Of a stretch of 64,000 nt of DNA, positions 1 to 64,000 are shown piece after piece. Location of the stretch: NCBI RefSeq assembly GCF_000832065.1, contig NZ_JXQM01000021.1:124001-188000 (forward strand), read 5' to 3'. This stretch comes from Nitrosospira sp. NpAV (GTDB taxonomy: Bacteria; Pseudomonadota; Gammaproteobacteria; Burkholderiales; Nitrosomonadaceae). Position numbers and translations under genes: made by a program. Position 1 is the first letter of the stretch; every line of letters begins with the position of its first letter. The notes beneath the pieces are model-generated. The model was not told the DNA's origin, ran no database searches, and worked only from the letters and a program-made list of their open reading frames with translations.

Positions 1-652
1 TAAAAGCGTGCGTGGTAAAAGTGTTAGCGGTTTGGCTGTTTCCCACCACCTGTCCGGAATTGTTGATGTCAAGACCAACGCTATGGACAAACCCGCTCAG
101 GGTGCCAAGATCGGTCATCCCTACGCCATTAGGCCCAGTGATGAAGGCGTGGCTATAACCACCATTTATCTTGTTACTGCCGGATCCTGTCACCTGTCCG
201 GAATCATTGATGCCGTAAGCGTCGCTGAAGTCCAGCCCACCGAGATCGGTCATCCCTACGCCATTGGGCCCGGTGATGAATGCCTTGGCATGATTATCAC
301 TGTTTCCCACTACCTGTCCGGAATTGTTGATACCGAAGGCGTAGCTATAACGCGCGCCCTGCGTGCCAAGGTCGGTCATCCCTATGCCGTCGGGCCCGGT
401 GATGAAGGCGTGGGCAGTATAAGGTGCGACATCAGAGAATCCCGCCACCTGTCCGGAATCGTTGATACTGCGAGCATCGGTGAAAAACTCGCCCAGCGAG
501 CCGAGATCCCTCACCTTGCCGTCAGGATTCACGATAACCGCGGGATGGGCGAAGGCCGAAGACACGAAGCCACCACCAACACTGATGCCAAGGCTTATCG
601 CAAGGATTAAACCACGAGCCCCACGGGCTTCAAAGATGCGGATGATTTTCAT
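1..652 (-). CDS. HAF-repeat exported protein (5' part, cut by window edge)
   Basis: Read on the minus strand from an ATG at 652, preceded by GGAG at a normal distance. The product starts MKIIRIFEARGARGLILA, a basic and hydrophobic stretch that fits a signal peptide ending near SSAFA. It then runs through repeated units of the form NDSGQVVG followed by HAFITGPDGVGMTDLG, about 45 residues each, still open at base 1. This is the HAF repeat seen in predicted exported, often PEP-CTERM-sorted proteins of betaproteobacteria. The same units occur in the complete protein at 27740-28870. The 3' end and any sorting tail lie outside the window. Function is unknown; a surface or matrix role is inferred only from export and repeats. 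Confidence 0.85.
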   Translation of the reverse strand, partial: MKIIRIFEARGARGLILAISLGISVGGGFVSSAFAHPAVIVNPDGKVRDLGSLGEFFTDARSINDSGQVAGFSDVAPYTAHAFITGPDGIGMTDLGTQGARYSYAFGINNSGQVVGNSDNHAKAFITGPNGVGMTDLGGLDFSDAYGINDSGQVTGSGSNKINGGYSHAFITGPNGVGMTDLGTLSGFVHSVGLDINNSGQVVGNSQTANTFTTHAF

Positions 653-1000
653 GGGAGGCGCTCCGGTAAGATGGGCTCAAGCAGGCCGGCGCAAGGCGCA
701 TTTGATAACCAGAAACATATCACCGACAGGATCGAGCCGTTGTTTAATAGGCGGACAAGATACTTTAACGACATATATACTTATATATCCATGATTTTTA
801 CGACTGTAAATCTTCCGATCGGACTATAGCAAGCCCTCTCCTTTTCGGTGATGTGTTGATCCGGCATTGCCGGAAAGTGGCGCCCACAAATCCCTGCAGG
901 TTTTCCTATTCCGGGTGCCAGGCATTTCTCTGTCACCCCGCGCACAGCAGAAGGCTGTCAATAATCAATGAGGATACGGAATGGCGCTTTCGAAGCAAGT

Positions 1001-1054
1001 GCGACAAATTGTCGCGCGGCAATATGCCGCATTCCTGCATCGATAAAAATCGAT
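1001..1054. repeat. Three adjoining inverted repeats
   Basis: GCGACAAATTGTCGC (1001-1015, 7-bp arms) is followed without a gap by GCGGCAATATGCCGC (1016-1030, 6-bp arms). After 8 bp comes ATCGATAAAAATCGAT (1039-1054, 6-bp arms). The cluster lies about 350 bp upstream of the HAF gene start. Dyads of this size often bind dimeric regulators, but no protein can be named. Confidence 0.55.
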
Positions 1055-1750
1055 TATTCTGATGGCGGATACTATTTCAAGAGCTGGATAGTTGCCACGC
1101 TTAACAAGAGTGTCTGTCATTGCGATTCAAGTGTTGTCGCAAGCTTGTAGTTCCATGGTTGTTTTACGTGTTACTTTCCTTCAAATTCCGGGTTCGTCGC
1201 ACCTTGCTCTAGGTGTTACGAACCCTTCTCTTTTTCAGAAATATGACTTACTGCCATCGAGTGCGGGAATTTCTTGCATCAACTGTCTTTGATAAAACGA
1301 AATGCGGCAGCCCTCAATAGATGTCAGCCAACCCGATGATAAGTACTGCGCGCGAACGCTTCCACCCTCCCGGCAGCGCGCTATCCAACAATTTGCCCAG
1401 GTATCGTTCTGAGGGCAAGACGCACGGGAAAACAGGCATTTCCTTTCCATACAGCCTTAACATCTGGATTGCTCGATGACCTTTCTGGGCAAGGCCGAGA
1501 TGATGGCAATTGCCGGGCGGCCAAACGATCGCTGGGGCCAGGTCGGGTGTTGTTTAAGTGGATGGCAAGACTCTTTTCCAAGATCCAGTGTTGCTTTACT
1601 ATCAGTGAAATAGTTCGGTATTTCAGGGATTCCCAAGCTAAGATAGCCAGGCTGATAAGCAATGGAAAAGTCGTCACCCATCGCAATACGTCCCCCGAGT
1701 TTACAATATGTTAACCAATATTTAATATCTATCCTGTCACGATGGAATGG

Positions 1751-1767
1751 CAAGATTATCAATCTTG
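1751..1767 (+). promoter_or_regulatory. Operator-like dyad before the XRE regulator
   Basis: CAAGATTATCAATCTTG is a perfect inverted repeat with 7-bp arms and a 3-bp spacer, ending 9 bp before the ATG at 1777. XRE-family repressors commonly bind such dyads over their own promoters, so autoregulation is a reasonable inference. Its position also argues that the upstream in-frame ATG at 1747 is not the real start. Confidence 0.5.
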
Positions 1768-1776
1768 AGATATAAG

Positions 1777-2118
1777 ATGAATATGGGACCGAGACTTATT
1801 GAATTGAGGCGTAAATACAAACTCAGCCAGACTCAGCTAGGGGAAATATGCGGGGTCTCGAAAGCCGCCGTGTCGCAATGGGAAACCGGTGTTTCCACGC
1901 CGGAAATCAGGAAGCTTCTCATTATCCGGTCCAAACTCGCTTTTTCCTTCGACTGGCTGATTACCGGCGAGGGCGAGATAGACTCTGATTTCCTTTCGGC
2001 TGGCAAGGAGCGGCGCCAGCGGACACGGCGGGATAGCCGGTACGACAGGCGAAAAATGGATAGGCGGGGCAGGCCTGACAGGCGTCGAGCCACGGGCACC
2101 AATGAAATTGTTTCATAA
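1777..2118 (+). CDS. XRE-family helix-turn-helix regulator with arginine-rich tail
   Basis: A 113-residue protein when started at 1777. Residues 4-60 form a Cro/CI-type HTH: LIELRRKYKLSQTQLGEI, then VSKAAVSQWETG as the recognition helix region, and the usual WLITGEG ending. It is therefore a DNA-binding regulator. The C-terminal 45 residues are unusual, with about fifteen arginines arranged in RR pairs, which suggests extra nucleic-acid contact. An in-frame ATG lies 30 bp upstream, but a dyad occupies that stretch. The two-component pair downstream is 340 bp away, so it is probably a separate transcript. Targets are unknown. Confidence 0.85.
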   Translation: MNMGPRLIELRRKYKLSQTQLGEICGVSKAAVSQWETGVSTPEIRKLLIIRSKLAFSFDWLITGEGEIDSDFLSAGKERRQRTRRDSRYDRRKMDRRGRPDRRRATGTNEIVS

Positions 2119-2455
2119 GAAGGCATCACAATCATGGTGATAGGCTCCCCTCCCCTGCGCGCCTGAAGCTCTCTCGCAACTTGTCTCGCCATCATTTCGC
2201 ACCCTAAAGGATTATCTGGGTTAAAATCCGGCAGCTGATCCCCTTTGCAAGACAATATCATTGATCCACAAAGAATTTCTGCCTCGTGCGGCCTTCACAC
2301 TCATGGATAGGTTCGCTACGGGCCGGATTTCGGATAAACTTGGCGGTGTAGTAATCTCGCGATGACGCTTTGGTGAGCGAGGCCGGGTGGCTGATCGCGA
2401 TTGTCGACGGGGAATGGGCGAAAACATCAGATTGATCGAACGATGAAAGTCCTCA
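2119..2455. other. Intergenic region without a recognised gene
   Basis: About 340 bp between the XRE gene and the histidine kinase gene. No coding frame is credible. It contains GGATTATCTGGGTT at 2209-2222, the reverse complement of a 14-mer also present at 43998-44011 with further similarity beside it, possibly a short mobile-element scar. The kinase promoter should lie near its right end, but no clear -35/-10 pair was recognised. Confidence 0.4.
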
Positions 2456-4255
2456 ATGGCCTGCAAGGATAATAGCTCCGCCAATGCCAATGCAGCTCGT
2501 CACGCCGCAGGAACGTCTGCGGGCGCGGAGCAGGCGCTGCGCGAGCGTCTGAAGGAAATCACCTGTCTCTACGAGATTCGCCGTGGCATGGGGCTGGAGT
2601 TACCGGTGGATAATGTCTGCCAGCAGATCTTTGAGCACCTGATACCCGCCATGCAATTCCCCGAAATTGCCACTGCCATGATTGAACTCGACGGCAGACG
2701 CTTTACCTCCGAGAATCATGGCCAGGGCTTGACGCACGAGCTGCAGTCGAAGATCAGCGCCAACAGCGAATTTCGCGGCCAGTTGCGCGTGTTCTATCCA
2801 GAGGACAAACCCTTTCTGATACCGGAAGAGCAGCACCTCATCGATGCTGTCGCGAGCGATCTGGCGCGATGGCTCGAGCGCAAACAGATTGATGAAACGC
2901 TGCGCGAGCGTCTAAAGGAAATTACCTGTCTCTATGAGATTCGCCGTGGCATGGGACTGGAATTATCGGTGAACAGCGTCTGCCAGAGCATTTTTGAGCA
3001 CCTGATACCCGCCATGCAATTCCCCGAAATTGCCACCGCCGTGATCGAGCTCGATGGCAGGCGCTTCACCTCCGAGAATCATGGCCAGGGCCTGACGCAC
3101 GAGCTGCAGTCCAAGCTTAGCGCCAACAATAAGCCCTGCGGCCAGTTGCGCGTGTTCTATCCTGAAGACAAACCGTTCCTGATACCGGAAGAGCAGCGGC
3201 TCATCGATGCCGTCGCGAGTGATCTGGAGCGATGGTTTGAGCGCAAACAGATCGATGAGGCGCTGCATGAACGTCTAAAGGAAATCACCTGTCTCTATGA
3301 GATTCGCCGTGGCATGGGGCTAGAGCTATCGGTGGAAGCCGCCTGTCAGCATATTTTCGAGTACCTGATACCGGCCATGCAATTCCCTGAAATTGCCACT
3401 GCCATGATCGAGCTCGACAACAGGCGCTTTTCCTCCGAGAACCATGGCCAAGGCCTTACGCACGAGCTGCAGTCGAAGATTAGCGCCAATAATAGGCTCT
3501 GCGGCCAATTGCGTGTGTTCTATCCCGAAGACAAGCCGTTTCTGGTGCCCGAAGAGCAGCGGCTCATCGATGCCGTCGCGAGCGATCTGGAGGGATGGCT
3601 CGAACGCAAACGCCTGGAACAAGCTCTGATTTCCATCGCGGAAGAGCAGCAGCGGTTGATCGGGCAGGAGTTGCACGATAATCTCGGGCAGCAAATTGCG
3701 GCGATCAGCTATCAAGCCAAGGCGCTGGAGAAAAAAATATCTGCATCGGCCTGTGGGGATGCGGCAACGGTCGCCGCATCCATCGCGACACAAGCGCAGG
3801 TCGCCGTAATGCAATGCAAGCAGATCGCACAAGGGTTGCTTCCGTTTGAGCTGGAGACCAATGGCCTGACGGCTGCATTGCGGGCATTTGCATCGAGAAT
3901 CGCAATCACGTATAAAATTACCTGCGATTTTGTATACGAAAACGAAATCCTCATCAAGGATAAGGAGTCTGCGCTCAATCTTTACCGGATTGCTCAGGAA
4001 GCCACCAACAATGCGATACGCCACGGCGGCGCGCAACATGTGACTATCTCGCTGGCCACCGAGGGAGAAATGCTCCACCTATCGATACGCGATAATGGCA
4101 GCGGCTTCGCCGGTACCGATATAAAACACGAAGTGACACCCGGGATGGGCATTAAAATCATGCAATACCGTGCCAGGCAACTCGGTGCGACGCTGGAATT
4201 CCTGTCGCGTGCGGAAGGGGGAGTGGAAGTGCGGCTGGAAATGCGAATGGCTTAG
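2456..4255 (+). CDS. NarX/UhpB-type sensor histidine kinase with triplicated sensor module
   Basis: A 599-residue soluble sensor kinase with no membrane segment. Residues 28-390 are three tandem copies of a 121-residue module (RLKEITCLYEIRRGMGLEL ... RVFYPEDKPFLIPEEQ) resembling a small GAF-like domain. A HisKA_3 dimerisation domain follows, with QELHDNLGQQ and phospho-acceptor His407. The HATPase domain ends it, showing EATNNAIRHG and DNGSGF motifs. It should autophosphorylate and pass the phosphate to the NarL-type regulator 12 bp downstream. The modules are nearly identical in DNA as well as protein, which points to recent duplication or gene conversion. The ligand is unknown. Confidence 0.9.
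   Translation: MACKDNSSANANAARHAAGTSAGAEQALRERLKEITCLYEIRRGMGLELPVDNVCQQIFEHLIPAMQFPEIATAMIELDGRRFTSENHGQGLTHELQSKISANSEFRGQLRVFYPEDKPFLIPEEQHLIDAVASDLARWLERKQIDETLRERLKEITCLYEIRRGMGLELSVNSVCQSIFEHLIPAMQFPEIATAVIELDGRRFTSENHGQGLTHELQSKLSANNKPCGQLRVFYPEDKPFLIPEEQRLIDAVASDLERWFERKQIDEALHERLKEITCLYEIRRGMGLELSVEAACQHIFEYLIPAMQFPEIATAMIELDNRRFSSENHGQGLTHELQSKISANNRLCGQLRVFYPEDKPFLVPEEQRLIDAVASDLEGWLERKRLEQALISIAEEQQRLIGQELHDNLGQQIAAISYQAKALEKKISASACGDAATVAASIATQAQVAVMQCKQIAQGLLPFELETNGLTAALRAFASRIAITYKITCDFVYENEILIKDKESALNLYRIAQEATNNAIRHGGAQHVTISLATEGEMLHLSIRDNGSGFAGTDIKHEVTPGMGIKIMQYRARQLGATLEFLSRAEGGVEVRLEMRMA
2537..3625 (+). repeat. Three tandem 363-bp coding repeats
   Basis: Copies begin at 2537, 2900 and 3263, giving an exact period of 363 bp (121 codons) inside the kinase gene. 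Most differences are third-position changes. The block preserves the reading frame, so copy number could change by recombination without breaking the kinase. Confidence 0.9.
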
Positions 4256-4267
4256 GAGTCTCCGAAT

Positions 4268-4924
4268 ATGTCAGTCTTGAAAGCGCAAGTAATGCTGGTG
4301 GACGATCATGCCATGTTGCGGCATGGCATGGCGATGCTCATCAATCTTGAGCCGGATATGGAGGTATTTGCCGAGGCCGGCGATGGCGACGAAGCGCTGG
4401 CCATACTCAAAGCGGGACATCAAGCCGATATCGTTTTGATGGATGTGTCTCTCAAGACCCTTTCCGGTTTTGAGGTCATAAAAAGCATGCATAATCTGAT
4501 TTCCACACTTCCCGTACTCGTCGTTTCCATGCATGACGAAGGCGCATATGCGGAACGCGCTTTACGGGCCGGTGCGCGGGGCTATGTGATGAAGCAGGAG
4601 CCGGGTGATGTACTGGTGACCGCTATCCGCGAGGTATTAAAGGGAAACGTTTATCTAAGCAAGCAGATGCATGCCCGGCTCCTGAATCGGGTCGTGACCG
4701 GAAATTCTGAGCCTGAGCCGTTGATCAACAGTTTGACGCCCAGTGAGTTCGAAGTGTTGCACTTGATAGGATCCGGGCATAGCAGTCAGGAAATTGCCAA
4801 GTTACTCAACCGCAGTATTAAAACTATCGAAACGCATCGTTTCAACATTCGCACCAAGCTGAATTTGAGAGACGGCGCCGATTTGATACGTTATGCCACC
4901 CACTGGATTTCGGAAGCGCAATAG
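4268..4924 (+). CDS. NarL/FixJ-family response regulator
   Basis: A 218-residue regulator. The receiver domain (about 6-122) shows the acidic pair VDDH, phospho-acceptor Asp59 in IVLMDVS and the conserved Lys109 in GYVMKQ. The LuxR-type HTH (about 150-210) contains LTPSEFEVLHLI and IAKLLNRSIKTIETH. It lies 12 bp after the kinase gene and is surely its cognate partner. LuxR-type outputs bind short dyads; the GGGTTTCCC dyad module beginning 150 bp downstream is a candidate target, but that is inference from proximity alone. Confidence 0.92.
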   Translation: MSVLKAQVMLVDDHAMLRHGMAMLINLEPDMEVFAEAGDGDEALAILKAGHQADIVLMDVSLKTLSGFEVIKSMHNLISTLPVLVVSMHDEGAYAERALRAGARGYVMKQEPGDVLVTAIREVLKGNVYLSKQMHARLLNRVVTGNSEPEPLINSLTPSEFEVLHLIGSGHSSQEIAKLLNRSIKTIETHRFNIRTKLNLRDGADLIRYATHWISEAQ

Positions 4925-4940
4925 CAGGCGCATGCGTACC

Positions 4941-4961
4941 CGACCGGAAACCGGCGTTTTT
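4941..4961 (+). terminator. Probable Rho-independent terminator
   Basis: CGACCGGAAACCGGCG forms a short GC-rich stem with one bulged base, followed by TTTTT. It lies 17 bp after the response regulator stop codon, as expected for the end of the kinase/regulator transcript. Confidence 0.5.
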
Positions 4962-5075
4962 CGAGCGATCTGATTTTATCCCAGGTTGTCTGGATGCGTT
5001 CCGGCTGATTTTCTTCAAAGTTGTCTTCCGCGTTATCGGTATCCACATTAACCACTTCCGGCATACAAATGTTGC

Positions 5076-5115
5076 CTAAGGGTTTCCCTTAGTATAAAAC
5101 CAGGGTTTCCCCAAT
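5076..5115 (+). promoter_or_regulatory. GGGTTTCCC dyad module, copy 1
   Basis: A perfect dyad CTAAGGGTTTCCCTTAG (5076-5092) is followed 11 bp later by a second GGGTTTCCCC box (5103-5112). TATACT just downstream is a plausible -10. The same 40-bp arrangement recurs at 8286-8325 and 10208-10247, in the same orientation towards genes of the same family. This strongly suggests a shared activator or repressor site upstream of the promoter. Confidence 0.75.
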
Positions 5116-5176
5116 ATACTCAATAGCATGGACCGAGCTAGGATGGGCTTGCCGTCATTCTATATGGGTTGCTACC

Positions 5177-5635
5177 ATGAAGACAAAATTGGGAACATTT
5201 GTTGCGGTCCTCTCCATGCTTGGTCTATTAGCGTCCTGTGCGCAAACGGGGCCTCTCGAAAAACAGAGTGATGATATTCACAAGGCTGCGCAGAATGCCA
5301 GAACCTATGCCGACCATGAAAAATTGGCAAAGCAATATGCAAATACGGCCAAAGAAATACAGATAAAAGCGGAAGAGCAAAAGAAACTGCTTCAGCACTA
5401 TGAAGAAAAAGGCTATCTCTACGGTAGACAGGCGCAAGATATCCAATCACGCACCTGGGCCTTGCTGAACAAATATGAGCAAGCCGCGGAGGAAAACATA
5501 CATCAGGCTGCTTTTCACCAGAGAATGGCATCGGAGCTTGCGAAGCGTGATTATGCCACTCCAGCGGAAACACCGAGCCAGCGGAATCGGGAAAACAAGG
5601 CCAAGATCGGATCAGATCCCAAAGACCGGATTTAA
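5177..5635 (+). CDS. Small helical lipoprotein, divergent member of the local paralogue family
   Basis: A 152-residue protein with a lipoprotein signal peptide: MKTK, a hydrophobic run, then lipobox LLASC with Cys21. The mature part is rich in Ala, Glu, Gln and Lys and predicted helical. The segment HYEEKGYLYGRQAQD followed by LLNKYEQAAEENIHQAA matches the proteins at 7681-8103, 8927-9355 and 9598-10023. It is therefore the lipid-anchored cousin of those secreted proteins. It sits behind the same GGGTTTCCC module but lacks the 19-bp repeats. No Pfam name comes to mind, and the role (envelope or periplasmic) is inferred from targeting only. Confidence 0.8.
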   Translation: MKTKLGTFVAVLSMLGLLASCAQTGPLEKQSDDIHKAAQNARTYADHEKLAKQYANTAKEIQIKAEEQKKLLQHYEEKGYLYGRQAQDIQSRTWALLNKYEQAAEENIHQAAFHQRMASELAKRDYATPAETPSQRNRENKAKIGSDPKDRI

Positions 5636-5637
5636 TC

Positions 5638-6021
5638 TCATTCGGCGATTGACCGCCATGACCATGACAGAAGTTTTCTATTTTCTGGATTGAGTCGGTG
5701 TCGCGAGTGCGACAGCTTGAGTGTCACGACACCTACGACAATCAGCGCAACACCCATGTACCTGGCGAATGACGCCGGATCGCCGTAATACAGTATGCCA
5801 ACCAGGAACGCTCCCGCAGCGCCGATACCCGTCCAGACCGCATAGGCGGTTCCAATCGGGATGTGGCGCTGGGCAAGCCACAGCAAGAAGCCGCTGACAC
5901 ACATGAACCCAATAGCCACGGCGATCCCGGTCCAGCGCGTCTACGGTTCTTGGGCCATCTTCAGGCCGACTGGCCAGCTAATCTCAAAAAGGCCGGCGAG
6001 AACGAGGTACACCCAACTCAT
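5638..6021 (-). pseudogene. SMR-family transporter (SugE/Gdx-like) interrupted by an amber codon
   Basis: On the minus strand an ATG at 6021 opens MSWVYLVLAGLFEISWPVGL, a typical first SMR helix with the essential Glu13. Codon 27 is TAG (5943-5941). The same frame then continues through helices 2-4, including IPIGTAYAVWTGIGAAGAF and ALIVVGVVTLKLS, diagnostic of SugE/Gdx guanidinium exporters. An internal ATG at 5919 would give a 93-residue product lacking the glutamate helix, hence non-functional. The C-terminus is also longer than the usual 105 residues. A sequencing error or suppression of TAG cannot be excluded. Confidence 0.8.
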
Positions 6022-6197
6022 CTGTTCTTATCCTATCTTCTGGCAGGTGACGACTTCGGGAGGACGGGAGGACAGTTCAATGTATCCAAACTTTCTACCG
6101 AAATCGTTAGATTCATAGATCAGGATGTGCGATCTCGCATTCACCGTCGGTATTAACAAATAACTTGATAACTCCCTTATTTACAAACGAACGCCTA

Positions 6198-7469
6198 TTA
6201 TACGCTTCGAGGTGTTCCTTCTTCATTTCCTACAACCGCATCGATTTGGACCAAAGCATCATTAAGTAAAGCCGATACGCCAATTATTCTTCGTGCAGGA
6301 ACACCGCCTGGGAAGAATATTGCGTAAGCTTCATCTACAGCATCGATATCCGCGATATTTTTAAGAGCGATATTTATTTTGACTACATCGGCCATATCGT
6401 GGCCGATACTTTCTAAAATCGCCTTGATATTTTTTAAGCACTGGCCAGCCTGCTCTTTTACACCGCCAGCTACCATTTTTCCAGATTTTGGATCGATACC
6501 TGATTGAGCGGAAATATGGTTGTAATGAGAAAAAGCTACCGTTTGTGTAGATAGAGAACTTTTTGGTGCATTATCCGTATTGTTCGCTTCTATGATAATT
6601 CCATGCCTGTCTTCGACAGCTTGTGGGGGTGTGCCGTCTCCGTGCGACACAACTGCTTCAATTTGTACCAAAGCATGCATGGGTAAAGCTGCAACTTCAA
6701 CTATTGTCCGTGCAGGAAAATAGCCTACGGCCCTGGCGATACCCGAGTCCGGGAAAAATGTTTTATAAACTTCGTTTACAGCTTCAATATCCGAAAGGTT
6801 TTTAAGGAATACTGTGATTCTGACAATATCGTCAAAAGGAACATCGATACTTTCTAGAATTGCCTTGATATTTTTTAAGCACTGTCTAGCCTGCTCTTTT
6901 ACACCACCCGCTACAATTATTCCGGATTTTGGATCAATAGGTAATTGAGCTGAAATATTATTGTAGTGAGAAAAAGCCACTGTTTGGGTAGAGAGAGAAT
7001 TTTTTGGTGCATTCTCCGTATTATTTGTAAGTTTTATGAGGTCGCCTGCCTGCGGTGCGTTTGGAATTGAGCCTACACCGTTTGAAACAAGTGCTTCAAC
7101 TTGTACCAAAGCATCCATAGGTAAAGCTGCAACTGCGACTGTCGTCCGTGTAGGAACATAGGTCGGGAAGAATGTTTTATAAACTTCGTCTACAGCGTCA
7201 ACATCTGAGATATTCTTAACGAATACAGTGATTCTAATAACATCGCTCATAGCATGATCGATGCTTTCTACGATTGCCTTGATATTTTTAAAGCACTGTC
7301 CAGCCTGCTCTTTTACACCACCCGCTACTATTTCACCAGATTTTGGATCGATAGGTAGTTGAGCTGAAAGATTGTTGTAATGAGAGAAAGCTACAGTTTG
7401 TGAACATGGACCTAATCCTTTTGGAGCATTATTGGTATTTCTTGCTAATACAGCATTATAGCCACTCAT
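6198..7469 (-). CDS. Three fused RidA/YjgF-type domains
   Basis: A 423-residue cytoplasmic protein of three similar modules, at about 1-130, 145-280 and 295-420. Each carries TVAFSHYN, IVAGGVKEQA and a C-terminal strand containing the RidA active-site arginine (VPTRTTV, FPARTIV, VPARRII). The glutamate that follows in RidA is E in domains 1 and 2 but D in domain 3. RidA proteins are homotrimers with active sites at subunit interfaces that deaminate reactive enamines, so this looks like a single-chain trimer. The leader contains the same 19-bp repeats as the neighbouring exported-protein genes. It probably shares a transcript with the gene at 7681-8103. Confidence 0.85.
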   Translation of the reverse strand: MSGYNAVLARNTNNAPKGLGPCSQTVAFSHYNNLSAQLPIDPKSGEIVAGGVKEQAGQCFKNIKAIVESIDHAMSDVIRITVFVKNISDVDAVDEVYKTFFPTYVPTRTTVAVAALPMDALVQVEALVSNGVGSIPNAPQAGDLIKLTNNTENAPKNSLSTQTVAFSHYNNISAQLPIDPKSGIIVAGGVKEQARQCLKNIKAILESIDVPFDDIVRITVFLKNLSDIEAVNEVYKTFFPDSGIARAVGYFPARTIVEVAALPMHALVQIEAVVSHGDGTPPQAVEDRHGIIIEANNTDNAPKSSLSTQTVAFSHYNHISAQSGIDPKSGKMVAGGVKEQAGQCLKNIKAILESIGHDMADVVKINIALKNIADIDAVDEAYAIFFPGGVPARRIIGVSALLNDALVQIDAVVGNEEGTPRSV

Positions 7470-7503
7470 GATATTTCTCTTTTTCAGTTATAACTTAAAT
7501 ATC

Positions 7504-7621
7504 GGACAGATAGTCCGAGTCCTTTTTGCTACGGACGAATGGTCAGAGTCCTGAGATAAACCGGCATTACGCCGACGGACAAGGTATTCAGAGTCCTGCT
7601 ACGGACGGGTGGTCAGAGTCC
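7504..7621 (-). repeat. 19-bp GGAC...GTCC repeat array A (4 copies)
   Basis: Copies at 7504-7522, 7533-7551, 7577-7596 and 7603-7621 follow the plus-strand consensus GGACGGATGGTCAGAGTCC. The third is a 20-bp variant. The array fills the spacer between the 7681-8103 gene and the triple RidA gene, so it would be transcribed as a leader for the latter. Spacers are 7-25 bp and irregular. Confidence 0.85.
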
Positions 7622-7628
7622 TGAGATA

Positions 7629-7666
7629 GCAGGCAAATCCCCTGGTGCATCCGAGTTTGCCTTGCC
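7629..7666 (-). other. Hairpin after stop codon of the 7681-8103 gene
   Basis: On the transcribed strand GGCAAACTC ... GATTTGCC forms a stem 15-50 nt past the stop codon, with no T-run. Similar hairpins follow the paralogues (9543-9584, and around 8888-8915). They may protect 3' ends or cause partial termination ahead of the downstream gene. Confidence 0.5.
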
Positions 7667-7680
7667 AAATATGGATTGTA

Positions 7681-8103
7681 TCAGTTATTTCCTATCTGGG
7701 GCGTTTCGCCGTCACGAATCACGGTAGACCCAACTTGCCGCTGCGCCATTTGGCGATGGGCAACAGCTTCCTTCATGTTTGAGCGCGCAGCTTGCTCATA
7801 TTTGCGTATCAATGCCGTGGTCTGCGATTTCAGGGTTTGGGCTTCCCTGCCATACAGTTGCCCATCATACTGTTCAAGCAGTTTCTTCTGCTCATCTGCC
7901 TTGGCCTGCATTTCCCTGGCGGCATCTTCAAAGCGTTTCGCCAAAACACTATGCTGGTTAGAGGAGTCTACAGATTGAATGGCTGATTGATCAGGAAGGC
8001 TTTCTGCTTTAACGGTGCCCATGGGGCCACCGACAACCAACAAGCCAAGCAGGGAGAAAATTGCGAAAGTATCTTTTACTTTTGTGCCGAGTGTCGTTGC
8101 CAT
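7681..8103 (-). CDS. Small secreted helical protein, paralogue 1
   Basis: 140 residues. A Sec signal peptide (MATTLGTKVKD, hydrophobic core, cleavage near TVKA|ES) precedes a mature helical domain rich in Ala, Gln, Lys and Glu. The core REMQAKADEQKKLLEQY then LYGREAQTLKSQ and ALIRKYEQAARSNMKEAVAH is shared with the genes at 8927-9355 and 9598-10023, and more distantly with 5177-5635. The start is fixed by AGGAG 9 bp upstream, conserved in all three. The upstream leader contains a dyad, three 19-bp repeats and the GGGTTTCCC module. No known family is recognised; periplasmic or extracellular location follows from the signal peptide. Confidence 0.85.
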   Translation of the reverse strand: MATTLGTKVKDTFAIFSLLGLLVVGGPMGTVKAESLPDQSAIQSVDSSNQHSVLAKRFEDAAREMQAKADEQKKLLEQYDGQLYGREAQTLKSQTTALIRKYEQAARSNMKEAVAHRQMAQRQVGSTVIRDGETPQIGNN

Positions 8104-8121
8104 TTTGATTCTCCTGTTCCA

Positions 8122-8136
8122 ATTGATTAGATCAAT
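8122..8136 (-). promoter_or_regulatory. Leader dyad ATTGATTAGATCAAT
   Basis: A perfect inverted repeat with 6-bp arms and a 3-bp spacer, 18 bp upstream of the start codon. Identical copies lie at 9374-9388 and 10042-10056 in the same position relative to the paralogues. It overlaps the region just 5' of the AGGAG site, so it could be an operator or a small RNA stem. Confidence 0.55.
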
Positions 8137-8139
8137 ATC

Positions 8140-8211
8140 GGACGGATGGTCAGAGTCCTTTTTTTCTGGACGAATGGTCAGAGTCCCACACTGGACGGAT
8201 GGTCAGAGTCC
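8140..8211 (-). repeat. 19-bp repeat array B (3 copies)
   Basis: Copies at 8140-8158, 8168-8186 and 8193-8211, matching GGACGGATGGTCAGAGTCC exactly or with one change. They sit between the leader dyad and the GGGTTTCCC module of the 7681-8103 gene. Array D in front of the 9598-10023 gene is almost identical. Confidence 0.85.
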
Positions 8212-8285
8212 TTGCGACCTCCTGAAAAAGATGCTCAGAATCTCAGGAAGTGAATTCATATTAAATCCCTCACTTTAAAAATGGT

Positions 8286-8325
8286 ATTGGGGAAACCCTG
8301 ATTTTGTACTAAGGGAAACCCTTAG
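8286..8325 (-). promoter_or_regulatory. GGGTTTCCC dyad module, copy 2
   Basis: On the minus strand, CTAAGGGTTTCCCTTAG (8325-8309) is followed by a second GGGTTTCCCC box (8289-8299), the same spacing as copies 1 and 3. It lies about 185 bp upstream of the 7681-8103 start codon and is taken as that gene's upstream regulatory site. Confidence 0.75.
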
Positions 8326-8926
8326 ATTTTGATAATCTTCCTGCAATGTGCCGCGCTGGATCTTCATTTTGTGCGCTGTTTGCCGGGTCCGGAGCACCAC
8401 TTTACCGATGCGCCCGATTGCCTGTGATCGTCGAGACCGGTACGTGATATACAGGGCTTACAGTGTTGGCATATCAAAAGCAACGTTTCTACAGTTAAGG
8501 GGAAAGGTACGGCGACTTGGCGGCCGATGGGGTCAGGCAGTTACATCAGCTCAAGGAGAGGATGCCTGATTGAAGGGCATCTGAGAAAAAGATCTGATAC
8601 CAACTTGCTGCCGGAAGTTGTTCAATAGTCATCGACATATGCAAGGTGAGAGTTAAACGCGCGTGTCCGCTAACAATTTTTTGAGCAGGAGTTAATACCA
8701 CAAGAGTAGGACAGCAAATTGGATAAAATCCTTGCCGCTTGTTTCAAGAGATTGAAAGCAAGCGGCAAGATAGCACTCGAAACTAGATTCGATTAAGAAT
8801 GATTTTGCTTTGATTGTTCCAGACGACATCAGTCAGATTGGAATACCGTGTAATCATCTGAGCCGCGAGTCAGAGTCCAAGATGAAAGGCAAATCTGACT
8901 TCAGATCTGCCCTCTACAACTCTGCA
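8326..8926. other. Intergenic region with hairpins, no gene seen
   Basis: About 600 bp. No coding frame is convincing. A partial 19-bp repeat (GAGTCAGAGTCC, about 8867-8878) and a post-stop hairpin (GGGCAGATCTGA ... TCAGATTTGCC, minus strand, about 8889-8914) follow the gene at 8927-9355. A long stem-loop lies at 8731-8769. The remainder, 8340-8700, shows no recognisable feature. Confidence 0.45.
8731..8769 (-). terminator. Strong stem-loop, probable terminator
   Basis: CTTGCCGCTTG at 8731-8741 pairs with CAAGCGGCAAG at 8759-8769, and the inside extends with TTTCA/TGAAA, giving about 16 bp of stem. On the minus strand GATTTTATCC follows. It lies about 160 bp past the 8927-9355 stop codon and could end the transcript carrying the two upstream paralogues. 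Confidence 0.5.
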
Positions 8927-9355
8927 TCAGTTACTTTCTGCATGGGGCATTTGGCTGCCATGAATCGCGTAATTATGGTCAGGCTGCTGCGCCATTTGGC
9001 GATGAGCGATAGCTTCCTTCATGTTCGAGCGAGCGGCTTGCTCGTACTTCCGTATCAATGCTGAAGTGTGTGATTGCAAGTCTTGTGCCTGCTTGCCATA
9101 CAGATAGCTTTTGTCCTCGTAGTGTTCCAACAACTTTTTTTGCTCATCCGACTTTGCTTGCATTTGCCGGGCAGCATCTTCAAAGTCTTTTGCCAAAACG
9201 CTATGTTCGCTAGAGGATGCTACAAGCTGGATAGCAGATTGATCAGTAAGATTTTCTGCTTTTACCGTGTCTATCGGGGCGCCCACGGCCAATAAGCCAA
9301 GCAGGGATAAAATCGCAAAAGTATCTTTTGCTTTTATGCCGAGTGTCGTTGCCAT
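8927..9355 (-). CDS. Small secreted helical protein, paralogue 2
   Basis: 142 residues, about two thirds identical by eye to the proteins on either side. The signal peptide is MATTLGIKAKD with a hydrophobic core ending near TVKA|EN. The mature segment has ARQMQAKSDEQKKLLEHY, SYLYGKQAQDLQSH and ALIRKYEQAARSNMKEAIAH. The EDKSYLYG stretch is closest to the lipoprotein at 5177-5635, so it bridges the two subgroups. It has the AGGAG site and leader dyad but no GGGTTTCCC module of its own. It is probably transcribed from the promoter of the 9598-10023 gene through the repeat array between them. Function is unknown. Confidence 0.85.
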   Translation of the reverse strand: MATTLGIKAKDTFAILSLLGLLAVGAPIDTVKAENLTDQSAIQLVASSSEHSVLAKDFEDAARQMQAKSDEQKKLLEHYEDKSYLYGKQAQDLQSHTSALIRKYEQAARSNMKEAIAHRQMAQQPDHNYAIHGSQMPHAESN

Positions 9356-9391
9356 TTTGATTCTCCTGTTCCAATTGATTAGATCAATATC

Positions 9392-9537
9392 GGACGGATA
9401 GTCAGAGTCCTTTTTTGCTACCGGACGAATGGTCAGAGTCCTTACACTGGACGGATGGTCAGAGTCCTGAGATAAACCGGCATTGCGCCGACGGACAAGG
9501 TATTCAGAGTCCTGTTACGGACGGATGGTCAGAGTCC
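9392..9537 (-). repeat. 19-bp repeat array C (5 copies)
   Basis: Copies at 9392-9410, 9423-9441, 9449-9467, 9493-9512 (the 20-bp variant) and 9519-9537. The array fills the spacer between paralogues 3 and 2. Its right half matches array A closely, including the gataaaccggcattg linker, so the two spacers share an origin. Confidence 0.85.
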
Positions 9538-9542
9538 TGAGA

Positions 9543-9584
9543 TGGCAGGCAAATCCCCATGATGGATCCGAGTTTGCCCTGCCA
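9543..9584 (-). other. Hairpin after stop codon of the 9598-10023 gene
   Basis: TGGCAGGCAAA at 9543-9553 pairs with TTTGCCCTGCCA at 9573-9584 with one bulge, 14 nt past the stop codon. It has the same position and similar sequence to 7629-7666. There is no T-run, so full termination is unlikely. Confidence 0.55.
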
Positions 9585-9597
9585 GTATAAATCTGTA

Positions 9598-10023
9598 TCA
9601 GTTACTTCCTGTTTGGGGCGTTTCGCCGCCATGAATCACGTTAGATCCGAATTGCCGCTGCGCCATTTGGCGATGGGCGACAGCTTCCTTCATGTTTGAG
9701 CGTGCGGCTTGCTCATATTTGCGTATCAGCGCTGAAGCGTGTGATTTCAAATTATGAGATTGCCAGCCATACAGATGCATCTCCTCATACTGTTCAAGCA
9801 GTTTCTTCTGCTCATCCGCCTTGGCCTGCATTTCCCTGGCGGTATCTTCAAAGCGCTTCGCCAAAACACTATGCTCGTCAAGAGATATGACAACTTGAAC
9901 GGTAGATTGTTCAGGAAGATTTTCTGCTTTAACGGTGTTAAAGGCCGCGCCTACAACCAACAAGCCAAGCAGGGAGAAAATTGCGAAAGTATCTTTTGCT
10001 TTTATGCCGAGTGCCGTTGCCAT
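9598..10023 (-). CDS. Small secreted helical protein, paralogue 3
   Basis: 141 residues from the ATG at 10023, chosen because AGGAG precedes it and the start aligns with both paralogues. An upstream in-frame ATG at 10113 would translate the repeat array and is rejected. Signal peptide MATALGIKAKD with cleavage near TVKA|EN. The mature part carries REMQAKADEQKKLLEQYEE, HLYGWQSHNLKSH and ALIRKYEQAARSNMKEAVAH. It is the first gene behind a full leader (GGGTTTCCC module, array D, dyad) and probably drives 8927-9355 as well. Export is well supported; the molecular role is unknown. Confidence 0.85.
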   Translation of the reverse strand: MATALGIKAKDTFAIFSLLGLLVVGAAFNTVKAENLPEQSTVQVVISLDEHSVLAKRFEDTAREMQAKADEQKKLLEQYEEMHLYGWQSHNLKSHASALIRKYEQAARSNMKEAVAHRQMAQRQFGSNVIHGGETPQTGSN

Positions 10024-10059
10024 TTTGATTCTCCTGTTCCAATTGATTAGATCAATATC

Positions 10060-10133
10060 GGACGGATGGTCAGAGTCCTTTTTGCTGCCGGACGAATGGT
10101 CAGAGTCCCACACTGGACGGATGGTCAGAGTCC
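10060..10133 (-). repeat. 19-bp repeat array D (3 copies)
   Basis: Copies at 10060-10078, 10090-10108 and 10115-10133, in the leader of the 9598-10023 gene. Sequence and spacing are almost the same as array B, indicating that gene and leader were duplicated together. Confidence 0.85.
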
Positions 10134-10207
10134 TTGCGACTGCCTGAAAATGATGCTCAGAATCTCAGGAAGTGAGTTCATATTAAATCCCTCACTTTAA
10201 AAATGGT

Positions 10208-10247
10208 ATTGGGGAAACCCTGATTTTGGACTAAGGGAAACCCTTAG
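10208..10247 (-). promoter_or_regulatory. GGGTTTCCC dyad module, copy 3
   Basis: The dyad CTAAGGGTTTCCCTTAG at 10247-10231 (minus strand) plus a second GGGTTTCCCC box at 10220-10211. It faces the 9598-10023 gene and lies 80 bp beyond the end of the RND pump gene. Flanks resemble copy 2 for at least 30 bp on each side. Confidence 0.75.
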
Positions 10248-10328
10248 ATTTTGATATGCTTAGTGTTAGTGGAAAGAAACCGCATCGGGGAGCAAGGCGG
10301 ATCGCCAGCAACGTCAGGGGAATACCGA

Positions 10329-13300
10329 TTAATCTTGGGTATGCTCCGGAACACCACCCGCTTTTGGACTGTGCTTGATAAGCGCACTTCCCGATAATTT
10401 ACGGAGAGCGACATAGAACACAGGGGTGAGGAACAATCCAAACAGAGTTACGCCAATCATGCCCGCGAACACGGTAATCCCCGTGGCTGAGCGTACTTCC
10501 GCACCAGCACCTGTCGAGAGTACCAGCGGTACGGAGCCAGCGACAAAGGCAATGGATGTCATGACAATCGGCCGCAGCCGCAAGCGGCAGGCTTCCAGTG
10601 CCGCTTCAATGATCCCCTTGCCTTGAAATTCCAGTTCACGCGCGAATTCGACGATCAGGATCGCATTCTTGCAGGCCAAGCCCATCAGCACAACCAGCCC
10701 CACCTGCACGAATATATTATTGTCGCCGCCCGTCAGCCATACGCCGAGCAGGGCGGCACACATGCATACCGGCACGATCAGGATGACGGCAAGCGGAAGC
10801 GTCCAGCTTTCGTACAGTGCCGCCAGCACGAGGAAGGCGAGCATGACGGCAAGCGGAAATACGATCAGCTTGGCATTGCTTTGCGTCACCTGCTGATAGG
10901 TCAGGTCCGTCCATTCCAGCATCATGCCTTCCGGCAGCATTTCCCCGGCCATTTCCTTTAGCCGGGCGATGGCCTGTCCCGAGGAAAACTGATGCGGATC
11001 GGAATCGCCGATCAGGTCGGCAGCAGGATAGCCGTTGTAGCGCAGTACCGGATCGGGGCCGTAGGTCGGCGTGATCGTCGTCATCGCACTGATAGGTAGC
11101 ATATCGCCGCTCTCGTTGCGTACACGCAATTTTTCGATGTCTTCAACGCGTTGCCGTTGCCAGGCGTCGGCCTGGACAAAAACGCGATAGACCCGGCCGA
11201 ACAGGTTGAAATCGTTCACATAGGCTGAGCCCAGGTAGATTTGCAGTGTATCGAACAGCTCGTTCAGCGGCACGCCCTGGGCTTTGGCCTTGGTACGATC
11301 GACCTTGATTTCAAGCTGGGGAATATTTGCCTGGTAAGCGCTGACCGGGTAAGTGAACCCCGGCGTCTCCGCGATCCTCCCCTGGAATGCTTTGGTTGCA
11401 TCCTGCAGTGCGCCATAACCCAGGCCGGCGCGATCTTCCACGTACAGCGAGTAGCCAGAACCGTTGCCCAATCCCTCGATCGGCGGCGGCATCAACGCAA
11501 AGGTAATACCCTCCTCAATGGAAGCGAACTTTTCATTGAGCTCGGCGACGATAGCGCTGGCGCTGCGGCTGCGCTGATCGAACGGCTTGAGGATGACGTA
11601 GGCGGCGCTGAAATTAGGCGTGTTGGTAAGCTGCAAGGCATTGAGGCCCGCATAAGCTGCCACTTTCTCCACGCCCTCGGTGTCCAGCGCGATATCGATC
11701 ATCTTGCGCACGACCTCGTCCGTGCGTGCCAGCGAGGCGCCCTCAGGCAGCTTGGCGCCGGTGAAGAGATAAAGTTTATCCTGCGTCGGGATAAAACCAT
11801 CCGGCACCTTGCCGAACAGCAGCGCGGTGCAGGCAAGCAGCATGAGGTAGACGCCGAAGACGAGCCCGCGTTTTGTCAGGGCGTGCCCCACGGTACGATG
11901 ATAGCGCTCGGAGTTGCGCTGGAAGAAGCGGTTGAAGGGGCGGAATATCCAGCCGAGCAAACGCTCGATCACGCGCGATAGCGCATCTTGGGGCGTGTCG
12001 TGGCTTTTGAGCAGCATGGCCGCCAATGCCGGCGAAAGGGTCAATGAGTTGATGGCGGAAATCACCGTGGAAACCGCGATTGTCACGGCGAACTGCTTGT
12101 AGAATTGGCCGGTTACACCCGTCAGAAAGGCCATCGGCACGAATACCGCGCACAGCACCAGTGCAATGGCAATGATGGGGCCCGATACCTCCTTCATCGC
12201 CTGGTGCGCGGCGGCCAGCGGGGCCAGTCCTTCCTCGATGTTGCGCTCGACGTTCTCCACGACGACAATGGCATCATCGACAACGATGCCGATCGCGAGC
12301 ACAAGACCGAACAAGGTCAGGGTATTGATCGAAAAACCGAGCAGGTACAGTACGGCAAAAGTGCCCACTATCGATACGGGCACCGCGATCAGGGGGATGA
12401 TCGAAGCACGCCAGGTCTGCAGGAAAAGAATCACGACAACTACGACGAGTGCAATGGCTTCCAGCAGCGTATTCTGCACGGCGCGGATCGAATCGCGCAC
12501 AAAAACGGTGGGGTCCCATGTCGGATCGTAGGTGACGCCCGGGGGAAAGCGCCTGGATAACTCATCCATCTTCGCATATACCGTGTCCGCCACTGCCAGG
12601 GCGTTGGCGCCCGGCGAGAGGAAGACGCCTACCGTGGCGTTGGTGTTCCTGTTGTTATAGGCGCGCACGGTATAATTGCCGGAACCGAGTTCCACGCGCG
12701 CCACGTTCGACAGGCGCACCACCTCACCATTCGGGCCGCTTTTCAGTATGATGTCCCCGAACTCGGCTTCGGTGCTGAGCCGGCCGCGCACATTGATTGA
12801 GACCAGGAAATCCGGCTTGTTTGGCGAAGGTTCGGCGCCGAGCTGGCCGGCCGATACCTGCACATTCTGTTCGCGCAGCGCGTTGAGTATGTCGCCGCCG
12901 GTCAGGCCGCGCGAAGCGACTTTATCCGGATCGAGCCAGATGCGCATCGCGTAGTCGCCCGAGCCGAACAGCTGTACATCGCCGATGCCGTGCAGGCGAG
13001 ATAGCTCATCCTTGACATGCAACACCAGGTAGTTGCGCAAATAGAGCGAGTCGTAGCGCCCGTCCGTCGAGATCAGGTTCATGTACATCAACGGCGTCGG
13101 GGATTGCTTCTGGGTCGTTACGCCATATTGCCGGACTGCCTCGGGCAGGCGCGGCAGCGCCTGGCTTACCCGGTTCAGTACGCGCACCGCGGCGATATCC
13201 GGATCCACGCCCGGCGTGAAGGTAATCACTACCTGGAGGGTACCGTCAGAACTGGCGATAGACTTCAGGTACATGATGCCTTCAACGCCGTTGATGGCTT

Positions 13301-13505
13301 CTTCCAGCGGCACGGCTACCGATTCGGCAATCTCTTTCGGATTGGCGCCCGGGTAGTTGGTGCGCACGAGAACGGTCGGTGGGATGACTTCGGGATATTC
13401 GCCGTTAGGCAGCAGGGGGATCGCAATCAGGCCGGCGGCAAAAATCACGATCGACAGTACCGCCGCGAAGATCGGCCGGTCGATAAAGAATCTGGAGAAA
13501 TCCAC
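10329..13505 (-). CDS. RND-family multidrug efflux transporter (MexF/AcrB-like)
   Basis: 1058 residues, the usual HAE1 length. It starts MDFSRFFIDRPIFAAVLS, then shows two periplasmic loops and twelve predicted helices. The proton-relay helix 4 motif GIVVDDAIVVVENV and the conserved N-terminal EYPEVIPPTV are present. It exports hydrophobic or amphiphilic compounds from the inner membrane and periplasm using proton import. The adaptor gene ends 20 bp upstream, so the two form an operon. No outer-membrane channel gene follows, so a TolC/OprM-type partner must be encoded elsewhere. The closest named type by eye is MexF, but substrates cannot be predicted. Confidence 0.92.
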   Translation of the reverse strand: MDFSRFFIDRPIFAAVLSIVIFAAGLIAIPLLPNGEYPEVIPPTVLVRTNYPGANPKEIAESVAVPLEEAINGVEGIMYLKSIASSDGTLQVVITFTPGVDPDIAAVRVLNRVSQALPRLPEAVRQYGVTTQKQSPTPLMYMNLISTDGRYDSLYLRNYLVLHVKDELSRLHGIGDVQLFGSGDYAMRIWLDPDKVASRGLTGGDILNALREQNVQVSAGQLGAEPSPNKPDFLVSINVRGRLSTEAEFGDIILKSGPNGEVVRLSNVARVELGSGNYTVRAYNNRNTNATVGVFLSPGANALAVADTVYAKMDELSRRFPPGVTYDPTWDPTVFVRDSIRAVQNTLLEAIALVVVVVILFLQTWRASIIPLIAVPVSIVGTFAVLYLLGFSINTLTLFGLVLAIGIVVDDAIVVVENVERNIEEGLAPLAAAHQAMKEVSGPIIAIALVLCAVFVPMAFLTGVTGQFYKQFAVTIAVSTVISAINSLTLSPALAAMLLKSHDTPQDALSRVIERLLGWIFRPFNRFFQRNSERYHRTVGHALTKRGLVFGVYLMLLACTALLFGKVPDGFIPTQDKLYLFTGAKLPEGASLARTDEVVRKMIDIALDTEGVEKVAAYAGLNALQLTNTPNFSAAYVILKPFDQRSRSASAIVAELNEKFASIEEGITFALMPPPIEGLGNGSGYSLYVEDRAGLGYGALQDATKAFQGRIAETPGFTYPVSAYQANIPQLEIKVDRTKAKAQGVPLNELFDTLQIYLGSAYVNDFNLFGRVYRVFVQADAWQRQRVEDIEKLRVRNESGDMLPISAMTTITPTYGPDPVLRYNGYPAADLIGDSDPHQFSSGQAIARLKEMAGEMLPEGMMLEWTDLTYQQVTQSNAKLIVFPLAVMLAFLVLAALYESWTLPLAVILIVPVCMCAALLGVWLTGGDNNIFVQVGLVVLMGLACKNAILIVEFARELEFQGKGIIEAALEACRLRLRPIVMTSIAFVAGSVPLVLSTGAGAEVRSATGITVFAGMIGVTLFGLFLTPVFYVALRKLSGSALIKHSPKAGGVPEHTQD

Positions 13506-13525
13506 TGAAGCTACCTCACCGCGCC

Positions 13526-14683
13526 TTACAGCGCAGCCATCGGGATTTCATTGAGCTTAACCGCCATACCGGGATGGATTTTCTGCTGGCCGGTGACCAC
13601 GATCCTGTCCTCCGGCGCAAGGCCGGACTGTATCACGCGCAATCCCTCCGCCATGCGGCCGAGCACGATGTCCCTGCGTTGGACTTTGTTATCCTTGTCC
13701 ACCACGTAGACGTACTTTCGGTCCTGATCAGTCATCACTGCCTTGTCATCGATCAGCAGGGCATTTTCCTTCCCGCCACTGACAAATTGCACGCGCACGA
13801 ACAAGCCGGGAGTAAAAACGCGATCGGCATTGGGAAGCACGGCGCGCACGCGTATCGTTCCAACGGCGGGATTGACCTGGTTGTCGAAGAAGTTGATCGT
13901 GCCCGCGTGGGGATAGCCTTGCTCGTTGGCTAGGCCGACGCGTACCGAGGTGCCTGCCGCTGCGCCTTCGCCCTCACGCTCCTGTTCGCCGTAGCGCAGG
14001 TAGCTGTTTTCGTCGACATCGAAGTATACGTACATGGGATCCTGCGACACCACCGTGGTCAGGATGGTCTGGTCGGCAACGGCCAGGTTGCCGACAGTCA
14101 GCACGGCACGGCTCGTTTTACCGGCGACTGGCGCGCGCACTTCGGTAAATTCCAGCTGGAGTTTCGCATTGTCTACCACTGCCTTGGCCGCATCAATATC
14201 TGCAGTGCTCTGCGTGAGCGTGGTACTGCGCGTGTCCATCTCTTCACGCGAGATTGCCTCGGCTTCCATTAGCAGCCGGGCATTCTTGTCCCGCATGCCC
14301 GCGAGCTTTTCCGCCACACGCGCACGATCGAGCTGTGCCTGCGCATTGGCCAGTGCCATCCGATAGGGACGCTGATCGATAAGGAACATCAGGTCACCCT
14401 TTTTCACCTCCTGGCCTTCCTTGTACGCGACACGCTGCACATAGCCGCTCACGCGGGCTCGCAGTTCAATGGTATCGATCGCGCTGACACGGCCAGTGTA
14501 TTCATTCCATTGCTGCACCGGCCTGGAGAGTACTCGGGCAACGCTGATCTCCGGCGGAGGCGGCGCCTGACCGCCGCCCGCCTGCTCGCTGTCGCAAGCT
14601 GCCAGCACCAGCATCAATGCGACGATTACGCCTGGCATAATCGTGCGTATACGGAACACTCTACCCATTTGAGAGTGAGGCAT
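13526..14683 (-). CDS. RND periplasmic adaptor lipoprotein (MexE/AcrA-like)
   Basis: 385 residues. The signal peptide ends in a lipobox (VLAAC, Cys29), then a proline-rich linker. Barrel-sandwich halves are seen at RARVSGYVQRVAYKEGQEV and RAPVAGKTSRAV around a coiled-coil hairpin of about 100-170. A beta-barrel and membrane-proximal domain follow, with VFTPGLFVRV. It bridges the RND pump to an outer-membrane channel. It is the first gene of the operon; AAGGG stands before the ATG. A large winged-helix/AAA regulator ends 415 bp upstream on the same strand and may control it. Confidence 0.92.
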   Translation of the reverse strand: MPHSQMGRVFRIRTIMPGVIVALMLVLAACDSEQAGGGQAPPPPEISVARVLSRPVQQWNEYTGRVSAIDTIELRARVSGYVQRVAYKEGQEVKKGDLMFLIDQRPYRMALANAQAQLDRARVAEKLAGMRDKNARLLMEAEAISREEMDTRSTTLTQSTADIDAAKAVVDNAKLQLEFTEVRAPVAGKTSRAVLTVGNLAVADQTILTTVVSQDPMYVYFDVDENSYLRYGEQEREGEGAAAGTSVRVGLANEQGYPHAGTINFFDNQVNPAVGTIRVRAVLPNADRVFTPGLFVRVQFVSGGKENALLIDDKAVMTDQDRKYVYVVDKDNKVQRRDIVLGRMAEGLRVIQSGLAPEDRIVVTGQQKIHPGMAVKLNEIPMAAL

Positions 14684-15098
14684 GCATATCCCTTTTGGCT
14701 ATTGCAACAAACAAGGCAGGAGCTCGTCCACCCCTATCGGAGTCAACAGATATACTCGTGAAATAGACACGCTTGTAATCATGCGGCATAGCCGAATTAT
14801 GAAGGCGAATAGCATCGTGGTTGTCAACGAGGCAAAAAGGGCTTCATACTGTCCGCAACATAATATTCAAAAAGCACGGTTTCTTTCCACACCCCCCTGC
14901 AACTGCATAACCAGCTTTTGCTGCGAAGGCGATTAGATCCGTTTTCTGAGACGGCCCATTACGTTGCACCTTCCCCAACCCCAAGAACCACACCCTACTT
15001 AACCCGCCAGCAATCGGATTTGGATTCAGGATTTGCAGAGAAAATCACACCGCGTCGCGGAGCATATTACCATGCGAAGAAGTGCCATTATTTTCCTT
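14684..15098. other. Region upstream of the efflux operon, no gene seen
   Basis: Holds the presumed promoter of the adaptor/pump operon. No strong dyad, terminator or coding frame was recognised. Confidence 0.4.
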
Positions 15099-18000
15099 CT
15101 AAGGGCGATACTCGCAAAGGGCATCCATTTCGACAAAATTCGATAAATGTTTGCGCAGGGGGTCTGAGTCTTCGAGTGAGGCCAGTAGCTTGCCGACCGC
15201 GCTTTGTTTTTTGAATTCGCATTCCTTGGCTCTGGGTGCCTCGCCCCGCAGATGATACAGCTTCGCAGCCGTCGCATATGCGCGCCAGGCAGCAAGCGGA
15301 ACTTCCACGCTCTCCACGATAGCGAGTGCTTCCGCAATTTGCGAATCAGCCTCATCCAAAGCATTTTCCTTTATCGCAATTTCGGCAAAAAATGAATGAC
15401 TCAGTGCAAGATAGGCATTCTCCGGCGCGCCAGCCGAAAGGTCGTGCAACCGCTGGGCGTAATAGCGCGCCTTTCCGAACTCGCCCAAGGATAGCCAGGC
15501 CTCGCAGGCTCCCTGGCAGGCGGGGAAGGAATAGTTGCGAGATAGCGGGAGCGATTCATTTTCCTCCGCTCGAAAAAAAATTTCAAAACATCGAATCGCT
15601 TCGTTATGGTCTCCAAGTCCGAGTAGCGCCCTTCCATGTATGGCTGAAAAATGAGCCGAGATATAGGTAGCCCAGGGTCCGGAATTCTCCGATGGGGCCT
15701 CCTCACAATATGTTTTGGCGCCTGCAAAATCGCAGGCTTCCACATGCAGCCAAGCCATCATGATCTGGCGATGCCAGCGGAGCGGTAAATTTGCATCGTT
15801 ACAATTGCATTCGAATGCACGCCTGCTCTCCTCCGCAACCTCGCGCAATTTTTGCCATTCGCCCAGATGCAGCAAAGCTAATCCGCAGTAATAATGTCCC
15901 ACCATAAACATGTAGCCATCGCCCAGCGTACGCGATAATGCCAAGGCTTCTTCAGCTGTTGCCCAGGCGCTTCTGTACCGCGAAGCCAGCAGTTCGATAT
16001 AGATATGCTGTGTCAGCCGGGTGTGAAGCAACTGTGGGCTGGCGATGGTTCGAGCGACCCCCATGGCTTCGTGGCAAGCGCTGGCGCAGTCCTCGCGCCA
16101 CTGACCGAACAATAGATTCAATCCACCCCACATGCCCTTGACCACCGATTGAAGAATTTTGTCATCGAGTCCTTTGCTGCGCGCCAATGCTTGTTCTGCC
16201 AGCTCCAGACATTCACGGCGATCCAGCCATACAAGAACGCGGCTCAGTTCGATAAGTGCCAAAACCTCCGCGCGGGAGCTTCCCGAGGCTCTGGCTGTGG
16301 CAAGCATATCCTCCAGATCGGCTTTGGCCCCCACCATATCGCCCAGCGAGCGTCTTATGGCCGACAATTGCTTCAAGAGGTCGATACGTGCTTCCGCCTG
16401 CTGTGCTCCCGGCAACCGGGCAATCATGCTCAATGCACGCACTAGGTAGTCATGGCCCTGGCGATTCGCGAAACGATGCGCGGCATTAGCAGCTGATAGC
16501 TTCAAATAGCGAACCGCTCGAATCCAGTCCCATCCTTTTTCAAAATGCAAGGCCAATTCCGCGGCATGTTTCAGATTCAACTCACCGTGCACCTGTTCCA
16601 GACATTCGCCGATGCGCAAATGCAATCGGATGAGTTCGCCGGGCGCGCATCGTCGATAGAGCACCTCAGCATACAGAGCATGACGGAACGCATAGTGGCC
16701 GACAACGTCACCCTGCGAACCCTGTTCCATGCCGTCGGGAAGCAGTATCTGTCCGCGCCTGACCAGGGCATCGCAGCAGCGTTCTACCTCGGCAGCCTTC
16801 ATATCGAGTACCGCACCCAGCAATATCACCGAGAAATGCGACCCTATCGCGGCGGCAACCTCCAGCACACGCTGCTCATCACGATTTAATCGTTCAATTT
16901 CGCGTTCAATCACACGCCGGATAGTATCCGGTAACGCCTTGTCCACCATTGACTCCCGCGATGGGGGCCATTGAGGGTGCTGATTTACTAGATATTCGAT
17001 CAGATTGGAGACGAATAGCGGATGTCCTCCGGTCCTGGCGAAAAGGGCCCGGCTTATAGAATCCGGCATTTCCATGGCCGGAAAACGCCGGGTAAGGTAG
17101 TCTTTGACCTCGTCCGGAGAAAACGGATCGATGGCTATTTCAGAACTCATCTCCCGTAGCTGCAATTCACGGTGTACCAGCGCAACGGAATGCGCCTGCA
17201 TGGCGGCATCGACTGGCCGATAGCTCGCCAGTATCAAGAGGGCCGCAGACTCGCTTCGCCGTGCCAGCAAACCGAGAAAATCCAGGGTTGCATGATCGCT
17301 CCAATGGAGATCCTCCAGTACGAGAATCAAGGAAGCATTCTTGCTCAAGGTTTCCAGCAGCTCGCACCCCTCGCGTATCATGCGTTCCCGGCTGGCACCG
17401 AAGATTTCACGCTGGAGAGTTTCTCGTTCCTCGGGCTGCAGTACTGATGGCAGCTGCGCAAGCCAGATCGGCGCGTGACGATGCAATAACTCGATCAGTT
17501 TGGCACCTTCCGGCGCGCGACAATGCTTCTCGATGGCTTCAATCATTGGAAGTAATGCCTCTCCCTGGCCGAAATGCTCCACGCAGCGCATGCGTAACAC
17601 CAATGGAGCGTATCCGCTGATCTCATTGAGAAACATTTCGATCAGGGTGGTTTTACCGATTCCCGGTTCACCCGTCAGGAAAGCTATCTGGCGCAGACCC
17701 TCCAGCGAACGCCGCCAGATATCCAGCAATTGGGCTTGGGCTGTTTCACGGCCGATCCACCAGTTTGCTCTGTCACTGGGCTGAATTGCACGGCGAATGC
17801 CGGCAGGGGACTGGTCTGCAAATTCCTCTCCTTTCGCCGATGCATTGACCGCGGTAACAGGAGCGATGAAGCGGTAGCCGCGTCGCGCGACCGTGACGAG
17901 ATAAGCTGGAGCGCGAGCATCGTCCCTGAGAGCCTGCCGCAGCTCGTTGATGCAAACTTTCAGCACCGATTCGCCGACGTGGCGATGCTGCCACACATTA

Positions 18001-18176
18001 TCCAGCAACTCATCCTTGGTCACCAGCTGCCCATGCCGTTCAATCAGATAACATAATGCAGCAAAATTCTTAGGCCGCAATGGCACCACCTGATCGTCAT
18101 GCCATAACATGGCGTTGACCTTGTCCAATCTGAAAGAATGGAACTTCCAGCAACTTGTCTGAATTCCGGTATTCAT
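15099..18176 (-). CDS. Large transcriptional regulator: winged helix, AAA ATPase, TPR-like repeats
   Basis: 1025 residues. Residues 10-106 are an OmpR/CadC-type winged helix (RPKNFAALCYLIERHGQLVTK ending RRGYRFIAP). Residues 140-420 are an AAA/STAND-type ATPase with Walker A GEPGIGKT (169-176) and Walker B LILVLEDLHW (Asp288/Asp289 region). The rest, about 520-1025, is helical with TPR-like repeats. Such proteins integrate a signal at the repeats and use ATP to switch DNA binding. The signal and targets are unknown. The efflux operon lies downstream on the same strand, an obvious candidate target. Its own promoter region includes TTAACCAATATTTAA at 18211-18225, also found before the XRE gene. 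Confidence 0.88.
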   Translation of the reverse strand: MNTGIQTSCWKFHSFRLDKVNAMLWHDDQVVPLRPKNFAALCYLIERHGQLVTKDELLDNVWQHRHVGESVLKVCINELRQALRDDARAPAYLVTVARRGYRFIAPVTAVNASAKGEEFADQSPAGIRRAIQPSDRANWWIGRETAQAQLLDIWRRSLEGLRQIAFLTGEPGIGKTTLIEMFLNEISGYAPLVLRMRCVEHFGQGEALLPMIEAIEKHCRAPEGAKLIELLHRHAPIWLAQLPSVLQPEERETLQREIFGASRERMIREGCELLETLSKNASLILVLEDLHWSDHATLDFLGLLARRSESAALLILASYRPVDAAMQAHSVALVHRELQLREMSSEIAIDPFSPDEVKDYLTRRFPAMEMPDSISRALFARTGGHPLFVSNLIEYLVNQHPQWPPSRESMVDKALPDTIRRVIEREIERLNRDEQRVLEVAAAIGSHFSVILLGAVLDMKAAEVERCCDALVRRGQILLPDGMEQGSQGDVVGHYAFRHALYAEVLYRRCAPGELIRLHLRIGECLEQVHGELNLKHAAELALHFEKGWDWIRAVRYLKLSAANAAHRFANRQGHDYLVRALSMIARLPGAQQAEARIDLLKQLSAIRRSLGDMVGAKADLEDMLATARASGSSRAEVLALIELSRVLVWLDRRECLELAEQALARSKGLDDKILQSVVKGMWGGLNLLFGQWREDCASACHEAMGVARTIASPQLLHTRLTQHIYIELLASRYRSAWATAEEALALSRTLGDGYMFMVGHYYCGLALLHLGEWQKLREVAEESRRAFECNCNDANLPLRWHRQIMMAWLHVEACDFAGAKTYCEEAPSENSGPWATYISAHFSAIHGRALLGLGDHNEAIRCFEIFFRAEENESLPLSRNYSFPACQGACEAWLSLGEFGKARYYAQRLHDLSAGAPENAYLALSHSFFAEIAIKENALDEADSQIAEALAIVESVEVPLAAWRAYATAAKLYHLRGEAPRAKECEFKKQSAVGKLLASLEDSDPLRKHLSNFVEMDALCEYRP

Positions 18177-18532
18177 ATTTGTATTATTCCGCTTTCAGAG
18201 GACGGTAAATTTAACCAATATTTAACTGTATTTTTACGACTTCCCACTCAAATTAACATATTGTCCGGTTATACCTCATGGTTCTCCGGCAATTCCAGTG
18301 CGGTTGAGGAAAATCTGGGGGAGTTGGTTTCCCTCGGTCATGCTCAGTTGTGTTTTAAGGTTTTCTAGTTGAATTCCAGACGCATGAAAAATGAAATTGG
18401 AGCATAGCTTCATCCCATCGGGTAATAAACGAATTGTTTTGGCATTTATATAAAATGGCGGTTCAGATGCCTATTTTAAGACCAGGCACCGAACGCGCAT
18501 CTATCCAGGCGGCAGCTCCGAGGAAATGGGTA
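18177..18532. other. Divergent promoter region
   Basis: About 355 bp between the minus-strand regulator and the plus-strand small ORF. AT-rich, with a TTAACCAATATTTAA stretch at 18211-18225. No gene is credible. Confidence 0.4.
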
Positions 18533-18835
18533 ATGAAAAAATCAGAATTGATAGATATGTTTGGTTTAAGTGGTGATTCATCAAGTAATGATCAGCTGGA
18601 TGATTTACTTTTTTGCCTTGAATCAAACATTCCAAATGTACTTGAAACAAATTCGAAAGTCACCTGTTTACCATCCTTTACGCCAGCAACCACCGCACGT
18701 TCGAGGTCCGGCGGTATTACCGCCGCTTTTAAGAAACAAAACGGGATGGTTTCAGATTTGACACCGCCACGCAAAGCCCGAGGCTTATTGCATGAATCCC
18801 TATCGCGCTCGATGAGACGGATCGTAGCACAGTGA
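18533..18835 (+). CDS. Small ORF translationally coupled to a methyltransferase gene
   Basis: 100 residues, starting MKKSELIDMFGLSGDSSSND, with GAGG 9 nt before the ATG. The first half is acidic and could form a helix (DQLDDLLFCLESNIPNVL). The second half is basic, with Ser/Thr/Arg-rich segments. The stop codon overlaps the ATG of the methyltransferase gene (TGATG), which suggests coupled translation and supports this being a real gene. No family is recognised. A leader-plus-core peptide modified by the methyltransferase is one possible reading; a chance frame or a degraded gene is another. Confidence 0.45.
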   Translation: MKKSELIDMFGLSGDSSSNDQLDDLLFCLESNIPNVLETNSKVTCLPSFTPATTARSRSGGITAAFKKQNGMVSDLTPPRKARGLLHESLSRSMRRIVAQ

Positions 18836-19662
18836 TGATCTGCAACCATTATCAGACGCAGACGTTCACCGAGCAGTTGCCGCTTGAGGCGATCCCATCC
18901 GCAGAATTGCCCGGTCATTCAGCATCGATACAAATGCTGATTGAAATGAGCGGCGTGCATGCCACGGAGACCGTGCTCGATGTTGGCTGCGGCTCCGGTC
19001 TGGTCGCATGTGAGTTTGCTCCCCATGTCCGGTTTGTAACGGGTGTCGATATCACTCCCAGAATGATAAAAGCAGCCAAAGAAAGGCAGATTGAAAAACG
19101 ACTCGATAATCTTGTCTGGCGAATTGGAGACGCGTCCCTGCTTTCCTTTTCATCGAATAGCTTTGACGTGGTTCTGGCTCGATACAGTTTTCACCACTTC
19201 GAGAAACCAGAAATGGTTTTGTCCGAAATGATTCGGGTTTGCAAGCCGGGGGGCCGTGTCCTGGTGGCTGATGTTGTCATGCCATCAGATAAGGCGGAGG
19301 CCTATAATCAACTTGAAAAGCTGCGCGACCCATCGAATATAAGGGCCTTGAAAATATCTGAAATCGTCAGGCTCATCCATAATTCGAGACTTTTGGATTT
19401 GAAGATCCAGCAACATAAAATCGAGGGCGACGTTGAGCAGCAATTAAACAGCTCATTTCTCGGCCCGGGCGACGCAGACAAAATCCGCATGCTGTTCAAA
19501 TCGGATATCGATAAGGATCGTTTGGGAATCAACGTCCACCTCGACGGCAAGGCGATCCGCTTTGCTATTCCAATTGTGGTTTTCGCCGGCACGAAAGCCC
19601 GGTGCCCAGCCGGATTGAAGCCATCGCCCGTGGCTATTTCCAGCCCTTCGTTTACCGGCTAG
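18835..19662 (+). CDS. Class I SAM-dependent methyltransferase (UbiE-like fold)
   Basis: 275 residues from ATG 18835; a GTG at 18832 is an alternative. The Rossmann SAM-binding motif I is VLDVGCGSG (about 47-55). An acidic residue after beta-2 (GVDITPRM), motif FDVVLARYSFHHFEKPE and the post-motif KPGGRVLVADVV follow, as in Methyltransf_11/UbiE proteins. The substrate cannot be predicted. The C-terminal 90 residues diverge from ubiquinone methyltransferases. It overlaps the small upstream ORF and is followed by a good terminator, so the two form a short transcription unit. The extra C-terminal tail after FAGTKARC is low-complexity. Confidence 0.85.
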   Translation: MICNHYQTQTFTEQLPLEAIPSAELPGHSASIQMLIEMSGVHATETVLDVGCGSGLVACEFAPHVRFVTGVDITPRMIKAAKERQIEKRLDNLVWRIGDASLLSFSSNSFDVVLARYSFHHFEKPEMVLSEMIRVCKPGGRVLVADVVMPSDKAEAYNQLEKLRDPSNIRALKISEIVRLIHNSRLLDLKIQQHKIEGDVEQQLNSSFLGPGDADKIRMLFKSDIDKDRLGINVHLDGKAIRFAIPIVVFAGTKARCPAGLKPSPVAISSPSFTG

Positions 19663-19710
19663 GCACGGGACGGTCTACTTCTTTCTCGCCGGATCAAGTC
19701 TTATCCTCCC

Positions 19711-19739
19711 GCAGCCGCCTATCGGCGGCTGATTTTTTT
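19711..19739 (+). terminator. Rho-independent terminator
   Basis: GCAGCCGCCTATCGGCGGCTG forms an 8-bp GC-rich stem with a short loop, followed by ATTTTTTT. It ends the methyltransferase transcript and may also serve the convergent histidine kinase gene. Confidence 0.85.
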
Positions 19740-19795
19740 GCCTATCCCTGTTAAGGTTGGGAGGAACATCATATCTTCTTGTCGCCTCGCCGGAT

Positions 19796-21157
19796 TCAGG
19801 CGCGCTGCAGGCGGATATAAATACCCAATCCCCCATCCGGTTCGTTCCTCGCCCTGATTTCGCCGCCATACAACCGGACAGCGCGTTCGGCAATGGCTAA
19901 TCCGAGCCCGTGCCCACCGCTCAAACGATCTCTTGCTTCCCCTATTCTTACGAATGGCTCAAACAGATGAGACAGCATTTCTTCGGGTGCCCCGGGTCCG
20001 TGATCACGCACTTGAATAATAATGCTGTCCGGCTTTCCAGCCTCTTCCAGCATGCTGATTTCAACTGTCGTATCCCGTTTTGTGTATTTGATGGCGTTGC
20101 GAACGACATTCTCGATCGCGCTGCGAAGCAGCATGGCATTTGCCTTGATCAGGGCAGGAAAGGCTTTTTGCAACTTTACTTGGCAATCCACTGACTCCGC
20201 TTCGAATTGTGCATCCTCTATAAGTCCTTCGAGCAGATCCCGTATATCAATCTGCTCGATATGTGCCGCGTCTACCCCCGCTTCCAGGCGGGCGAGTTCG
20301 AGTAGCTGGCCGATCAATTCATTCAGTCGCTCTATCTCAATCTCAATGCGGTCGAGTTCTTTTTCAGCCTGACCAGACGATCGCTGCCGGGCAAGACCTA
20401 ATGCGACCTGCAAGCGTGCGAGCGGAGAACGCAGCTCATGGGAAGCGTCGCTCAGTAACTGCCGCTGCGCACCAAATACCCTCTCCAACCGTTCGGCCAT
20501 CTTATCGAACGCACCCGCCAGGTCGGCAATTTCATCCCGGCGGCCGCCCATGGAAGGAACGACCCGCTGAGTAAGGTCTCCAGCCGCGATTTGTTGGGCG
20601 GCACGCCGCAGCCGCTCAAGCGGAAAGGTCAGGTAGCGGCTAAGCAGCAGGCAAATCAGCGCACTCACCAGCGCTGCGATAGACACCGGAAGCGCCATGA
20701 CTCGGGGACGTTGCAGAACCCTCAGCAGGGTGATACTTTGAAAATCAGGGATCATGCGGTAGGAGCTGCCATCCGGTAACCTGATGGGCTGCCGGTGAGA
20801 CGGCTTTTTTCGTACGCCGTGCTCCCCATGTTCCCGCCTTCGATCCAGCCTGGCAGTGATGTCGGCAGGAACTTCTCTCTCAAGCAGATCCTTCCCCGCC
20901 TCATCGATCAGGAAAATGGGTATGGCTTCACTATGGTCCAGGCGATGCAGCCATTCTTCAAGCCCTGCGATACCTCTCTGTTTCGCGATCGTTTGGCCTT
21001 GATCGAAATATTCCGACAGACGCGCATGCATGCTGCCGATATCTTGTTGTGTCCGGATATGTTCGAGATAGCTCGAAGCTGCGAACATCAGCAGTGCGGC
21101 AAAAATGATCAGCGTAAGCCAGAACGACAGGAATATTTTCCAGAATAGTCTATGCAC
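19796..21157 (-). CDS. CpxA-like envelope-stress sensor histidine kinase
   Basis: 453 residues. Transmembrane helix 1 is about residues 9-30 and helix 2 about 153-174, with a periplasmic domain of some 120 residues between. A HAMP domain (about 175-228) is followed by HisKA with SDASHELRSPLARL (phospho-acceptor His240). HATPase boxes follow: NVVRNAIKYT, DHGPGAP and SGGHGLGLAI. The gene overlaps the end of the response-regulator gene, so the pair is one operon. The divergent Spy/CpxP-like gene and the GTAAA-N5-GTAAA box make a Cpx-type envelope stress role likely. The periplasmic domain is not obviously E. coli CpxA-like. Confidence 0.88.
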   Translation of the reverse strand: MHRLFWKIFLSFWLTLIIFAALLMFAASSYLEHIRTQQDIGSMHARLSEYFDQGQTIAKQRGIAGLEEWLHRLDHSEAIPIFLIDEAGKDLLEREVPADITARLDRRREHGEHGVRKKPSHRQPIRLPDGSSYRMIPDFQSITLLRVLQRPRVMALPVSIAALVSALICLLLSRYLTFPLERLRRAAQQIAAGDLTQRVVPSMGGRRDEIADLAGAFDKMAERLERVFGAQRQLLSDASHELRSPLARLQVALGLARQRSSGQAEKELDRIEIEIERLNELIGQLLELARLEAGVDAAHIEQIDIRDLLEGLIEDAQFEAESVDCQVKLQKAFPALIKANAMLLRSAIENVVRNAIKYTKRDTTVEISMLEEAGKPDSIIIQVRDHGPGAPEEMLSHLFEPFVRIGEARDRLSGGHGLGLAIAERAVRLYGGEIRARNEPDGGLGIYIRLQRA

Positions 21158-21858
21158 TACGAGGTCCGCGAATAAATGTAACCAACGCCGCGGATGGTTT
21201 TAATCCGTTCCTGGCCATCGGATAACGGACCCAGTTTTTTACGCAGATTGCTTACGTGCATGTCGAGACTGCGGTCATAACGGCTCAATTTGCGGCTAAG
21301 CGCCCGTTCGGACAGATTCGCTTTCGACACAACGTTGCCGGCTTCGCGCAGCAATATCCCCAACACACTGAATTCCGTGCTGGTCATGGGTACGGCATTA
21401 TTGCCACAAACCACGGTGCGTGAACCCATATGCATGACAAGATCATCCAGTGCGATCCGGTCAGTCCGCTCGGCGCCATTTTGCAACTCGCCTTTTGACT
21501 CCGCTCTTCTGAGGATCGCGCGAATCCGCGCTACCAGTACGCGCGGACTGGAGGGCTTGGCCAGATAGTCGTCCGCGCCGAGCTCAAGCCCGACAATGCT
21601 ATCGATGTCATCCCCCCGGGCCGTCAGCATCAGCACGGGAAGTAAAGAGCGCGCGCGCAGGTCACGCAATACATCGAAACCGTTTCGAATGGGCATCATG
21701 ACGTCCAGTATCAGGAGGTCATACGGGTTGGCCAGCGCCTTGCCCAGCGCTGCGCCGCCATCATGAGCCACATCGACGTCGAAGCCCTCCTTGCCGAGGT
21801 AATCGACCAGCATATGGCTTAACTCAATGTCGTCATCCGCCAGTAGTATGCGCGCCAT
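21157..21858 (-). CDS. CpxR-like OmpR-family response regulator
   Basis: 233 residues. The receiver domain has LADDD, phospho-acceptor Asp52 in LLILDVMMP and a switch threonine in LMLTARGD. Lys is in place in DDYLAKPSSP, with an extra Ser where Phe is usual. The winged-helix output (about 135-230) ends with RSLDMHVSNLRKKLG and IRGVGYIYS. It should bind the GTAAA box 102 bp upstream of its own start and activate both itself and the Spy/CpxP-like gene. Its stop codon overlaps the start of the kinase gene. Confidence 0.9.
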   Translation of the reverse strand: MARILLADDDIELSHMLVDYLGKEGFDVDVAHDGGAALGKALANPYDLLILDVMMPIRNGFDVLRDLRARSLLPVLMLTARGDDIDSIVGLELGADDYLAKPSSPRVLVARIRAILRRAESKGELQNGAERTDRIALDDLVMHMGSRTVVCGNNAVPMTSTEFSVLGILLREAGNVVSKANLSERALSRKLSRYDRSLDMHVSNLRKKLGPLSDGQERIKTIRGVGYIYSRTS

Positions 21859-21959
21859 CCGTTTTCCGAAGTGAAGCTGTTACGGGGCCACCCAGGTAAT
21901 TTCGTCGTGTTACGGATATTGCCAAATTACGGCAAACAAATACAGCAATCCCTGAATTC

Positions 21960-21974
21960 TTTACATAAATTTAC
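21960..21974. promoter_or_regulatory. CpxR-type binding box
   Basis: TTTACATAAATTTAC reads GTAAATTTATGTAAA on the minus strand, an exact match to the enterobacterial CpxR consensus GTAAA-N5-GTAAA. It lies between the divergently transcribed cpxR-like gene (start 21858) and the Spy/CpxP-like gene (start 22083), where control of both would be expected. Confidence 0.7.
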
Positions 21975-22082
21975 GCTTTCATCACCCACCTTGACAGCGC
22001 CTAACTTTATTCTTTGCCCATATCGTGCGGGCCATGGGGGTCATCACGATATCCGTAAAAACTTATCAAGAGGAACCAGCTA

Positions 22083-22574
22083 ATGAAAACTATCACGAAA
22101 ATTTCGCTAATCGGCTGCCTATTGGCGACCAGCAGCGCCTTGGCAGGCCCGCAAGCCGACACGGGTACCGGGAAAGCGGTGCAGGAATGCCGCCATGGCG
22201 CGCATTCCAGGATGGGGAACGGCATGGACGGAGGTGAACGTTTCTTGAACCGGATGACGGATCGCCTGAAACTTACCCCCGATCAGCGTTCCTCGGTTGA
22301 AGCCGTTTTGCAGAAATCGAAATCTCAAATGGTAAATTTGAAGGAAAAGATGCAGACAAACCGCAAGGCGTTACGTGAACTCAAGCGGAATGGCAACAGC
22401 GACAGCAGCCAGGTGCAAGCATTGGCCCAAGAGCGGGGCAATCTGGTGGCTGAATCAATCATTCAGCGTAGCAAGGTACGCAACGAGATTCGGCTGGTAC
22501 TGACTGATACCCAGCGGGAACAGATGAAACAGATGCGCGAGGAGCATAAGCACGGGCATCACAATAAAGGGTAA
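22083..22574 (+). CDS. Periplasmic Spy/CpxP-family LTxxQ protein
   Basis: 163 residues. A signal peptide (MKTITKISLIGCLLATSSALA) is followed by a His/Gly-rich segment and a helical domain with two LTxxQ-type motifs, LTPDQRSSV and LTDTQREQM. A HKHGHHNKG tail could bind metals. Spy and CpxP are periplasmic helical chaperones; CpxP also dampens CpxA. Divergent from a CpxR-like regulator and preceded by a CpxR-type box, it fits the role of stress chaperone and feedback component of that system. AGGA lies before the ATG. Confidence 0.85.
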   Translation: MKTITKISLIGCLLATSSALAGPQADTGTGKAVQECRHGAHSRMGNGMDGGERFLNRMTDRLKLTPDQRSSVEAVLQKSKSQMVNLKEKMQTNRKALRELKRNGNSDSSQVQALAQERGNLVAESIIQRSKVRNEIRLVLTDTQREQMKQMREEHKHGHHNKG

Positions 22575-22586
22575 GGTCAGACACGG

Positions 22587-22612
22587 GGCGGTTTGACATA
22601 TGTCAAACCGCC
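22587..22612 (+). repeat. 26-bp perfect palindrome after the Spy-like gene
   Basis: GGCGGTTTGACAT pairs with its reverse complement with no spacer, and the flanks extend it imperfectly (CACGG/CCGTG). It starts 13 bp after the stop codon. Without a T-run it is a doubtful terminator. It could be an exported-gene 3' stabiliser or a protein-binding site. Confidence 0.6.
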
Positions 22613-22821
22613 GTGGCCCTTGCAAAGCCTCCACCAATTAGAACGACTCGCACTTTAATTTAACTGTTGGCAAGCAGATTCAAAACTCGCGACGAAACCT
22701 ATTTCTGGTGACGACAGCCAGTGCGTGCATTGCGTAGTAACGGTCATGCCGCCGATGATGCGTTATTTGCATACCTATCGCCGCTCGGCTGGGAGCCCAT
22801 CAGCCTGACGTGAATTTTTCT

Positions 22822-23943
22822 TTAGTCGATCGGCCATGGCATTGTCTTCGGCACAGTGACTTCCCTTCTTGCGTCAGGTTCGGGTTGGCGCCCGACCGGG
22901 TCGACATCGCGCCACCACGGTTCAACTCGTTCCGCATGCGCTGGTTCAATCGGTTCTCCGAGGCGCGGCATCACCAGTTGCACGCCCGCTTTCGGGCCCA
23001 GCTCCAGCAAGGTTTCCGGAGGCTCGTCCCAGGCGTGCATCGCCAAGTTGAATGTTCCCCAGTGCACGGGCAGGAAAGGACCGCCACCAAGCAACTTCAG
23101 TGCTTCAAGCGCGTTCTTCGGGCCCAGGTGCATGTCGCCCCAGGCAGGATCGAAGGCGCCCACTTCCAGCATCACCAGGTCGAACGGGCCAAACCGTTCA
23201 CGGATGGCCTGGTATTCCGTGGTGAGACCCGTATCGCCGCTGAAGAACACCGTGTGATGCGGCGAGCGAATCACGAGCGAAGACCATAATGTCGTGTTGC
23301 GACCGCGCAGGCTGCGCCCGGAAAAGTGTTGCGACGGCGCGGCGGTTACCACCAGTTCGCTGTTCGGCAAGCGGTGCGATTCCCACCAGTCGAGTTCGAC
23401 GATGCGCTCGGACCGCACGCCCCAGGCTTCAAGGTGTGCACCGACTCCGAGCGAAGTCACGAACGGCACGTCGCGCTTGGCAAGTTCGCGGATGGTCGGA
23501 TAATCGAGATGGTCGTAATGGTCGTGTGAAACGATCACCAGATCTACCGGCGGCATGGCGCGCAACGGAACTGGAATGGGCTGGAATCGCTTGGGGCCAG
23601 CAAGCCGCGATGGTGATGCGCGCAGCCCCCAGACCGGATCGGTAAGCACGCGGATGCCGTCGATCTCGATCAGAAGCGTGGAATGCCCGAGCCAGGTGGC
23701 GCGCAGCCCGCTGGCCGGCCGCCTGGCCCAAGTATCCAGCGGATTCATTGAAGGTAGCGGCCGCCGTGGCACACGCCGTTTGCCGCCGCAGAGAAACTCG
23801 CTGAGCGTCGGCATCGCAGCGTTCGGATCTCGCAAGTTCGGAATGATCGGATGCACGTTCCGGAATTGGTCGCCCACCCATAGCGGAGATGCGAGCAAAC
23901 GTTCCAGTCGTGCGCCCTGCGATCTTTTGCCCAACGATTTCAT
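22822..23943 (-). CDS. Metallo-beta-lactamase-fold hydrolase (NAPE-PLD/UlaG-like)
   Basis: 373 residues, cytoplasmic. The metal-binding signature HDHYDH is at about 140-145, after the core strand WLGHSTLLIEIDGIRVLTDPVW. Further ligands appear in FFSGDTGL (Asp) and LPVHWGTF (His). This order and the WLGHS motif are typical of the Lactamase_B_2 subgroup that includes bacterial NAPE-phospholipase-D-like and UlaG-like enzymes. They hydrolyse phosphodiester or lactone bonds. The true substrate is unknown. It stands alone, with neighbours on the same strand not obviously related. Confidence 0.85.
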   Translation of the reverse strand: MKSLGKRSQGARLERLLASPLWVGDQFRNVHPIIPNLRDPNAAMPTLSEFLCGGKRRVPRRPLPSMNPLDTWARRPASGLRATWLGHSTLLIEIDGIRVLTDPVWGLRASPSRLAGPKRFQPIPVPLRAMPPVDLVIVSHDHYDHLDYPTIRELAKRDVPFVTSLGVGAHLEAWGVRSERIVELDWWESHRLPNSELVVTAAPSQHFSGRSLRGRNTTLWSSLVIRSPHHTVFFSGDTGLTTEYQAIRERFGPFDLVMLEVGAFDPAWGDMHLGPKNALEALKLLGGGPFLPVHWGTFNLAMHAWDEPPETLLELGPKAGVQLVMPRLGEPIEPAHAERVEPWWRDVDPVGRQPEPDARREVTVPKTMPWPID

Positions 23944-24027
23944 ATTGTGATCTCCGATATAAAAGAAGTGCCATTCCTATACTTTGGCACTACCGAAGAA
24001 ATTTTCAATATCCGCCGCCAGAATTCT

Positions 24028-25272
24028 TTACAATTTCTCGGGAATCTTGAATCCCAGATAAGTCAGATTGCTGATTCCCATTAAAATTAGCAGAGTCTCC
24101 GGAAACTCCGGGATAGACATACCGTCCGCCACGTAGCCAACGAATACCATGCCCAGGACAAGGGTCCATACGACAACCTGCAAACGATGGAAACTCACGC
24201 CATTGCCATCGTCGCATATATCCCGCCAGAAACCCCTTGATGGTGTGAGAGGAGCCTGATTACCCGACTTTCGGGAGAGTTCTTCGATTTTTTGTGAAAT
24301 GGCAGCTAATTGATTTTCATTTTCCGGCGGCAATGTTGCTGGGATTTTTTCTTTTTGCTCCTTGAGCTTTTGTTCTTCCTGTCGAAGCCGGGTGATTTCA
24401 TCCTCGGCCCCGGCTTTTTTGGTATTGCCAATCAATACCGCGCTCAACCCCGTGGCGCCGCTGATGCCGAGCAGGATCAACGCCTGCTGGGGGATATACT
24501 CCATCGTGCCGGTCAGTATCCAGACGCCGAGGAAGGCCAGCACCACCATTAATCCCCAGAAAGCCATCTGGCTCTTGCCCAGGCTGTAATAGCCGGTATC
24601 TTTGTCCTTCAACATGCTTGTCTTGTTTACGATCAGATAGTAGGCCACAAACAAAATCAGCAACGCCCCGCTGACAATGCCTAATATCTCCGAAGGCGGC
24701 GCGACATAAAAACGAAACGGATAAGGGGACTGCACCACCAGCGGCAGCTCATTGCCTATCGCCAGGGTTACCTCGATTGACATGACATATTCGTCCTTGC
24801 TTCTGAAGAGCAGGTCCCATGCCTCGCGGGATTCCTTGACCGCCGGATTGCGTTCCAGATAGAAGCTGAAGCGCAATGTATTTCCGTCATCGAGTTGTGT
24901 GATATCGGAGGGCAGATGAACCATCTTGATCCCATCAAACAATAAAAGGGGTGTTCTGGAAGCACCTGTCTTTTCCAGTTCCATTTTTAACCTTCTGGCA
25001 ATATCGCCGGTTGCCTTGATATAGATTCTTTCACCCATTTTAAAAACGAAATCTTCCTTGTTCTTTCCCTCGTTTTTTCCGACGATAAAAAGTTCGCCTT
25101 TCCGCTTTTCCTGTTGAATCTGATCCCTTCCTGCGTCAGGGGATGGGGCGGAGATGGGAGTATCAATGGACGTTTCAGCAGTCTGTTCCTGAGCGAATGC
25201 CCGCGGAAAACAAGTCAGCAGTGTGGCCGTGATAATGATGGTTAAATAACGCATGAGGATTTTTCCCTTCAT
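24028..25272 (-). CDS. Uncharacterised membrane protein with signal peptide and five predicted helices
   Basis: 414 residues; a second ATG 18 bp in (MRYLTIII) gives a more standard signal peptide. After the signal (cleavage near AFA|QEQ) comes a 160-residue soluble domain, beta-rich by composition. Helices follow at about 195-215, 232-252 and 262-282. A charged coiled coil lies at about 290-330 (EDEITRLRQEEQKLKEQKEK). The end is a conserved-looking WTLVLGMVFVGYV segment and a last hydrophobic stretch. I recognise no named domain. The architecture suggests a sensor or scaffold with domains on both sides of the membrane. Confidence 0.75.
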   Translation of the reverse strand: MKGKILMRYLTIIITATLLTCFPRAFAQEQTAETSIDTPISAPSPDAGRDQIQQEKRKGELFIVGKNEGKNKEDFVFKMGERIYIKATGDIARRLKMELEKTGASRTPLLLFDGIKMVHLPSDITQLDDGNTLRFSFYLERNPAVKESREAWDLLFRSKDEYVMSIEVTLAIGNELPLVVQSPYPFRFYVAPPSEILGIVSGALLILFVAYYLIVNKTSMLKDKDTGYYSLGKSQMAFWGLMVVLAFLGVWILTGTMEYIPQQALILLGISGATGLSAVLIGNTKKAGAEDEITRLRQEEQKLKEQKEKIPATLPPENENQLAAISQKIEELSRKSGNQAPLTPSRGFWRDICDDGNGVSFHRLQVVVWTLVLGMVFVGYVADGMSIPEFPETLLILMGISNLTYLGFKIPEKL

Positions 25273-25962
25273 AGAATTGATCGCCGTATCGGCATGTACC
25301 TTCGCATCATCCCGCTTGCTGTCGAATATGCCGCAGGAAGCACTCTTCGTGTTTCTTTAATGCGGCAACATGCAAATAAGGAATATTGCAAGAATCTCAT
25401 TATAAGAATAGCAGAGGGTTGGATTGCGGCGGCCAAGAATAAACAGGTATTCGCAACTTCGTGGCCTAACAAAAATTCGCTGGAAAGGTAAGTTTCCGCC
25501 ATGCCAATCTCTCGCATAGACGAACGGAAGAACATTGCGATATCCAGGCTGCCTGTATCAACATTGAGTTTAGCATCGGAGTTGAGCGTACCCCATACGG
25601 TTTGTTCCCGCGCAATCACTTTCTTCCTGAATATAACTGGGCATGGTATTCATGTTGCGCATTCGCCGGAGATTCACACTTTCCCCGAGGACCCGAGACC
25701 TTGAAAAAATGACGCATTCTATGCTCTCGTATTTCCGGCTGCCTCGTTTATCCACACGCTCTACGTGCGACAACGTACAGATAGATGATGTCGTGATGAT
25801 CATATTAGTAAGGTGCGGCAATTCAAAATAAAGGTGACCGGCCGATAGACTGAATTTCCGCTTGCCCGAATTGCCGGAAAAATGACCGTCCCAGCGCATT
25901 CGTCCCCTTCAACAACAATAAATGCAAGTCGATATCGATAAATTTCATGGCGGCGAAGGTAT
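25273..25962. other. 690-bp stretch without a credible gene
   Basis: Several short frames exist on both strands (for example 25269-25619 minus and 25570-25899 minus), but none has a plausible ribosome-binding site or a recognisable sequence. It may hold decayed coding DNA. The right end must carry the promoter of the beta-barrel gene. Confidence 0.4.
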
Positions 25963-26727
25963 ATGCTTTTGAACTCGCTGTCCCCCGATATTCGCCATCT
26001 CATGAGCCTGTCAGCCCTCCTTGCCGGATTTGGCCTGACGCAGAATGTCTATGGCGACAAAAGCAAGGCAGAAATCCAAACGGGTCTCCAGAGCAACAGA
26101 CCGGAGCCGATGATATTCGATCTGGTTGATCCGCTCGGTGCGCCCAAAGGTGAGCTGGAGGTTAATACCTTGCTGGATTATTCACCTCGCACGGGACAGT
26201 TCCAATGGTCGCCGGAAGTCGAATATTCATTCGCGGATGGGTATGCAATAGAACTGGAACTGCCATTCGAAAATTCATCCTTAGACGAATACAAACTTTC
26301 CTTGCAGGGTACCTTTGGGAAGCTGGCAAACGGAAAAATGATTCACGGCTGGCAAGCAATCGGCCGTCGCCTGCGGCACGAAAAGGCGTTTGGAGCCGAG
26401 CTCCTTTATTTGAACGATTATCGGTTTTCAGACAAGTGGAGCATGATGAATATGTTAGGCCTCAGGCATACCGCGATTGGTAAATCCGGCGATTTTGTGG
26501 CGCTCCTTAACAACAGTCTTTTTTACAGTTATTCCCAGCATCTTGCGATAGGGATCGAGCTGAATAGTGAAATAGGAGAGCGTGACTGGCGTTATCGGCT
26601 GACTCCGCAGCTTCAGTACACCGTGGGTAAAAATGGGGTAATTCAACTGGGCGGAGGTCCTTCGCAATTGAATGATACCGGAAGAACCGAGTGGTTATTG
26701 AGCTCCCGGCTTGTCTATAATTTTTAG
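25963..26727 (+). CDS. Outer-membrane beta-barrel protein
   Basis: 254 residues. The N-terminal signal peptide is best read from one of two ATGs (25963 or 25996), with cleavage near QNVYG. The mature part has alternating polar/hydrophobic strands (FQWSPEVEYSFADGYAIELELPF, LGLRHTAIG, FFYSY) and ends in an aromatic residue (LVYNF), the hallmark of outer-membrane barrels. Length and strand number suggest about 10-12 strands. It may be a small porin or transport channel; no substrate is indicated. It is monocistronic by appearance. Confidence 0.75.
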   Translation: MLLNSLSPDIRHLMSLSALLAGFGLTQNVYGDKSKAEIQTGLQSNRPEPMIFDLVDPLGAPKGELEVNTLLDYSPRTGQFQWSPEVEYSFADGYAIELELPFENSSLDEYKLSLQGTFGKLANGKMIHGWQAIGRRLRHEKAFGAELLYLNDYRFSDKWSMMNMLGLRHTAIGKSGDFVALLNNSLFYSYSQHLAIGIELNSEIGERDWRYRLTPQLQYTVGKNGVIQLGGGPSQLNDTGRTEWLLSSRLVYNF

Positions 26728-26942
26728 GGTATATCGACTAGACAATCCGACTTTCTGAAACGCATTGGGTGGCCCTGCTCGAATGCCGCAGAAGAATCAG
26801 AATGCGAATCGCCGTTTTAACGCTGTGGCGGTTCGGTATGGCGCCGCACAGAGTGATATCAATCCATTAATTAGAATGATCCCACTTTCTTTGTTTTCGA
26901 GGGAACTTGGTCGCACCCGATTTTTAATCAATGGAGACGATT

Positions 26943-27242
26943 ATGACAAATTATTTAAAACCCGCCCTGACCGTAGTAGCGCTTGCGCTAGCGCTGACCG
27001 CTTGCGACTCCAAGCAGGAAAACCAGCGCGAGAAAGCTTTGGAAAACAAGGCGGATGCGCTGGAAGACCGGGCGGATGCGGTACGCAAGCAGGGCGAAGC
27101 AGCGGCTGACCGGGTAGAAAAACAGGATCCGGGAATCGATAGCCGCACAACCGATCGTTCTGCAGATGCCAATCGGGAAGTCGCCGAGAAGCGTGCCGAT
27201 AGATTGGAGGATGAGGCGGATCGAGTTCGAGAAAAAAAATAA
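26943..27242 (+). CDS. Small charged lipoprotein
   Basis: 99 residues from ATG 26943, chosen because GGAG lies 7 bp before it; an in-frame ATG at 26931 overlaps that site. The signal peptide ends in lipobox LTAC (Cys21). The mature part is a long, highly charged helix with repeated A-D-x-L/V-E-D-R-A-D-A-V and A-D-R-L-E-D-E-A-D units, likely a coiled coil. Similar small lipoproteins occur in many proteobacteria without assigned function. Periplasmic location is predicted. Confidence 0.8.
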   Translation: MTNYLKPALTVVALALALTACDSKQENQREKALENKADALEDRADAVRKQGEAAADRVEKQDPGIDSRTTDRSADANREVAEKRADRLEDEADRVREKK

Positions 27243-27739
27243 TGCTCGGTCTGGCGCAGCACACGAACGATCGGTCGATAGGATAATGGTCTGTTATCAA
27301 GAACGGGGTGGCGTCTTCCGTTACTAGGTCACCCTGCTTCTTACAGATCAATGCTTCATGCAAGATTCATATGCGAATGATCTTAGGACAGCTGAACGAA
27401 AGATTCATGTGGAACGCATAATCGGATACGGGCTCAGAACAGCAATTTTTGAGCGGCAGGAAGTCTGCGGACGGAATTTCTTTAAAGAAAGCTCAGCCGA
27501 ATATATCAATGAGCGATCGCCTTTGTTGCTTTCCGATGGTCTTCCCAGCCTATTGACATGAGCCAAGCCTTAGGCTCATATTGAAAGCGGCAATTCCGCG
27601 GATTGGCAGGGAAAATGTGGTTACCCGCACGCCCCTACGAGCAGATGCGGCTCCCAATAGGCATCGAAAACCTAACGTCAATCCTCCGGGCTCAGCTTCA
27701 TGGATAACGTTCTTTCGTAAACATTAATAGGCGCTGATC
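27243..27739. other. Intergenic region, no gene seen
   Basis: About 500 bp. A weak hairpin TGAGCC ... GGCTCA lies near 27558-27577. No ORF is convincing. It presumably contains the HAF protein promoter. Confidence 0.4.
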
Positions 27740-28870
27740 ATGAAAACCACCCATGGTACGTATCTTCTTCGCCGATTTATCCTCGGTGCGGCCCTGTCGG
27801 CTGGACTCGGTTTTGCTACCCATGCCCCTGCTCAAGAACGTGGCTACCTTATAGACCTTAACAGCAAGACAGCCATCGCACTAGGAAATCTTTATCCCAA
27901 GGCAATCAACAACATCGGACAGGTAGTCGGAGGCATAGATCCGTTCGGCTATGGGCATGCTTTTATTACCGGCGCTAATGGCGTGGGCATGAGTGACCTT
28001 GGCACTCTAGGCGGCAATTTCAGCTTTGCATATGACATCAATGACGCCGGGCAGGTGGTGGGGGTTTCCGGCACGTCCGCAAATGAATATAAGGCTTTCG
28101 TAACCGGCCCGGATGGCGCGGGAATAAGAGACCTTGATGCCCCCCCTTTGGGGGGTTACTCCTTGGCCATCAATAATTCGGGACAGGTTGTGGGTACAAC
28201 CGAGTCCGGAGGTGAATTTAATGGTTTCATAACCGGTCCGGATGGCGTGGGGTTGAGAACCCTTAGTACATTAACGGGTGCCACGGGCATTAACGATTCC
28301 GGGCAAGTGGTGGGAAGCTTCAGCGCGCCATTTAATGGGGCTTCCAATGCTGCCATCACCGGGCCGGATGGCGTCGGCGCGAGGGACCTCGGCAGTTTAG
28401 GCGATGGTGGTGGCAGCTTTGCCATTGACATCAATAATACCGGGCAGGTAGTGGGAGGTTCCAGTCTATCCCCGGGCGATGTCTCCCATGCTTTCATCAC
28501 CGGCCCGGATGGCGCCGGCATGAGGGAACTTGGCACTTTAGGGGGTGGTTACAGCAGTGTTGACGGCATCAATGATGCCGGGCAAGTGGTGGGGGCTTTC
28601 AGCACATCCTCGGGCGACCATGCTTTCATTACCGGCCCGGATGGCGTAGGCATGACAGACCTCAATTCGCTGGTTGACCTGCCGGACGGGGTGATCCTAA
28701 CCCGAGCCACGGACATCAATAACGAGGGGCAGGTCATAGCCATCGCCATGGCTTCAAGCATCCCGGAGCCGGAAGGCTATGCCATGCTTCTGGCCGGACT
28801 GGGGCTGGTAGGGTTCGCGGTACGGCGAAAAATATGGATACATGGATCCATCAATAAGAGTATGGGATGA
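27740..28870 (+). CDS. HAF-repeat exported protein with PEP-CTERM-like tail
   Basis: 376 residues. The signal peptide runs to about THAPA|QE. Seven to eight HAF units follow, each with AFITGPDGVGMTDLG-type and DINDAGQVVG-type strands, about 45 residues apart. Near the C-terminus PEPEGYAMLLAGLGLVG and RRK form a PEP-CTERM sorting signal: motif, hydrophobic helix, basic end. About 13 residues follow it, which is unusual. Exosortase systems process such tails in biofilm-forming Gram-negative bacteria. No exosortase gene is in this window. It is a paralogue of the truncated gene at 1-652. Confidence 0.88.
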   Translation: MKTTHGTYLLRRFILGAALSAGLGFATHAPAQERGYLIDLNSKTAIALGNLYPKAINNIGQVVGGIDPFGYGHAFITGANGVGMSDLGTLGGNFSFAYDINDAGQVVGVSGTSANEYKAFVTGPDGAGIRDLDAPPLGGYSLAINNSGQVVGTTESGGEFNGFITGPDGVGLRTLSTLTGATGINDSGQVVGSFSAPFNGASNAAITGPDGVGARDLGSLGDGGGSFAIDINNTGQVVGGSSLSPGDVSHAFITGPDGAGMRELGTLGGGYSSVDGINDAGQVVGAFSTSSGDHAFITGPDGVGMTDLNSLVDLPDGVILTRATDINNEGQVIAIAMASSIPEPEGYAMLLAGLGLVGFAVRRKIWIHGSINKSMG

Positions 28871-28939
28871 GGCTCAAGGGTAGTGCGCATTACGAGTACC
28901 TATATGCGCTGGGTTAATCCCGCCACGTCTTCAATTTGC

Positions 28940-29671
28940 TCAAAGTATGGGGATATCTTCCGCCAGGCCATTTAATTTCATGACTTCGTAAGTAAGTTCC
29001 GCACCTGCCGGCCTTATCACACGCCCCCGGCTGTGTATCTTGACACCCACGGTTTCGAACTCCTGCCGCGCGTGGCCTCCCAGTTGAACTGGTGGCAGAA
29101 CCAGGGCGAAATCCAGGCCGCCCGCGTCGGCATTGGGTTGAAGCGTCACTGAGATAAGCCACCCCAGAATGGTTTGCTCCTGGCTGATATCGTTTCCCCG
29201 GAATACAAACTGGCCTTCCAAGCCATTATATTCAAGCTGGGCATCTGACGAGGGCTCGCTTATTCCCAGGGGACCCAGGGTCCTGGGGAAAAAGATAACG
29301 CGTTTGATGCCTTCGCAGTCGCTAAAGGTATAGCGGTTGGGCTGCCGGTCGCGTTGATCGTCCAGCCATGCCGTGATTGAACTTTGTGCGGCGTTTACCC
29401 GCACTCCCTTGACTTCCGCCGGAAAGCTATCCCATACATAAACCGCATGGATGGGAGAAATTACTTGCGTCGCGGGGCCCTGCGGAGGGTCAGCGAGGAA
29501 GTCAAAATCGTAAATTCCATCCGGTGGTGCCTGAATATTGGCGACGGGGCGCAACTGGGGGCTGGACCAACCCCCAGTTGATACATTGCCCGTCGCGGTA
29601 ATTTGCAGCTTGGGGGGAAAGCTTTCCAGAACTGCGAGCCTGACTTCCGTTACTTCACGAATTTTTTCCAT
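28940..29671 (-). CDS. Unknown soluble protein divergent from the caspase/STAND gene
   Basis: 243 residues from the ATG at 29671, where GGAGG stands upstream (spacing about 12). A longer frame to 29818 would overlap the divergent gene and has no good site. There is no signal peptide. The protein is rich in Pro, Gly, Val and Gln and looks beta-structured (GQFVFRGNDISQEQTILGWLI). I recognise no family. It shares a 121-bp promoter region with the caspase-like gene, so a functional link is reasonable but unproven. Confidence 0.7.
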   Translation of the reverse strand: MEKIREVTEVRLAVLESFPPKLQITATGNVSTGGWSSPQLRPVANIQAPPDGIYDFDFLADPPQGPATQVISPIHAVYVWDSFPAEVKGVRVNAAQSSITAWLDDQRDRQPNRYTFSDCEGIKRVIFFPRTLGPLGISEPSSDAQLEYNGLEGQFVFRGNDISQEQTILGWLISVTLQPNADAGGLDFALVLPPVQLGGHARQEFETVGVKIHSRGRVIRPAGAELTYEVMKLNGLAEDIPIL

Positions 29672-29792
29672 GATTTGATTTTTCCTCCAAGTTTTATTAA
29701 AGCTGAACTCTATACACGTTAGTTTCACTTCTTTATAGTTCAGTAAGCTAAAAAAACAAACATGGCTATTTTTCAAGAGGAATGCGTTTGTC

Positions 29793-32700
29793 ATGAGTGA
29801 ACGCCGGATCCTGGTCATTGGGTCACAATGCCGGGCCCTGAGCCAACTTGGTTTTTTGCCGCAGGCGGCATGTGAGCTTTACCGGGTGATGATCGATCCA
29901 GAGCGGGGTGCATGTGTTTCCGCGCTCGAGGGAGAAGGGTTACTCCTCGATCCCACTGTCCGGGATACCAAAGACGCCATCAAAAAAGCATACCTGCGCG
30001 CGGCGAAAGACGAGGCCACGTTATTCATCGCCTACATCGGCCACGGTGAGCGCGCGGATGAGGACTTCTATCTCCTTCCGCGAGATGCGGAAAATCCTCC
30101 CGACTCCGATACGGCGGTACACCTCACCCACCTGATCAAGGAGGTGCACAAGAAGGCTGTGGGCCAAGTGGATGGACTGGCTGTGCTGGTTGATGCCTGC
30201 TATTCGGGCCAAGCCGGCTTCGGTGCGGCGCAATCCTGGGTGAGGGGCCTGGGGGGCACGCTTCGATTCGAGGTCCTCACCGCCGCGGCTGATCGTCCGG
30301 CGGCGGATGGCTGCTTTAGCCGGAGCCTCGTTGCATTACTGCGTGATGGGGTTGCGACGGAACCCTCCGAACACCTGCACTGTGTCAATCTGCGTCCCCT
30401 CATTAAAAATCGCTGTCCGAACCAGGAAGCGCAAAACCCCGCCTATAATCCCGACGCAACGCTGTGGCTGGCGAAGAATGCGGCCAATATTCGCGAGCCA
30501 TGGGCACAGACGCCGCTGGCGGACGAAATCCAGCGGCTCACACGAGCATATCAACCTACTCTTGCCCTGCATGAAATTGTGACGCGCTCGCAGGCGGAGC
30601 GCTGCGTGGCGGTGGTGGGCGACGCAGGTACGGGAAAATCGGCGCTGGCGGCGGCCCTGGCCTGGCCAAAAGCCGCGCCAGAAGTCATCCCTGCCGGCTT
30701 CGTACATGCAATCGTCCTGCTTAATGAAGCAATGACGCCACGGGAGCTTGCACGCATCCTGACCGAACAGCTTGTCCGGTCCGTACCTGGCTTCCGTAAA
30801 GCGCAGCAAGCGTTCACGCGCGATACACCTTACGACGAGCAGCAAAAACTGGATACGCTAGAGAAGCAATTGCTCGGTCCGCTCACATGGCTGGGTCGGC
30901 TGGAGCAGCCAGGTCGGGTCACGGAGATACGCATCGTCGTGGATGCGCTCGATCGCCTCGCGACCGGCGCGCGCGGCTCGGTAATCGAGACGCTGAATCA
31001 GCTGGGCAAGTTAGCCTTTGTGTATCTGCTGGTTACTGCCCGGCCGGATACGGAACTTCCATCGGAAGCTTCTTCATATACTCTTGCCTTCGCGCCAGAT
31101 GAGAAAATCCATCAATATCTCGAACGGCGCGGTACCCTACCCGCGCGTCAGGTGGAAGTTGTTCAGGCAGCCGAGGGTAGCTGGCTAGTGGCTCGCGTGC
31201 TTGCCGATCTGCTTGGCGAACAGCCCGAGGCACCCATAGGCGCTGGTCAGCTCGCTCTAGGGGATGCCTATGAGGAGATGCTTTCGCGTTGCGGCGCTGC
31301 TGACGACAAAAGCCTTCGGCATGTGCTTGAGATTCTCGCCGCCGCCGGGGCGGGCCCCCTGCTGCCGCTCCCACTGCTATGCAAGGCGAGCGAAACGCTC
31401 GGCGTCCCGGCGTCCCCTGCACTTGTCCGCGACCAACTGGTGCGTCTGCGCGGGCTTGCGGTGCGAAGCGCGGCGGGTACGGAGAACGAGCATGCCGGTC
31501 TTTTCCACCAGACGCTCGTCGATTACGTTGCTGCCCGCGCGCCGCAAGAAATCATCGCCGCACACAAGGCCCTTATTGCTGGCATTGAGGCACTTGCACC
31601 CGCCGGCGCAGGCATGACAGACTTGAATAACGCCATCCAGCGCTATGCCTTCGAGCGCGAGGCAGAGCATTTATGGATACTCAAGGAGGCCGACAATGCC
31701 TTGACGAGCCTTCTCGCAAGAACTTCACCTATACCTCGCGACAACCTGCGACGCTGGCGCCTTTGGTTAATGCGAGTGGAGACGGCGGTCGGCACTGATC
31801 ACCCGGTTACGCTTGCAATGCGCAACAATATCGCCCATTCGACCGCTGAGTGTGGAGATCCCCGTGAGGCACTGCAATTATTCGAGACGCTGCTCCCTGA
31901 CCAGGAGCGCGTGCTGGGCTCCGATCACCCGGACACACTCATGACCCGCAGCAACATCGCATACTCGACCGGCCTGTGTGGAGACGTTCATCGAGCGTTG
32001 TGTCTGGCCGAAGCGCTGCTCCCCGACCAGGAACGTGTGTCTGGACCCGATTACCCAGCCACACTCACAAACCGTAATAATATTGCCCATTGGACCGGGG
32101 ATTGCGGAAATCCTCGCAAGGCGCTCAGGTTGTTCCAGAAATTGCTCCCCGATCAAGAGCGGGTGCTCGGCCCCGGTCACCTGGCCACGCTTAAAACCCG
32201 CAGCAACATTGCGCTCTGGACTGGCAACAGCGGAGATACGCGTGAAGCATTGCGACTCGCCGAAGCGCTGTTCCCTGACCAGGAGCACGTGCTGGGCCCC
32301 GATCATCCTGCCGTGCTCACCAACCGCAACAATATTGCCAGTTGGACGGGTGAGTCAGGGAATACACATGAGGCGTTAAGGTTGTTCCAGGAGCTGCTTC
32401 CCAACCAGGAGCGTGTACTCGGTCCCGATCACCCGGATACGCTCAGGACCCGTAGTAACATCGCGCTCTGGACCGGCAATAGTGGGAACGCCCGCGAGGC
32501 GCTGCGGCTGGCTGAAGCACTGCTTACCGACGAGAAGCGTGTGCTGGGCCCCGATCACCCGAACACGCTCACTATTCGCAGCAATATTGCTCTCTGGACC
32601 GGTGAATGCGGGGATTCGCATAAAATGTTAAGTCTATGCGAAGCACTGCTCGCCGACCAAACGCGCGTGCTAGGACCCGATCACCCGGACACGCTCAAAA

Positions 32701-32987
32701 CCCGCAGCAATATCGCCTACTCGACCGCGCGCAACGGGGATGCACGCGCGGCGTTGGGGCTGTTTCAAGCACTGCTCCCTGACCAGGAACGTGTGCTAGG
32801 CTCCGATCATCCCATTACGCTCATAATCCGCAGTAACATCGCCTACCTGACCGCCGAGTGTGGAGATGCCCGCGAGGCGCTACGACTCTTTCAGGCGCTA
32901 CTCCCTGACCAAGAGCGCATACTCGGCCCGGATCATCCGAATACCCTCATCGTCAAAGCATCGATTGATCATTTGACCGGAAGCTGA
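29793..32987 (+). CDS. Caspase-like protease / STAND NTPase / TPR protein
   Basis: 1064 residues in three parts. Residues 5-225 are a caspase-fold peptidase (C14-like) with the catalytic dyad His84 (AYIGHGE) and Cys136 (VLVDACYSG). Residues 260-640 are a STAND/NACHT-type NTPase with Walker A GDAGTGKS (276-283), Walker B IVVDALD (381-387) and VTARPD (414-419). Residues 667-1064 are nine complete and one partial 42-residue TPR-type repeats (DHPDTLxTRSNIA...GDxREALRL...LLPDQERVLG). Effector, switch and repeat sensor in this order resemble NLR-like conflict and immunity proteins: ligand on the repeats, oligomerisation by the NTPase, then proteolysis. An antiphage role is inference. Confidence 0.88.
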   Translation: MSERRILVIGSQCRALSQLGFLPQAACELYRVMIDPERGACVSALEGEGLLLDPTVRDTKDAIKKAYLRAAKDEATLFIAYIGHGERADEDFYLLPRDAENPPDSDTAVHLTHLIKEVHKKAVGQVDGLAVLVDACYSGQAGFGAAQSWVRGLGGTLRFEVLTAAADRPAADGCFSRSLVALLRDGVATEPSEHLHCVNLRPLIKNRCPNQEAQNPAYNPDATLWLAKNAANIREPWAQTPLADEIQRLTRAYQPTLALHEIVTRSQAERCVAVVGDAGTGKSALAAALAWPKAAPEVIPAGFVHAIVLLNEAMTPRELARILTEQLVRSVPGFRKAQQAFTRDTPYDEQQKLDTLEKQLLGPLTWLGRLEQPGRVTEIRIVVDALDRLATGARGSVIETLNQLGKLAFVYLLVTARPDTELPSEASSYTLAFAPDEKIHQYLERRGTLPARQVEVVQAAEGSWLVARVLADLLGEQPEAPIGAGQLALGDAYEEMLSRCGAADDKSLRHVLEILAAAGAGPLLPLPLLCKASETLGVPASPALVRDQLVRLRGLAVRSAAGTENEHAGLFHQTLVDYVAARAPQEIIAAHKALIAGIEALAPAGAGMTDLNNAIQRYAFEREAEHLWILKEADNALTSLLARTSPIPRDNLRRWRLWLMRVETAVGTDHPVTLAMRNNIAHSTAECGDPREALQLFETLLPDQERVLGSDHPDTLMTRSNIAYSTGLCGDVHRALCLAEALLPDQERVSGPDYPATLTNRNNIAHWTGDCGNPRKALRLFQKLLPDQERVLGPGHLATLKTRSNIALWTGNSGDTREALRLAEALFPDQEHVLGPDHPAVLTNRNNIASWTGESGNTHEALRLFQELLPNQERVLGPDHPDTLRTRSNIALWTGNSGNAREALRLAEALLTDEKRVLGPDHPNTLTIRSNIALWTGECGDSHKMLSLCEALLADQTRVLGPDHPDTLKTRSNIAYSTARNGDARAALGLFQALLPDQERVLGSDHPITLIIRSNIAYLTAECGDAREALRLFQALLPDQERILGPDHPNTLIVKASIDHLTGS
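31791..32987 (+). repeat. Tandem 126-bp TPR-coding repeats
   Basis: Repeat units start at 31791 and 31917 and continue every 126 bp to the gene's end, nine complete and one partial. DNA similarity between units is high (GATCACCCGGACACGCTCA recurs with small changes), so copy number may vary between strains, as in sensor repeats under selection. Confidence 0.85.
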
Positions 32988-32994
32988 ATCTCGG

Positions 32995-33948
32995 TCAAAC
33001 CACAGCGTTTGCGTTGCTACTGCCAAAAACCTCTCCCACTTCTCTGCCAATCTGCGCCTTGCCGAGATAGAAATCCGAATTGTGAGGATCGGCGCCGTTG
33101 TCAACAGTGTGGCCACCCTCGAACGATGCGCTGACGGGTATCCCTGCGTGGAATAAGCCTTCAAGGTCCGGCTCAGCGGCAATGAAATCGTCCCGGTCGG
33201 CTATATTCACCCAGCGCCGCACAGCCGGTGGAAACCCCGGTGGTTGCGGCCGCAATCGCTGGTAAACAATGGTCTGAAGCCCGAGGGGAGAACCTAGCGT
33301 CAGCAGTAAAGGAAGCGGCGTATTCATCAGATGCGCTACCTCATAAGCAATTACGGAACCCAGTGAATGCCCGATCAATACCTTGGTTTCAGGGCCGATC
33401 AGCTTCAACACCGATTTGAGGGCTGCGGAACGGATGGTGTCGTTAGTGAGATATCGCGTAACCTGGGCGAGGGAGCGATTGACGAAGCGTTCGGCAAAGC
33501 CCATGCCGAACGGCGCAAACCACGGAATCTTGGCAAGGCTTCCGATAGCGCCACGGACGATGTTTCCCGCGCCCTGCTCCACGCCCATCTGCCCGGTTAC
33601 GTATGCCAGCTCAAGCTCACCGGTTTCGCGGGTCTTCCGCTTCGAAGCTCGCCCGGCGGCGTGCCTTAGCCATTCCAGCGCCAGAACCTGTGCGAACTGC
33701 GCTTCTTCGGATGTAAATTCTGCGGGATCGTCGCCTTGCTGGCCGGGCGTAAGGAAAAGGCTGCCGTAGAATGCCATTCGCGTTTCGATGCTGCCGGGTT
33801 TCCCAGCGTTGCGCCAAATCCGGTCCGCTACATCCGCAAACCCGGCGTCCCGCACACCCCCCGCCAGCGCGGGTAACCACGCGCTTTCCAGTTTGTCGGC
33901 GGATTTTTGCTGCTGGTCAATGCCGTGTACGAGAACAATCTCGGCCAT
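32995..33948 (-). CDS. Alpha/beta hydrolase (lipase/esterase-like)
   Basis: 317 residues, no signal peptide. It opens with the strand IVLVHGIDQQ (HG oxyanion element), has the nucleophile elbow GHSLGS at about 214-219 and candidate acid and base residues near ADRDDFIA and GGHTVDN. This is a serine hydrolase of the alpha/beta fold, possibly a lipase or esterase. It converges on the caspase/STAND gene with only 7 bp between the stop codons, so it is a neighbour rather than a co-transcribed partner. Paired hydrolase and caspase-STAND genes invite a toxin or effector reading, which remains inference. Confidence 0.82.
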   Translation of the reverse strand: MAEIVLVHGIDQQQKSADKLESAWLPALAGGVRDAGFADVADRIWRNAGKPGSIETRMAFYGSLFLTPGQQGDDPAEFTSEEAQFAQVLALEWLRHAAGRASKRKTRETGELELAYVTGQMGVEQGAGNIVRGAIGSLAKIPWFAPFGMGFAERFVNRSLAQVTRYLTNDTIRSAALKSVLKLIGPETKVLIGHSLGSVIAYEVAHLMNTPLPLLLTLGSPLGLQTIVYQRLRPQPPGFPPAVRRWVNIADRDDFIAAEPDLEGLFHAGIPVSASFEGGHTVDNGADPHNSDFYLGKAQIGREVGEVFGSSNANAVV

Positions 33949-34283
33949 GCCTCTTTCCTTTCAGAATGTATGTCAGTATATCTCAATCAGCATAATCAAA
34001 AGCTTTCAGTTAATGGCACCTGTTTCCTCCTTGTATTTATTCAACCTTTACTACTTTTAATCTTGACGCTTACGACAAACAGGAGCGGCGGAGCCGGCCG
34101 TATTGGAATTGCGCGCATCGAGCATCAGTTGTATCGGCGCGGATTTCCCTGCATTCCACTGCTGTTCGAACCAGTGCTGAGTTTGGGGGTGGGTCAATCA
34201 AGAGTCGGTCTGCTATCTCATGAAGCTAATATGTGAAGCAGGCCAGTTTCCTAGGAATCTCTAAAGAGAGATTTCTGAAGTTG
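33949..34283. other. Intergenic region holding a permease gene scar
   Basis: About 335 bp. The only recognisable content is the ABC-permease fragment at 34085-34175. No intact gene is seen. Confidence 0.5.
34085..34175 (-). pseudogene. Fragment of an ABC-2 permease gene
   Basis: On the minus strand this stretch reads EQQWNAGKSAPIQLML then DARNSNTAGSAA. That is the counterpart of FEQQLNAGESAPIQL and the following DARNSNTAGSAAA in the permease encoded at 36909-38018. About 80 of 90 bases match. Nothing of the rest of the gene is nearby. It is a relic of a duplicated or recombined permease gene. Confidence 0.75.
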
Positions 34284-35063
34284 TTATGGAGTTTCATCGG
34301 GGGATTCTTTTTGTCCCCGCTTCATGCGCTTGCTGTGCCGCTGCAAATGAGTATTCAACTGGGCAATGATGTCCGACGCAACATTGATGACCTGGCTTGA
34401 GCCGAAGCCCAGGCGGGTCATTTCCTTATAGAAGGATTTCGCCATGATTTTTGCAATTTGATCCGGATTATGCAAAGCGCTTCCCAGCGAGTTGCTCATA
34501 TTTTTTTCCTGCACCAGCGCCAACTGGGCGAAACGTGAGTTTAGTATGTTCTGAAGTTGTATCGTCTGAATCGACTTGCCGATGAACAGGGCAATGACAT
34601 CAAGGAGATCCAGGTCACCCGGTTTGAAGGATGCTCCGTTATCGCAATCCGTGACGTTGACGGTGCCTGCTATGCAAGTGTTGATTCGTATTGGCGAGCA
34701 AAGCAGGCTTTTATGGGGATCATCGGCGCGGCGCGCCCGATTGGCGAATTCCGACTTACCGATGTCCTCGATAAATAATGATTTTCCGGTGGCAACCACA
34801 TATCCCGCAATACCCTCCCCCTTGCGTACGGATTCCTTGTACGCGGCTGCCGGCAGTGGACCATAGCTGGCGCAAACCCTCATGCGCGGATTCTGGGATT
34901 CACCATCATTTAAAAGCATGATGGAGCAACTTTTTGCGCTGAGGATTCCGGCGGTTTTTTCCGCGAGCTGCAAGAGATTGTCGTCGAAGCTCCCCTCTTC
35001 CAGGAAACAGGATATATCCTGCAGTTTGATCAGCTGATTTTCTGCTTTCCCAATAATGTTCAT
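34284..35063 (-). CDS. GAF-domain protein
   Basis: 259 residues, soluble. A GAF domain spans about 25-175: KSCSIMLLNDGE, MRVCASYG, KGEGIAGYVVATGKSLFIEDI, and CSPI followed by IAGTVNVTD. A helical C-terminal region of 85 residues (ILNSRFAQLALVQEK ... HLQRHSKRMKRGQKE) carries no known output domain. GAF domains bind small ligands or redox cofactors, so it may be a sensor acting through protein contacts. Permease gene fragments lie on both sides, suggesting that this gene entered a disrupted locus. Function is unknown. Confidence 0.8.
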   Translation of the reverse strand: MNIIGKAENQLIKLQDISCFLEEGSFDDNLLQLAEKTAGILSAKSCSIMLLNDGESQNPRMRVCASYGPLPAAAYKESVRKGEGIAGYVVATGKSLFIEDIGKSEFANRARRADDPHKSLLCSPIRINTCIAGTVNVTDCDNGASFKPGDLDLLDVIALFIGKSIQTIQLQNILNSRFAQLALVQEKNMSNSLGSALHNPDQIAKIMAKSFYKEMTRLGFGSSQVINVASDIIAQLNTHLQRHSKRMKRGQKESPDETP

Positions 35064-35135
35064 TCAGGCTCCTTCGCTACGACCATGTCTTCTTTATAGC
35101 AGCGGACCGGCAATGTAGCAAAAATTTCCATCCGT

Positions 35136-35417
35136 TCATAAAAGACGGTTGCGAAACAGCCAGGCTGCCAAGTCGTCTCGCGGCAGGCCCGGCATGCGCG
35201 CAAGCCCAAGATTAACGCCGTCGGCCGGTACTGCGGTCAGCAAGGTTTGCCAGTACTTGGGTGGTGACTGCGTTCGCAGGTGTATGAATCGACCGATGCC
35301 CCCCTCGATGTAAGCGGTAATGGAACCAGTCGTGCTGAAATTGCGTGCACTCCCTAAAGCGAAAACGGTATAGCGGCGCAGCTCCGTCCTGGAACAGGCT
35401 GCACACGGTCTTACCGT
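35136..35417 (-). pseudogene. Open frame after the PAP2-like gene's amber stop, ending like an ABC permease
   Basis: On the minus strand, 93 sense codons follow the TAG at 35420-35418 in the same frame before the TGA at 35138-35136. There is no start codon near the beginning. The last ten residues, AAWLFRNRLL, and about 33 bases match the 3' end of the permease gene at 36909-38018. The rest (for example RYTVFALGSARNFSTTGS) matches nothing I recognise. It is probably a decayed fusion of gene remnants. Confidence 0.45.
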
Positions 35418-36653
35418 CTACTTGAGGGGCTTCAGATACCGGGTTACCGCCAGTTCGCCAATCTGTTTACCCATGGTAGTGCCTATCTCCCCGGAGTTGC
35501 GGTAGTGAACGCCATCATAGATGCGCGCATTCGCTACTTCCTGGGTAAAATCGTCGATTGTTTTCCAGCTTCGCGCCACGCCACCGGCAGCCTTGCTGAC
35601 GGTCGTCAGGGTTGGCGTGAGCCCAGTCCCGATCTCCGCTTGCAGGACTGCGCCAACAGCCCCAGATATGATGCAATGCGCGCAGGGATACTCGGGATGC
35701 ATGGGTGTGTCGATGAATGGCACCCACGACGGGTCCCGTTCGGTGGCATCGTTGCCGTCGATATCGGCATTACGGATCGCGGTGACCGGCCGCCAGAAAT
35801 TATAGTGGTACTTGGCGTCGAATACGGCGACCAGCGCATCATTCGTGGCCTGCGTCACCGCGGCGAACAAGCGCGCGTTTTGCGTAATCTCCCGCCCGGG
35901 AGCATCGGCAACGGATCGCACGATACCATGATAAATTGGGGGCATCACTTCTTCCCAGAAGTGTGCGATATCGGTTTGCGCAGCGGTGCGGCGCGTGCTG
36001 TTCTTGCCACCCAGCGCCTTGACCTCATTGTAATCACGCGCCCACAATTCACTCGCAAGGCTGGGAGGCGGAGCGGGCCGAAATTGGGTGGGGCCGGTCA
36101 TCAGCCAGGGCTTGATCCGCGCCCAGTGCGGAGCCTCCGGAATTACGGTGGGCACATAGACGCCTGCGCTGGTGTGCGGCCGGTAGTTTTCGCCTGCTGC
36201 AAATCCGTCATCAGCGCGCATAGCCAGGATAGCCTTCGCAGCCTCTTCTCCCACCGCAATGCCGCCAGCCTTTGACGTACTATCGGGTATGTTGGCAAGT
36301 GCGGCCTGGTAGGCAGTAGCGATGACTGTCTGTTGCACCGGTACAAGCTCCGTTAGCACGGTGCGGTTTGCCGCCGCGATTGCGGCATCGGTTGACGCTC
36401 CGGGCGCCACTTCCAATCTCAAACTACTGGCCGGATAGCGTTTAGTGATTGCATTTACCGCTTCATATACCGCGGTGGAGGGGATCGCCAGCGCCCGGTC
36501 GGCGGGTAGCGGTCCCATTCCCGCATTGACAACGATATTGCCAGCCGTGCGATTCCAGTCCGTGACCGCATCCGCCATTACCGTTGAACTTGTAAACAAC
36601 GAAGTTGCGGTAATCAGCAACGCAATCTTATGGTTCCGCTCGATATGTATCAT
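35418..36653 (-). CDS. Exported vanadium-haloperoxidase/PAP2-like protein
   Basis: 411 residues. The signal peptide is MIHIERNHKIALLITATS with cleavage near VMA|DA. The body is the all-helical PAP2 fold used by vanadium chloroperoxidases and acid phosphatases. Motif 1 resides around KYHYNFWRPVTAI and motif 2 in MHPEYPCAHCII, where the family usually has PSGHS, so Ser-Gly is replaced by Cys-Ala. The C-terminal motif is near VHYRNSGEIG. It probably acts in the periplasm on halide or phosphate ester substrates, but the altered motif 2 leaves activity open. It ends in TAG followed by a long open frame. Confidence 0.8.
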   Translation of the reverse strand: MIHIERNHKIALLITATSLFTSSTVMADAVTDWNRTAGNIVVNAGMGPLPADRALAIPSTAVYEAVNAITKRYPASSLRLEVAPGASTDAAIAAANRTVLTELVPVQQTVIATAYQAALANIPDSTSKAGGIAVGEEAAKAILAMRADDGFAAGENYRPHTSAGVYVPTVIPEAPHWARIKPWLMTGPTQFRPAPPPSLASELWARDYNEVKALGGKNSTRRTAAQTDIAHFWEEVMPPIYHGIVRSVADAPGREITQNARLFAAVTQATNDALVAVFDAKYHYNFWRPVTAIRNADIDGNDATERDPSWVPFIDTPMHPEYPCAHCIISGAVGAVLQAEIGTGLTPTLTTVSKAAGGVARSWKTIDDFTQEVANARIYDGVHYRNSGEIGTTMGKQIGELAVTRYLKPLK

Positions 36654-36908
36654 AGATTTTCCCTACTGGTTTCTTCGCAGAAATTCCATTGAAATATATT
36701 TTGTGTTGATGGGCTACACTTATATTATCCATTAGGAATATATTCATTCGCTTCTTCTCAGATGCCCCAAAGCTATGCTGATTAGATTATTAAACTCCAG
36801 CTCCACCGCATATGGGCAAGGATGCTAGCAGAATGTCAGAGGAAAAGAAACCAGGCTTATCATGATTCAGGCGCTCATGACACGGTTACGCGAATGCCCA
36901 CTCACTAT

Positions 36909-38018
36909 TTACAAAAGACGATTACGAAACAGCCAGGCGGCCAGCGGCAGCGTAATAGCTGAAATGATCAGCAGGGGAATCAGGTCGTGGATGAGGGTAA
37001 ACAAGCCTACCCCTTCCAGATAAATACGTTGCACCAGGTCGATAGCAAAGCGCAGCGGGTTGACCAGCGTGGCGATCTGGAGGATCTGCGGCATGTTGCG
37101 CACCGGCGTGGCGAGCCCGGAAAGCAGTATCAGCGGCATGATCATCATGAAAGTATAGAGCATGGCTTGTTGCATGTTTGCCGAAACCGCCGAGATAGAC
37201 AGTCCTATGCCGACGCTCGCAATAGCGAACAACCCCAATCCGGCATAGAGCGCCAGCAACGAACCCGCCATCGGTATCTTGAACCAGAAAAATGCCACCA
37301 ACAGTACAATGGTGGATTGCATCATGCCGATCATGATGGTCGGGATAGCCTTGCCAATCATGATTTCGATGGGTGAATACGGTGTCACCAGCAGCTGGTC
37401 AAATGTGCCGTTCTCACGTTCGCGGGCGACGGATAACGCGGACAACATCATCATCTGGAGCATGCTGAGAGACGCGATCAAACCCGGCAACAGATTCCAC
37501 CGTGTTTCCAGATTGGGGTTGTACCAGGCACGCGCCTCGACGGTGAGCGGTGGCCCGGCCCCGCCGCGCAGCGCCGTATTATATGACTCGATGACCAGCC
37601 CGATGTAGGCGGCAGCGGATCCCGCCGTATTGGAGTTGCGTGCGTCGAGTATCAGCTGTATCGGCGCCGATTCTCCCGCATTCAGTTGCTGCTCGAACCG
37701 TGGCCCGATCTGGATGACGATCAGCGCCTGCTGCGAGTCGATGGCCCGGGTGATATCTGCCGGTGTTTGCAGGTTCGCGACCCGGTGAAATATACCCGTT
37801 CCATCCAGGCGAGCGACCAGCTCGGTCGAGATCGCGCCGCGGTCCTGGTCGAGTAAGGCGTAAGGCACGTCCACCAGATCATAGGTTGCAGCATAACCAA
37901 ACAGAAAACTTTCTATCAGGGATGGAACGACGAGAATGACTCGATTGGCCGGGTCCTTGAAAATGGCAAGCAGCTCTTTCCGGCACAGGCTGGCAATGCG
38001 ATGCAGGAAGTCATACAT
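36909..38018 (-). CDS. ABC-2 type permease (YbhR/YhhJ-like)
   Basis: 369 residues with one N-terminal helix (about 27-45), a large periplasmic loop and five C-terminal helices (about 180-365). The RERENGTFDQLLVTP motif is characteristic of ABC-2 drug-export permeases. It is the last gene of a four-gene operon with adaptor, double ATPase and a second permease, the E. coli YbhGFSR layout. It follows the other permease after 241 bp, longer than the other junctions, which overlap. The export substrate is unknown; YbhFSR-type pumps export drugs or cations. Confidence 0.9.
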   Translation of the reverse strand: MYDFLHRIASLCRKELLAIFKDPANRVILVVPSLIESFLFGYAATYDLVDVPYALLDQDRGAISTELVARLDGTGIFHRVANLQTPADITRAIDSQQALIVIQIGPRFEQQLNAGESAPIQLILDARNSNTAGSAAAYIGLVIESYNTALRGGAGPPLTVEARAWYNPNLETRWNLLPGLIASLSMLQMMMLSALSVARERENGTFDQLLVTPYSPIEIMIGKAIPTIMIGMMQSTIVLLVAFFWFKIPMAGSLLALYAGLGLFAIASVGIGLSISAVSANMQQAMLYTFMMIMPLILLSGLATPVRNMPQILQIATLVNPLRFAIDLVQRIYLEGVGLFTLIHDLIPLLIISAITLPLAAWLFRNRLL

Positions 38019-38259
38019 GGTAAAGGTTCAACCTGAATCCGGCAGTTGGCCGGACGCTGCGTGGGATTTTTGGGTATGGGGCAAGGCGCAATGACGCGGA
38101 ATTCCATTCCCAAGAGTTGCAACGCTGCCGTGCGTCGTAAAAACCGTGCAATTTGCCCTGTAGTGGGCTCTCTCGCAAGACAAGAGCTAAACGGCAATAA
38201 ATATTGTTATCAATCATGCTAATGGAAAAATAAATGAGCGACCAGCTGCCGGTTCAGGG

Positions 38260-39432
38260 TCAATCCAGCTTCTTGCGGGTAACAAACCGCGCCAGTCCCA
38301 GCAGCAACACGGCGTAGCCGGCAAGAATGGCGCAATCCTTGAGGATCAGCGGCCACACATTACCTGCCAGAAACAGCGTCCTGATCAACTCCATGAAATA
38401 AGTGGCTGGCAACACTCGGCCGACAAGTTGAATAACCAGCGGCACATTGCGCAGATCGAACAGGAAACCCGAGAGCATCAGCGCCGGCATGAAACTTGTA
38501 AGCAGTGCGAGCTGGCTTGCGAGGAACTGGTTTTTGGTCACTGAAGAAATCACCAGACCGAGACCCAGCGCTACCAATAGGTAAAGCATTGAGCTGACCA
38601 GCAGTACCACCAGCGAACCGTACATCGGCACCTTGAACAAAAAATGAGCAGCGAGCAGGCACAGGCCCAGACCCAGCATGCCAACCAGGAAGTACGGTAT
38701 GATTTTCGCCAACAGGATTTCGCCGGGTCGCACCGGCGAAACGAACAGTGCTTCAAGGGTGCCGCGTTCCCACTCCCGGGCCATAACCATAGCGGTGAGG
38801 AAGGCGCCGACCAGAGTCATGATCAGCACGATCAACCCCGGCACCAGATACCAGGTACTGGTATTCGCGGCATTAAACCACATGCGTTCAATCACCGTAA
38901 TCGTACCTGAGCTGGCACCCGCCGCGCCACGGTCTGCCTGACGCTGCATCCACTGGCTCACGGCCCCGCTGATATAGCTGCGGATAATCAGAGCACGGCT
39001 CGCCTCGGAGCCATGCACCAGGAGTTGCACCTGTGCATCGCCCGCTGTCAGGCGGCGAGAAAAATCACTGGGTATCCGCACGATGCCATCCACCTCGCGT
39101 GCCAGCATCAGGCGCTCGGCATCGCGCATGGAGGTGACTGTTATAGGAGAGATATAGGCGGAAAGCTCGAGGCCCGCGATCACATCGACCGCCAACGGTG
39201 AAGTATCTTCCAACACAACGGCTATCGGCGCATTCTTGACATCGAGCGACAGGCCGTAGCCAAAAATCAGGATCAGTACCATTGGCAGGCCGATACCGAT
39301 GGCAAGATTGCTCCTGTCACGCAGCAGTTGGCGGATTTCCTTGCGGGTCAACGAGATCAGGCGCAGCCAGAAGCCTTTGTATCCCTGATCCACTTTTTTG
39401 TCCGACCGGCTCGCCTCATCCTTTTCACTCAT
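38260..39432 (-). CDS. ABC-2 type permease (YbhS-like)
   Basis: 390 residues. A charged cytoplasmic N-terminus precedes helix 1 (IGIGLPMVLILIFGYGLSL). A periplasmic domain follows, then five further helices from about 195, including AREWERGTLEALFVSPV. It forms the heterodimeric membrane part with the permease downstream. Its start overlaps the end of the ATPase gene by 4 bp, so translation is coupled. Confidence 0.9.
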   Translation of the reverse strand: MSEKDEASRSDKKVDQGYKGFWLRLISLTRKEIRQLLRDRSNLAIGIGLPMVLILIFGYGLSLDVKNAPIAVVLEDTSPLAVDVIAGLELSAYISPITVTSMRDAERLMLAREVDGIVRIPSDFSRRLTAGDAQVQLLVHGSEASRALIIRSYISGAVSQWMQRQADRGAAGASSGTITVIERMWFNAANTSTWYLVPGLIVLIMTLVGAFLTAMVMAREWERGTLEALFVSPVRPGEILLAKIIPYFLVGMLGLGLCLLAAHFLFKVPMYGSLVVLLVSSMLYLLVALGLGLVISSVTKNQFLASQLALLTSFMPALMLSGFLFDLRNVPLVIQLVGRVLPATYFMELIRTLFLAGNVWPLILKDCAILAGYAVLLLGLARFVTRKKLD

Positions 39433-41249
39433 GGCCCGGTTTCCGTTGCGGCGGCTTCGCTATATTGCCGCCGGCCTTGCTCGACGATACTGATAAATGC
39501 TTCTTCCATGTTCAACCGGCTGTCTTTTCCACCGGCTTGTGTCCGTACCTCCCGCGGCGTTCCAAGCGCCAGCAGCTTTCCGGAATCCTGGATAACAATG
39601 CGGTCGCAATACTCGGCTTCTTCCATGAAATGGGTCGTGATGACTATCGTTGTGCCTACTTCCGACAGCGCGGTGATACGCCGCCAGAATTCGCGCCGCC
39701 TTTGCGGATCTGTCCCGCTGGTGGGTTCATCGAGAAACAGAATGTCGGGTTCGTGCAGCAGGCCTACCGCCATCGCGAGGCGCTGCTTATAGCCGCCAGG
39801 CAATTGCCCGCTTGGTGACTTTTCTTTATCCTTCAGGTCAAATTGCTGCATGACAATGCCGATGCGCTCGTGCAAGCGCTCGCCGCTCAAGCCATAGGCG
39901 CTGCCGAAGAATTCCAGGTTTTCCATCACGGTGAGATCGCCATAAAGAGCAAACTTCTGTGAGACGTAGCCAATCTTGCGACGTGCGACCGCACGCGCAT
40001 GCCGCAGATTGACACCGGCCACCTGCAGGAAACCGCTGCTGGCCGGCAAGAGGCCGCAAAGCATGCGAAAGGTCGTCGTTTTGCCCGCGCCGTTCGGCCC
40101 CAGCAGGCCGAAGATCTCTCCGCGCCGGACCGAAAACGAGATGTGGTCCACCGCGGTAAAATCGCCAAATTTGCGCACCAGGTCGCGCACTTCAATAATC
40201 ACGTCACCGACATAGTCTTCACCTTGCCCCTGATTCTTGCCTTCAGCCGCTTCCCGGCGCACGACGGCTTCCCGTGCAGTGGGGTCCACCGGATCGGCAA
40301 TGTATTGCTTGCGCAGCAATGTCATGAACCCGTCTTCTAGGCGTTCCTCCACCGCCATAACCGGAGCCCCCTCAAGCATGGCATCAAGATGCCGTTGATC
40401 GCTTCCCGGACGACGAATGAAACGTACGGCTCCGCCCTGCGGAACCGCGTCGATGACGTTCTCGGCATTGTCCAGTAAGCGGGTCTGCAGGAAACGCGGC
40501 GGCTGTCCTTGCGGCGGCATGGCGACAAAACACAGGTTGCGGGCATGATGGCGGATTTCGGCCGGGGTTCCCTGAGCCACGAGCTTGCCTTCATGCAGCA
40601 CAAATACCCTGGCACAGCGCTCGGCTTCATCGAGGTAGGCGGTACTGACCAAAACGGTCAATTGCTCATCATCGATCATTTGCTGAACGATTTCCCACAA
40701 TTCCCGGCGCGATAGTGGATCAACACCCACCGTCGGCTCATCCAGCAACAGCAATTCCGGCAAACGCACCAATGTGCAGGCCAGGCCCAGCTTCTGTTTC
40801 ATCCCCCCGGAGAGCTTGCCTGCGGGGCGTTGGGTAAAGCGCGCCAGATTGGTCATTTCCAGAAGCCGTGCATAACGTTCCCGGCGCATCGTTTGCGGCA
40901 CACCGTGCAGATCGGCATAGAGATCGAGATTCTCCTGCACACTGAGGTCTTCATATAGACCGAAGCGCTGCGGCATGTAACTGATCCGATCCTGAATCGC
41001 CTGGGGATCGGCCGCCACATCAATACCCAATACATGAAGTTGTCCTTCGTTGGCTTTCATCAATCCAGCCATCATCCGCAACAAAGTGGTTTTACCTGCG
41101 CCATCAGGGCCCACCAGCGCCGTGAGGGAACCTGCCTGTACTTCCAGCGAGATGTCAGAAACAGCATGAACAATCTTACCGGATTCCTTGATTATAAAGC
41201 GTTTATGAAGCGCATGCGCAACTGCCGCAGCCATGTGCGGGTGCGTCAC
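39429..41249 (-). CDS. Double ABC ATPase (YbhF-like)
   Basis: 606 residues with two nucleotide-binding domains. Domain 1 (about 10-235) has Walker A GPDGAGKTT, signature LSGGMKQK and Walker B LLLLDEPT. Domain 2 (about 345-575) has GPNGAGKTT, a degenerate signature SGQLPGGYKQR and ILFLDEPTSG. Fusion of both halves in one chain is the YbhF arrangement. It powers the two permeases and overlaps the adaptor gene upstream and the permease gene downstream by 4 bp each. Confidence 0.93.
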   Translation of the reverse strand: MTHPHMAAAVAHALHKRFIIKESGKIVHAVSDISLEVQAGSLTALVGPDGAGKTTLLRMMAGLMKANEGQLHVLGIDVAADPQAIQDRISYMPQRFGLYEDLSVQENLDLYADLHGVPQTMRRERYARLLEMTNLARFTQRPAGKLSGGMKQKLGLACTLVRLPELLLLDEPTVGVDPLSRRELWEIVQQMIDDEQLTVLVSTAYLDEAERCARVFVLHEGKLVAQGTPAEIRHHARNLCFVAMPPQGQPPRFLQTRLLDNAENVIDAVPQGGAVRFIRRPGSDQRHLDAMLEGAPVMAVEERLEDGFMTLLRKQYIADPVDPTAREAVVRREAAEGKNQGQGEDYVGDVIIEVRDLVRKFGDFTAVDHISFSVRRGEIFGLLGPNGAGKTTTFRMLCGLLPASSGFLQVAGVNLRHARAVARRKIGYVSQKFALYGDLTVMENLEFFGSAYGLSGERLHERIGIVMQQFDLKDKEKSPSGQLPGGYKQRLAMAVGLLHEPDILFLDEPTSGTDPQRRREFWRRITALSEVGTTIVITTHFMEEAEYCDRIVIQDSGKLLALGTPREVRTQAGGKDSRLNMEEAFISIVEQGRRQYSEAAATETGP

Positions 41250-42292
41250 TGGGCCGCTCCGGCCGCGTCACGCTGGCTTTCCAGCGAAATGCGAACGGTG
41301 GCGGGCATGCCCAGGCGCAAGCGGTCTTCCGCATCTTCAACAAAGATACGGACTTCATATACCAGGCTGGTACGCAGTTCTTCGGTCTGGACTATTTTCG
41401 GCGTGAATTCGGCTACTGAAGAAATATAACCCACGTATCCCCGAATCGGCTGATCCGGGTGGCTATCGGTTGTTACGCGCGCGCCCATGCCCGGTTTGAT
41501 CCGCCCCAGATCCACTTCCGTGACATATGCACGCACCCATTTCGGATCGGTGATCGCCAACGCATAAACCGGGCGTTGCGGAGAGGCCATGTCACCGGGC
41601 TCCAGCAGGCGCGAGCGCACAACGGCGTTGATGGGCGCCCTGAGTTCGGCCAGGCTGAGCTGGTGTTTGAGCAAAGCCAGTTCAGCCTTGGAAACATTCA
41701 GTTGTGCTTCGGCTTGGGCGATATCTTCCTTGCGGGGACCGATCACCGCCAGCTTCAGCGCTTTTTTGCGATTTTTCAGTTGGGCCTTGGCAACCTGCCG
41801 GCGTGAACGTGCGTTGTCCAGATCCTGCTGGCTGATTGCTTCATCAGTGGTTTTTTCCACCTCCTGCAAACGTTTTAGCAGTTGTGCGGCAAGGTCTGCG
41901 TCCGCTTGGGCGGAAGCAACCTCGGCCCGGGCCTGGGCGACCTCCTCCGGGCGAGTGCCATTCTTCAGGCGCAACAAGACTTGCTCCTGTACATCGATCC
42001 GTGCTTGCGCCTGAGTGATTTGCAGCATCAGGGTACGAGTATCGAGCGTGGCCAGGATTTGGCCGGCCTCGACCCGGTCGCCCTCCTGTACCCGCATTTC
42101 GGCAACTCTCTCGCTACCGTTGAAAGCCAGTGAAACCTGGCGAATATCGATATTGCCAAAAAGCTCCAGCGTATTTGTATCGCTCTGCTGGCGAAGGAGA
42201 GACCACCCCGCCAGCGATGCAATAATGGTGACAAGCGCTAAGACGATTATGACAAGTTTTTTATTCTTTGACATTTGGGCAATTTGCGGCAT
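41246..42292 (-). CDS. HlyD-family membrane fusion protein (YbhG-like)
   Basis: 348 residues. The N-terminal signal anchor is about residues 13-30 (IIVLALVTIIASLAGWSL). Barrel-sandwich halves appear at about 55-80 (MRVQEGDRVEAGQILATLD) and about 210-235 (LRAPINAVVRSRLLEPGDM). A long coiled-coil hairpin lies between, and a beta-barrel domain ends near RLGMPATVRISLE. It is the first gene of the exporter operon and links the pump to the outer membrane. A TolC partner must be elsewhere. Confidence 0.92.
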   Translation of the reverse strand: MPQIAQMSKNKKLVIIVLALVTIIASLAGWSLLRQQSDTNTLELFGNIDIRQVSLAFNGSERVAEMRVQEGDRVEAGQILATLDTRTLMLQITQAQARIDVQEQVLLRLKNGTRPEEVAQARAEVASAQADADLAAQLLKRLQEVEKTTDEAISQQDLDNARSRRQVAKAQLKNRKKALKLAVIGPRKEDIAQAEAQLNVSKAELALLKHQLSLAELRAPINAVVRSRLLEPGDMASPQRPVYALAITDPKWVRAYVTEVDLGRIKPGMGARVTTDSHPDQPIRGYVGYISSVAEFTPKIVQTEELRTSLVYEVRIFVEDAEDRLRLGMPATVRISLESQRDAAGAAQ

Positions 42293-42386
42293 TACGGTAC
42301 TGAATTCAATTATGAAGGCATGCCGGCGAGCCGGCAGAAAATCGGAACGTCGCCATCATCGGGACGCCAATTTCGGATTAGGGTTA

Positions 42387-42806
42387 TCACGATTGAGCAT
42401 CGGAGGATTTCACAATCGCCGCGGCGGCATCTTCCAGGGCGACCACCGCGGCGGGAATTCCAGCGACATTGCCGGATGTCACCGCGCCGGCGAAGAGGAC
42501 CAGCGCGGAAGCAAGGTCAAGCGCTTGCTTGAAGATGGCAATGTGCCGCACCGCCGACTTTGCATTTTCTACACTGGAGCGCAATCGCGCAAGCGCGGGC
42601 TCGCTATCCGCCAGGGTCATCCCTATTGCGTTGGTGTATATACTGGACGCGGTGTTCAGAAGCACGATTTCCCGGTCGTCAAGTTCATTCCACTGGCTTT
42701 GGCTCAGGCTGGTTCTATTTTTCATGCGCCAATCTCCGAGTGCGATCGCCGCATCGCGGATCAGGTTCCCCAGCTCAAAAGCATCATCCGCCGTAAGCTT
42801 TTCCAT
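42387..42806 (-). CDS. Small protein of unknown function
   Basis: 139 residues from ATG 42806, supported by AAGGA just upstream. The N-terminal half is soluble and helical (MEKLTADDAFELGNLIRDAA). The C-terminal 45 residues are hydrophobic and Ala/Val-rich (QALDLASALVLFAGAVTSGN), possibly one or two membrane helices. It follows the lipoprotein gene after 22 bp, so they are likely co-transcribed. No family is recognised. Confidence 0.75.
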   Translation of the reverse strand: MEKLTADDAFELGNLIRDAAIALGDWRMKNRTSLSQSQWNELDDREIVLLNTASSIYTNAIGMTLADSEPALARLRSSVENAKSAVRHIAIFKQALDLASALVLFAGAVTSGNVAGIPAAVVALEDAAAAIVKSSDAQS

Positions 42807-42828
42807 GCCTATCCTTCCCTTTTTCCTA

Positions 42829-43707
42829 TTATGGTGAAACGTCAAGCAGGTGCCGGTAAGCAGTCCGGAGTTCGTCGACAGCCGGCTTGAACCCCTGGCC
42901 GAAATCATTCCGGCCGATCTCATCCCTATGATCGTAAAGATATTGATGCCCATGCGCGATTTTCTCCAGCACGGTATCGTAGTGCTGCGCGCCCCTGATG
43001 CGGTTCTCCACGCGGTCGAGTGCTTCCACCCTGGCTTCTCTCGCCAGCGCCATCGCGACAGGCTCCGCGGGATTGCCTGGCGCAAACATGAAATTGTCAT
43101 AGTAGCGTGCGGCCAGCGCCGATTCTGTCTGTAAATCGGCCACGATGCCACGTTTCACGATCTTACGGGTGGCGGCTATCACATCCTGAAGCGGCTGGTT
43201 GCCGTCTTGGACAAGCTGCTTCATTTCATGCTGCCGGTACAGCGTCGTGACAGTGCGCGCCAGCAAGGTCGAGAGCGCGCCGATGGCCTCTTTTTCGTTC
43301 CTGTCGAGCAAAGTCGCCTTATTGAGGTTAAAACTGAGATTGTCAAGCGACCTGTCGAAGGTTCTGATGTCGCCGGAGGCAAGGCTGTCGAGACCCCGCA
43401 TGTAGTCTGTCACGGTTTGCTGGAGCAAGTCCAGGCTTGCACGCTGGGCTTCCCGGCGTGCCTTCATTGTTTCCAGATCGCCGTGGAATTTTTGCGGCTG
43501 GTATTGCTTGCGTCTATCGACTGCGCTGATATAGTCTTTGGTGAGCGTCTCGTAACCGGCGGCATTCGCTGAAAGTGACGCAAACGTTCTCACTTCCTTG
43601 AAACTGGCACATCCGGTAATACCTGCCGCCAGTAATACGATGGAAATTGCGACGATTGACAGCCGGTAGCAACCGCTGATTATGCGTGTATGGGAGATGA
43701 TAGTCAT
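42829..43707 (-). CDS. Lipoprotein of unknown function, helical
   Basis: 292 residues. The signal peptide ends in lipobox ITGC (Cys33). The mature protein is mostly alpha-helical by composition, with AQRASLDLLQQTVTDYMRGLDSL and long Arg/Leu/Glu-rich stretches, no cysteines and no recognised domain. It probably faces the periplasm. It forms a two-gene unit with the small protein downstream. No ribosome-binding site is obvious at 43707, so a later start is possible, though the signal peptide argues for this one. Confidence 0.75.
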   Translation of the reverse strand: MTIISHTRIISGCYRLSIVAISIVLLAAGITGCASFKEVRTFASLSANAAGYETLTKDYISAVDRRKQYQPQKFHGDLETMKARREAQRASLDLLQQTVTDYMRGLDSLASGDIRTFDRSLDNLSFNLNKATLLDRNEKEAIGALSTLLARTVTTLYRQHEMKQLVQDGNQPLQDVIAATRKIVKRGIVADLQTESALAARYYDNFMFAPGNPAEPVAMALAREARVEALDRVENRIRGAQHYDTVLEKIAHGHQYLYDHRDEIGRNDFGQGFKPAVDELRTAYRHLLDVSP

Positions 43708-44244
43708 ATGTCATTTTCTGGGAAATCATGCGAACGCCGGCCTGCTGCCAGCCGATGACTATTCGCTACGCCGCAATATAGCTGGAATTCCAATTTGGGT
43801 AAACCTGCTTATGATACCCAAGGAATCCCTGACGAAATCCATGCCTATACCAGAAGAAGCGCAATACCGTTTTGGAAGATGGAAGCTTCAAAGGTGAGGC
43901 AACAGGGAATCGAAAGCAGTGCCGGAATAGGTATTAGATGTGCACGATGCCGGCTATTTATGGCGCTTTGGAGAATAGTACCCCAAGGCTTCTGATAAAC
44001 CCAGATAATCCGATAGGATGCGCGATGACAAAGCAGCTTACGAGACAGTTTTGCCGGTTGGGAGAAATCCATAGCTGGGTCCATGGAGCCGGGCAAGCAA
44101 TGCAAACGGAGGCAAACTGCCGCCGGCACTCGCATAGGCTTGCAGAGTCTCATACGGGATTATTTGAATTAAGGTTTCGTCCATGAAAATTAGCGTTAAA
44201 TCCGGCAATTGAACAAGGTGAACCCGCCAAAAGGGTGGAGATCA
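43708..44244. other. Intergenic region, possible mobile-element scar
   Basis: About 540 bp between divergent genes. No gene is credible. AACCCAGATAATCC at 43998-44011, with neighbouring bases (TAGGATGCG, ATGA) similar to the region near 2185-2222, may mark an old element end. GGAG before ATG 44245 belongs to the next gene. Confidence 0.4.
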
Positions 44245-45531
44245 ATGGCGCGAAAAGCTTTTGTGGATTCCAACCCTGAGCTGAAAACTGAACGGTCGAC
44301 CGCAGGATTCAGGATAATCCTTGCTGCCGCCCTGAGTGCAAGCTTTGCCGCCCACATCCATGCGATCGGTCATGCCGCCGATTTCAGTCTGAACTATATA
44401 GGCCAGCAAATCGTACCTAACAAGACAAGCTTCCTGCGCACTACCGTCGGCGGTTTGTCATCGCTGGATTACAACCCTCTCACCGATCGTTATCTGGCTA
44501 TCAGCGATGACCGAAGCAAAACCAATCCTGCGCGTTTCTACGAATTATCTCTGGACCTTGCCCAGTTTCAGCGTTCCCCCACGCCAGGCATGGCGGGTGT
44601 GGCATTCCACGATGTGACCACGATCCAGCAGCCCGGCGGAGGAGCGTTCAAAAGCAATGCTGTCGACCCGGAAGGTCTGCGCCTGGATACCGTACGCAAT
44701 AAAATCTACTGGAGCAACGAAGGGCAGCGCGGCATTCTTGGTTTTCATAACCCCACGGTGCGGGAGATGAATCCCGATGGCAGTCATAGCCGGGATTTCG
44801 AAGTACCCGCCTATTATCATCCTGTTGGTTCCAATATGGGGCTCTTCCCGGGTGACAGAGGCATCTACAACAATCTGGCATTCGAAAGCCTGGCTATTTC
44901 GGTTGATGGAGATACGCTTTATACTGCCACCGAAAATGGTTTGATACAGGATACTCCGCCCTCGAACATCGTCACGGGTTCTCGCTCGCGTATTCTTTCC
45001 TTCGATATCGCCAGCGGAAAACCCGGTGCGGAATATATTTACGATGTGGAGCCGGTCGTTTTCGCCCCCGCGTCCCTCATTGGCCTCGCCACCAACGGAT
45101 TGACTGACTTCGTTGCCATCGGGGACCGTCAATTCATTACCATTGAGCGCTCCTTTACGCTCGGCGCAGCCACACCTGGCAACACCGCGACCGGCTACAC
45201 CGTCCGGCTTTATTATGCCGATGCGCGCAACGCCACTGATATTTCAGGAATGAGATCCATTGCGGGCAAAAGTATTCAACCCGTGAGAAAAACCTTGCTG
45301 CTCGACTTGTCGGATCTGAGAAATACCGATGGCTCGGCGCTGGCGATCGGCAATATCGAAGGCATTACCCTGGGTCCGCGCTTCAATGGCAAGCGCACTC
45401 TTGTGCTGGTAGCCGATAATAACTTCACCAGAAATCAACTCACCCAGTTCGTGGCGTTGGAAATTGTCCCCCCGTTTGAACGAATAAACCGGCTTGCCCC
45501 TATTTTCCATATGCGGGGGGCACAATTTTGA
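44245..45531 (+). CDS. Exported protein with esterase-like activity of phytase domain
   Basis: 428 residues from ATG 44245, where GGAG lies 4 bp upstream; an ATG at 44209 lacks a site. A long N-terminal region leads into a signal peptide ending near HAIGHAA|DF. The body is a beta-propeller-like domain of the phytase-esterase family: GGLSSLDYNPLTDRYLAISDD, DPEGLRLD, AFESLAISVDGDTLYTATE and NIEGITLGPRF. Such proteins are exported and may cleave phosphate or ester substrates, but activity has been shown for few. It stands alone. Confidence 0.82.
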   Translation: MARKAFVDSNPELKTERSTAGFRIILAAALSASFAAHIHAIGHAADFSLNYIGQQIVPNKTSFLRTTVGGLSSLDYNPLTDRYLAISDDRSKTNPARFYELSLDLAQFQRSPTPGMAGVAFHDVTTIQQPGGGAFKSNAVDPEGLRLDTVRNKIYWSNEGQRGILGFHNPTVREMNPDGSHSRDFEVPAYYHPVGSNMGLFPGDRGIYNNLAFESLAISVDGDTLYTATENGLIQDTPPSNIVTGSRSRILSFDIASGKPGAEYIYDVEPVVFAPASLIGLATNGLTDFVAIGDRQFITIERSFTLGAATPGNTATGYTVRLYYADARNATDISGMRSIAGKSIQPVRKTLLLDLSDLRNTDGSALAIGNIEGITLGPRFNGKRTLVLVADNNFTRNQLTQFVALEIVPPFERINRLAPIFHMRGAQF

Positions 45532-45679
45532 TGAATGAACCGGCGCCATGAAATAAGGAGTTAGGCAAGAGACCGCCTCCTTCTGATAAAATCGTTGGCA
45601 TCCGCCTTATACGCAAGCTCCCAGGCAACAGGGAACAGCCAAGAGTATTCCCTTTCTCTCCAGTCTCTCAAACTTCTTC

Positions 45680-46330
45680 ATGAAACATACCTACAGCGTT
45701 ATCGGACTTGGCGTCTTTGGATCAACCATTGCTCTTGAACTTTCGCGCCTGGGCCATGATGTTATCGGGATCGATCTTAACCCCAATCTTGTCAGCGAGA
45801 TCGCCGATAGAATCACTCAGGCCGTGATAGCCGACGCGCGCGATGAGAAAGTATTGCGCGATCTCGGCGTACATGAATGCGATGGTGTCGTGGTCGCCAT
45901 CGGCGAAGATATTGAAGCCAACATACTTGCCACTCTGATTGTCAAAGGCATGCCGAAACCCCAGGTGTGGGCAAAAGCGCTCAATCCCAATCATCATAGA
46001 ATTCTGGAAAAACTGGGTACCGATCATATCGTGCACCCCGAGCATGAAATGGGTTTGCGGCTTGCCCGCGGCATGATCTACCCTGAAGTCATGGATTACA
46101 TCAGCCTCGGACACGAGCAGTTTACTGTCGAGGTGCGGGCCTCGGAGCGGCTTGCGGGGCAGAAGATGGATGCATTGCATCTACTTGAAAACGATCTTCA
46201 GTGTTTGCTGATCAAACACCAGAATAAGGTAATGGCCCCTCCTCCACAACAATATGTGTTTCAGCTCAATGATAAAATCCTGTTGCTCGGCACCCTCGGC
46301 AACTTGCGTAAAATCACCAAGTACTTGTAA
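45680..46330 (+). CDS. ktrA: KtrA/TrkA-type potassium channel regulatory subunit
   Basis: 216 residues. The N-terminal RCK domain binds nucleotide through GLGVFGSTIALELSRLGHDV and acidic residues at IGIDLNP. The C-terminal TrkA_C domain covers about 135-216. It is a cytoplasmic ring that gates the membrane subunit encoded immediately downstream. The stop codon overlaps the next ATG (TAATG), so synthesis is coupled. Single RCK length is typical of KtrA rather than the double-domain TrkA. Confidence 0.9.
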   Translation: MKHTYSVIGLGVFGSTIALELSRLGHDVIGIDLNPNLVSEIADRITQAVIADARDEKVLRDLGVHECDGVVVAIGEDIEANILATLIVKGMPKPQVWAKALNPNHHRILEKLGTDHIVHPEHEMGLRLARGMIYPEVMDYISLGHEQFTVEVRASERLAGQKMDALHLLENDLQCLLIKHQNKVMAPPPQQYVFQLNDKILLLGTLGNLRKITKYL

Positions 46331-47694
46331 TGCAGGCATCATCGACTTTGCCTTTGCACTGGTTCCAGCTGATAAAGAAGCGGTTTCTTAGCCTCACCCC
46401 ACCTCATGCCCTGGTCCTGTCCTATATCGGGCTAGCCATCCTCGGCACTCTGCTGTTGAAATTGCCGGGCGTCAGTCATCAGCCAACATCATGGCTGCAG
46501 GCGCTGTTCACGGCAGTCTCGGCTTCGACGGTAACCGGCCTTGTCGTGGTGGATACCGGCACGCACTTTACATTGCTCGGACACTGGATATTGCTGCTTC
46601 TAATGCAATGCGGCGGCCTGGGATTGATGACATTCGGCATTATCGTCATTCATCTGACACGAGGCCAGTTGGGCTTGAAACACCGCGCGGCATTGCGCGA
46701 AACATTCAATCACACGGGAAAAGGCGATGTGCGGCGCGTGATGCTATGGGCATTTGGATTTACCGCGATCATGGAACTGCTCGGGACCGTTTTGCTGGCC
46801 TGGCAGTGGGTGCCGGAAATGGGCTGGAGCGAGGGATTGTTTTACAGTTTCTTTCATACCCTATCGGCATTTAACAATGCCGGATTTGCGTTGCCGGCGG
46901 ACAGCCTGATGGCTTATACAGGCAATCCACTGGTGAATATCGTGGTGTCCTTGCTATTTATTTCCGGAGGCATTGGATTCGTTGTCATCGCTGACATCAT
47001 AGAAAAAAAACGCTTCGGGCAATTCGCGTTGCATACCAAATTGATGCTGATAGGCACGCTAATAATAAATCTAGCCGCCATAATCGTGATTTTGGCGCTT
47101 GAACACGGCAATCCCGCCACATTGGCCGCACTACCCGACTGGGGCACGAAACTGTGGGCTACTTGGTTCCAGGCCGTTACTCCGCGTAGCGCCGGCTTTA
47201 ATACGCTGGATAGCGGAGCGCTATTTCCTTCCACCGCATTTTTCATCATGGGATTGATGTTCATCGGTGGCGGCAGCGGCTCGACAGCGGGCGGAATAAA
47301 GCTCAGCACCTTCATTGTGGCGTTGCTGGCAACATGGGCATTCTTGCGGGGACGGGAACGCCCTGTAGTGTTTGGCCGCAACATTGAACTCCATATCGTC
47401 CGTAAATCGCTGGCAATAATAGTCATCTCGCTGTTTTGCGTGAGCACCGGCATATTCCTGCTGGCCGTAACAGAAAAGGGGAATTTCCTCGATTTGGCAT
47501 TTGAAGCCGTGTCCGCGGCCGGCACGGTCGGGCTATCGAGGGGAGCAACCGCGCACTTATCCCCCGCTGGACAATGCATCATAGTGGTGCTGATGTTGAT
47601 TGGCCGTGTGGGGCCATTGACCATCGCATTTACGCTCGCCCATGCGCGCGGGGAAAGTATTCAATATCCGGCGGGCCAGGTAAATATCGGGTAA
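46330..47694 (+). CDS. ktrB: KtrB/TrkH-type potassium uptake membrane subunit
   Basis: 454 residues with about eight to ten hydrophobic segments in the four M1-P-M2 repeats of the SKT superfamily. Pore-loop signatures include SASTVTGLVVVDTG, LSAFNNAGFALP and SAGFNTLD. SAAGTVGLSRG supplies the last loop. It transports K+ (often with Na+) under control of the KtrA ring. Length is usual for KtrB. Confidence 0.9.
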   Translation: MQASSTLPLHWFQLIKKRFLSLTPPHALVLSYIGLAILGTLLLKLPGVSHQPTSWLQALFTAVSASTVTGLVVVDTGTHFTLLGHWILLLLMQCGGLGLMTFGIIVIHLTRGQLGLKHRAALRETFNHTGKGDVRRVMLWAFGFTAIMELLGTVLLAWQWVPEMGWSEGLFYSFFHTLSAFNNAGFALPADSLMAYTGNPLVNIVVSLLFISGGIGFVVIADIIEKKRFGQFALHTKLMLIGTLIINLAAIIVILALEHGNPATLAALPDWGTKLWATWFQAVTPRSAGFNTLDSGALFPSTAFFIMGLMFIGGGSGSTAGGIKLSTFIVALLATWAFLRGRERPVVFGRNIELHIVRKSLAIIVISLFCVSTGIFLLAVTEKGNFLDLAFEAVSAAGTVGLSRGATAHLSPAGQCIIVVLMLIGRVGPLTIAFTLAHARGESIQYPAGQVNIG

Positions 47695-47831
47695 CAAACT
47701 TGAATCCGGGAGTCGATCGTTCATTTAATAATCAGTATCAATAACAATATTTCATACCATTTGACACTCGATCTGGGTGAAGCCATCGCTACTGGATTCA
47801 GGATAAAGAAAAATTTGTTAATCTTGCGCAA

Positions 47832-48656
47832 TCAATTTCCAGTTGCGTCCTTCTTATCGGTGACGCCGGAAATATCTTGCGTAGGCCGGGCGAATTTTTC
47901 CTTAAGATCGTCGACACCCGATTGGGGCTCGGCGAACTGTATCAAATTCTTACGTTGCATTCGTTTTTCGACGTGACTTATTCCCATTTTCTTATCGCGC
48001 TTTTCCACCAGTCCGGGCCGAGCTTCCCCATCCCGGTTGAAAGACCAGGCAAGCATTGGTTCGCCCAGGGGCAACGTGTCGCCGGGTTGTTCGTCGTGAC
48101 CTGTGTTCCATACATGCCACGTTTTGCCATAGCTATTCATTTTTCCCTTCATGAGTGCTTTTTCGGCAATGCCAGGTATATCGGGTGCGACAAGAAGCCC
48201 GGAAAGAATTTCTCCGTTATGAGGATGCCAGTATTTCTTTTCCGCCTCAGGCAATTTAGCGAAGAGTTTCTCGGAAATAATATACTCGATGCCGTTCAAG
48301 TTCGCGTTTGCCATATTGCTATCGAATAATACGCACTGTGCAAAGTCTTCATTAACCTGGCTGCAGTAATGGTGGACCTCCATCTGATCTTCCGGGTGGT
48401 CTTTCATGGGATGAAAGCCTACCAGATAGATATCAAATGGTTTCAGCGGCGAATTGCTTTGGAGAAGTTTCGCACCCGCCTCCAGAATTTTTGTTTCAGA
48501 GGTCTTGGTCTCGCCGGCAGGTTTTGTTTGGGGTGTCGTATCCGATTTCGCGTCCCGCGTTCCCTGTGCATAGACGAGGTATGCCGGTGCGGCAGTCAGC
48601 AACGCTATATAAACCAAAATAAGTGCATGCCCGGTCATCGTTCTCATGTCGTACAT
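47832..48656 (-). CDS. Exported DUF1264 protein
   Basis: 274 residues. The N-terminal signal peptide is MYDMRTMTGHALILVYIALL with cleavage near YLVYA|QG. The start may instead be the ATG at 48647. The mature domain shows the DUF1264/OBAP signature: FHPMKDHPEDQMEVHHYC, DFAQCVLFDSN, LNGIEYIISEKLF, and YWHPHNGEI. Plant members are oil-body associated; bacterial function is unknown. It converges with ktrB and lies just downstream of a geranylgeranyl-reductase-family gene on the same strand. Confidence 0.85.
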   Translation of the reverse strand: MYDMRTMTGHALILVYIALLTAAPAYLVYAQGTRDAKSDTTPQTKPAGETKTSETKILEAGAKLLQSNSPLKPFDIYLVGFHPMKDHPEDQMEVHHYCSQVNEDFAQCVLFDSNMANANLNGIEYIISEKLFAKLPEAEKKYWHPHNGEILSGLLVAPDIPGIAEKALMKGKMNSYGKTWHVWNTGHDEQPGDTLPLGEPMLAWSFNRDGEARPGLVEKRDKKMGISHVEKRMQRKNLIQFAEPQSGVDDLKEKFARPTQDISGVTDKKDATGN

Positions 48657-48672
48657 CCTATGTATTGCCGAG

Positions 48673-49854
48673 CTAGTGAAATAAAATCGCCGCCCATCCC
48701 GAGGGCGTCAACAAAAAGGCGGGGTCGGATGTTTCGTTAAACAACGCTTCCACCTTTCCACGAGTCGTTTCGTTTTCACGCGTATGCTTTACCAACTTAT
48801 TGGTCAGGTACGGCCAATTGAATAAAACCTCGGCTTTACGGTAGACCTCGAATTTGGGCTGAAGAGCGTCCATGCTTCGTTTGTAGGTTTGCGCCACTGC
48901 CGCGCGACCCAGGTGACGTTCCGCGATAATGGCTTCCGCGGCGAGAATGCCTGTTTCCATTGCTTTCCCGATACCTTCGCCGGTAAGAGGAAACGTCGTG
49001 CCGACGCATTCTCCTATTCCCAGCAAACCTCCATTGGCAAAACGCGTGCCGGACAGGCCCGTGCGAAGCGGCGCCCCTTTGAGCGGACTAACGATCTCGC
49101 CATCACGCATCAACTCCCGCACGAGCGGCAGTTTGGCAATAAAACTTTCGTAGTTGCGGCGGGGATTGTTGTGTTTGTGCGCGGACCCGAAGAATCCTAT
49201 TCCGATATTGAATACCGCATCCGGGCCCGGGAAAATCCAGCCATAACCGCCTTTGACGGTGGTGTCGAAAACAAACACCAGTTCATTGAAATCTTTTGCC
49301 AACCGCTCGTTGCGCACATACTGGCGAACGGCGAAACTCCTGCATTCAGCATTCAGCAATAAACCGGCACGCTGGATCGGTGCAGGATGAGCGCCGGTTG
49401 CCAGTAATACCCACGGTGCACGATTGGAGATGATTCCTTGGCCCGTATTGAATTCGACCCGATAATATTTTCCATCCTCGTCAAACACGCGGATGAAATC
49501 ATGTCCAGGAAAAAAAATGGCGCCGGTTTCGGTGGCACCATTCAACAACAATTCATCCAATTCCAGCCGCTGCATGCATGCGCCATGCGCCCGGACCAAA
49601 ACATCGCTACCATCGGAGCTAATCAGGCGCATGCCATGAACGGCATGGGATATGCCGGCTATGCGCTGGGTCAGTCCGAGTTTGCTCAGTGCATGAAATG
49701 CATCTGGAATTAAGGCATCACCACAGGTTTTGTCGCGAGGAAATATGGCTTTATCAAATAGACCAACGGATAATCTCGCGCTGGACAAAGTGCGCGCAGC
49801 CGCACTACCTGCGGGACCCGCACCAATGATAACGGCATCATAAGCCTGTTCCAT
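48673..49854 (-). CDS. FAD-dependent oxidoreductase of the geranylgeranyl reductase family
   Basis: 393 residues. The N-terminal dinucleotide motif is AVIIGAGPAGSAAARTL, followed by KTCGDALIP and the family pattern GYGWIFPG around 205. GIGECVGTTFPLTGEGIGKAM marks the FAD-binding GD-like motif. Members reduce isoprenoid double bonds in archaeal lipids, chlorophyll or quinones. Here the substrate is uncertain; it may act on a polyprenyl or quinone compound. The next gene on the same strand (DUF1264) starts after 16 bp, so they may be co-transcribed. Confidence 0.88.
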   Translation of the reverse strand: MEQAYDAVIIGAGPAGSAAARTLSSARLSVGLFDKAIFPRDKTCGDALIPDAFHALSKLGLTQRIAGISHAVHGMRLISSDGSDVLVRAHGACMQRLELDELLLNGATETGAIFFPGHDFIRVFDEDGKYYRVEFNTGQGIISNRAPWVLLATGAHPAPIQRAGLLLNAECRSFAVRQYVRNERLAKDFNELVFVFDTTVKGGYGWIFPGPDAVFNIGIGFFGSAHKHNNPRRNYESFIAKLPLVRELMRDGEIVSPLKGAPLRTGLSGTRFANGGLLGIGECVGTTFPLTGEGIGKAMETGILAAEAIIAERHLGRAAVAQTYKRSMDALQPKFEVYRKAEVLFNWPYLTNKLVKHTRENETTRGKVEALFNETSDPAFLLTPSGWAAILFH

Positions 49855-50263
49855 TTGAATTCTGTCAAACGTTATCCATTATTGAAGCGAAGCGGTATCT
49901 GTGTTGCCTCCGTGGCAACCAGGCATACCATGATGATAGGAAGATTCTATGACGTGTTCAGTACGGTGGCGCACTGAGCAGCATTGCTGAATCCAGCATA
50001 GAAGGTGTTAATGACAACGAGGCAATTTGCGGGAGGCGCACAGCAATCCCTCGCCTATTTATTTCTTGGAAGCATCCACCCCTTGTTCGTCGATTGAGCA
50101 TTACGCCCGGCAAGAGTCATAAGAGTGGATTATTTAAGGATAAAAATCTCCCGGATATTTCACCGGACCGGCCAAAATTATCATGAGCAGCCGGAATCGC
50201 GGCATTTGGCCAGCAGCGCTGAATCCAATGGGTACCGTCAGCCTGCGGTGAAGTATTTCCGGG
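49855..50263. other. Intergenic region, no gene seen
   Basis: About 410 bp between the SulP transporter gene's end and the oxidoreductase gene's start, both minus-strand. No terminator, dyad or ORF of note was recognised. Confidence 0.4.
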
Positions 50264-51625
50264 TTAATCAGGGCCTCCTCCACCCGAGGAAAATTTTTGC
50301 AGGTATTTTTTAAGAATGGTTTTGCTGGGTATCTTGTCGGCCTGATTCAGAACAATATAATTAATAAGACCGTGCACCGCCATGGCAATCAGCAGACCTT
50401 CGAAAATGCCCACCTTATAGACCAGCAGTCCGCAGAGGGTGGCAAGTATCATGGCGTATTGGCCGTGACCCGCCACATGCCACAGGCCCATGATCATTTT
50501 CCAGCCGGAGAAAATCATGATGGCCGCCAGCGAAAACTTGGGAAGATACTCAAGATACTGGGCATTCATGACAAAGAATGCGACTACGACGCCTATGACA
50601 AGGACGGAGAACTTGGTCATGGCGCCGGCCAATCTATTGGTGGTGCTTTTTGCCAGGCCGTCCAGATTGGTCATGCCGCCGAAGAAGCTGGAACCCATAT
50701 TGGCTATCCAGATAGCCAGCAAGCTGTTATTGGTATTGCATTTGCGTCTTAGCGGATCTATTTTCTCGATGGCGGCGTTGCTCATGACCTGTTCTATCAC
50801 GTCGATCACCGCCAGCATGGCCGCAAAGCCGATCACATACATCCAGGTCAATGCGCTGTCGAAATGCGGTATCGGCAGGTCAATATGAAGCTCCACATCA
50901 TCCACATGCAACATGGACATGGGCACGAATTGCGCCAGCACTATGCTTGCCCCAATCAACAGGAAATAAGGGATCGCTGGTTTTGTATCCTTGAATTTCG
51001 AAAACAGGTATACAAACATGGCGAAACCAGCCAGCGATATAAGCGCTATCTGGATACGCGCGCCGTTCCAGAACACATCGGCCGATTCCTGATTGATAGG
51101 CAGTTCATAGGTAAATGTCAAAAACTTGAGAGCGATCTTCAAGCCGACCCCTGCCAGCAGACCTTCGACGAGGTAGTTCGGCACCGCCAGCAGAATATAT
51201 TTCTGCCAATCGAATTTCCATATCAGGCCTTGCATAAATGCGGTCAGGAAAATGACGAACGCCATATTTTCCATGCCAAAACTATGCACCCCCATCGCAA
51301 GAACCGGCGCCAGGCCTGCCGCGACGCCAGGTGCGCCAATATAGTTGCCTGGCCTGATGAAAGCATTGATCCAGCCGATGAAACAGGCGAACGCAACGGT
51401 CGCCAGGGCGACCTTGATGGGATATTCCGACATCAAGGCAATGCCCACCGTCAGGGGAATCGCCATGGCCCCGGTTATGATCCCGGCCTGGACGTCGCGG
51501 GCAACATATTTGGCCTGAAATGCCGCCGATGCTGATGGATCAGCTGGCGAAGCAACTCGTTCCGTTTTGGCAGCTAAGTCTTGATCGTGTGAAGGTGTGG
51601 GTGGTTCGCGGTGACTGGATGACAT
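50264..51625 (-). CDS. SulP-family anion transporter lacking a STAS domain
   Basis: 453 residues with about twelve membrane helices. Family landmarks are AGIITGAMAIPLTVGIALMS near the start, IRPGNYIGAPGVAAGLAPVLAMG, and FGGMTNLDGLAKSTTNRLAGA in the middle. The C-terminus ends in a short polar tail with poly-Gly, so the usual cytoplasmic STAS domain is missing. SulP proteins carry sulfate, bicarbonate or other anions; bicarbonate uptake would suit an autotroph, but the substrate is not decided by sequence. The gene stands alone. Confidence 0.85.
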   Translation of the reverse strand: MSSSHREPPTPSHDQDLAAKTERVASPADPSASAAFQAKYVARDVQAGIITGAMAIPLTVGIALMSEYPIKVALATVAFACFIGWINAFIRPGNYIGAPGVAAGLAPVLAMGVHSFGMENMAFVIFLTAFMQGLIWKFDWQKYILLAVPNYLVEGLLAGVGLKIALKFLTFTYELPINQESADVFWNGARIQIALISLAGFAMFVYLFSKFKDTKPAIPYFLLIGASIVLAQFVPMSMLHVDDVELHIDLPIPHFDSALTWMYVIGFAAMLAVIDVIEQVMSNAAIEKIDPLRRKCNTNNSLLAIWIANMGSSFFGGMTNLDGLAKSTTNRLAGAMTKFSVLVIGVVVAFFVMNAQYLEYLPKFSLAAIMIFSGWKMIMGLWHVAGHGQYAMILATLCGLLVYKVGIFEGLLIAMAVHGLINYIVLNQADKIPSKTILKKYLQKFSSGGGGPD

Positions 51626-51767
51626 GAATCATTGACTCCATGCAAGAGATACATTGGACTGCAATTCATACGGCCGGCTATTTAAAAATGAGATAATCAT
51701 TACCTCCTTCCGTAAAGCTACCCTCGCAGTTCTACTTTGTGAGCATGCGAACTTGCTCACAAATTCC

Positions 51768-52280
51768 TTAAATCTGACCATCCTTTTTCCTGCCTTTAAG
51801 AGAATTTTTTGAGGATATGACAGACGCGGAAGTCCGGCGAGAGCGGGTTCTTTTCGTTTCTTCACGGTCGGTTTCACTTCCGCTGTGCGCATCCAGGGAA
51901 GCACGCTGGTGCGGAGTGCTTGGCCGTGTCGTATCCACGCTTGCCCGGAACTGTATGGCATCCATCCCGCTGCCCAAGGTCAAATCCATCTGACCCGAAG
52001 GCGCAGAAGGGACCAGTGGTTGCAAGGATGAAGGTGCACTGTTTTCACGCCCGGATTGCAATTCGGAAAACATCTTGATCATGCGCTGATGATCCGACTC
52101 CCTGTCCTGCTTGAGTTGCTGGAAAGCAGTGGCCATGCGCTCAAGCGTTGGCTGCGCGACCATCATGAATTCCGAGACGATCCCACTCATGCTTTGACCG
52201 CCGGCATCGCTAATCCTGCGCAGGAGCGCGTGCTGATGATCGGTAAGCGTGATGGTAATACGCGGCTTTGATGTGGGCAT
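51768..52280 (-). CDS. Ribbon-helix-helix-like DNA-binding protein with long tail
   Basis: 170 residues from the ATG at 52280; the longer upstream frame to 52466 is rejected because AGGAG stands at 52280. Residues 5-45 (KPRITITLTDHQHALLRRIS ... SMSGIVSEF) look like an RHH/Arc-type fold as found in plasmid and toxin-antitoxin regulators. The remaining 120 residues are low-complexity, Ser/Thr/Arg-rich, with KKR-type basic clusters. An outstanding feature is the 47-nt hairpin covering its ribosome-binding site. It has no evident toxin partner. Confidence 0.7.
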   Translation of the reverse strand: MPTSKPRITITLTDHQHALLRRISDAGGQSMSGIVSEFMMVAQPTLERMATAFQQLKQDRESDHQRMIKMFSELQSGRENSAPSSLQPLVPSAPSGQMDLTLGSGMDAIQFRASVDTTRPSTPHQRASLDAHSGSETDREETKRTRSRRTSASVISSKNSLKGRKKDGQI

Positions 52281-52286
52281 GGCAAG

Positions 52287-52333
52287 CACTCCTGAGGTGA
52301 TGCACCTGATGCTAGTGCAGCACCTCAGGAGTG
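52287..52333 (-). promoter_or_regulatory. Hairpin sequestering the ribosome-binding site
   Basis: CACTCCTGAGGTG at 52287-52299 pairs with CACCTCAGGAGTG at 52321-52333. After one mismatch, TGCAC/GTGCA adds 5 bp around a 9-nt loop. On the transcript the AGGAG of the downstream gene sits in the 3' arm, 6-7 nt before the ATG. The stem (18 pairs) would block translation, and as DNA it is also an operator-sized dyad for the RHH protein itself. Confidence 0.7.
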
Positions 52334-52574
52334 TCAAGCCCACCTGTAAAATATTTAGACGAGACTGGTTATGATAAGAAACAAGCCAAAAGAACTGTAA
52401 AAATGAGGCAATGGGACATGCCTGATTGCCTCTACGCCCTGCAAGCCAGCATTCCGAATCTGACACGCTTCGGCCTGCATTGCTGCCTGAACGGCGTTCT
52501 TGTTCATATATTTTTTCTCTCTTTTTAGTTTGATATCGTGATGCGCTTAAAGCCTTGTTAGATCAATGGCCTTC

Positions 52575-53435
52575 TCAATGGGATGGGCGAGCGGGTACTG
52601 CGGTCAGGGCGCAACCGGCACTCGCCGTAATCATTGCTGCTACAGCCAACCATTGAACCAACGTCAGTCGTTCTCCTAGAACGAGATAGCCGGCAAGGGC
52701 GCCAATGGCGGGAGCGCTGCTGATGATGACCCCGAACGTGCGGCTGCTGAGCCTCCCCAGGGCCTTCATTTCCAGAATATAGGGAATCATGCTCGACAAC
52801 AACGCGACCACAAAGCCAAGCCACAGGATCGGGCCAGCAAGGAGTTTCTCTCCCGCAACCACTATCCCGAAGGGTAGCGTGACCGCACACGCAACTGACA
52901 TCCCCAGCGCCACCGCCGTCCCGCTTCCCAGTTCCGATACCCGTTTCCCGAACAGGATGTAGAGCGCCCAGCATCCTGCCGAGCCGAGGGCGAAAACAAT
53001 TCCGAGGGAATCCAGCCGTTCCTGGCTGCCGGGCCAGGGCATCAGCATCAGCAAGCTCGCCACTGCGAGCGTGAACCAGAAAAAGTCACGCATCGAACGT
53101 GAAGTCAGCAGGACAACCGAAAGAGGGCCGCTAATCTCGATAGCGATGGCTACCGCGATCGGGAGACGCTCGATTGCCAGGTAGATTAGGAGATTCATGC
53201 CTCCCAAAGCGAGGCCGTAGAGTGCCAGGAAGAGCGCTTGCAGTCTCGTCAAAGCAATTCTCCAGGGGCGCGATACCCCCAGCAGGATCAAAGCTGAAAT
53301 ACCCGTTCTGAGCGCTGCAATTCCCTCAGGCCCGGTTAGCGAAAAGAGGCTCTTTCCCAAAGCCGCTCCAAGGTTGGTAGATAATTGAGCCACGATTATC
53401 GCGAGACCCGCAAATGCTGCTTTTCGATCCATCAT
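52575..53435 (-). CDS. EamA-family transporter (RhtA-like)
   Basis: 286 residues, ten predicted helices in two EamA repeats. Examples are LRTGISALILLGVSRPWR and LAIERLPIAVAIAIEISGPLSVVLL in repeat 1, and IPYILEMKALGRLSSRTFG in repeat 2. The RTG and ALERLP motifs match the RhtA threonine/homoserine exporter subgroup. It is likely an amino acid or metabolite exporter in the inner membrane. A second, frameshifted EamA gene lies upstream on the same strand, 145 bp away. Confidence 0.85.
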   Translation of the reverse strand: MMDRKAAFAGLAIIVAQLSTNLGAALGKSLFSLTGPEGIAALRTGISALILLGVSRPWRIALTRLQALFLALYGLALGGMNLLIYLAIERLPIAVAIAIEISGPLSVVLLTSRSMRDFFWFTLAVASLLMLMPWPGSQERLDSLGIVFALGSAGCWALYILFGKRVSELGSGTAVALGMSVACAVTLPFGIVVAGEKLLAGPILWLGFVVALLSSMIPYILEMKALGRLSSRTFGVIISSAPAIGALAGYLVLGERLTLVQWLAVAAMITASAGCALTAVPARPSH

Positions 53436-53580
53436 CGGGTATCCATGCCATCCGGAATTTCATATAGTAGGATTCTGCGCCAGCCACCAAGGGCGTGGCG
53501 GCATGCTGCCAATAATCCAAACTGCCATTCAGGCAGATAATCCGAGCTCAAAAGACTGTCAAATGCGGGCACTGCCGGTT

Positions 53581-54548
53581 TCAAACGTGAGCCGTTATCC
53601 TTGCTTGGTCGCCTGGCGGCCTATAGTGCGCGGTGATGCAGGAAACAACACCCGATGCGACAAGCACGAAAGCGGTGGTTTCCAAAAGAGTCGGGAGCCG
53701 CTGTTCCCACAGAAAGCAATAGATCAGGGCGAATAGAGTCTCGAAGAGGATCATCTGCCCGACCAGCGTCAGTGGAAGCAGACGACTCATCCGGTTCCAG
53801 AGTATATTGCCGACGATCGACGCCAGTACCGCCACGCCGATCGAGACACCGGCAAACTGCGCCCAGGCAAGCTCGCTATGCGGCGTGGTGGTGAGAACCA
53901 GCGAAATCGGGATAAGGACGAGGACTTGAGCACCGGTCACGATTCCCGTCAGCAGGTTCCAGTCATGGACTGAGATGTCATCCAGGCGGTTGAGCCAGCG
54001 GCTGTTGCCGATAGCATAGCTTGTCCAGGAAATGAGGGCTCCTATTGCGCAGAGCAGTCCGGCGGCTTGCGTGGCGACCGATCCCGGTGCTGGCAGCGCC
54101 ACAGCCTGCCAGCCGATGCAGATAGTGCCTGCTGCGCACAGCAGCAAAGAGAAAGCGAGCTTGTGGAGCGGTACGGCGTTACGGTCCCGGCTCCCGATGA
54201 TCGTCACCGCAACGGGCAGGAAACCGATGACGAGCGACGTCATGGCGATGCCGCCAAGTTGCACGGCGCTCGACAGCAAGAGGTAATAAAGCGTGTTGCC
54301 GGTCAGCGCGAGGCAGCGAGCGCCTGCCATTCGCGGCGCGCAAGCTTGGGAGAGAGCATCCGCCAACGCGGCACGATCAGCAGCGCGGAAATGACCCCGT
54401 AAGATAAATAGCGGCCGATCGTGAGCTGGAGAGGGCTGAACGCGCGTGCCAATTCGGGGGCAAGGAACACCAATCCCCACAGCATACCCGCCCCGATGCC
54501 GCAGGCGATGCCGCTTATGGTCGAGCTGATACTGGAGGGTTGATTCAC
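53581..54548 (-). pseudogene. EamA-family transporter gene with frameshift
   Basis: The first 81 codons (54548-54303; SGIACGIGAGMLWGLVFLAPE, LQLTIGRYLSYGVIS) end in REWQALAASR and TGA. The other frame continues immediately with ALTGNTLYYLLLSSAVQLGG and runs to 53581. It carries the remaining helices and DDISVHDWNLLTGIV in the second repeat. One base missing or two extra in the GC-rich stretch near 54305-54320 would explain it. The intact protein would be about 320 residues, a DMT permease of the YddG/EamA type. A sequencing error is possible. It is divergent from an Lrp-type regulator. Confidence 0.8.
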
Positions 54549-54590
54549 GCCGGTTTATCCTCTTTTGATCGAAATTAATGTCGTTATCGA

Positions 54591-54619
54591 GTATTATCAT
54601 CATATAGCTGTGATAATAC
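54591..54619. promoter_or_regulatory. Dyad between the EamA gene and the Lrp/AsnC gene
   Basis: GTATTATCA and TGATAATAC form a perfect 9-bp inverted repeat with an 11-bp spacer, 43 bp before the EamA-type start and 41 bp before the Lrp-type start. Central placement suggests an operator for the adjacent regulator controlling both genes. Confidence 0.65.
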
Positions 54620-54659
54620 GCTTTAATTTAAGGACGTAATTGCAATAAAAACTCGAATC

Positions 54660-55154
54660 ATGACTGATCGGCATGCCTACTCCCGGCGCTCGCTCGACCC
54701 TTTCGACCGCGCCATTCTTCGTATCATCCAGCGCGACAACAAGACGCCACAACGGATGATCGCGGATGCCGTGAACCTCTCCACCGCAGCAGTGCAGCGG
54801 CGGATTGCCGCTATGGAGGCCGCTGGGATCATTGCTCAAAATGTTGCAATCATCGATCCCGACACGATCCCGTTCGCAATTACCGCCATTGTCGAAGTGC
54901 ATTTGCGGGACGAACGTGCGGCGACCGTCGATCCGGCCAAGGCACTGTTTAGCGAAACACCGGAAGTTCAGCAGTGCTACTACGTCACGGGGGGAACCAG
55001 CTTCGTGTTGATTATCGTGACATCTGACATTCACGCTTATGAAGCGTTGACCCGCAAGCTGTTTGCGACAAACGATCTTGTGCATCGTTATCGCACGTTG
55101 ATTGTGCTGGACAGAGTCAAGGCCGCGACAGAGATTGTCATTCCGGAGGCATAG
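54660..55154 (+). CDS. Lrp/AsnC-family transcriptional regulator
   Basis: 164 residues. The N-terminal HTH (RSLDPFDRAILRIIQRDNKT, LSTAAVQRRIAAMEAAGII) is followed by the RAM ligand-binding domain (TAIVEVHL, VQQCYYVTGGTSFVLIIVTSD, and VHRYRTLIVLDRVK). Such regulators respond to amino acids and control exporters. It is divergent from the frameshifted EamA gene, an export-type transporter, with a 29-bp dyad between them, so it probably controls that gene. Confidence 0.9.
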   Translation: MTDRHAYSRRSLDPFDRAILRIIQRDNKTPQRMIADAVNLSTAAVQRRIAAMEAAGIIAQNVAIIDPDTIPFAITAIVEVHLRDERAATVDPAKALFSETPEVQQCYYVTGGTSFVLIIVTSDIHAYEALTRKLFATNDLVHRYRTLIVLDRVKAATEIVIPEA

Positions 55155-55540
55155 GAATGGACCACGACATTCAAGTAGCAGCGGTGTGCGGGCCTTGAGC
55201 TCATCGTTGAATAAGATACTTCGGAAAAAAGAAATCGCAGCGTCGAGCTGACCGTCAACTCACGCCAGCATGGCGGATCGACGAATAGCAGCGGAATCTG
55301 GTGATGGCTGAAGCTCCTGGCAGATGAGCGCCTTCAGGCAACCAAGGAGCTTCCCTTGTTAAGCGACCACGCATCCACACCCTGAAACCCGTATTACAGA
55401 ATGAATAGAAATGCTAGTATTATCAATATCGTATCGAATTACCCCGCGTCATTACCGGCTTTGCGCAGCGCCGCTCATCAGAGAGAAAACGAGAGCCCCA
55501 GTTGGAAAGACATGAAATTTATTCACGCATACCAAGGTAA
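55155..55540. other. Intergenic region with inverted repeat
   Basis: About 385 bp without a credible gene. GAAGCTCCT (near 55309) and AGGAGCTTC (near 55344) form a 9-bp inverted repeat with a long loop. It is followed by no T-run, so a scar or a weak stem is more likely than a terminator. Confidence 0.4.
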
Positions 55541-55858
55541 ATGAAGAAACTCTGTTCCGCCGCCAATCTGATGGAAGCCCATATCATGCTCGATCTTCTC
55601 GGACATGCATACATAGCGGCCAGGTTATTCAATGAGCATGCGCAAGGCGGGATGGGCGACATCCCGTTTACCCATGCCTACCCCGAGGTGTGGGTTGTCA
55701 ACGACAACGATTTTGCCCGGGGACAGGCGATCATAAACGCTTTCGAAAAAGCGCCGCGCGAAACCCGCGTCGTATTCTGCCGCGCCTGCGGCGAAGAGAA
55801 TCCGCACAATTTTCAATTGTGCTGGCAGTGTGGCGCCGGGCTGGAGGCGATGTCCTAG
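55541..55858 (+). CDS. DUF2007 protein with zinc ribbon
   Basis: 105 residues. The N-terminal DUF2007 (putative signal-transducing) fold covers about 1-68, with SAANLMEAHIMLDLLGHAYI and YPEVWVVNDNDFARGQAI. A C-terminal CxxC-x9-CxxC zinc ribbon (CRAC ... CWQC, 86-101) follows. Members are small cytoplasmic proteins, with some thought to have a role in signal relay; the role here is unknown. AAGG stands before the ATG. Confidence 0.85.
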   Translation: MKKLCSAANLMEAHIMLDLLGHAYIAARLFNEHAQGGMGDIPFTHAYPEVWVVNDNDFARGQAIINAFEKAPRETRVVFCRACGEENPHNFQLCWQCGAGLEAMS

Positions 55859-55886
55859 CAGCCTGCCGGACCTGAGGAATAGAAGC

Positions 55887-58076
55887 TTAGAAAGTATAAC
55901 TCGCACTCACCCCTACCATATAGTTACGCCCCGGCGCGGGCTCATAAAAACGGCCGTTGCCTTCATTGACGATCACCGATCCACTGTATTTTGTATCGGC
56001 GATATTGTCTACGCGAACGAATTCAGTGAACTTCCAACCGCGGAACTGATGCGAATAGGCGACGCGAATATTTGCCATTGCGTACTGCTTCGCGGCTTCC
56101 GTATTGGTATCGTTGACAAAAATTCTGTCCCGGTAGATCGCCTCCACCGCCGCTGAAAAACCCGGTTGGCCGCGCCGCCAGGTTAATTCCGAGTAAGCTG
56201 TATTACGTGGCACGCCCGGCAGGAAATTATCGGCAGCTACCGTTACAGTATCCGGCGCCGCTGTCGGGCGATAAGTATAGGCGTCCTGGAAAACGGCATC
56301 GAGATAGGTATAGGATAGAAATGCGGACAGGTCGCGGCCGAAGCGGGAATCGAGGGACAGTTCCGCGCCGCGCCGTGTCGTATCGGCCGCGTTCTGGAAG
56401 GTGGCCCGCCCACCTGAATTCGTGGCGGGCAGGATTTCACCGGTGACGAAAGCCTGGAAAAGCGCAAGATTGATGCGCGTATTGCTCGTGGGCAACCACT
56501 TGAGTCCCGCCTCCATATTAAGACTTCGGCTTGGCCGAAGCGCAAAATTAAGGCCGCTGGCACCGTCGGGCCGATAGGCAAGTTCGGCGAAGGTGGGCGT
56601 TTCGAAACCGCTGCCGGTACTGACGTACAGGTTGAGACTGGATGTCGCCTTATACAATAGCCCCAGTACCGGATTCACGTTATGGAACGCGAGGCTGCCG
56701 CTGTCATCGGGATTGCCTATGCGGGTGTAGAAATCCTCGGATTTGAATTTCACTTCCGTGTGGCGCACTCCGGCGGAGAGAACCCAGGATGGCACGAATT
56801 GCCATTCTGCCTGCACGTATTGGCCAAAGCTGGTGACTGTATTGTTTTCATTGCGGCGAAGGTCGCCGCGTACACCCAGTATCGGGCCGGCGAAGTTTTC
56901 AAAACCTTTGCGCCGCTCCTTCGAGCTATCGTAGTCGATGCCCGCCGTCAGCGTCAGCGGCCGTGGACCGCTGGTGCGGTGCGTCCATCGCAAACCCAGT
57001 CCGCCGAATTGACGCTCCAGATCGACTACGCCACCGGAATTGGTAACCGGAATCTGCGCGCCGCGCGGTATGGCGAGAAATTGCAGGATCTCCCGCGTTC
57101 CTGCATAACCAATCAGCTTGATCGTGTTCGCGGGGGAAAGCTTGTGTTCATAAACCAGGCCGCCCTGCGTATTATCGATACTTTTACGCGTGTTGAAAGT
57201 GGTGGCGCTTATGTCCGCCTGCCGTGGATCAACGCTCATCTGGGCACGCGTCAGCCCGAGCGGATCCTGTGTGTTGCCTTGATGCAATTCGTTGGTCACC
57301 AGTGTCAGTGTGGCATCATGCGCAAATCGGTAGGTCAGTTTTGCACTCGCCTGGTAGCGGGTGGCGGCACTGTGATCGCGATAGCCCTGCGTCTCGAAAC
57401 GGGAAATGTCGACCACATAATTGAACGGCCCCGTTGCGGCAACTCCCTTGCCGCCAAGCGTTCCGCCGAGCTTGATCTCGCCGCGGGTCGTGCCATAGCT
57501 GCCTCCCAGAAACATAGCGGATAACACCGTGCCCGGCGGGCCATCCTCGGTGAACGCCTGTATCACGCCCCCGGGGGCATTGCCGTAGATGGCGGAAAAA
57601 GGCCCCCGCAACACTTCGATGCGCTGAACCGACCCCAGATTGATAGTAGCCGCCTGGCCCTGGCCATCCGGCATGGTGGCTGGAATGTCATCGACGATCA
57701 ACCGTATGCCACGAATCCCGAAAGTGGAGCGTGCGCCAAAGCCGCGGCTGGATATTTGCAGATCCTGAGCATAGTTCTGCCTATTCTGAATAACCAGGCC
57801 GGGAACGCGAGAGAGGGCTTCCGAAAGATTGACGAGAGGCCGCCCGTCCCGAATGACGGGAGCTTCCACAACGTCAATGGACATGGGTAGCAGAAAGCTC
57901 GGCTGGTCAACGCGGGTGCCGGTGACGACAACCGGGTGAAGTGTGGGTGTGTCCGCAGACGTAGCAGCCGGCCGGGGGCTTTGCTGTGCGGAAGACTGGG
58001 CTGAGGAGAAGCCGGAGGCAAAGGCCAAGGTGATCAGGCTCGCTACCCGGCAACCATCAGGTATGGGGATTTTCAA
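55887..58076 (-). CDS. TonB-dependent outer-membrane receptor
   Basis: 729 residues. Signal peptide to about SGFSSA|QS. The TonB box region (LHPVVVTGTR) precedes the plug domain (LVNLSEALSRVPGLVIQNRQ, GSVQRIEVLRGPFSAIYGN). A 22-strand barrel follows and ends in an aromatic SASYTF. It imports siderophore-iron or a similar large ligand using TonB energy. The start is 170 bp from a Fur-like box in the divergent promoter region. Plug sequence suggests the FecA/PupB-type branch, but the substrate is undecided. Confidence 0.9.
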   Translation of the reverse strand: MKIPIPDGCRVASLITLAFASGFSSAQSSAQQSPRPAATSADTPTLHPVVVTGTRVDQPSFLLPMSIDVVEAPVIRDGRPLVNLSEALSRVPGLVIQNRQNYAQDLQISSRGFGARSTFGIRGIRLIVDDIPATMPDGQGQAATINLGSVQRIEVLRGPFSAIYGNAPGGVIQAFTEDGPPGTVLSAMFLGGSYGTTRGEIKLGGTLGGKGVAATGPFNYVVDISRFETQGYRDHSAATRYQASAKLTYRFAHDATLTLVTNELHQGNTQDPLGLTRAQMSVDPRQADISATTFNTRKSIDNTQGGLVYEHKLSPANTIKLIGYAGTREILQFLAIPRGAQIPVTNSGGVVDLERQFGGLGLRWTHRTSGPRPLTLTAGIDYDSSKERRKGFENFAGPILGVRGDLRRNENNTVTSFGQYVQAEWQFVPSWVLSAGVRHTEVKFKSEDFYTRIGNPDDSGSLAFHNVNPVLGLLYKATSSLNLYVSTGSGFETPTFAELAYRPDGASGLNFALRPSRSLNMEAGLKWLPTSNTRINLALFQAFVTGEILPATNSGGRATFQNAADTTRRGAELSLDSRFGRDLSAFLSYTYLDAVFQDAYTYRPTAAPDTVTVAADNFLPGVPRNTAYSELTWRRGQPGFSAAVEAIYRDRIFVNDTNTEAAKQYAMANIRVAYSHQFRGWKFTEFVRVDNIADTKYSGSVIVNEGNGRFYEPAPGRNYMVGVSASYTF

Positions 58077-58243
58077 TGGCTTCCGATTTTTGCTTCAATA
58101 TCGCATCATAGCGATACTGCCGGTCATCAATCAACCTGCCGGTATATCGAAAGTGTTATTGCCGTAACGTCAGACTGCATTTATCAATTTTTCAAGATAT
58201 TCGAATCCAAAGACTTTACAGTCCGTCATGCTTGAGATAGGAT

Positions 58244-58258
58244 TGATTCTCATTCACA
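58244..58258. promoter_or_regulatory. Fur-like box
   Basis: TGATTCTCATTCACA matches 10 of 14 positions of the 7-1-7 Fur core. It lies between the TonB-receptor gene and the small gene at 58275, so iron control of one or both is plausible. Confidence 0.4.
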
Positions 58259-58274
58259 TTTATGGAGGCAGATC

Positions 58275-58529
58275 ATGACAACCTTGACGCATGCCGATGT
58301 CCAGGTTCTTGAAGCTTATACAGATGCCCTGAAAGCCCTCGTCACCGCCCTGGGATGGCAAATCGACCCGGTACGCTTACATGCGGATCTTCAGTCGATC
58401 GCGGGTGTCGTGAGGAAGGATGGTCATGGTGCCTCTGCTGGACTGATAGATGAGCTGGCACGTACCGTCGAAACCAGACTGCTCACAACGAAGGTAAGTA
58501 TTGAGCGAACGGTCATTCCCTTCCGCTGA
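58275..58529 (+). CDS. Small soluble protein of unknown function
   Basis: 84 residues with strong GGAGG 6 nt before the ATG. It is a compact helical protein (HADVQVLEAYTDALKALVTALG, IDELARTVETRLL), no cysteine and no signal peptide. It is divergent from the TonB-dependent receptor and sits next to a Fur-like box, so it may be iron-linked. No family is recognised. Confidence 0.7.
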   Translation: MTTLTHADVQVLEAYTDALKALVTALGWQIDPVRLHADLQSIAGVVRKDGHGASAGLIDELARTVETRLLTTKVSIERTVIPFR

Positions 58530-58634
58530 TGGCGGGCGCGCTCAAGAGCGCATATGTACATGATTTGGCTGGCGATCGGTGAATCCTGAACAACTTCCCT
58601 GCGCTGCCGGCAAATGGAAAATCTATTCCAGTCA

Positions 58635-59081
58635 CTAATCGTAGGTAGTCAATTGCGTGCCCGTCGGAGTGATGAGCGTAGCAAGAAGGCGTGCCGGTAC
58701 CGTCGAGCTGGGATTCTCCATCAATGAATGCACGGTGCCGGGAGGCTCACTCCAGCTTTGTCCAGGGCGATATTCGATTATTTCGCCGCTGTTGAGCTGC
58801 GAACGAACCGTACCCTCGAGCACGTAGACAAACACCATGCCTCCGTGACGATGGCTACCGGTTCTGGCCTCGGGTGCCAGGTTCACTACAACGGTCGTCA
58901 GAGTGGTTTTAGAATCATCAGGAAGCACCTGCGACGTGACGGGCGTGAGAGTGATTCCGGTTGATGTCGCGCCAGCCTGGGCGTCGACCGCACCGGTTAT
59001 CATCGTCGCAAGCCCCGTCACAAAAAATACAGAAAATACTTTAATAATATTTGGTAGCGATATGATTGAATTGGGTTTCAT
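58635..59081 (-). CDS. Exported cupin-domain protein
   Basis: 148 residues from ATG 59081, where GGAG lies 9 nt upstream; ATGs at 59090 and 59159 are alternatives. The signal peptide is about 1-32 with cleavage near VDAQA. The cupin domain has GSHRHGGMVFVYVLEGTV (metal-binding HRH and E) and YRPGQSWSEPPGTVHSL (His). Small periplasmic cupins bind metals or have dioxygenase or sensor roles. The target is unknown. Confidence 0.82.
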   Translation of the reverse strand: MKPNSIISLPNIIKVFSVFFVTGLATMITGAVDAQAGATSTGITLTPVTSQVLPDDSKTTLTTVVVNLAPEARTGSHRHGGMVFVYVLEGTVRSQLNSGEIIEYRPGQSWSEPPGTVHSLMENPSSTVPARLLATLITPTGTQLTTYD

Positions 59082-59225
59082 GACATCCATCTCCGATTGG
59101 CATAAATTGTTGCTCCAATATAACAACAATTCGCAAGAATGCCCAGATCTCGGTGACACGAGACATCGGAGATCAAAAAGATCAACTCTTTGACATCATT
59201 GTCACAGTAACGACTGCTGCGCAAT

Positions 59226-59552
59226 CTACCATTGGCGGAAAAATTTGCGCATGCCGCGTGGCCACCCTGCCAATCTTCCAACTTCCCTGCTTATATTCTT
59301 AGGCTTGTTCTTCAACCGGTTGTTTTTACCGTAGGCCATGCCTAAATAAGGCCAATGTTCGTTCTCGCCGGGCGTACCATGAACCCAGGTGCCTCCGCCG
59401 CCGCCCCAGGTTTGTGCATCATCGGATGCGTTCAACAATCGGGAATACGTGGGATAAAGCCATCCCGCACCGAAGCGCGCCCTCGCCAGATCCACATAGC
59501 CGCTCAGATAATAAAGTACCCATGAAGCTGCCCATCCAATGGTTTTACGCAT
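59226..59552 (-). CDS. Small protein of unknown function
   Basis: 108 residues with an excellent GGAGG 5 nt before the ATG. The N-terminus has one hydrophobic segment (IGWAASWVLYYLSGYV) that may be a signal anchor. The rest is basic and Gly/Trp-rich (TWGGGGGTWVHG, RLAGWPRGMRKFFRQW). No family is recognised. Confidence 0.65.
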   Translation of the reverse strand: MRKTIGWAASWVLYYLSGYVDLARARFGAGWLYPTYSRLLNASDDAQTWGGGGGTWVHGTPGENEHWPYLGMAYGKNNRLKNKPKNISREVGRLAGWPRGMRKFFRQW

Positions 59553-59825
59553 GATTTCCTCCCTCGGTTTGATGCCTGTATCGGCACACTATGCAGGAGT
59601 AATCTTACGAGCATGGGTGAGATTGACAATTGGACTCAGGTACTAACAGCCGCTCCTCGGTGGGTATCCATAGCGCAACGACGCAGTGTTGCCCCACACA
59701 CCGGCGATGCAATGCATTTGATCCATACTTCGCGAATATCCGGCATTGTTATGAATGAGCCAGCGAAGTGCTGCAAATGAGCGAACATTGGCGGACAGGA
59801 TAATGCAATCGAGTGTCATGACATG

Positions 59826-60533
59826 TTATTTGTTATGGGGTGCTGGCGGAATATTGAAATTCAGCGTGGCGCGGTGGCGGAACGCTTCAAATCTTTGTCC
59901 TTGAAATTCCCCTGCCTGCTTTTCCAGATGGATTACCTCCAGAACATACTGGCCTGGCCATGGCGTTGTAATGGCAACCCTGCCATTTTCATCAGTATGG
60001 CGCTCCTGCATCCAGAAATTTGGCGCATAGACCATGAGCTTGGCTTTTGCCAGCGGTACGTTCCGTGAGTAAACGATGAATACATTAGGCGCCCCACCTT
60101 CCGGCAGAATATCGAGCACAAGTTCCGGCTTGGATATTGACCCCCCCAGCAAAGGACTAAAGCGGGTATAAAACATCGGCTTTACAATACCTATTCCATG
60201 TTTGGTCCAATCCTTGACTTCGTAACCGAGTTCCTCGGCGATCACCGGTAATGTGCGATCCGGCGCCACTCCCAGATCGAAGTGATTCTCTTTCCGGGTC
60301 GCTTTCAGCTCCTGCCGCTTGCCGTTTGCGTCAAGCAGCCATGCCTGCGGCCCTTTTATCTCATCCAGCCTGCCGCCGCTTACCTCCCTTTCCTGATCCT
60401 GGTATTCACCGAAATACAGGCGCGCGTGATTCATTTCATCCCGCTCGATCCAGATATAATGCGCAGCTGCGGGAAGCGCCGGGAATAACCCCGCTAACAC
60501 AATGGGCATGAGGCTCAGCAGTCTTTTAAGCAT
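59826..60533 (-). CDS. Exported DUF4198-like protein (metal-uptake associated)
   Basis: 235 residues from ATG 60533, where AGGA lies upstream; the longer frame to 60617 is rejected. Signal peptide ends near ALPAAA|HY. The mature part has HYIWIERDEMNHARLYFGEY and a C-terminal Ig-like domain (HTDENGRVAITTPWPGQYVLEV), matching DUF4198/NikM-like periplasmic proteins that often accompany metal transport. A final proline/histidine tail could bind metal. It stands alone here. Confidence 0.8.
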   Translation of the reverse strand: MLKRLLSLMPIVLAGLFPALPAAAHYIWIERDEMNHARLYFGEYQDQEREVSGGRLDEIKGPQAWLLDANGKRQELKATRKENHFDLGVAPDRTLPVIAEELGYEVKDWTKHGIGIVKPMFYTRFSPLLGGSISKPELVLDILPEGGAPNVFIVYSRNVPLAKAKLMVYAPNFWMQERHTDENGRVAITTPWPGQYVLEVIHLEKQAGEFQGQRFEAFRHRATLNFNIPPAPHNK

Positions 60534-60957
60534 GGCATGTTCCTTGAAAAAGTAGATGGAAGAGACACCTGGAAAGGCGGGTAAAATAAAAGCAGCCAGG
60601 AAGATGGTTCGATTCATGAAGATAAGCCTGGATACGGATGAGCATGATTACGGGCAGTATATTTTTTTCATTGCGATGACAGCGGAATGCCAGCTCTGGC
60701 TAAAGCTCCCCTTATGGGCCAGCCAGTATATCAGGCATAAACCGTATGGTATTCTACAATAATGGTCATGCCATTCGGGAACATATGTCGACAATATGAA
60801 TACACACTGCCACATGGCAGCGTATAAAGGGCCATATTGCATAACATGCATCGCTTTTACAATATTCACTTAAATCGTGCATAATTTCATGACATTTCTC
60901 TATCAGAAGCCTTGTCTCCCGCATTCCCCCGAATGACAACGGAAAATCCAGGCAAAC
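60534..60957. other. Intergenic region, no gene seen
   Basis: About 420 bp between divergent genes. It includes the leader of the DUF4198-like gene and the promoter of the polysaccharide genes. No dyad or ORF of note. Confidence 0.4.
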
Positions 60958-62241
60958 ATGGGCTTTGAACCAAGAACCTATGGTTCGGAGAACCGAATAC
61001 CTCAAGACCCCATCAATTCAGCCAACGAGACGCAAAGTGCTTTTAAATGGCGCGGCGTGCTGGCAAAATCCGCGCTATTTTTTTTCGGCATCGCCTTATG
61101 GAGCAGAGGGCTCAGTTTTTATGCCTATTATCTTCTGATCCTGGCCTGGATCTTGGACAGTAGCCTGACCAGGTTTGGAGAGACGATTAAAGAACCCTTT
61201 GTGTTGGCAATGCTGATGCTATGCATTGTGCTTGCTCTTGGAATTCTATGGAGCGACTACCCCAAATTCGGGTTTAAGGTATGGAATAGATATTTTGCCT
61301 GCCTGATCTTTATTCCTTATTTCTCCCTCCTGAACAAAGCACGGGTATCATGGGCGATGGGGGGGGCGCTTATCGGTTATTTCGGTGTGCTCCTCATTGG
61401 CATATATCAGTGGTTAATTATAGGTGCACAAGGTATTCCGCCACTTAAGATAACTTATCTCGACTTTTCTTCAATGCTCGGCATTGGGGTTATCGTAGCG
61501 CTTTTTCTCGCAGGCACCAGCCGCAGCAACAAAGCACGATCATGGTTTTGGCTTTTAGCGGTTTTTCTGCTGCTTATTCAGTTTAACCAGAATGCACGTG
61601 GGTTGCTTTTCGCCACTCTTGTTTCATCAATATTTTTGATTTTCTTGCTGCATAGAAAAGAAATCAAAAAACTCCTAACTGCCATGGTGGTATTAATCGT
61701 TGCGATAGGGTTTTTTGCATACAACAGTGATAGCTTCCAGCAAAGGCTCGGTCAAGCCAAGAGCGACATTGAGCTATCTAAACAAGGAAAATATGACACG
61801 AGCCTCGGATACCGCTTTGCCATTTGGGATGTCGGCCTTCATGGAATCGGAGAACGGCCAATAATGGGACATGGCACGGGAACGGCGGCTCCCTATTTTG
61901 ATAAAACTGTCCAAACCTACAAGGATGGCCTCTACAAGAATCTACCAACCTTTCTCAAAACTTATCATTATCACAACGACTGGATCGAGATCGGGATGCA
62001 GATAGGTGTACTTGGCATGCTGGCGTATGCCTTCTTCTTGTGGAATTGGTTTCGAATACTAAAGGCACACCAGCTAGGTATTCTGGGGGCAGCTTTTATG
62101 TGTTATATCATGTTGTTCGGACTAACAGATGTACTTGTAATATTTAGACAGAACATTTATTTGCTTCTTGTCATTACCGCCATCGGAATCGGCTGGCAAA
62201 AGGCACATGAGACGACTTCTCTCCAGACCGGAAACACCTAA
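60958..62241 (+). CDS. O-antigen ligase/polymerase-family membrane protein (Wzy/WaaL)
   Basis: 427 residues with about eleven membrane helices. The Wzy_C domain covers about 190-340, with a large periplasmic loop at about 255-355. This includes SLGYRFAIWDVGLHGIGERPIMGHGTG and LKTYHYHNDWIEIGMQIG, where the HxH region is typical of ligases and polymerases. It transfers or polymerises lipid-linked polysaccharide at the periplasmic face. The glycosyltransferase gene begins within its stop codon, so both act in surface polysaccharide assembly. No wzx or wzz gene is in the window. Confidence 0.87.
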   Translation: MGFEPRTYGSENRIPQDPINSANETQSAFKWRGVLAKSALFFFGIALWSRGLSFYAYYLLILAWILDSSLTRFGETIKEPFVLAMLMLCIVLALGILWSDYPKFGFKVWNRYFACLIFIPYFSLLNKARVSWAMGGALIGYFGVLLIGIYQWLIIGAQGIPPLKITYLDFSSMLGIGVIVALFLAGTSRSNKARSWFWLLAVFLLLIQFNQNARGLLFATLVSSIFLIFLLHRKEIKKLLTAMVVLIVAIGFFAYNSDSFQQRLGQAKSDIELSKQGKYDTSLGYRFAIWDVGLHGIGERPIMGHGTGTAAPYFDKTVQTYKDGLYKNLPTFLKTYHYHNDWIEIGMQIGVLGMLAYAFFLWNWFRILKAHQLGILGAAFMCYIMLFGLTDVLVIFRQNIYLLLVITAIGIGWQKAHETTSLQTGNT

Positions 62242-63383
62242 TGCGCGTATGTTTCATATCGCATTCCGCTAAAAGATATGGCGCAGAACTTGCGCTGCTT
62301 GAGCTACTAAGGGGCTTGGTCGAATTGGGCGTCGACTGCAAGGTTCTTGTTCCTGAGAGAGGACCTTTCCTGACAGCGCTTGATCAACTACATATCGAGT
62401 GGACGATAATCGGCTATCCTCGCTGGACATCCGGAGCTCGGCGTCAGAATATATTTCATCGCATTAAGCGCATGTTTGGGACATTGTTTTGGATAATTCC
62501 GATAGCACGAGCAATTGCAAAATGGCGTTGCGACGTAATCTATACCAATACCGTTATTGTTGGTGCTGGCGCATTGGCGGCATGGCTGGTACATCGGCCC
62601 CATATCTGGCATCTGCATGAGTCTGGATATTGTCGTGAACAGTTGTTTGACTTGGGGGAATATGCTCCGCGCTTGATCGACCACCTCTCTGCGAGCATTA
62701 TTGTCATTTCACACGCGGTGCAGGATGAATATATAAACTATGTATGTCCGCGGAAGTTGCGTGTAATTTATCAGTCTGTAACTCTACCGGAGATAAATGA
62801 GAGCTTACCGGGTCGGGTTGAGAATGGGCGGCGCTTCAGGTGCGCCATAGTTGGGTCACTGCAGGCTCAAAAGGGTCAGGACGAAGCGATTGCAGCATTG
62901 GCAGAATTAGTGCACCGTGGAGTCGATGCCGAGTTACTCATCGTCGGTACTGGCGATAAGCGCTTCCGTAGTTCCCTCGTACACCAAGTAAAATATCTTG
63001 GTCTGGAAGAACGGGTTATTTTTCATGGTTACGCGGAAAATCCACTACCGCTAATTCATGCGACTGATGTGATTCTCATATGTTCGCGCTTTGAAGCATT
63101 CGGGCGAGTGACGGTAGAAGCAATGCTTGCGGGGAAGCCAATAATAGGCACCTCCAGTGGAGGAACAATAGAACTAATTGAGAATGGAAAAACTGGTCTG
63201 CTATATCAACCAGGTAATCATAATGAACTCGCTGACAAAATACAGTATCTATATGAAAATCCTAGAGAAAGTACGGAGCTGGGTACTGCCGCGCTCATTT
63301 GGGCAGAAGGCCGTTTTAGTCGGAAGCGATATGCTAAAGAGGTGCTCGACTTATTGAATGAAGTGGTGACAAAGCCTTCTTAA
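62241..63383 (+). CDS. Glycosyltransferase family 4 (GT-B fold)
   Basis: 380 residues. The N-terminal Rossmann half has HSAKRYGAELALLELLRGL. The C-terminal half has VGSLQAQKGQDEAIAALAEL, LLIVGTGDKR, HGYAENPLPLIHATDVILI and the donor-binding EAFGRVTVEAMLAGKPIIG (EX7E-like motif). It should add a sugar from a nucleotide-sugar donor to a lipid or glycan acceptor in the cytoplasm. The ATG overlaps the previous stop codon (TAATG), so it is co-translated with the ligase gene. The sugar is unknown. Confidence 0.9.
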   Translation: MRVCFISHSAKRYGAELALLELLRGLVELGVDCKVLVPERGPFLTALDQLHIEWTIIGYPRWTSGARRQNIFHRIKRMFGTLFWIIPIARAIAKWRCDVIYTNTVIVGAGALAAWLVHRPHIWHLHESGYCREQLFDLGEYAPRLIDHLSASIIVISHAVQDEYINYVCPRKLRVIYQSVTLPEINESLPGRVENGRRFRCAIVGSLQAQKGQDEAIAALAELVHRGVDAELLIVGTGDKRFRSSLVHQVKYLGLEERVIFHGYAENPLPLIHATDVILICSRFEAFGRVTVEAMLAGKPIIGTSSGGTIELIENGKTGLLYQPGNHNELADKIQYLYENPRESTELGTAALIWAEGRFSRKRYAKEVLDLLNEVVTKPS

Positions 63384-63611
63384 TAATATTTACTGACATC
63401 CTGGGAGAAGGAGTTGAATATTTGTATAAAGAAAGAAGATGCAACGAAGCTTATGAGTCTGACCTGAGGTATCTTTATTCTGAGCAGAAACAGGAGCGAA
63501 GTCAGAGCCTATCAGGATCAGTAAACTACCTAAGCCTCTCAACATCACAAATCCATTACTGACTAATGGCGCGTATATGTCTACAATCGGCATTTACGTG
63601 GAGGAGCTTAT

Positions 63612-64000
63612 ATGAAACTGGTGCGTGCGCGAATTCAGGATTTCCGAAGTATTGATGATTCTGAGGAATTCAGTCTTGATGAGCATATCACCTGCTTCGT
63701 CGGGAAAAATGAATCGGGCAAGACCACCCTGTTAACGGCCCTCCACCGGCTCAATCCAATCTTCGATGATGCAAGATTTGACCGGCAAAAAGACTACCCG
63801 CGCCGCCATTTATCCGACTACGAAGAGCGCCATGAAGGCAAGGATGCGACCGTAGTCACGACCTGGTGGACCATCGAACCCGCCGAAAAGGAAAAAATCG
63901 CCGATACGTTCGGGGCTGGAGCGCTGGCAAGCGACGAGATTGCGGTGCAAAAAGACTATGGCAATCGGACCCGCTGGACAGTCAGTTTCGATGAAGCCGC
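63612..64000 (+). CDS. OLD/RecF-like ATPase (5' part, cut by window edge)
   Basis: At least 129 codons, still open at the window's end; GGAG 6 nt before the ATG. The start MKLVRARIQDFRSIDDSEEF and Walker A motif FVGKNESGKTTLL (about residues 31-43) are typical of SMC/RecF-type AAA domains in OLD-family nucleases and related defence proteins. The downstream TOPRIM or other domain is not visible, so the exact family cannot be named. It may belong to a defence system (OLD, Gabija-like or retron-type) continuing to the right. Confidence 0.8.
   Translation, partial: MKLVRARIQDFRSIDDSEEFSLDEHITCFVGKNESGKTTLLTALHRLNPIFDDARFDRQKDYPRRHLSDYEERHEGKDATVVTTWWTIEPAEKEKIADTFGAGALASDEIAVQKDYGNRTRWTVSFDEA

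Follow-up and report, generated by a model that had tools for sequence, protein, structure and literature searches.

Spy/CpxP and Skp are periplasmic chaperones under envelope-stress systems, and the locus that we describe here resembles them in that small exported all-helical proteins appear to be driven by a stress two-component system. It lies in a member of Nitrosospira, a genus of major soil ammonia oxidisers. Its putative control system is in turn like those of the NarL/FixJ type (the nearest NCBIfam names are UhpBA, NarXL and MctSR), with which it shares a HisKA_3/HATPase_c kinase, a Response_reg-GerE regulator and paired dyads upstream of the promoter. The Lpp/OprI alanine-zipper lipoproteins (NF040598) are similar to one of the proteins in being lipoproteins with Ala-rich helices, and the AmoC3 stress subunit of ammonia monooxygenase in Nitrosomonas europaea is comparable in that its gene, of the amoC type, probably belongs to a stress operon; according to passages in PMC5960693 that cite Berube and Stahl (2012), AmoC is believed to have a stabilising effect on AMO in stressed cells. 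The locus nevertheless differs from each of these systems. The kinase is soluble and carries repeated GAF-like units, and the targets found here belong almost exclusively to one paralogous family; for the MctSR equivalogs, MctS (NF052443) reached 98.1 of the 700 bits and MctR (NF052445) 148.6 of the 300 bits required. Unlike Spy/CpxP and Skp, the family is predicted to be a two-helix hairpin, is present in up to 24 copies per genome and has only generic fold matches, and unlike Lpp/OprI, 55 of 98 of its members lack a lipobox by motif. In contrast to AmoC3, the amoC genes concerned here bear a repeat leader and sit behind a family gene and module or behind repeats.

The window (the whole stretch of 64,000 nucleotides from Nitrosospira sp. 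NpAV that was analysed) contains four family members. An earlier note on this DNA took them for one lipoprotein and three Sec-secreted paralogues, and this holds: the regulator-adjacent type at 5177-5635 (+ strand) has the lipobox LLASC, and the three MAT-type members at 7681-8103, 8927-9355 and 9598-10023 (all on the − strand) have Sec-type leaders without a lipobox, as read from the sequence. The gene at 8927-9355, which has repeats and no module, is probably the downstream gene of an operon. The note had also called the family locally expanded, which is not supported, since the family occupies 24 places across the NpAV genome; copy number ranges from 3 to 24 in 23 Nitrosospira genomes. A class-wide census gave 6 of 321 genomes, NpAV included, a lower bound because at most 12 candidates per genome were scored. 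None of the four members reached a curated cut-off when scanned against Pfam and NCBIfam, and neither PHROGs (two members) nor a profile search of PDB sequences gave anything informative. Neither of the Pfam models LTXXQ (Spy/CpxP) and OmpH (Skp) matched any of the four at E ≤ 1, and NF040598 gave 20.6 bits on 5177-5635, below its cut-off of 43, and did not match the remaining three at E ≤ 1. The window also had 0 matches at gathering score among 4227 Rfam families, which, with the scans of these members, supports the impression that neither family nor leader had been described; in the literature, searched by title and abstract opening with subscription journals mostly outside, we found nothing describing the family, the module or the repeats.

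Three modules had been noted and all three are present: a type A module at 5076-5116 (+), followed by a −10-like TAGGAT at 5139-5144 (+), and two type B modules at 8285-8325 (−) and 10207-10247 (−), followed by a −10-like TAATAT at 8258-8263 (−) and 10180-10185 (−), respectively. The sequence GGGTTTCCC occurs seven times in the window, six of them within module pairs, when 0.43 would be expected, and 0 of 100 shuffles reached seven. In 66 of 66 contexts the geometry was that of two GGGTTTCCC dyads 23 bp apart and then TAnnAT, at 22 nt in 55 and at 23 nt in 11. With up to 3 mismatches, the module was found at 63 places in 26 of the 61 genomes searched, genus-wide in Nitrosospira and also in some genomes of sister genera, and the reversed-pattern control gave 0 in all 61. 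Downstream sequence could be read at 61 of these places and a family gene followed in every case, the other two being at contig ends. The dyads thus almost certainly form a promoter module. A wider module regulon was rejected, as near-perfect proximal-dyad sites with TAnnAT lie at family promoters: this is true of 10 of 10 such sites in the NpAV genome (≤1 mismatch, TAnnAT at 22 nt) and of 54 of 55 distinct readable ones in the loci gathered (the exception is in genome G022), a sample that is not neutral because most of these loci had been chosen for containing a module or a family gene. Among the sites with 2-3 mismatches, some of which were checked, a G012 site is without a family gene nearby, and the remainder are probably due to chance. 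Weaker modules preceded something other than a family gene in G017 (4 mismatches, before a repeat array and amoC) and in G022 (5 mismatches, before an apparent broken regulator fragment). An upstream leader peptide starting in TTTAATATGA was considered and dropped because its ATG overlaps the aligned −10 element.

The key to the locus is the two-component system just upstream, which the earlier note had left unconnected. The regulator at 4268-4924 (+), our candidate activator of the module, is of the NarL/FixJ type (Pfam Response_reg 3.6e-24 and GerE 2.1e-13, both above gathering score), and the histidine kinase at 2456-4255 (+) has HisKA_3 (3.8e-07) and HATPase_c (2.6e-13), also above gathering score, and no hydrophobic stretch of transmembrane strength, so that it is soluble by sequence. 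Its sensor part consists of three tandem units of about 121 amino acids (2540-3649, +) with a predicted GAF fold. The model of one unit (2903-3286; pTM 0.83) had DosP as its top Foldseek match (E 1.9e-4, TM 0.65), and the best matches include the named GAF domains of Aquifex NLH1 and NLH2 and Pseudomonas 3cit; the Pfam GAF model was absent at E ≤ 1 in all 24 sensor units scanned. An orthologue of the regulator is found in 23 of 23 Nitrosospira genomes (81-100% identity), being followed directly by a module and a family gene in 17 of them, and in three others a module lies on the regulator's contig, about 1.5-7 kb away. Among 14 other Nitrosomonadaceae, five have the regulator (E ≤ 1e-45), and in each of the five, family genes are preceded by modules, which in two of these genomes are degenerate; the nine without it have no module at ≤3 mismatches. 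Three regulator-less genomes do contain family genes, in whose upstream DNA the best module fit had 17-18 mismatches in 32 fixed positions. This co-occurrence of modules and regulator (five with both, nine with neither), together with the module-free family genes of those three genomes, makes one two-component system dedicated to one expanded envelope-protein family the most likely explanation, bearing in mind that presence and absence largely follow phylogeny, since of the 28 Nitrosomonadaceae with the regulator 23 belong to one genus, and that module-free family copies also occur in genomes that have the regulator (in NpAV 13 of the 24 copies, as 11 have a module, 4 repeats only and 9 neither).

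By this sequence evidence the regulator at 4268-4924 very probably binds the dyads. It would be improbable, in our opinion, that another conserved regulator does so and that the two-component system is no more than a companion of one family gene, as might be argued from the facts that in most genomes the regulator adjoins only one module, that a module does not follow it directly in 6 of the 23 genus genomes, that in G036 the nearest module (≤3 mismatches) is about 35 kb away, and that each genus genome has many regulators of the NarL class (16-54 candidates at first look). However, in the other Nitrosomonadaceae examined, modules occur only where the regulator orthologue is present, and the extra kinase-regulator pairs of G022 come with extra modules, these duplicated pairs lying near four further modules of which three are followed by a family gene. 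Moreover, the dyads, in their pairing and their position, suit an activator of the NarL class.

We therefore favour a dedicated regulon as the explanation of the whole, with a probability of roughly 0.6, drawing on sequences, their conservation, synteny and co-occurrence. Under some stress the soluble kinase, through its tandem GAF-like units, would phosphorylate the regulator, which would bind two AGGG-TTT-CCC dyads 23 bp apart; by spacing these would lie around −43 and −66 relative to the start at promoters that have TAGGAT or TAATAT but no good −35 box. The bound regulator would then activate many copies at once of a single exported two-helix hairpin family, whose proteins would most likely steady the envelope, or envelope proteins, under the stress sensed by the kinase. 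In one subfamily the transcript would also bear 2-14 copies of a 19-nt repeat, the 3′ arm of the last one having two possible partners, its own 5′ arm and the ribosome-binding site, so that a protein or RNA bound there would be able to set translation. What the sequence patterns lead us to infer in this scheme is the regulator's binding and activation, the signal, the control of translation and the function of the proteins. Because the binding site is predicted precisely and there are candidates for both regulator and sensor, the regulon lends itself to direct testing. All 23 genus genomes examined have the sensor system, and as it seems to be devoted to an unnamed exported family (3-24 copies), these nitrifiers may possess an envelope response that has gone unrecognised. 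These data support the earlier idea that exported helical proteins here form a co-regulated system in which gene and leader were duplicated together.

As for the proteins themselves, the predicted single-chain model, made for the member at 9598-10023, consists of two 45-residue helices (residues 37-81 and 87-131) packed as a hairpin. With it Foldseek returned no match at E ≤ 0.001 and generic helical matches only, and VIA-align gave Z values of 9-11, inside the range that the tool calls common for helical models. We infer that the family proteins are stress-induced envelope hairpins with a near-invariant His pair, and we tentatively suggest an envelope-protective, chaperone-like role. This pair, His51 (98 of 98 members) and His117 (94 of 98), faces itself across the model by register, which could indicate instead periplasmic metal or haem binding, such as copper handling in ammonia oxidisers, and one amoC gene lies within the same likely operon as a family gene. 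We find this alternative doubtful, however, as these two are the only near-invariant histidines, the core has no near-invariant Cys or Met, the pair could equally be a buried structural one, and no protein matches the fold at the threshold given above. It might also be thought that gene amplification has left mostly decaying copies, which inherited their promoters and serve no common function, since 3 of the 24 matches in the NpAV genome have an in-frame stop and one is a 39-residue fragment, and copy number in the genus spans so wide a range. This is very improbable given that the promoter geometry is rigid, that core residues are kept across the genus, and that every one of the 23 genus genomes has the regulator and at least one module.

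The 19-nt repeats are a different layer from the dyads, with a different distribution. The fifteen copies reported before are present and face family or RidA genes, 13 of them of 19 nt (≤3 mismatches, 0.00 expected) and two being 20-nt variants. They form four arrays on the − strand: 7504-7621 (4 units, with a variant at 7577-7596), before the RidA gene, 8140-8211 (3 units), 9392-9537 (5 units, with a variant at 9493-9512) and 10060-10133 (3 units). The search of other genomes that the earlier note had advised found modules in 26 of 61 genomes, as above, whereas repeats were confined to 6 of 61, where they precede the genes of one subfamily, three amoC genes and, as a local case, RidA. Hence the single shared, layered design proposed in that note is not supported, and of its interpretation as a whole the co-regulated, duplicated system is what remains, without the local expansion. 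Arrays have 2-14 units (a single unit is seen in one that is truncated by the end of its contig), and the last repeat starts 48-62 nt upstream of the start codon, at 55-57 nt in most MAT-type genes. In the three MAT-type genes the conserved leader dyad TTGATctaATCAA was also found, ahead of the ribosome-binding site, where hairpins between the last repeat (its 3′ arm in the first case) and the ribosome-binding site are predicted at 8111-8146, 9363-9398 and 10031-10066 (all −). A coding role as an N-terminal extension was dropped because the spacings between units are mostly not multiples of three.

That the repeats act in RNA falls a little short of even odds, and the evidence weakly suggests RNA elements affecting translation. 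The stem arms are fully paired in 125 of 132 units, with the double change GGGC/GCCC in 4; the stems of the last repeats are invariant across the aligned leaders and give no covariation for that reason. The ribosome-site hairpin is only mildly favoured: of 20 linkers, 17 fall below the mean of their shuffles (mean z −0.94), with the ribosome-binding site paired at a probability of at least 0.5 in 14 of 20, and is not favoured at the RidA leader or at two amoC leaders. A serious possibility, if a less than even one, is that the repeats work at the DNA level, serving as operators or as sites of recombination: GGAC-N11-GTCC forms an inverted repeat in DNA as well, the number of units varies widely, arrays are broken off by the ends of contigs C13 and C250 of the NpAV genome, an effect that recombining repeats can have, and three whole leaders fold no better than shuffles (z 0.38, 0.19 and −0.03; the RidA leader folds slightly better, z −1.25). 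Nevertheless, the repeats are strand-oriented and at a near-fixed distance from the start codon, their best-kept inner part, CTCTGA, is one-sided and asymmetric, and arrays occur also between genes of likely operons. If the leaders do act in RNA, they would represent a new architecture, one whose output might depend on the number of copies. The fuller proposal, of an undescribed RNA leader class of tandem 19-nt GGAC-loop-GUCC hairpins with CUCUGA, in which the arm of the last unit hides the ribosome-binding site and a repeat-binding protein or RNA tunes translation by array length, atop a two-component promoter for the family and, in some strains, for a spare AmoC subunit, seems to us rather unlikely. 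Hairpins after the stop codons had also been noted; the one after 8927-9355 is strong (8887-8913, −; z −4.3) and those after 7681-8103 (7639-7667, −) and 9598-10023 (9556-9584, −) are modest (z −1.8 and −1.6), and a clear T-run was not found at them.

Finally, the repeats reach two kinds of neighbours. The triple RidA-domain gene at 6198-7469 (−; Ribonuc_L-PSP 1.8e-73 over three stretches) does share the leader repeats, as had been claimed, but lacks the module, and the association looks local: G012 and G017 hold the other triple RidA genes of full length, and no repeats occur in the stretches read around these. As for amoC, a gene with a repeat leader lies behind a module-bearing family gene in G000, behind a degenerate module in G017 and behind repeats alone in G008. 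General control of amoC by the module was considered and dropped, as among the amoC loci compared only the G017 gene has one (that with 4 mismatches) just before it. We read the repeat-bearing amoC genes as standing alone. Repeats at amoC were found only in the MSTAL/MSTTL-type genes of these three genomes (22 of 23 loci compared), so that the leaders, if acting in RNA, touch a subunit of ammonia monooxygenase.

The double-dyad promoter element of the window (copies at 5076-5116 on the plus strand and at 8285-8325 and 10207-10247 on the minus strand; two dyads 23 bp apart), hereafter the module, is almost always followed by a gene for a small exported two-helix hairpin protein. The consensus, built on 66 distinct contexts (up to five mismatches, identical 100-nt contexts merged) from loci collected for their modules or family genes, reads AAGGGTTTCCCTTAG-N5-AANCAGGGTTTCCCCAAT, followed by TAnnAT at 22 nt (55 contexts) or 23 nt (11); this hexamer is TAGGAT in 50 contexts, TAATAT in seven and another variant in nine. 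A scripted check found a family ORF after 63 of the 66, and the other three are the window module of 7681-8103, where the read stretch ended, one at a contig end in the compared genome G004, and a G017 site with four mismatches that is followed by repeats and amoC. A genome-wide pattern search at up to three mismatches, into which family genes did not enter though they served to build the profile, gave 63 places. These are spread over 26 of the 61 genomes searched, corresponding to 23/23 of the same genus (Nitrosospira), 3/14 of the same family and 0/24 of the same order, and the reversed pattern gave none in any of the 61. When the locus of each place was read, a family gene was found within 862 nt downstream at 61 of them, and the remaining two are both in G004, with the contig end 55 nt away.

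The gene pair upstream of 5177-5635 (kinase, 2456-4255; regulator, 4268-4924; both plus strand) is a NarL-type two-component system. An orthologue of the regulator is present in all 23 genus genomes (81-100% identity), and in 17 of them it is directly followed by a module and a family gene. In G003, G004 and G008 module and regulator share a contig, ~1.5-7 kb apart, and in G002, G017 and G018 no link was seen, neither directly after the regulator nor nearby on the same contig. Outside the genus, the regulator was found at E<=1e-45 in five of 14 same-family genomes (G024, G029, G032, G033 and G036), and modules precede family genes in all five: three at up to three mismatches, and G024 and G033 with 4-9 mismatches within 400 nt, the search for degenerate modules having been confined to the surroundings of family genes and regulators. 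The modules of G036 are not adjacent to its regulator. In G023, G026 and G035, where the regulator was not found at this threshold, family genes are present and their best module fit has 17-18 mismatches over 32 fixed positions; module-free family copies of regulator-bearing genomes fit similarly poorly (14-18). The genomes compared include incomplete ones such as G035 (89%) and G032 (82%), and this presence-absence pattern is in strong part phylogenetic.

G022 has four regulator matches and four further modules (5-8 mismatches) that lie no more than a few kb from the additional regulator copies, three of them preceding family genes. The fourth (locus L242, minus strand, near G022:C1:3310810) has no family gene after it, and the sequence that follows looks like a regulator-gene fragment. 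Family genes adjoining the regulator encode lipoproteins in 15 of 16 cases read, the exception, G014, probably reflecting a start chosen too far downstream. They fall within one supported lineage of 22 rows, although the tree needs five label changes.

As for the kinase, no stretch reaches transmembrane strength (best 19-residue mean, 1.13). Its sensor part consists of three tandem units of ~121 aa each, and several GAF domains were among the best structure matches of the one unit modelled (pTM 0.83); no Pfam GAF model matches these units. The GAF-like unit is tandemly repeated in the window (2540-3649) and at loci L241 and L242, and genomes, as well as duplicated kinases, seem to differ in the number and spacing of units.

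The window encodes four family members (5177-5635 on the plus strand; 7681-8103, 8927-9355 and 9598-10023 on the minus strand). In the 3.45 Mb draft of the own genome (G000, with the window at C107:124001-188000), tblastn found 24 family places, of which one is a fragment of 39 residues and three are interrupted by an in-frame stop within the matching part; a 40-row profile also gave 24. With this profile the genus genomes have 3-24 copies (the lowest in G002, 80% complete), and matches occur in 31 of 37 Nitrosomonadaceae genomes; in a class-wide sample, with up to 12 candidates scored per genome, the family is present in at least six of 321, own included. Because contigs end just past modules or within repeat arrays, copy numbers from draft genomes are probably too low; such ends were seen at L136 and L123 (G004:C8 and G004:C32) and L033 (start of G000:C250, own genome). 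No Pfam or NCBIfam model reached its cut-off with the four members, PHROGs gave nothing better than E 0.078 with two, and our literature search found no paper describing the family, the module or the repeats. Among the 98 members that are 115 aa or longer, a motif search detected a lipobox in 43. A 141-residue member is predicted to fold into a pair of antiparallel helices that span residues 37-81 and 87-131 (mean pLDDT 77.1; 70/141 residues at 90 or above; pTM 0.58). His51 is conserved in 98/98 members and His117 in 94/98, and judged by helix register the two would face each other.

Every element that the earlier note lists was confirmed, and dyads and repeats alike far exceed chance. Among the 24 copies of the own genome, 11 have a module, four have repeats only (three behind another same-strand family gene, the fourth at a contig end) and nine have neither, so that the shared, layered control proposed there is indeed layered but not uniform. 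Judged by eye, five of these nine have in common a different promoter-like stretch upstream, around TTGACAAAGT and including a -10-like hexamer (C85:225134 and 226051, L034; C107:92278, L040; C13:18778, L030; C1:433105, L042), preceded in some by TTTAAACATAA; it may be a second class of promoter serving the family.

At up to two mismatches, the 19-nt repeats (GGAC-loop-GTCC) were found in six of 61 genomes, none of them outside the genus. Arrays before MAT/MVT-type family genes have 2-14 units (one at a contig end shows 1), the last beginning 48-62 nt upstream of the ATG, mostly 55-57; one G012 gene was measured from an earlier GTG, and the distance to its ATG is 56. Arrays also precede amoC genes in G000 (Pfam AmoC, 9e-126), G008 and G017. 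G000 has in addition an array-led broken amoC (L028:1202-1300; in-frame stop after ~23 codons, then truncated), with a gene for a universal stress protein behind it (L028:1483-1986). Downstream of a few arrays, in G000 and in G012, there is no nameable gene.

After setting aside 11 coding-sequence matches from 143 matches to the repeat core, the outer arms form four pairs in 125 of 132 units (better of two spacings taken), four of these 125 carrying the double change GGGC/GCCC. Over all 143 matches, 90% of arm cells are paired, versus 11-45% with the 3' arm slid by 1-3. This pairing supports the unit being an inverted repeat, equally compatible with RNA or DNA. In 21 leaders the commonest predicted fold joins the last repeat, by its 3' arm, to the ribosome-binding site. 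Of the 20 unique leaders, 14 have this site paired with a probability of at least 0.5, and linker folding is below the mean of 300 shuffles each in 17/20 (mean z -0.94, the sequences being related). This hairpin is not favoured in the RidA leader or in the amoC leaders of G008 and G017, three full leaders of the window show no folding advantage over shuffles, and the last-repeat stem shows no variation in aligned leaders. Owing to these points and to the relatedness of the sequences, we put the repeats acting in RNA at slightly short of even odds.

The many copies, their export, one apparently dedicated sensor and, in a few genomes, the company of RidA, Usp and amoC make an envelope response the best supported reading of the system, in which the hairpin proteins may be chaperone-like or may bind metal. 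Between the lipoprotein gene and RidA, 5638-5919 (minus strand) matches small multidrug resistance (SMR) transporters in their C-terminal part only, from profile position 36 onward, and looks like a truncated gene. The RidA gene (6198-7469, minus strand), preceded by a repeat array, encodes three RidA domains in one protein, as also seen at L237, L238 and L245. This triple RidA is full length in only three of 41 genomes searched (G000, G012 and G017); the stretches read for the full-length genes of G012 and G017 contain no repeats, and G012 also has a diverged second copy.
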